A stretch of DNA of 10,409 nucleotides, taken from NCBI GenBank assembly GCA_016193065.1, contig JACPSX010000238.1:1-10409 (forward strand), in the 5' to 3' direction. Below the pieces are notes generated by a model. That model had not been told where the DNA came from and did no database searches. It saw only the letters and a program-made list of their open reading frames with translations. This document shows positions 1 through 10,409 of the stretch, one piece after another; position 1 is the stretch's first letter; each line of letters opens with the position of its first letter. Source of the stretch: Candidatus Tectimicrobiota bacterium (GTDB lineage: Bacteria > JACPSX01). The position numbers and the translations under genes are program-made.

Positions 1-281
1 ATCGCCACGTCCCGCTCCGCTGCCGCTCTCAGGGCAGCCATAGCCGACTGCGGCGCGCTGAAGTCGAAGATCACCTGGGCTCCGGCAATGACCGAGTCCA
101 GCCGGTCTGTAATGAAGACCCCGAGAGGGCCGATTCCGGCCAGCTCTCCGGCATCCTTGCCGATGGCCTCAACCCCGGGCCGCTCCACGGCTCCCTTCAG
201 AGTAAAGCCTGCGGCCTCATGGAGAACGGCCACCAACCGGCGGCCCATCTTGCCCGCCGCGCCTTGGACGATTGCCTGCAT
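1..281 (-). CDS. dapB: 4-hydroxy-tetrahydrodipicolinate reductase, N-terminal part (cut by window edge)
   Basis: DapB reduces the cyclic product of DapA with NAD(P)H in the diaminopimelate/lysine pathway, in the cytoplasm. Only about 93 residues are visible. They show the Rossmann nucleotide-binding loop GAAGKMGR (residues 7-14), an acidic residue after the second strand (AVERP, Glu33) that in this family contacts the cofactor ribose, and the DFS motif at 73-75. The start is uncertain. The ATG at 281 fits the family N-terminus and has a GAAGGG about 10 nt upstream, but an in-frame GTG at 299 overlaps the dapA stop (TGA at 296-298), which would suit translational coupling. The gene directly follows dapA and is surely co-transcribed with it. 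The C-terminal substrate-binding domain lies outside the window. Confidence 0.93.
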   Translation of the reverse strand, partial: MQAIVQGAAGKMGRRLVAVLHEAAGFTLKGAVERPGVEAIGKDAGELAGIGPLGVFITDRLDSVIAGAQVIFDFSAPQSAMAALRAAAERDVA

Positions 282-295
282 CACGTCCGCGCCCT

Positions 296-1171
296 TCACG
301 GCAGGAGGCCAAATTCCTGGAGAACCCCCTTGAGCCGGGCCAGATTCGCTTCTCCCATCGGGCACAGGGGAAGGCGCAGTTCGGGGTGAATCATCCCCAT
401 GAGCCCCAGGGCCGTTTTCACGGGGATCGGGTTGGTCTCATAAAACATGGCGTCGTTCAGGGCGCGCAAGCGGTAGTGAATCTCACGCGCCTGGGCCAGA
501 TCTCCGCTCTCAAAGGCTTTGATCAAGGCCGCCACTTGACCAGGAGCCACGTTGGCGGTCACGGAGATCACGCCCCGCGCGCCCACTGCCAGCATGGGGA
601 GGGTCAGGGGATCATCCCCGGACAGGACCGTGATCTTCTCCCCGCACAGAGCGACGATCTCGGAGACCTGGGTGAGAGAGCCCGAGGCTTCCTTCACCGC
701 CACGATGTTGGACACCCCGGCCAGGCGGGCGATCGTCTGGGGGAGCAAATTCACCCCAGTCCGCGAGGGGACATTGTAGAGCACAATGGGGACATCGGCG
801 GCCGCAGCCACAGCCTTGAAGTGCTGGAAGAGCCCTTCCTGTGTGGGTTTGTTGTAGTAAGGGGTAATCAGGAGAGCGCCGTCCGCACCCGCCTCCCGAG
901 CGTGCTGGGTGAGCCGTATGGCTTCTGCAGTGGAATTGGACCCTGTGCCGGCAATGATCGGTACCCTCTTCGCCGCGGTTTCCACCGCAATCTCCACGAC
1001 CCGCTCGTGCTCCTCGTGGGAGAGAGTGGCGGACTCGCCGGTTGTCCCGCAAGGGACGATGGCGTCGGTCCCTTCACGAATGTGAAACTCGATCAGTTTC
1101 CGGAAAGCATCCTCATCCACCCTCCCATCTCGGAAGGGCGTCACAATGGCGACAATGGAACCTCGAAACAT
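296..1171 (-). CDS. dapA: 4-hydroxy-tetrahydrodipicolinate synthase
   Basis: DapA condenses pyruvate with aspartate-semialdehyde, the first committed step to diaminopimelate and lysine. The 291-residue length is normal for this TIM-barrel family. Visible landmarks are the pyruvate-binding GTTGES (residues 42-47, Thr43/Thr44), the YYNKPT stretch (105-110), YNVPSRTG (132-139, with catalytic Tyr132 and substrate-binding Arg137) and the Schiff-base lysine in VAVKEASG (Lys160). The ATG at 1171 has AGGAGG seven bases upstream. That Shine-Dalgarno overlaps the lysA stop codon at 1183-1185, so translation of the two genes is tightly linked. The stop is followed at once by dapB. The active-site residues look intact and no anomaly is seen. 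Confidence 0.98.
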   Translation of the reverse strand: MFRGSIVAIVTPFRDGRVDEDAFRKLIEFHIREGTDAIVPCGTTGESATLSHEEHERVVEIAVETAAKRVPIIAGTGSNSTAEAIRLTQHAREAGADGALLITPYYNKPTQEGLFQHFKAVAAAADVPIVLYNVPSRTGVNLLPQTIARLAGVSNIVAVKEASGSLTQVSEIVALCGEKITVLSGDDPLTLPMLAVGARGVISVTANVAPGQVAALIKAFESGDLAQAREIHYRLRALNDAMFYETNPIPVKTALGLMGMIHPELRLPLCPMGEANLARLKGVLQEFGLLP

Positions 1172-1182
1172 CGTGAGTCCTC

Positions 1183-2454
1183 CTAGTCTCCCTTGAGGAA
1201 TACCGGGATCTCTTCCCCCCGCACCAGGTCCTCAAAGGTCTCGCGGCGGCGAACCAGATGGAATTCCTCCCCCCGGACCAGCACCTCGGGCACTCTGGGC
1301 CGGGAGTTGTACGTGGAGGACATCGTGAAGCCGTAGGCCCCGGCCCCCAGCACCGCCAGCAAATCCCCGACCTGAATCGGGGGAATTTCCCGGTCCTTGG
1401 CCAGGAAGTCCCCGCTCTCGCATACCGGTCCCACCACATCGGCCGTGACGCGGCGGTCCGGCTCTGCGGGTAGGGACACGGGGATGATCTCCTGATACGC
1501 CCCGTAGAGACTGGGACGGATCAGATCGTTCATGGCGGCGTCCACGATGACATGGCTCTTGGCGTTGGAATCCTTCACGTAGAGGACTTTGCACACCAGG
1601 ATCCCCGCGTTGCCTACCAGGAAGCGGCCGGGCTCGAAGATCACCGTGAGGTCCATGGCGGATAGAATGGGCAGAACACGCTCGGCAAATTCCTGGGGAG
1701 AGGGCGGCTTCTCATCCTTGTACGGGATCCCCAAGCCCCCGCCGAAGTCGAAGTAGCGAATCCCGAAGCCCTCGCGGCGCAACTGATCGACGAAGGACTT
1801 CACCTTGAGAAGGGCCTTCTCGTAAGGCTCCACTTCCGTGATCTGCGAGCCGATATGAACGTCGACACCCACCACCTCCAGATGATGGAGGCTGCGGGCC
1901 AGCCGGTAGCCGTCCATGGCCTGGTCCAGATCGATTCCGAACTTGCTCTCCTTTTTTCCCGTGGCGGTGTAGTCGTGCGTGTGAGGATCCACGTCGGGGT
2001 TGATCCGCAGCGCCACGGGAGCCTTGAGCCCGAGTTCCTGGGCCACCCGGTCAATTGTCTTCAATTCCGGCAAAGACTCCACATTGAACATCAGGATTCC
2101 GGACTTCAGAGCATCGGCAATCTCCGCGCGGGTCTTTCCCACGCCGGAGAAGACGATTTTTCTGGGATCTGCTCCGGCCCGCACGGCCCGGAAGAGTTCC
2201 CCTCCCGAGACGATGTCGACCCCTCCCCCTTCATTGACAAAGAGGCGGACGACGGCCAGGTTGGAGTTGGCCTTCATGGAGAAGCAAATGACATGGGGGA
2301 TCGAGGCGAAAGCCCGGTCGTAGGCCCGGAACTGCTCCTGCATGGATTGGCTGCTGTAAAGATAAAACGGAGTCCCTATCTGGCTGGCCATCTGGGCCAC
2401 TGACAGCCCTTCGCAATGGAGAAGCCGATCCCGGTAGGAAAAACTGTTGGGCAT
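1183..2454 (-). CDS. lysA: diaminopimelate decarboxylase
   Basis: LysA is a PLP-dependent, fold type III decarboxylase that converts meso-diaminopimelate to L-lysine. The 423-residue protein carries the PLP lysine in SMKANSN (Lys61), the HIGSQI motif (His200), the phosphate-binding FGGGLGIPY (237-245), EPGR (274-277), and the CESGD motif (345-349) that supplies a catalytic cysteine across the dimer interface. The C-terminal GAYGFTMSSTYN (372-383) also matches the family. The ATG at 2454 is preceded by AGAGGGG at a four-base spacing. The gene follows the LptM-like lipoprotein gene across a 135-nt gap that holds its own promoter (2522-2550), and dapA follows 11 nt downstream. The neighbourhood supports a role in lysine synthesis. 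Confidence 0.98.
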   Translation of the reverse strand: MPNSFSYRDRLLHCEGLSVAQMASQIGTPFYLYSSQSMQEQFRAYDRAFASIPHVICFSMKANSNLAVVRLFVNEGGGVDIVSGGELFRAVRAGADPRKIVFSGVGKTRAEIADALKSGILMFNVESLPELKTIDRVAQELGLKAPVALRINPDVDPHTHDYTATGKKESKFGIDLDQAMDGYRLARSLHHLEVVGVDVHIGSQITEVEPYEKALLKVKSFVDQLRREGFGIRYFDFGGGLGIPYKDEKPPSPQEFAERVLPILSAMDLTVIFEPGRFLVGNAGILVCKVLYVKDSNAKSHVIVDAAMNDLIRPSLYGAYQEIIPVSLPAEPDRRVTADVVGPVCESGDFLAKDREIPPIQVGDLLAVLGAGAYGFTMSSTYNSRPRVPEVLVRGEEFHLVRRRETFEDLVRGEEIPVFLKGD

Positions 2455-2521
2455 GAATCCCCTCTCGATTGGCGCTCGTACCTTGCGGTTGCTTCTTCAG
2501 TCAGATCCCAAAGGGTGTTTC

Positions 2522-2550
2522 ACGCTAGCATACCCCCCGGCACCTGTCAA
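2522..2550 (-). promoter_or_regulatory. sigma-70-type promoter for lysA-dapA-dapB
   Basis: Read on the minus strand, a perfect -35 TTGACA (2545-2550) is followed by a 17-nt spacer and TAGCGT (2522-2527), preceded by TGC as in an extended -10. Transcription would start near 2515, about 60 nt ahead of the lysA ATG. The site sits in the only sizeable gap of the cluster, which suits an internal promoter that separates lysine genes from argH. This is pattern matching only. Confidence 0.65.
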
Positions 2551-2589
2551 TTGCGTCGCCCTGGTTCCCCTCCGGCGGGAGCAGGCAGG

Positions 2590-2739
2590 CTATTTCAAGT
2601 TTGGGGAACCGATGAAAGAGGACGGGCGCGGCTTGGCGGCCGGCTTTACATCCTCGGGGGCTACCGGTGGGCCCTTCTTCCCGCACCCCCCTGCCAGGGC
2701 CAGGCAAAGCAGAAGGAAAACGACGATGAGACGCCTCAA
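2590..2739 (-). CDS. LptM-like small lipoprotein (49 aa, TTG start)
   Basis: This short reading frame uses a TTG start that overlaps the argH stop in a TTGA (4 nt), with GGAGG eight bases upstream inside argH. The product begins MRRLIVVFLLLCLALAGGC: two arginines, a hydrophobic core and a lipidation cysteine at residue 19 (the -3 position is Ala, so the lipobox is slightly weak). The next residues, CGKKGPP, match the CGxKGPL signature of LptM/YifL-type lipoproteins. Those are regularly found just upstream of lysA, and LptM in E. coli is known to assist assembly of the LPS transporter LptD. The remaining 25 residues are Pro/Ala/Lys-rich and look unstructured. The position between argH and lysA makes the call strong. 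Function in this organism is inference. Confidence 0.85.
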   Translation of the reverse strand: MRRLIVVFLLLCLALAGGCGKKGPPVAPEDVKPAAKPRPSSFIGSPNLK

Positions 2740-4151
2740 TCTTCTTCCCTCCGCCACTCTTCCTCAATTTGCGCGATGCGCTCTCTAACCCGCGCCGGAG
2801 CCGTTCCGCCGGGAAGGTTCTTGCTGGCGACGGAATTGTGGACTTCCAGGACCGCCAGGACATCCTCCTCGAAGGCCGGCGAAAAGGAGCGCAGTGTGGC
2901 CAGGCCCAAGGCTCCCAGCTCCACGTTCCGGCGGGCGGCCTCTGCCACGGCTTTCCCCACGATCTGATGGGCCTCCCGGAAAGGGAGCCCCTTGCGGACC
3001 AGGTAATCGGCCACCTCGGTGGCCGTCAAGAAGCCCTGGCGGGCAGCCTGCAGGAGACGCGCGGCATCAATCCGCAGGCCTGCCACGGCCGGGGTCATGA
3101 TCTCCAGGCAACCCTTCACCGTGTCGACCGCCTCGAAGAGAGGCTCCTTGTCCTCCTGCAGGTCGCGGTTGTAGGACAGGGGCAGCCCCTTGAGAATCGT
3201 GAGGAGCGCCATCAGGGCTCCGAAAACCCGCCCCGCTTTCCCCCGCACCAGCTCGGGGACATCCGGGTTGCGCTTCTGCGGCATGATGCTGCTCCCAGTG
3301 CAGAAGCTTTCGGGAAGCTCCACAAACCCAAACTCGGACGAGGACCACAACACGAGTTCCTCGCCAAGACGGCTCAAGTGCACCATGATCGTTGCAGCCG
3401 CAGACAAGAACTCCACCACAAAGTCGCGATCCGAGACGCTGTCCAGACTATTACTGGACACCGCTTCGAAACCCAAACTGCGGGCCACCATCTCCCGGTC
3501 CAGGGGAAAGGAAGAACCAGCCAGGGCTCCGGCTCCCAGGGGGAGAACATTGACCCGGGTACGGCAGTCCTTCAGACGCCTGCGATCCCTCTCCGCCATA
3601 TCGTAGTAGGCCAGGAAGTGATGGGCCACGACAACGGGCTGGGCCCGCTGCAAGTGGGTGTAACCGGGCATGACGGCGTCGCTGGTCTCCCGGGCCCGGC
3701 CCACCAGGGCTTTCTGAAAACCGCGCAGCAAGGAGACGATCTGGTCAATCTCGTCGCGCAGGTACAACCGGAGATCCAGCGCGATCTGGTCGTTGCGGCT
3801 GCGGGCCGTGTGCAGTTTCCCGGCGGCGGGACCTATTTTTTCCAGGAGCCGTTGTTCAATGGTTGTGTGAATGTCCTCCAGGGAAGGATCGGGAACAAAG
3901 CGGCCCTCCCGGATCTCGCGATCCATCTCGTCGCGGATTTCCTCCAAGCCGGCCACGATGGAGTCGGCATCTTTGGCGGAAATGATCCTGCACTGTCCGA
4001 GCATGCGGCAGTGGGCAATGCTGCCCGCAATATCGTGACGGTAGAGGCGCCAGTCGTAGGGAATCGAGGCGGTGAAAATCTCCACCCGTCGATCCGTGCG
4101 CTGCTGGAACCGGCCTCCCCAGAGTTTGTTCGCAGATGGCTTGGCAGTCAT
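2736..4151 (-). CDS. argH: argininosuccinate lyase
   Basis: ArgH splits argininosuccinate to arginine and fumarate, the last step of arginine synthesis. At 471 residues it has the normal length for the fumarase/aspartase superfamily. It carries WGGRF near the N-terminus (11-15), HTARSRND (114-121), the catalytic histidine region YTHLQRAQP (164-172, His166) and the superfamily signature GSSIMPQKRNPD (286-297, with catalytic Ser287). The C-terminal VASKNLPGGTAP is also typical. The ATG at 4151 lacks a clear Shine-Dalgarno. It lies 19 nt after the cpoB-like stop, so coupling to that gene is likely. Its 3' end overlaps the small lipoprotein gene by 4 nt. No argG or argF is visible in the window. 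Confidence 0.98.
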   Translation of the reverse strand: MTAKPSANKLWGGRFQQRTDRRVEIFTASIPYDWRLYRHDIAGSIAHCRMLGQCRIISAKDADSIVAGLEEIRDEMDREIREGRFVPDPSLEDIHTTIEQRLLEKIGPAAGKLHTARSRNDQIALDLRLYLRDEIDQIVSLLRGFQKALVGRARETSDAVMPGYTHLQRAQPVVVAHHFLAYYDMAERDRRRLKDCRTRVNVLPLGAGALAGSSFPLDREMVARSLGFEAVSSNSLDSVSDRDFVVEFLSAAATIMVHLSRLGEELVLWSSSEFGFVELPESFCTGSSIMPQKRNPDVPELVRGKAGRVFGALMALLTILKGLPLSYNRDLQEDKEPLFEAVDTVKGCLEIMTPAVAGLRIDAARLLQAARQGFLTATEVADYLVRKGLPFREAHQIVGKAVAEAARRNVELGALGLATLRSFSPAFEEDVLAVLEVHNSVASKNLPGGTAPARVRERIAQIEEEWRREED

Positions 4152-4170
4152 GGGTGAATGAAACCCGGGC

Positions 4171-4965
4171 TTATTTCCCCTTCCCCTGGATGCGTTCGAG
4201 GTAGGCTTTCGCGGTGCGGGCCACAGTGTGCTGGGGATAGCGCTCCAGAACCCGGTTCAGTTCCCGGACGGCATTTTGATTGTCCTTTAACTGATAGTGG
4301 GAGAGCGCCAGCTTCAACATTGCATCCGGGACCTTGTTTCCCTGCGGATAGCGATCGAGGACCTGCTGGAAAAAAGAGAGCGCTCCCTTGTAATCCTTGC
4401 GGACGTAGTGAACCTCCCCGCTCCAGTACAGGGCATTGTCGGCAAAATCCGATTGCGGGTACTGCTCCACGAGAGTGCGAAAGGATTTCAATGCCTCATC
4501 GTACTCTTCGGAACTGAACTGGTCATAGGCTTGGCGGTAGAGCTTTTCGACCTCCATCTTCGGGGTGGCCGCCGCCGGTTTCCCTGCAGGTGCAGGAGAT
4601 GGAGGAGCTGCCGCCGGAGCTTGCGCGGCGGTAAAACCCAGCTCCCGTTCAATCCGTTCCAAACGCGCCGAGAGTTGAGAAAAAGCCTGCTCTTTTTGGG
4701 AACTCTGTGCCGGGGATGACTCCAGACGTGCGAGGCTCCCACGGATCTCTGCAAGCTGGCGCTCGCTTTGCTCCATCCGGCGCCGGGTATCCGCATTTTG
4801 CTGAGCCTGAACAGCGATGGTTTCCCTCAACGCGTTTATGTCCCGCTGCACGAAATCCAGGCGGTTGGGAGGCAGGCACCCGGAGAGCCCTCCAACCCCG
4901 AGCACAAAAACGATCAGGGCAACAGCGCGGGGAAGTTTCCTGCTGCGGTTCCCGACCCCATTCAT
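4171..4965 (-). CDS. CpoB/YbgF-like TPR lipoprotein (Tol-Pal associated family)
   Basis: The 264-residue product has a lipoprotein signal with lipobox LSGC (Cys30), a heptad-rich coiled-coil stretch (about 34-110), a Pro/Ala linker (112-136) and three TPR-like repeats to the C-terminus (about 140-262), including YDQFSSEEYDEALKSFRTLV and YWSGEVHYVRKDYKGALSFF. This layout of a trimerising coiled coil plus TPRs is that of YbgF/CpoB, a periplasmic protein that couples the Tol-Pal system to peptidoglycan synthesis. E. coli CpoB is soluble, whereas lipid-anchored versions are known elsewhere. The start at 4965 is chosen for its GGGAGGG (4971-4977), five bases upstream; an in-frame ATG at 5013 has no ribosome site and would spoil the signal peptide. 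No tol or pal gene is nearby, so the Tol-Pal link rests on homology alone. Confidence 0.85.
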   Translation of the reverse strand: MNGVGNRSRKLPRAVALIVFVLGVGGLSGCLPPNRLDFVQRDINALRETIAVQAQQNADTRRRMEQSERQLAEIRGSLARLESSPAQSSQKEQAFSQLSARLERIERELGFTAAQAPAAAPPSPAPAGKPAAATPKMEVEKLYRQAYDQFSSEEYDEALKSFRTLVEQYPQSDFADNALYWSGEVHYVRKDYKGALSFFQQVLDRYPQGNKVPDAMLKLALSHYQLKDNQNAVRELNRVLERYPQHTVARTAKAYLERIQGKGK

Positions 4966-4970
4966 TCTGG

Positions 4971-4977
4971 CCCTCCC
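4971..4977 (-). promoter_or_regulatory. ribosome binding site that fixes the cpoB-like start
   Basis: GGGAGGG on the minus strand lies five bases before the ATG at 4965. It decides against the longer in-frame start at 5013. Confidence 0.75.
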
Positions 4978-5028
4978 GAACGTTTGCAGATCCCCCACAA
5001 TGGGTTTAAACATCGAGCCTTGCGGCCT

Positions 5029-5056
5029 ACTTTACATGAATAGAGAGAAAAAACAA
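5029..5056 (-). promoter_or_regulatory. candidate promoter for the cpoB-like/argH transcript
   Basis: On the minus strand, TTGTTT (5051-5056), a 16-nt spacer and TAAAGT (5029-5034) lie about 65 nt ahead of the cpoB-like ATG and just after the upstream terminator at 5091-5118. A promoter is needed in this interval. The match is moderate. Confidence 0.4.
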
Positions 5057-5090
5057 GATGAAATTCCCCAGGCGGGCCGCCTCCCAAAAT

Positions 5091-5118
5091 GGAAAGGCCC
5101 GCCCAAAAGGGCGGGCCC
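5091..5118 (-). terminator. rho-independent terminator of the small exported protein gene
   Basis: A perfect 9-bp GC stem (5096-5104 with 5109-5117) closes a four-base loop. On the minus strand it is followed by TTTCC and then TTTT. It begins 20 nt after the stop of the gene at 5138-5533. Confidence 0.85.
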
Positions 5119-5137
5119 AATCCTTTACTTCCCCAGA

Positions 5138-5533
5138 TTATTTCTTTGCAGGCTTCTCAGCCTTCTCAGCCTTCTTTGCTACTTTCTTGACTGCCTTGGC
5201 GGGAGCCAGAGACTTTGCTTTGCCATCGGAGACCGTCACGCTTACGTTATCGCCCTCCTTGGCCGTGATCTTACCCGTGACCTCAAATGTCTTGTCGCCG
5301 GCATCTGTGGTCACAGTCACCTTCTGTCCCTCGATCTTGGCCACCTTCCCCGCTACCCTCTCGCCCTTTGCAGCGGCCTTGGCGGGCTTCTCGGCCTTCG
5401 CAGCCGGGGCCTTCTCCATGGCCTTCTCGGCCTTGGCAGGCTTCTCGGCCTTTTCGGCCGCCATGGAAATTCCCGAGAAGACTACAAACACGAACAACGC
5501 CATCAGAATTGCCACCACGCGGTTGCCCTTCAT
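5138..5533 (-). CDS. small exported Ala/Lys/Glu/Pro-rich protein with a beta-strand domain
   Basis: The 131-residue product starts with a signal peptide (Lys2 and Arg5, hydrophobic core 6-22, likely cut after SMA or SMAA near residues 25-26). It then has an AEKAEKPAK-type repetitive segment (26-56), a compact strand-rich part (58-106, GKVAKIEGQKVTVTTDAGDK and following) that resembles small OB/beta-barrel domains such as DUF5666, and a second Lys/Ala-rich tail ending in KKAEKAEKPAKK. I do not recognise a named family. A periplasmic or wall-associated, highly basic protein is the fair description. The start at 5533 is preferred because the strong AAGGAGGAGGTGA lies 8-11 nt upstream; a GTG at 5545 would lie inside that site. 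The gene is monocistronic, with promoter and terminator both visible. Confidence 0.85.
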   Translation of the reverse strand: MKGNRVVAILMALFVFVVFSGISMAAEKAEKPAKAEKAMEKAPAAKAEKPAKAAAKGERVAGKVAKIEGQKVTVTTDAGDKTFEVTGKITAKEGDNVSVTVSDGKAKSLAPAKAVKKVAKKAEKAEKPAKK

Positions 5534-5541
5534 CTTCTCTA

Positions 5542-5554
5542 TCACCTCCTCCTT
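5542..5554 (-). promoter_or_regulatory. very strong Shine-Dalgarno of the small exported protein
   Basis: AAGGAGGAGGTGA matches the end of 16S rRNA almost fully. It contains the in-frame GTG at 5545 and so argues for the ATG at 5533 as the start. It also suggests high expression. Confidence 0.8.
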
Positions 5555-5585
5555 GTTAGGGTTGGATTGTTACAGGGCGACAGCA

Positions 5586-5614
5586 ACAGTAAAACCAAAC
5601 ATTTACAAAGTCAA
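5586..5614 (-). promoter_or_regulatory. sigma-70-type promoter of the small exported protein gene
   Basis: On the minus strand, TTGACT (5609-5614), a 17-nt spacer and TACTGT (5586-5591) lie in a local AT-rich patch, giving a leader of about 45 nt. The match and spacing are good. Confidence 0.6.
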
Positions 5615-5732
5615 GGGCATTTTTGGAATTCGCAAGGATATACCTAACTCCCAATATTGTCATAGGTTACAGAAATTCCTCCGCCGGGTACGCCGGTCAT
5701 CCCTGGCTGTGAGGAGGTAAAATCCAACGAGT

Positions 5733-5750
5733 TTGGTCCTCGAGGACCAA
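5733..5750. repeat. 18-bp perfect palindrome
   Basis: TTGGTCCTCGAGGACCAA equals its own reverse complement over all 18 bases, with no spacer. It lies about 120 bp upstream of the -35 of the small exported protein promoter and 22 bp from the inverted-repeat block. It could be an operator for a dimeric regulator or part of a mobile relic. The role is unknown. Confidence 0.75.
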
Positions 5751-5772
5751 CCCATAATCATTCAATAACTTA

Positions 5773-5972
5773 ATTAACCCCGATCCGACAAAAATAATCA
5801 AACCCTATGCGATTCTGGGCTGCATGGTGCAAAGGTTGCCGACATATTGACTGTAGGTTCATAAACACACTAAACGTGAGTTGTTAATTCATGGTACAAA
5901 CAGATCTTCTCCGCGGTCCGACGCTTATCAGCGATGGTTTCTTGGGCTGATGAATGTCGGATCGGGGTTAAT
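5773..5972. mobile_element. MITE-like element with 18-bp perfect terminal inverted repeats
   Basis: ATTAACCCCGATCCGACA (5773-5790) recurs exactly inverted at 5955-5972, so the two ends bound 200 bp. The repeats may extend inward imperfectly (ATCA..CCC on both sides). If the outer TTAA on each side (5774-5777, 5968-5971) is a duplicated target, the element proper is 5778-5967 with 13-bp ends. A TA duplication as made by IS630/Tc1-type elements would also fit. The inside is AT-richer than the neighbouring genes, has no gene, and holds a degenerate third copy of the repeat at 5911-5923. The alternative is a structured RNA closed by an 18-bp helix. The repeat itself is certain; the mobile reading is inference. 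Confidence 0.55.
5911..5967 (+). repeat. long imperfect hairpin at the right end of the inverted-repeat block
   Basis: Bases 5911-5932 pair with 5946-5967 across a 13-base loop. There are two mismatches (5913/5965 and 5924/5954) and a few G-U pairs in 22 positions. The 3' arm is the right terminal repeat, so this hairpin competes with the long-range pairing to 5778-5790. Confidence 0.65.
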
Positions 5973-6061
5973 GATTGGAAACGACCGGGTGCGGTTTAGA
6001 AAAGCGAACCTCGAGAAGTTCCACACGATGAAGGCCACAAAAGAACATGCACTGCTCAAAG

Positions 6062-6093
6062 GGCACCCCCACGCACAGGAAGGTGGGGGTGCC
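6062..6093. terminator. GC-rich hairpin, likely terminator of amt (possibly bidirectional)
   Basis: GGCACCCCCAC (6062-6072) pairs perfectly with GTGGGGGTGCC (6083-6093) over 11 bp, with a 10-base loop. It lies 78 nt past the amt stop. T-runs are short on both strands: CTTTGA on the minus side and TCTTTCT on the plus side. It may therefore serve transcripts from either direction. Confidence 0.65.
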
Positions 6094-6171
6094 TCTTTCT
6101 GTAGATGTCGTCACAGGGTCGGCATGCGGTTGCGATGATTGAGGCAGACGCGTGCAATTCTTCTGCCCCCG

Positions 6172-7494
6172 TTAGAAGTTGTAACCGCTCTCCTCATGCT
6201 GAGAGAGATCGAGTCCCATCAGCTCTTCCTCTTCCGAGGTTCGGACTCCAAAAAGGGCATGAACGATTTTGTATAGAACGTAGGTGCCAACCGCGGCATA
6301 CACATAGGTCGCCAACACTCCGAGAAATTGGATCCCGAACTGAGCCGCATTACCGAAAAAGAGACCGTCGGCCCCGGCAGAGTTCACTGCTTTTTGCGCC
6401 AGCAGCCCTGTCGCGAGGGCACCCCAGGTGCCGCCCACTCCGTGGACGCTGAAGACATCCAGCGAATCATCGAGCCGTGTACGTGCCCGCACGATGACCG
6501 CCACACCGCACAGAATCCCCGCTACCAGACCAATGATGATGGAGCCCACGGGGCTCACAAACCCCGCCGCCGGCGTGATGGCCACCAATCCCGCCACCGC
6601 ACCGCTGGCTGCGCCCAGCACCGTGGGCTTTCCCCGCCCGATCCAATCGACCAGAACCCAGCCGATGACCGCAGCCGCCGTTGCCGTGTTCGTGTTCACG
6701 AACGCGGTAGTCGCCAGAGCCCCCGAGCCCAGCGCGCTGCCCGCATTGAAACCGAACCAGCCAAACCAGAGAAGGGAAGCCCCCAATACCGTCAAGGGCA
6801 GACTGTGGGGGGGCATGGGCTCCTGCTTATAGCCCTTGCGGGGCCCCATGAGCAGAGCCGTTACAAAACCCGCCACCCCGGCGTTGATGTGAACGACGGT
6901 TCCGCCGGCAAAATCCAGAGCCCCCAGCTTACGGAGCCAGCCATCGATCCCCCAGACCCAGTGGGCGATCGGATCGTAGACCAAGGTCGCCCACAGGAGC
7001 GAGAACAGGACGAAAGGCCCGAAGCGGATGCGCTCGGCAAACGCCCCGGTAATCAGGGCCGGGGTGATGACGGCAAACATCCCCTGGTAAATCATGAACA
7101 GTTGGTGGGGAATTGTGGCGGCATAGTCCGGGTAGGGCTCAAGGCCCACCCCGCCCAGACCGAACCAGGACAGGCTGCCGATGATTCCCCCTTGGTCGGG
7201 CCCAAAGGCAAGAGAATATCCCCACAGGACCCACTGCACGCTGATCAAGGCCACCATGATGAAGCTGTGCATGATGGTCCCCATCACATTTTTCCGCCGC
7301 ACCATGCCCGCATAGAAAAACGCCAAGCCCGGAGTCATGAGCATCACCAGAGCAGTTGAAACAAGCATCCACGCCGTGTCACCCGGATCAATTTTGGGGA
7401 CTGGGACCGGCTGCTGGGCGAAGGCCGGAAACGCCATGGGGCCCAGCACGATTCCCGCCGCCACTCCTGCCAACAACCATCTGCGCATTCCCAT
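6172..7494 (-). CDS. amt: AmtB/Mep-type ammonium transporter
   Basis: The 440-residue membrane protein moves ammonium across the inner membrane as part of nitrogen scavenging. It opens with a cleavable signal peptide (ending near AFAQ, residue 27), as in E. coli AmtB, followed by about eleven hydrophobic helices. The twin pore histidines are seen in GGTVVHINAG (His202) and FSVHGVGGTWG (His351). The Phe-gate region QGMFAVITPALITGAFAERI (137-156) and the AHWVWG motif (177-182) are present. The C-terminal tail, rich in Glu and ending GLDLSQHEESGYNF, matches the segment that in the family is blocked by GlnK. The ATG at 7494 has GGGAGGAG eight bases upstream; the frame stays open 60 codons further but lacks any support. 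No glnK/glnB is adjacent. A sigma-54 promoter candidate lies upstream. Confidence 0.97.
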   Translation of the reverse strand: MGMRRWLLAGVAAGIVLGPMAFPAFAQQPVPVPKIDPGDTAWMLVSTALVMLMTPGLAFFYAGMVRRKNVMGTIMHSFIMVALISVQWVLWGYSLAFGPDQGGIIGSLSWFGLGGVGLEPYPDYAATIPHQLFMIYQGMFAVITPALITGAFAERIRFGPFVLFSLLWATLVYDPIAHWVWGIDGWLRKLGALDFAGGTVVHINAGVAGFVTALLMGPRKGYKQEPMPPHSLPLTVLGASLLWFGWFGFNAGSALGSGALATTAFVNTNTATAAAVIGWVLVDWIGRGKPTVLGAASGAVAGLVAITPAAGFVSPVGSIIIGLVAGILCGVAVIVRARTRLDDSLDVFSVHGVGGTWGALATGLLAQKAVNSAGADGLFFGNAAQFGIQFLGVLATYVYAAVGTYVLYKIVHALFGVRTSEEEELMGLDLSQHEESGYNF

Positions 7495-7502
7495 ACCCGA
7501 TT

Positions 7503-7510
7503 CTCCTCCC
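7503..7510 (-). promoter_or_regulatory. ribosome binding site that fixes the amt start
   Basis: GGGAGGAG on the minus strand lies eight bases before the ATG at 7494, directly ahead of the signal peptide. It rules out the extended reading frame reaching 7674. Confidence 0.8.
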
Positions 7511-7615
7511 AGATCGATTTCTCCAAAAGAAATGCATTTTCTGTATTGGGTCCCTAGGATTTGCAGACCCCAAGCCCTTCGATGCCGAGCCTTTCCTGGC
7601 ATGCTTTGGGCGGGG

Positions 7616-7631
7616 TGCAAAATCTTTGCCT
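7616..7631 (-). promoter_or_regulatory. sigma-54 (RpoN) promoter candidate for amt
   Basis: On the minus strand AGGCAAAGATTTTGCA has the invariant GG and GC exactly ten bases apart, plus GGCA and TTGCA as in the consensus TGGCACG-N4-TTGCA. Transcription would start near 7605, a leader of about 110 nt. RpoN/NtrC control of amt genes is well established in Proteobacteria. I saw no clear pair of NtrC sites. Confidence 0.55.
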
Positions 7632-7793
7632 TTCCCGCCCCCGGGAGAGATCCTTGCTTTTCAGGAGCTTTCACAGAACCCTTGGATGGACTGGAGAGCC
7701 AGATGGCTAATATTTAGGCAAATCAAGACTGCGCGTGCGCAAAAAACAGACAGCTTTCCGGAAAGAGCAGAGAGGGGAAGATTTCCCTGGAAT

Positions 7794-7822
7794 TTGATCC
7801 ACAAATCCACTCGGGGTATACT
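7794..7822 (+). promoter_or_regulatory. sigma-70-type promoter of the nuclease gene
   Basis: TTGATC (7794-7799), a 17-nt spacer and TATACT (7817-7822) make a good match. Transcription would start near 7829, which is past an in-frame ATG at 7824 and so favours the start at 7854. Confidence 0.55.
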
Positions 7823-7853
7823 CATGTGCGCGAGGGAACCCGAGTGCAATGAG

Positions 7854-9308
7854 ATGAACCGACGCATCCAGGCCGGCCAATTTTACGACTACGAACGCTG
7901 TAAGCACAGGGTCTACCTCGACGTCCATGGAGACTCCAACGAGAAAGGCGGCGAGTCCGCTTTCCTGCGGCTTCTCTGGGAGCGCGGCATCCAGCACGAA
8001 GCCCGGGTGATCTCCAGGCTCTCTTCGCAACGGCAGATTGCCCCCATAGATGCCTCCTCTGAGAAAGAAGCATTTGCCCAAACCCTTGATTGGATGGTCC
8101 GCGGGGCAGACCTCATCTACCAGGGGGTCCTGCTGACGGAGGGGGGGATTGGGCGTCCCGACCTCCTCGAAAAAGCCGCAGGTCCATCCAAATGGGGGGA
8201 CTACCATTACGTTCCCATTGACATCAAGTCAGGAGGGGGATTTGAAAATCCTCAGACCCGAGAGCGGGTCAAGAAAGAATACGCGCACCAGGTGATCTTC
8301 TATCTGGACCTCCTGGAGGAAATCCAGGGCTACCGCCCGCTGGTGGGCAAGGTCATCAACATCGAGGGAGAGGAAATTGTCTTCCCGGCCTCCGCTTACG
8401 AGGAGACCTACTCCGCCAGCCGGAAGGACATTGAAGAGATCGTGGGCGGCGGGAAGTCCTACGAGCCGGTCCTGGGAGGCAAGTGCAAGCTCTGCCCCTG
8501 GCTCCAACACTGCAGCACCTGGATCAAGGAGCACGACGACCTGAGCCAGATCTACTGGCTTGGAGAAGGGAAGTACGACTTCCACGCGCGCGGGATCCGC
8601 ACCGTGGAGGACATGCGGCGGATCCATATCGCAAATTTCATGCGCCCTGAAAACCGCATCCCGCGGGTCGCAGAGAAAACCCTCGCCGCTTACAAGAGGA
8701 GAGCTCGGGTTCTCAAGGAGGGCAAGCCCCTGTTTCACGGCCCCATCACGTTTCCCAGCCGCTCCCTGGAAATCTTCTTCGACATCGAGGACGACCCGAC
8801 CCAGGGCATCGTCTACCTCTACGGACTTTGGGAGCGCCCCCGGGGAGAGATCCCGCGCTTCCGTTACTTTCTGGCCGAAAAACCTCAAGACCAGCAGGCG
8901 GCCTTTGCAGCTCTCATGGAATACCTGTCCCGCCTCGATGACTTCGTCATCTACCACTACGGCCCTCACGAACTCACGACGCTCAAGAAGCTCGGCCAGA
9001 CCTCGGGCAACCACAAACCGGTTCTGGAAAAATTCCATCGCTCCGCCGTGGACATCTTCCGGGTCATCGAGAAGCACACGGACTGGCCCCTTTTCTCCTA
9101 CGGCCTGAAGGACATTGCCAAGTTCCTGGGCTTCCGCTGGAGCGTTGAGGACGCCTCGGGAGCCGCCAACTCTATCGCCTGGTACGCGGAATATCTCAAG
9201 GATCCTCAGAAGAACCGCGACTTCCTGGAGCGCATCGTGCAATACAACCGCGAGGATTGCGAATCCCTGGCCCTGGTCCGGGACCGGCTCGCCGGCGGGA
9301 TCCAGTAA
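7854..9308 (+). CDS. TM0106-family nuclease: Fe-S PD-(D/E)XK domain fused to RNase H-like domain
   Basis: The 484-residue protein has two nuclease domains. The N-terminal one (about 1-225) is RecB/Cas4-like: Cys16 in YERCKHR, Glu49, Asp103 in GRPDLLE, the DIK of VPIDIKSG (Asp123-Lys125) and QxxxY (Gln146, Tyr150), closed by CKLCPWLQHC. Cys16, 211, 214 and 220 form the four-cysteine iron-sulfur pattern of Cas4 and AddB. A middle part (233-280) resembles a helix-hairpin-helix. The C-terminal RNase H-like domain (about 305-484) has FDIE (Asp310, Glu312), VIYHYGPHE (365-373) and YNREDC (Asp468), as in DEDD exonucleases. This matches the TM0106 'RecB-like putative nuclease' family, whose role is not established. 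The ATG at 7854 fits the family N-terminus; an ATG at 7824 adds ten residues. It diverges from amt, with no cas or helicase genes beside it. Confidence 0.9.
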   Translation: MNRRIQAGQFYDYERCKHRVYLDVHGDSNEKGGESAFLRLLWERGIQHEARVISRLSSQRQIAPIDASSEKEAFAQTLDWMVRGADLIYQGVLLTEGGIGRPDLLEKAAGPSKWGDYHYVPIDIKSGGGFENPQTRERVKKEYAHQVIFYLDLLEEIQGYRPLVGKVINIEGEEIVFPASAYEETYSASRKDIEEIVGGGKSYEPVLGGKCKLCPWLQHCSTWIKEHDDLSQIYWLGEGKYDFHARGIRTVEDMRRIHIANFMRPENRIPRVAEKTLAAYKRRARVLKEGKPLFHGPITFPSRSLEIFFDIEDDPTQGIVYLYGLWERPRGEIPRFRYFLAEKPQDQQAAFAALMEYLSRLDDFVIYHYGPHELTTLKKLGQTSGNHKPVLEKFHRSAVDIFRVIEKHTDWPLFSYGLKDIAKFLGFRWSVEDASGAANSIAWYAEYLKDPQKNRDFLERIVQYNREDCESLALVRDRLAGGIQ

Positions 9309-9395
9309 CACTTCACTCCATCACCCTCGAAGTTTGCCCGGGAAAAGCTCGACGACCTCACGGAGAAGTACGGAAAGATGATCGGCTTGAGGTAA
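9309..9395 (+). pseudogene. coding-like tail after the nuclease stop (possible gene remnant)
   Basis: In the same frame as the nuclease, after its TAA, the sequence stays open for 28 codons and ends KFAREKLDDLTEKYGKMIGLR then TAA. Most third positions are G or C, like the real genes here, and the helical, charged peptide looks like a true protein C-terminus. There is no start codon or ribosome site of its own. It may be what remains of a deleted gene, or chance in GC-rich DNA. I cannot name a parent family. Confidence 0.3.
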
Positions 9396-9404
9396 CGGGA
9401 GGGG

Positions 9405-9749
9405 TTATTTCCCCTGCAGGTAGTCGCCGAGCTGGAAGCGGGTGTGCTCGTCCTCGTGGCAGTAGATGCAGAGGTTTTCCCAGTTGCTGCCGTCGGGGGG
9501 ATTGTTCAGGTGGTTCCCGTCTTTGTGGTGGACCGTGAGCAGGTGGAGGTTTGAGGCATCAAACTCCCGGCCGCACTTGGCACAGATCCAGCCGTGAATG
9601 GCCAGGGAGCGCTCCCGGTAGTCTTCCTTTCTGGCCGCCTTGGCCTTGAGCTCCGCGATGAACTTTTCCATCTCCTCTTCGTTCATCTTCAACGGCGAAG
9701 CAAAAGAGCGGCCTCCTCGCTTCTTCGGGACAAATCTCCTGCCTGCCAT
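9405..9749 (-). CDS. YajD-like HNH nuclease
   Basis: The 114-residue protein ends in an HNH (beta-beta-alpha-metal) domain: CAKC (Cys56, Cys59), LTVHHKDGNHLNNP (His74, His75, Asn79, His80), SNWENLCIYCHEDEH (Asn89, Cys94, Cys97, His98, His102). The two CxxC pairs should hold a structural zinc, and the HH..N..H residues the catalytic metal. The layout closely follows E. coli YajD, whose biological role is unknown. The N-terminal 40 residues are basic and could bind nucleic acid. The start at 9749 has GGAGG (9760-9764) ten bases upstream; in-frame ATG (9785) and TTG (9812) starts are possible but less supported. It converges on the nuclease gene and follows the TPR gene by 85 nt. Nothing suggests an intron or phage setting. 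Confidence 0.85.
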   Translation of the reverse strand: MAGRRFVPKKRGGRSFASPLKMNEEEMEKFIAELKAKAARKEDYRERSLAIHGWICAKCGREFDASNLHLLTVHHKDGNHLNNPPDGSNWENLCIYCHEDEHTRFQLGDYLQGK

Positions 9750-9834
9750 CTCTTTCAAGCCTCCACCGGGAAAAAGCGTTTTCATTAAATCACAGGCCTC
9801 AGAGAGGATCAAGAGGCGTGGAGCGGAAGCGATC

Positions 9835-10409
9835 TTATGACTCTTTCAGAACCTCTTGGATCGCTTTTAGTCCCTGACGGGCCGGCAGGTAGGAGGGTTC
9901 GTAGCGGAGGGCCTCCTCAAACTGTTCACGGGCCTGGCGGTACTCCCGGCGCATGAAATGAATGCGCCCTCGGTTGAAGTGAGCGTAGTGATAGCAGCAG
10001 TAGCGCTTGGCGCGCATGGCCTTTTCCAGGTAGGGGATCGCTTCTTCCAGGCGGCCCAGCTCGATCAGGTAGACACCGATGTCGTTGTAAGGATTCCCAA
10101 ACTCGGGGTCCAGGGGAATCGCCTTCTTTGCCTCTTCCAGGGCCTCCTCCAGGCGTCCCATGTTTCCGTAGGTCCAGCCCAGAAACGTCTGGGCCTCGGC
10201 CGTGGGCTTGAGTGCCAGGGAGCGTTTGAACAGACCAATCGCCTTCTCGTGCTCGCCGAGGAGGCCTAGCAGGTAGCCCAGCTCGTAGAGCTGCTCAGGC
10301 GTGGGATTCTGGGCAAGGACCGGAGGATTTGCGACAACGGTTACAGTCAGGAGGGCAACGAGAGCGGCCCCGATCCGCTTCCGTAAGAATCCCCCGGGGG
10401 GCGAAGTGG
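9835..10409 (-). CDS. exported TPR-repeat protein (N-terminus beyond window edge)
   Basis: The frame is open to the right edge, so the start lies outside. The visible 190 residues begin with TSPPGGFLRKR and a hydrophobic stretch ending VLAQNPTP, which reads as a signal peptide cut near LAQ. Four TPR units follow, for example LGYLLGLLGEHEKAIGLFKRSL, LGWTYGNMGRLEEALEEAKKAI, DIGVYLIELGRLEEAIPYLEKAM and FNRGRIHFMRREYRQAREQFEEAL, up to a short C-terminal helix. TPRs are protein-binding scaffolds and the sequence does not tell the partner. An ATG at 10161 lies inside a repeat and is not the start. The HNH gene follows 85 nt downstream on the same strand, so the two may be co-transcribed. Confidence 0.85.
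   Translation of the reverse strand, partial: TSPPGGFLRKRIGAALVALLTVTVVANPPVLAQNPTPEQLYELGYLLGLLGEHEKAIGLFKRSLALKPTAEAQTFLGWTYGNMGRLEEALEEAKKAIPLDPEFGNPYNDIGVYLIELGRLEEAIPYLEKAMRAKRYCCYHYAHFNRGRIHFMRREYRQAREQFEEALRYEPSYLPARQGLKAIQEVLKES

Follow-up and report, generated by a model that had tools for sequence, protein, structure and literature searches.

A probable MITE family with 4-bp target duplications in Candidatus Tectimicrobiota and other uncultured bacteria

Introduction

Prokaryotic MITEs have been reviewed, with the Correia elements, MITEAba12 and Nezha among them (PMC10969869). The usual MITE border is TA (PMC4133298). MITEAba12 makes 9-bp duplications and has a resident parent, ISAba12 (PMC6382973). 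Among larger elements that bear on the present case, IS1380 elements captured in Paracoccus and Pseudomonas were reported to have 5-bp duplications (PMC3281130, PMC4133298).

We examined a window of 10,409 nucleotides, the whole of contig JACPSX010000238.1 of a Candidatus Tectimicrobiota MAG (GCA_016193065.1). A 190-bp stretch in it resembles the prokaryotic MITEs in being short and non-coding, with terminal inverted repeats and a target duplication, and in belonging to a multicopy, mostly intergenic set. We consider it very probably a MITE, mobilised in trans by a DDE-type transposase and making 4-bp duplications at YNNR. The family is new although its kind is already known; what is notable is its spread across lineages and the enrichment of its insertions at stop codons. 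No published account of the family, or of a MITE with such ends, was found in a literature search that lay outside ISfinder and most subscription papers.

The element and its surroundings

An earlier sequence-only reading had described a gene-free, AT-rich block of 200 bp, bounded by a perfect 18-bp inverted pair that was very unlikely to have arisen by chance. The pair, ATTAACCCCGATCCGACA, is exact in the window sequence at 5773-5790 and 5955-5972; allowing up to 3 mismatches, its arm has no second match elsewhere in the window, and likewise none in 200 shuffles. Comparison with other copies divides the arm into three layers: an outer A/T pair, a TTAA target duplication and a 13-bp terminal repeat. 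The terminal repeat is limited to the inner 13 bp because other copies have just those bases in common, and the outermost A/T pair is taken as coincidence because they do not keep it. The TTAA is palindromic and so makes the apparent inverted repeat longer. Thus the inverted pair stands as described, while the element proper is 190 bp long with 13-bp ends (Table 1), and its AT-richness is mild only, at 47% GC. No long ORF spans it, as had been claimed, and a size of 190 bp without a transposase gene lies within the MITE range (about 30-300 bp).

Table 1. Features of the element in the window and the observations on which each rests.
Feature	Position	Strand	Basis
Target-site duplication, left, 4 bp TTAA	5774-5777		Same TTAA on both sides; most other copies likewise flanked by 4-bp duplications
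Non-autonomous element (MITE, very probable), 190 bp, 190-bp subfamily, ends CCGACA	5778-5967	+	Relatives in the same genome, B24D1T2 and two other MAGs
Terminal inverted repeat, left, CCCCGATCCGACA	5778-5790	+	No variation in its first eight bases across 28 aligned copies
Conserved central block around GTGAGTTGYTRATTCATG, short hairpin possible	5871-5893	+	Near-invariant in the alignment
Subterminal repeat GTCCGACGCTTATCAGC facing right end GATCCGACATTCATCAGC	5916-5932	+	Read from the sequence; 57-bp inner pair; partly kept in aligned copies
Terminal inverted repeat, right, CCCCGATCCGACA on minus strand	5955-5967	-	Exact pair; other copies
Target-site duplication, right, 4 bp TTAA	5968-5971		Matches left TTAA

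Among the 28 aligned copies, bases 1-8 of the element and most of its last eleven do not vary; the central block GTGAGTTGYTGATTCATG and the region adjoining the right end are also well kept. In the consensus fold, the hairpin of the central block is the sole noteworthy stem of the interior. The two ends mostly vary in step at position 12 (AAA/TTT in 24, ACA/TGT in 11, mixed in 5), a pattern expected if one transposase reads both ends, though it may have other causes. The subterminal repeat may be a second transposase-binding site.

The element occupies a 626-bp gap between a small-protein gene (5138-5545, minus strand) and amtB (6172-7674, minus strand). A hairpin at 6065-6095, GGCACCCCCAC...GTGGGGGTGCC, lies just past the 3' end of amtB and is probably its terminator; the element is found beyond this hairpin. 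The small-protein gene encodes a Lys/Ala-rich predicted secreted protein whose start is signal-like and whose match to ExtJ, a protein of a selenite/tellurite reduction operon, lies below threshold. Elsewhere in the window, 7860-9308 (plus strand) encodes a putative TM0106-family RecB-like nuclease whose C-terminal domain is RNase H-like.

Copies in the same genome

Searching the 2.9-Mb MAG at the DNA level found, besides the window copy, six others, whole or fragmentary, with 74-85% identity. Three relatives look whole (C282 at 82% identity, C26 at 78% and C40 at 74%) and three are partial (C148, C153 and C97). At least 12 further elements have related ends around unrelated interiors, and an end search allowing one mismatch added a large number of inverted pairs whose CCCCGATCCGAAA ends are spaced by 96-190 bp. 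Three groups can be told apart: the 190-bp subfamily to which the window copy belongs, a GC-rich subfamily (C33, C215, C35, C182 and C235, with stretches reaching 93% identity), and a 96-190-bp set alike in ends only.

End pairs were counted in 744 kb of contigs picked for carrying ends, a non-random sample, with the reversed pattern as control. Twelve pairs had no more than one mismatch in total; 10 of them had an exact 4-bp duplication and one more matched at 3 of 4 bases. The reversed pattern gave zero pairs at that threshold in the same 744 kb.

Several loci deserve separate description. Members of the GC-rich subfamily have 66-69% GC, measure about 190-208 bp and have ends near CCCCAATCCGAA and interiors unlike the window copy; duplications of TTAA, TTAG or CTAA were seen in three of them. 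At C97 (L068:6420-6680) a left-end fragment lies between two direct repeats of ~75 bp (GGACAGCCAGAGTG...TTGGCCTTGTGTATC); these could be a second family of repeats or stem from duplication at a chimeric site. A long end pair in C51 (1,777 bp) was rejected as an element; it has no duplication, and it encloses an ORF that by eye is PpiC/SurA-like, and no transposase.

Copies in other genomes

A scan of 84,980 species genomes, requiring both ends at MITE spacing, returned 50 stretches, of which about 36 are in a single MAG, JACZXR01 (Deltaproteobacteria isolate B24D1T2). Others are in MAGs labelled Deltaproteobacteria (two from groundwater), Verrucomicrobia, Acidobacteria, Nitrospirae and Methylomirabilota, the phylum labels being those of the records, with misbinning possible for single-copy cases. 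Exact 4-bp duplications flank 38 of the 50 loci. Five evident chance matches in GC-rich genomes (Steroidobacteraceae, Planctomycetota, Roseicyclus, Ensifer and Saccharomonospora) serve as an internal negative control of the scan, and none of the five has a duplication.

B24D1T2 contains 164 exact ends versus 0 for the reversed pattern. Its 34 full-length relatives share 58-99.5% mutual identity, with 44 pairs at 95% or above, and the presence of copies up to 99.5% identical argues for recent multiplication or movement there. The four full-length copies in the window's genome, at a mutual identity of only 71-82%, would therefore be older than those of B24D1T2. Besides B24D1T2, two MAGs have the 190-bp element as single copies, and its interior is common to the window's genome, B24D1T2, a Verrucomicrobia MAG and a groundwater Deltaproteobacteria MAG. 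Such a common interior suggests either horizontal spread or persistence over a very long time.

The element had no match in the plasmid and phage collections searched, and three of four pattern scans of viral contigs were empty. Twelve viral-contig matches of a 16-mer have no similarity to the family and were taken as chance.

Mobile element, structured RNA or REP-like repeat

Empty sites were sought by joining the flanks of an element with one copy of the duplication and comparing the product with the fetched DNA. The joined flanks (90 bp) of L137:128-316 equal L135:4623-4712 at 100% identity; for L212:810-924, the full 90 bp align with L153 at 95.6% identity. Each of the two insertions went into a further copy of the 190-bp element, so that filled and empty states are both seen. 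This shows that the family inserts with a 4-bp duplication, and we infer the same mode of insertion for the window copy. One further 190-bp copy (L113:6614-6803) is flanked by TTAG and CTAA, which are reverse complements and no duplication; recombination between two copies could have left these flanks.

The main rival named beforehand was a structured non-coding RNA closed by the terminal helix, for example a 6S-like RNA, kept for its fold. A single-sequence fold of the element does beat shuffles on both strands (z about -4.4), interior blocks are kept across diverged copies, and the short central hairpin has one paired change, in two related copies. However, the good fold score is mostly the terminal repeat, and a single paired change, shared by two related copies, does not suffice to show that a fold is conserved; RNAalifold on the 28 copies put the covariation term near zero, at -0.27 of -21.39 kcal/mol. 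No match was found in an Rfam search up to E = 10, nor was a promoter-like site found inside the element. The copies are numerous, dispersed, non-syntenic and oriented both ways, and they come with target duplications and, in two cases, empty sites. We regard the RNA reading as very unlikely.

Dispersed palindromic repeats that are mostly intergenic and often adjoin gene ends, as the family copies are, also bring to mind protein-binding or nucleoid/terminator repeats (REP/BIME-like), spread by recombination or by RAYT enzymes and not by TIR/TSD transposition. REPs, however, do not have well-defined ends at constant spacing, 4-bp target duplications that match exactly, the same ends around unrelated interiors, or empty sites with a single target, and to this alternative we give almost no weight.

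The sequence-only reading had favoured a MITE, and had looked to dispersed copies and to empty sites with a single target as its proof. Dispersed copies with the same ends and exact duplications now bear it out (six others in the genome and dozens more elsewhere), as do the two empty sites inside other family copies. It had offered TTAA or TA as the target: TTAA is correct for the window copy, and TA gives way to a 4-bp YNNR duplication for the family.

Target choice and stop codons

Targets were compared in 73 elements selected for exact duplication. The first base is Y and the last is R in all 73, giving a consensus of YNNR, mostly YTRR. There are 16 distinct target types, TTAA (23) and CTAA/TTAG (21) being the most frequent, followed by TTGA/TCAA (11) and CTGA/TCAG (5). 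On the stored strand, TTGA, CTGA and TGGA outnumber their reverse complements by 15 to 3, a skew that is unexpected under random orientation and maybe due to chance.

For 20 of the 73 the duplication overlaps a stop codon that closes an open frame 120 codons long or more; these are reading frames rather than established genes. A control that applied the same rule to identical tetramers at other positions of these loci gave 6.5% (binomial p = 3e-8). Survival is the simplest explanation: stop-codon sites would be over-represented because, within coding sequence, only insertion at the stop codon spares the protein, and selection is probably the cause of the enrichment.

We propose the following mechanism for the MITE. 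The element itself encodes no protein. Acting in trans, a DDE-type transposase would recognise the 13-bp ends (5'-CCCCGATCYGAMA), and possibly the subterminal repeats too, excise or copy the element, and join it to a 4-bp staggered cut. Cut sites would be YNNR, mostly YTRR (commonest TTAA, CTAA/TTAG and TTGA), and the 4 bp would become duplicated. Stop codons are contained in YNNR/YTRR sites, and an insertion at a gene end would recreate the stop and leave the protein intact.

A bolder version, which we think unlikely, has the family moving between distant lineages with a specialisation in stop codons: the transposase would prefer YTRR (which contains TAA, TGA and TAG), and the duplication would rebuild the stop. 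If there is preference for the site itself, and not survivors alone, harmlessness would be built in, and the transposase could serve as a useful bacterial piggyBac-like tool. In any case the enrichment offers a specific and testable explanation of how a small element can increase in number while leaving genes unbroken.

Candidate parent transposases

Transposases of PF13701, PF01609 and PF13843 were sought in eight genomes, and the surroundings of matches were checked for CCCCGATC ends. No autonomous element with the family ends was found in the window's genome and seven others, which are draft MAGs of the kind that often lose multicopy ISs. Extending unpaired exact ends by several kb also gave no autonomous copy.

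An IS1380-type transposase is our best guess for the parent, held at a little below an even chance, with the balance going to IS1634-, IS5- or IS701-like or other types. It is preferred because IS1380 elements in two of the same genomes have CCC tips and YTAR duplications. The single IS1380 transposase of the window's genome, in C242, belongs to an element with ends CTAA/CCCGGATTATTCAC and CTAG/CCTGCATTATTCA (flank/end) and tip CCCGGAT; that of B24D1T2 has CTAG/CCCGCATTTCTCACAA at both ends and tip CCCGCAT. A similar scan of an IS1380 relative on a Microvirga plasmid gave TTAG at both ends. The C242 element (L109:302-3824) is itself interrupted near its right end by another insertion, which has 21-bp perfect inverted ends (1950-1970 and 3760-3780) and a 420-aa transposase-like ORF.

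The MITE reading may also be right with a parent of IS1634, IS5 or IS701 type, a tentative option that we take seriously and do not favour. An IS1634-family element of B24D1T2, with ends CCCGAGTTT and CCCCAGTTT, has CCC tips and CTAG flanks, and IS5-group and IS701 elements also make 4-bp YTAR duplications. However, the IS1634 tips fit less well (CCCGAGT versus CCCCGAT), and a captured IS1634 element gave 6-bp duplications in experiment (PMC3281130). IS5-group ends usually start with G.

Relation to known elements

A poorly studied class thereby gains a well-supported MITE family whose target is not TA and whose hosts are deep-branching uncultured bacteria, whose mobile DNA is hardly described. 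Unlike the Correia elements, MITEAba12 and Nezha, the family has other ends, another target (4-bp YNNR) and no parent found. IS1380-family elements (transposase NF033539/PF13701) of the same genomes resemble the MITE in their CCC tips and 4-bp YTAR flanks, and differ in carrying a transposase and in end sequence, which past the first seven bases is unlike CCCCGATCYGAMA. The 5-bp duplications reported for captured members from elsewhere (PMC3281130, PMC4133298) also set them apart and count against an IS1380 parent; the Microvirga relative shares the CCC or CC tip.

Membership of the piggyBac superfamily was rejected, there being 16 target types among 73 elements versus a strict TTAA. No PF13843 transposase was found in the eight genomes, a weak negative since the control genomes were silent too. 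The likeness to eukaryotic piggyBac, whose tip starts CCC, lies in the 4-bp target with TTAA the commonest and in the CCC tips; the window's family differs in being bacterial and in using targets beyond strict TTAA.
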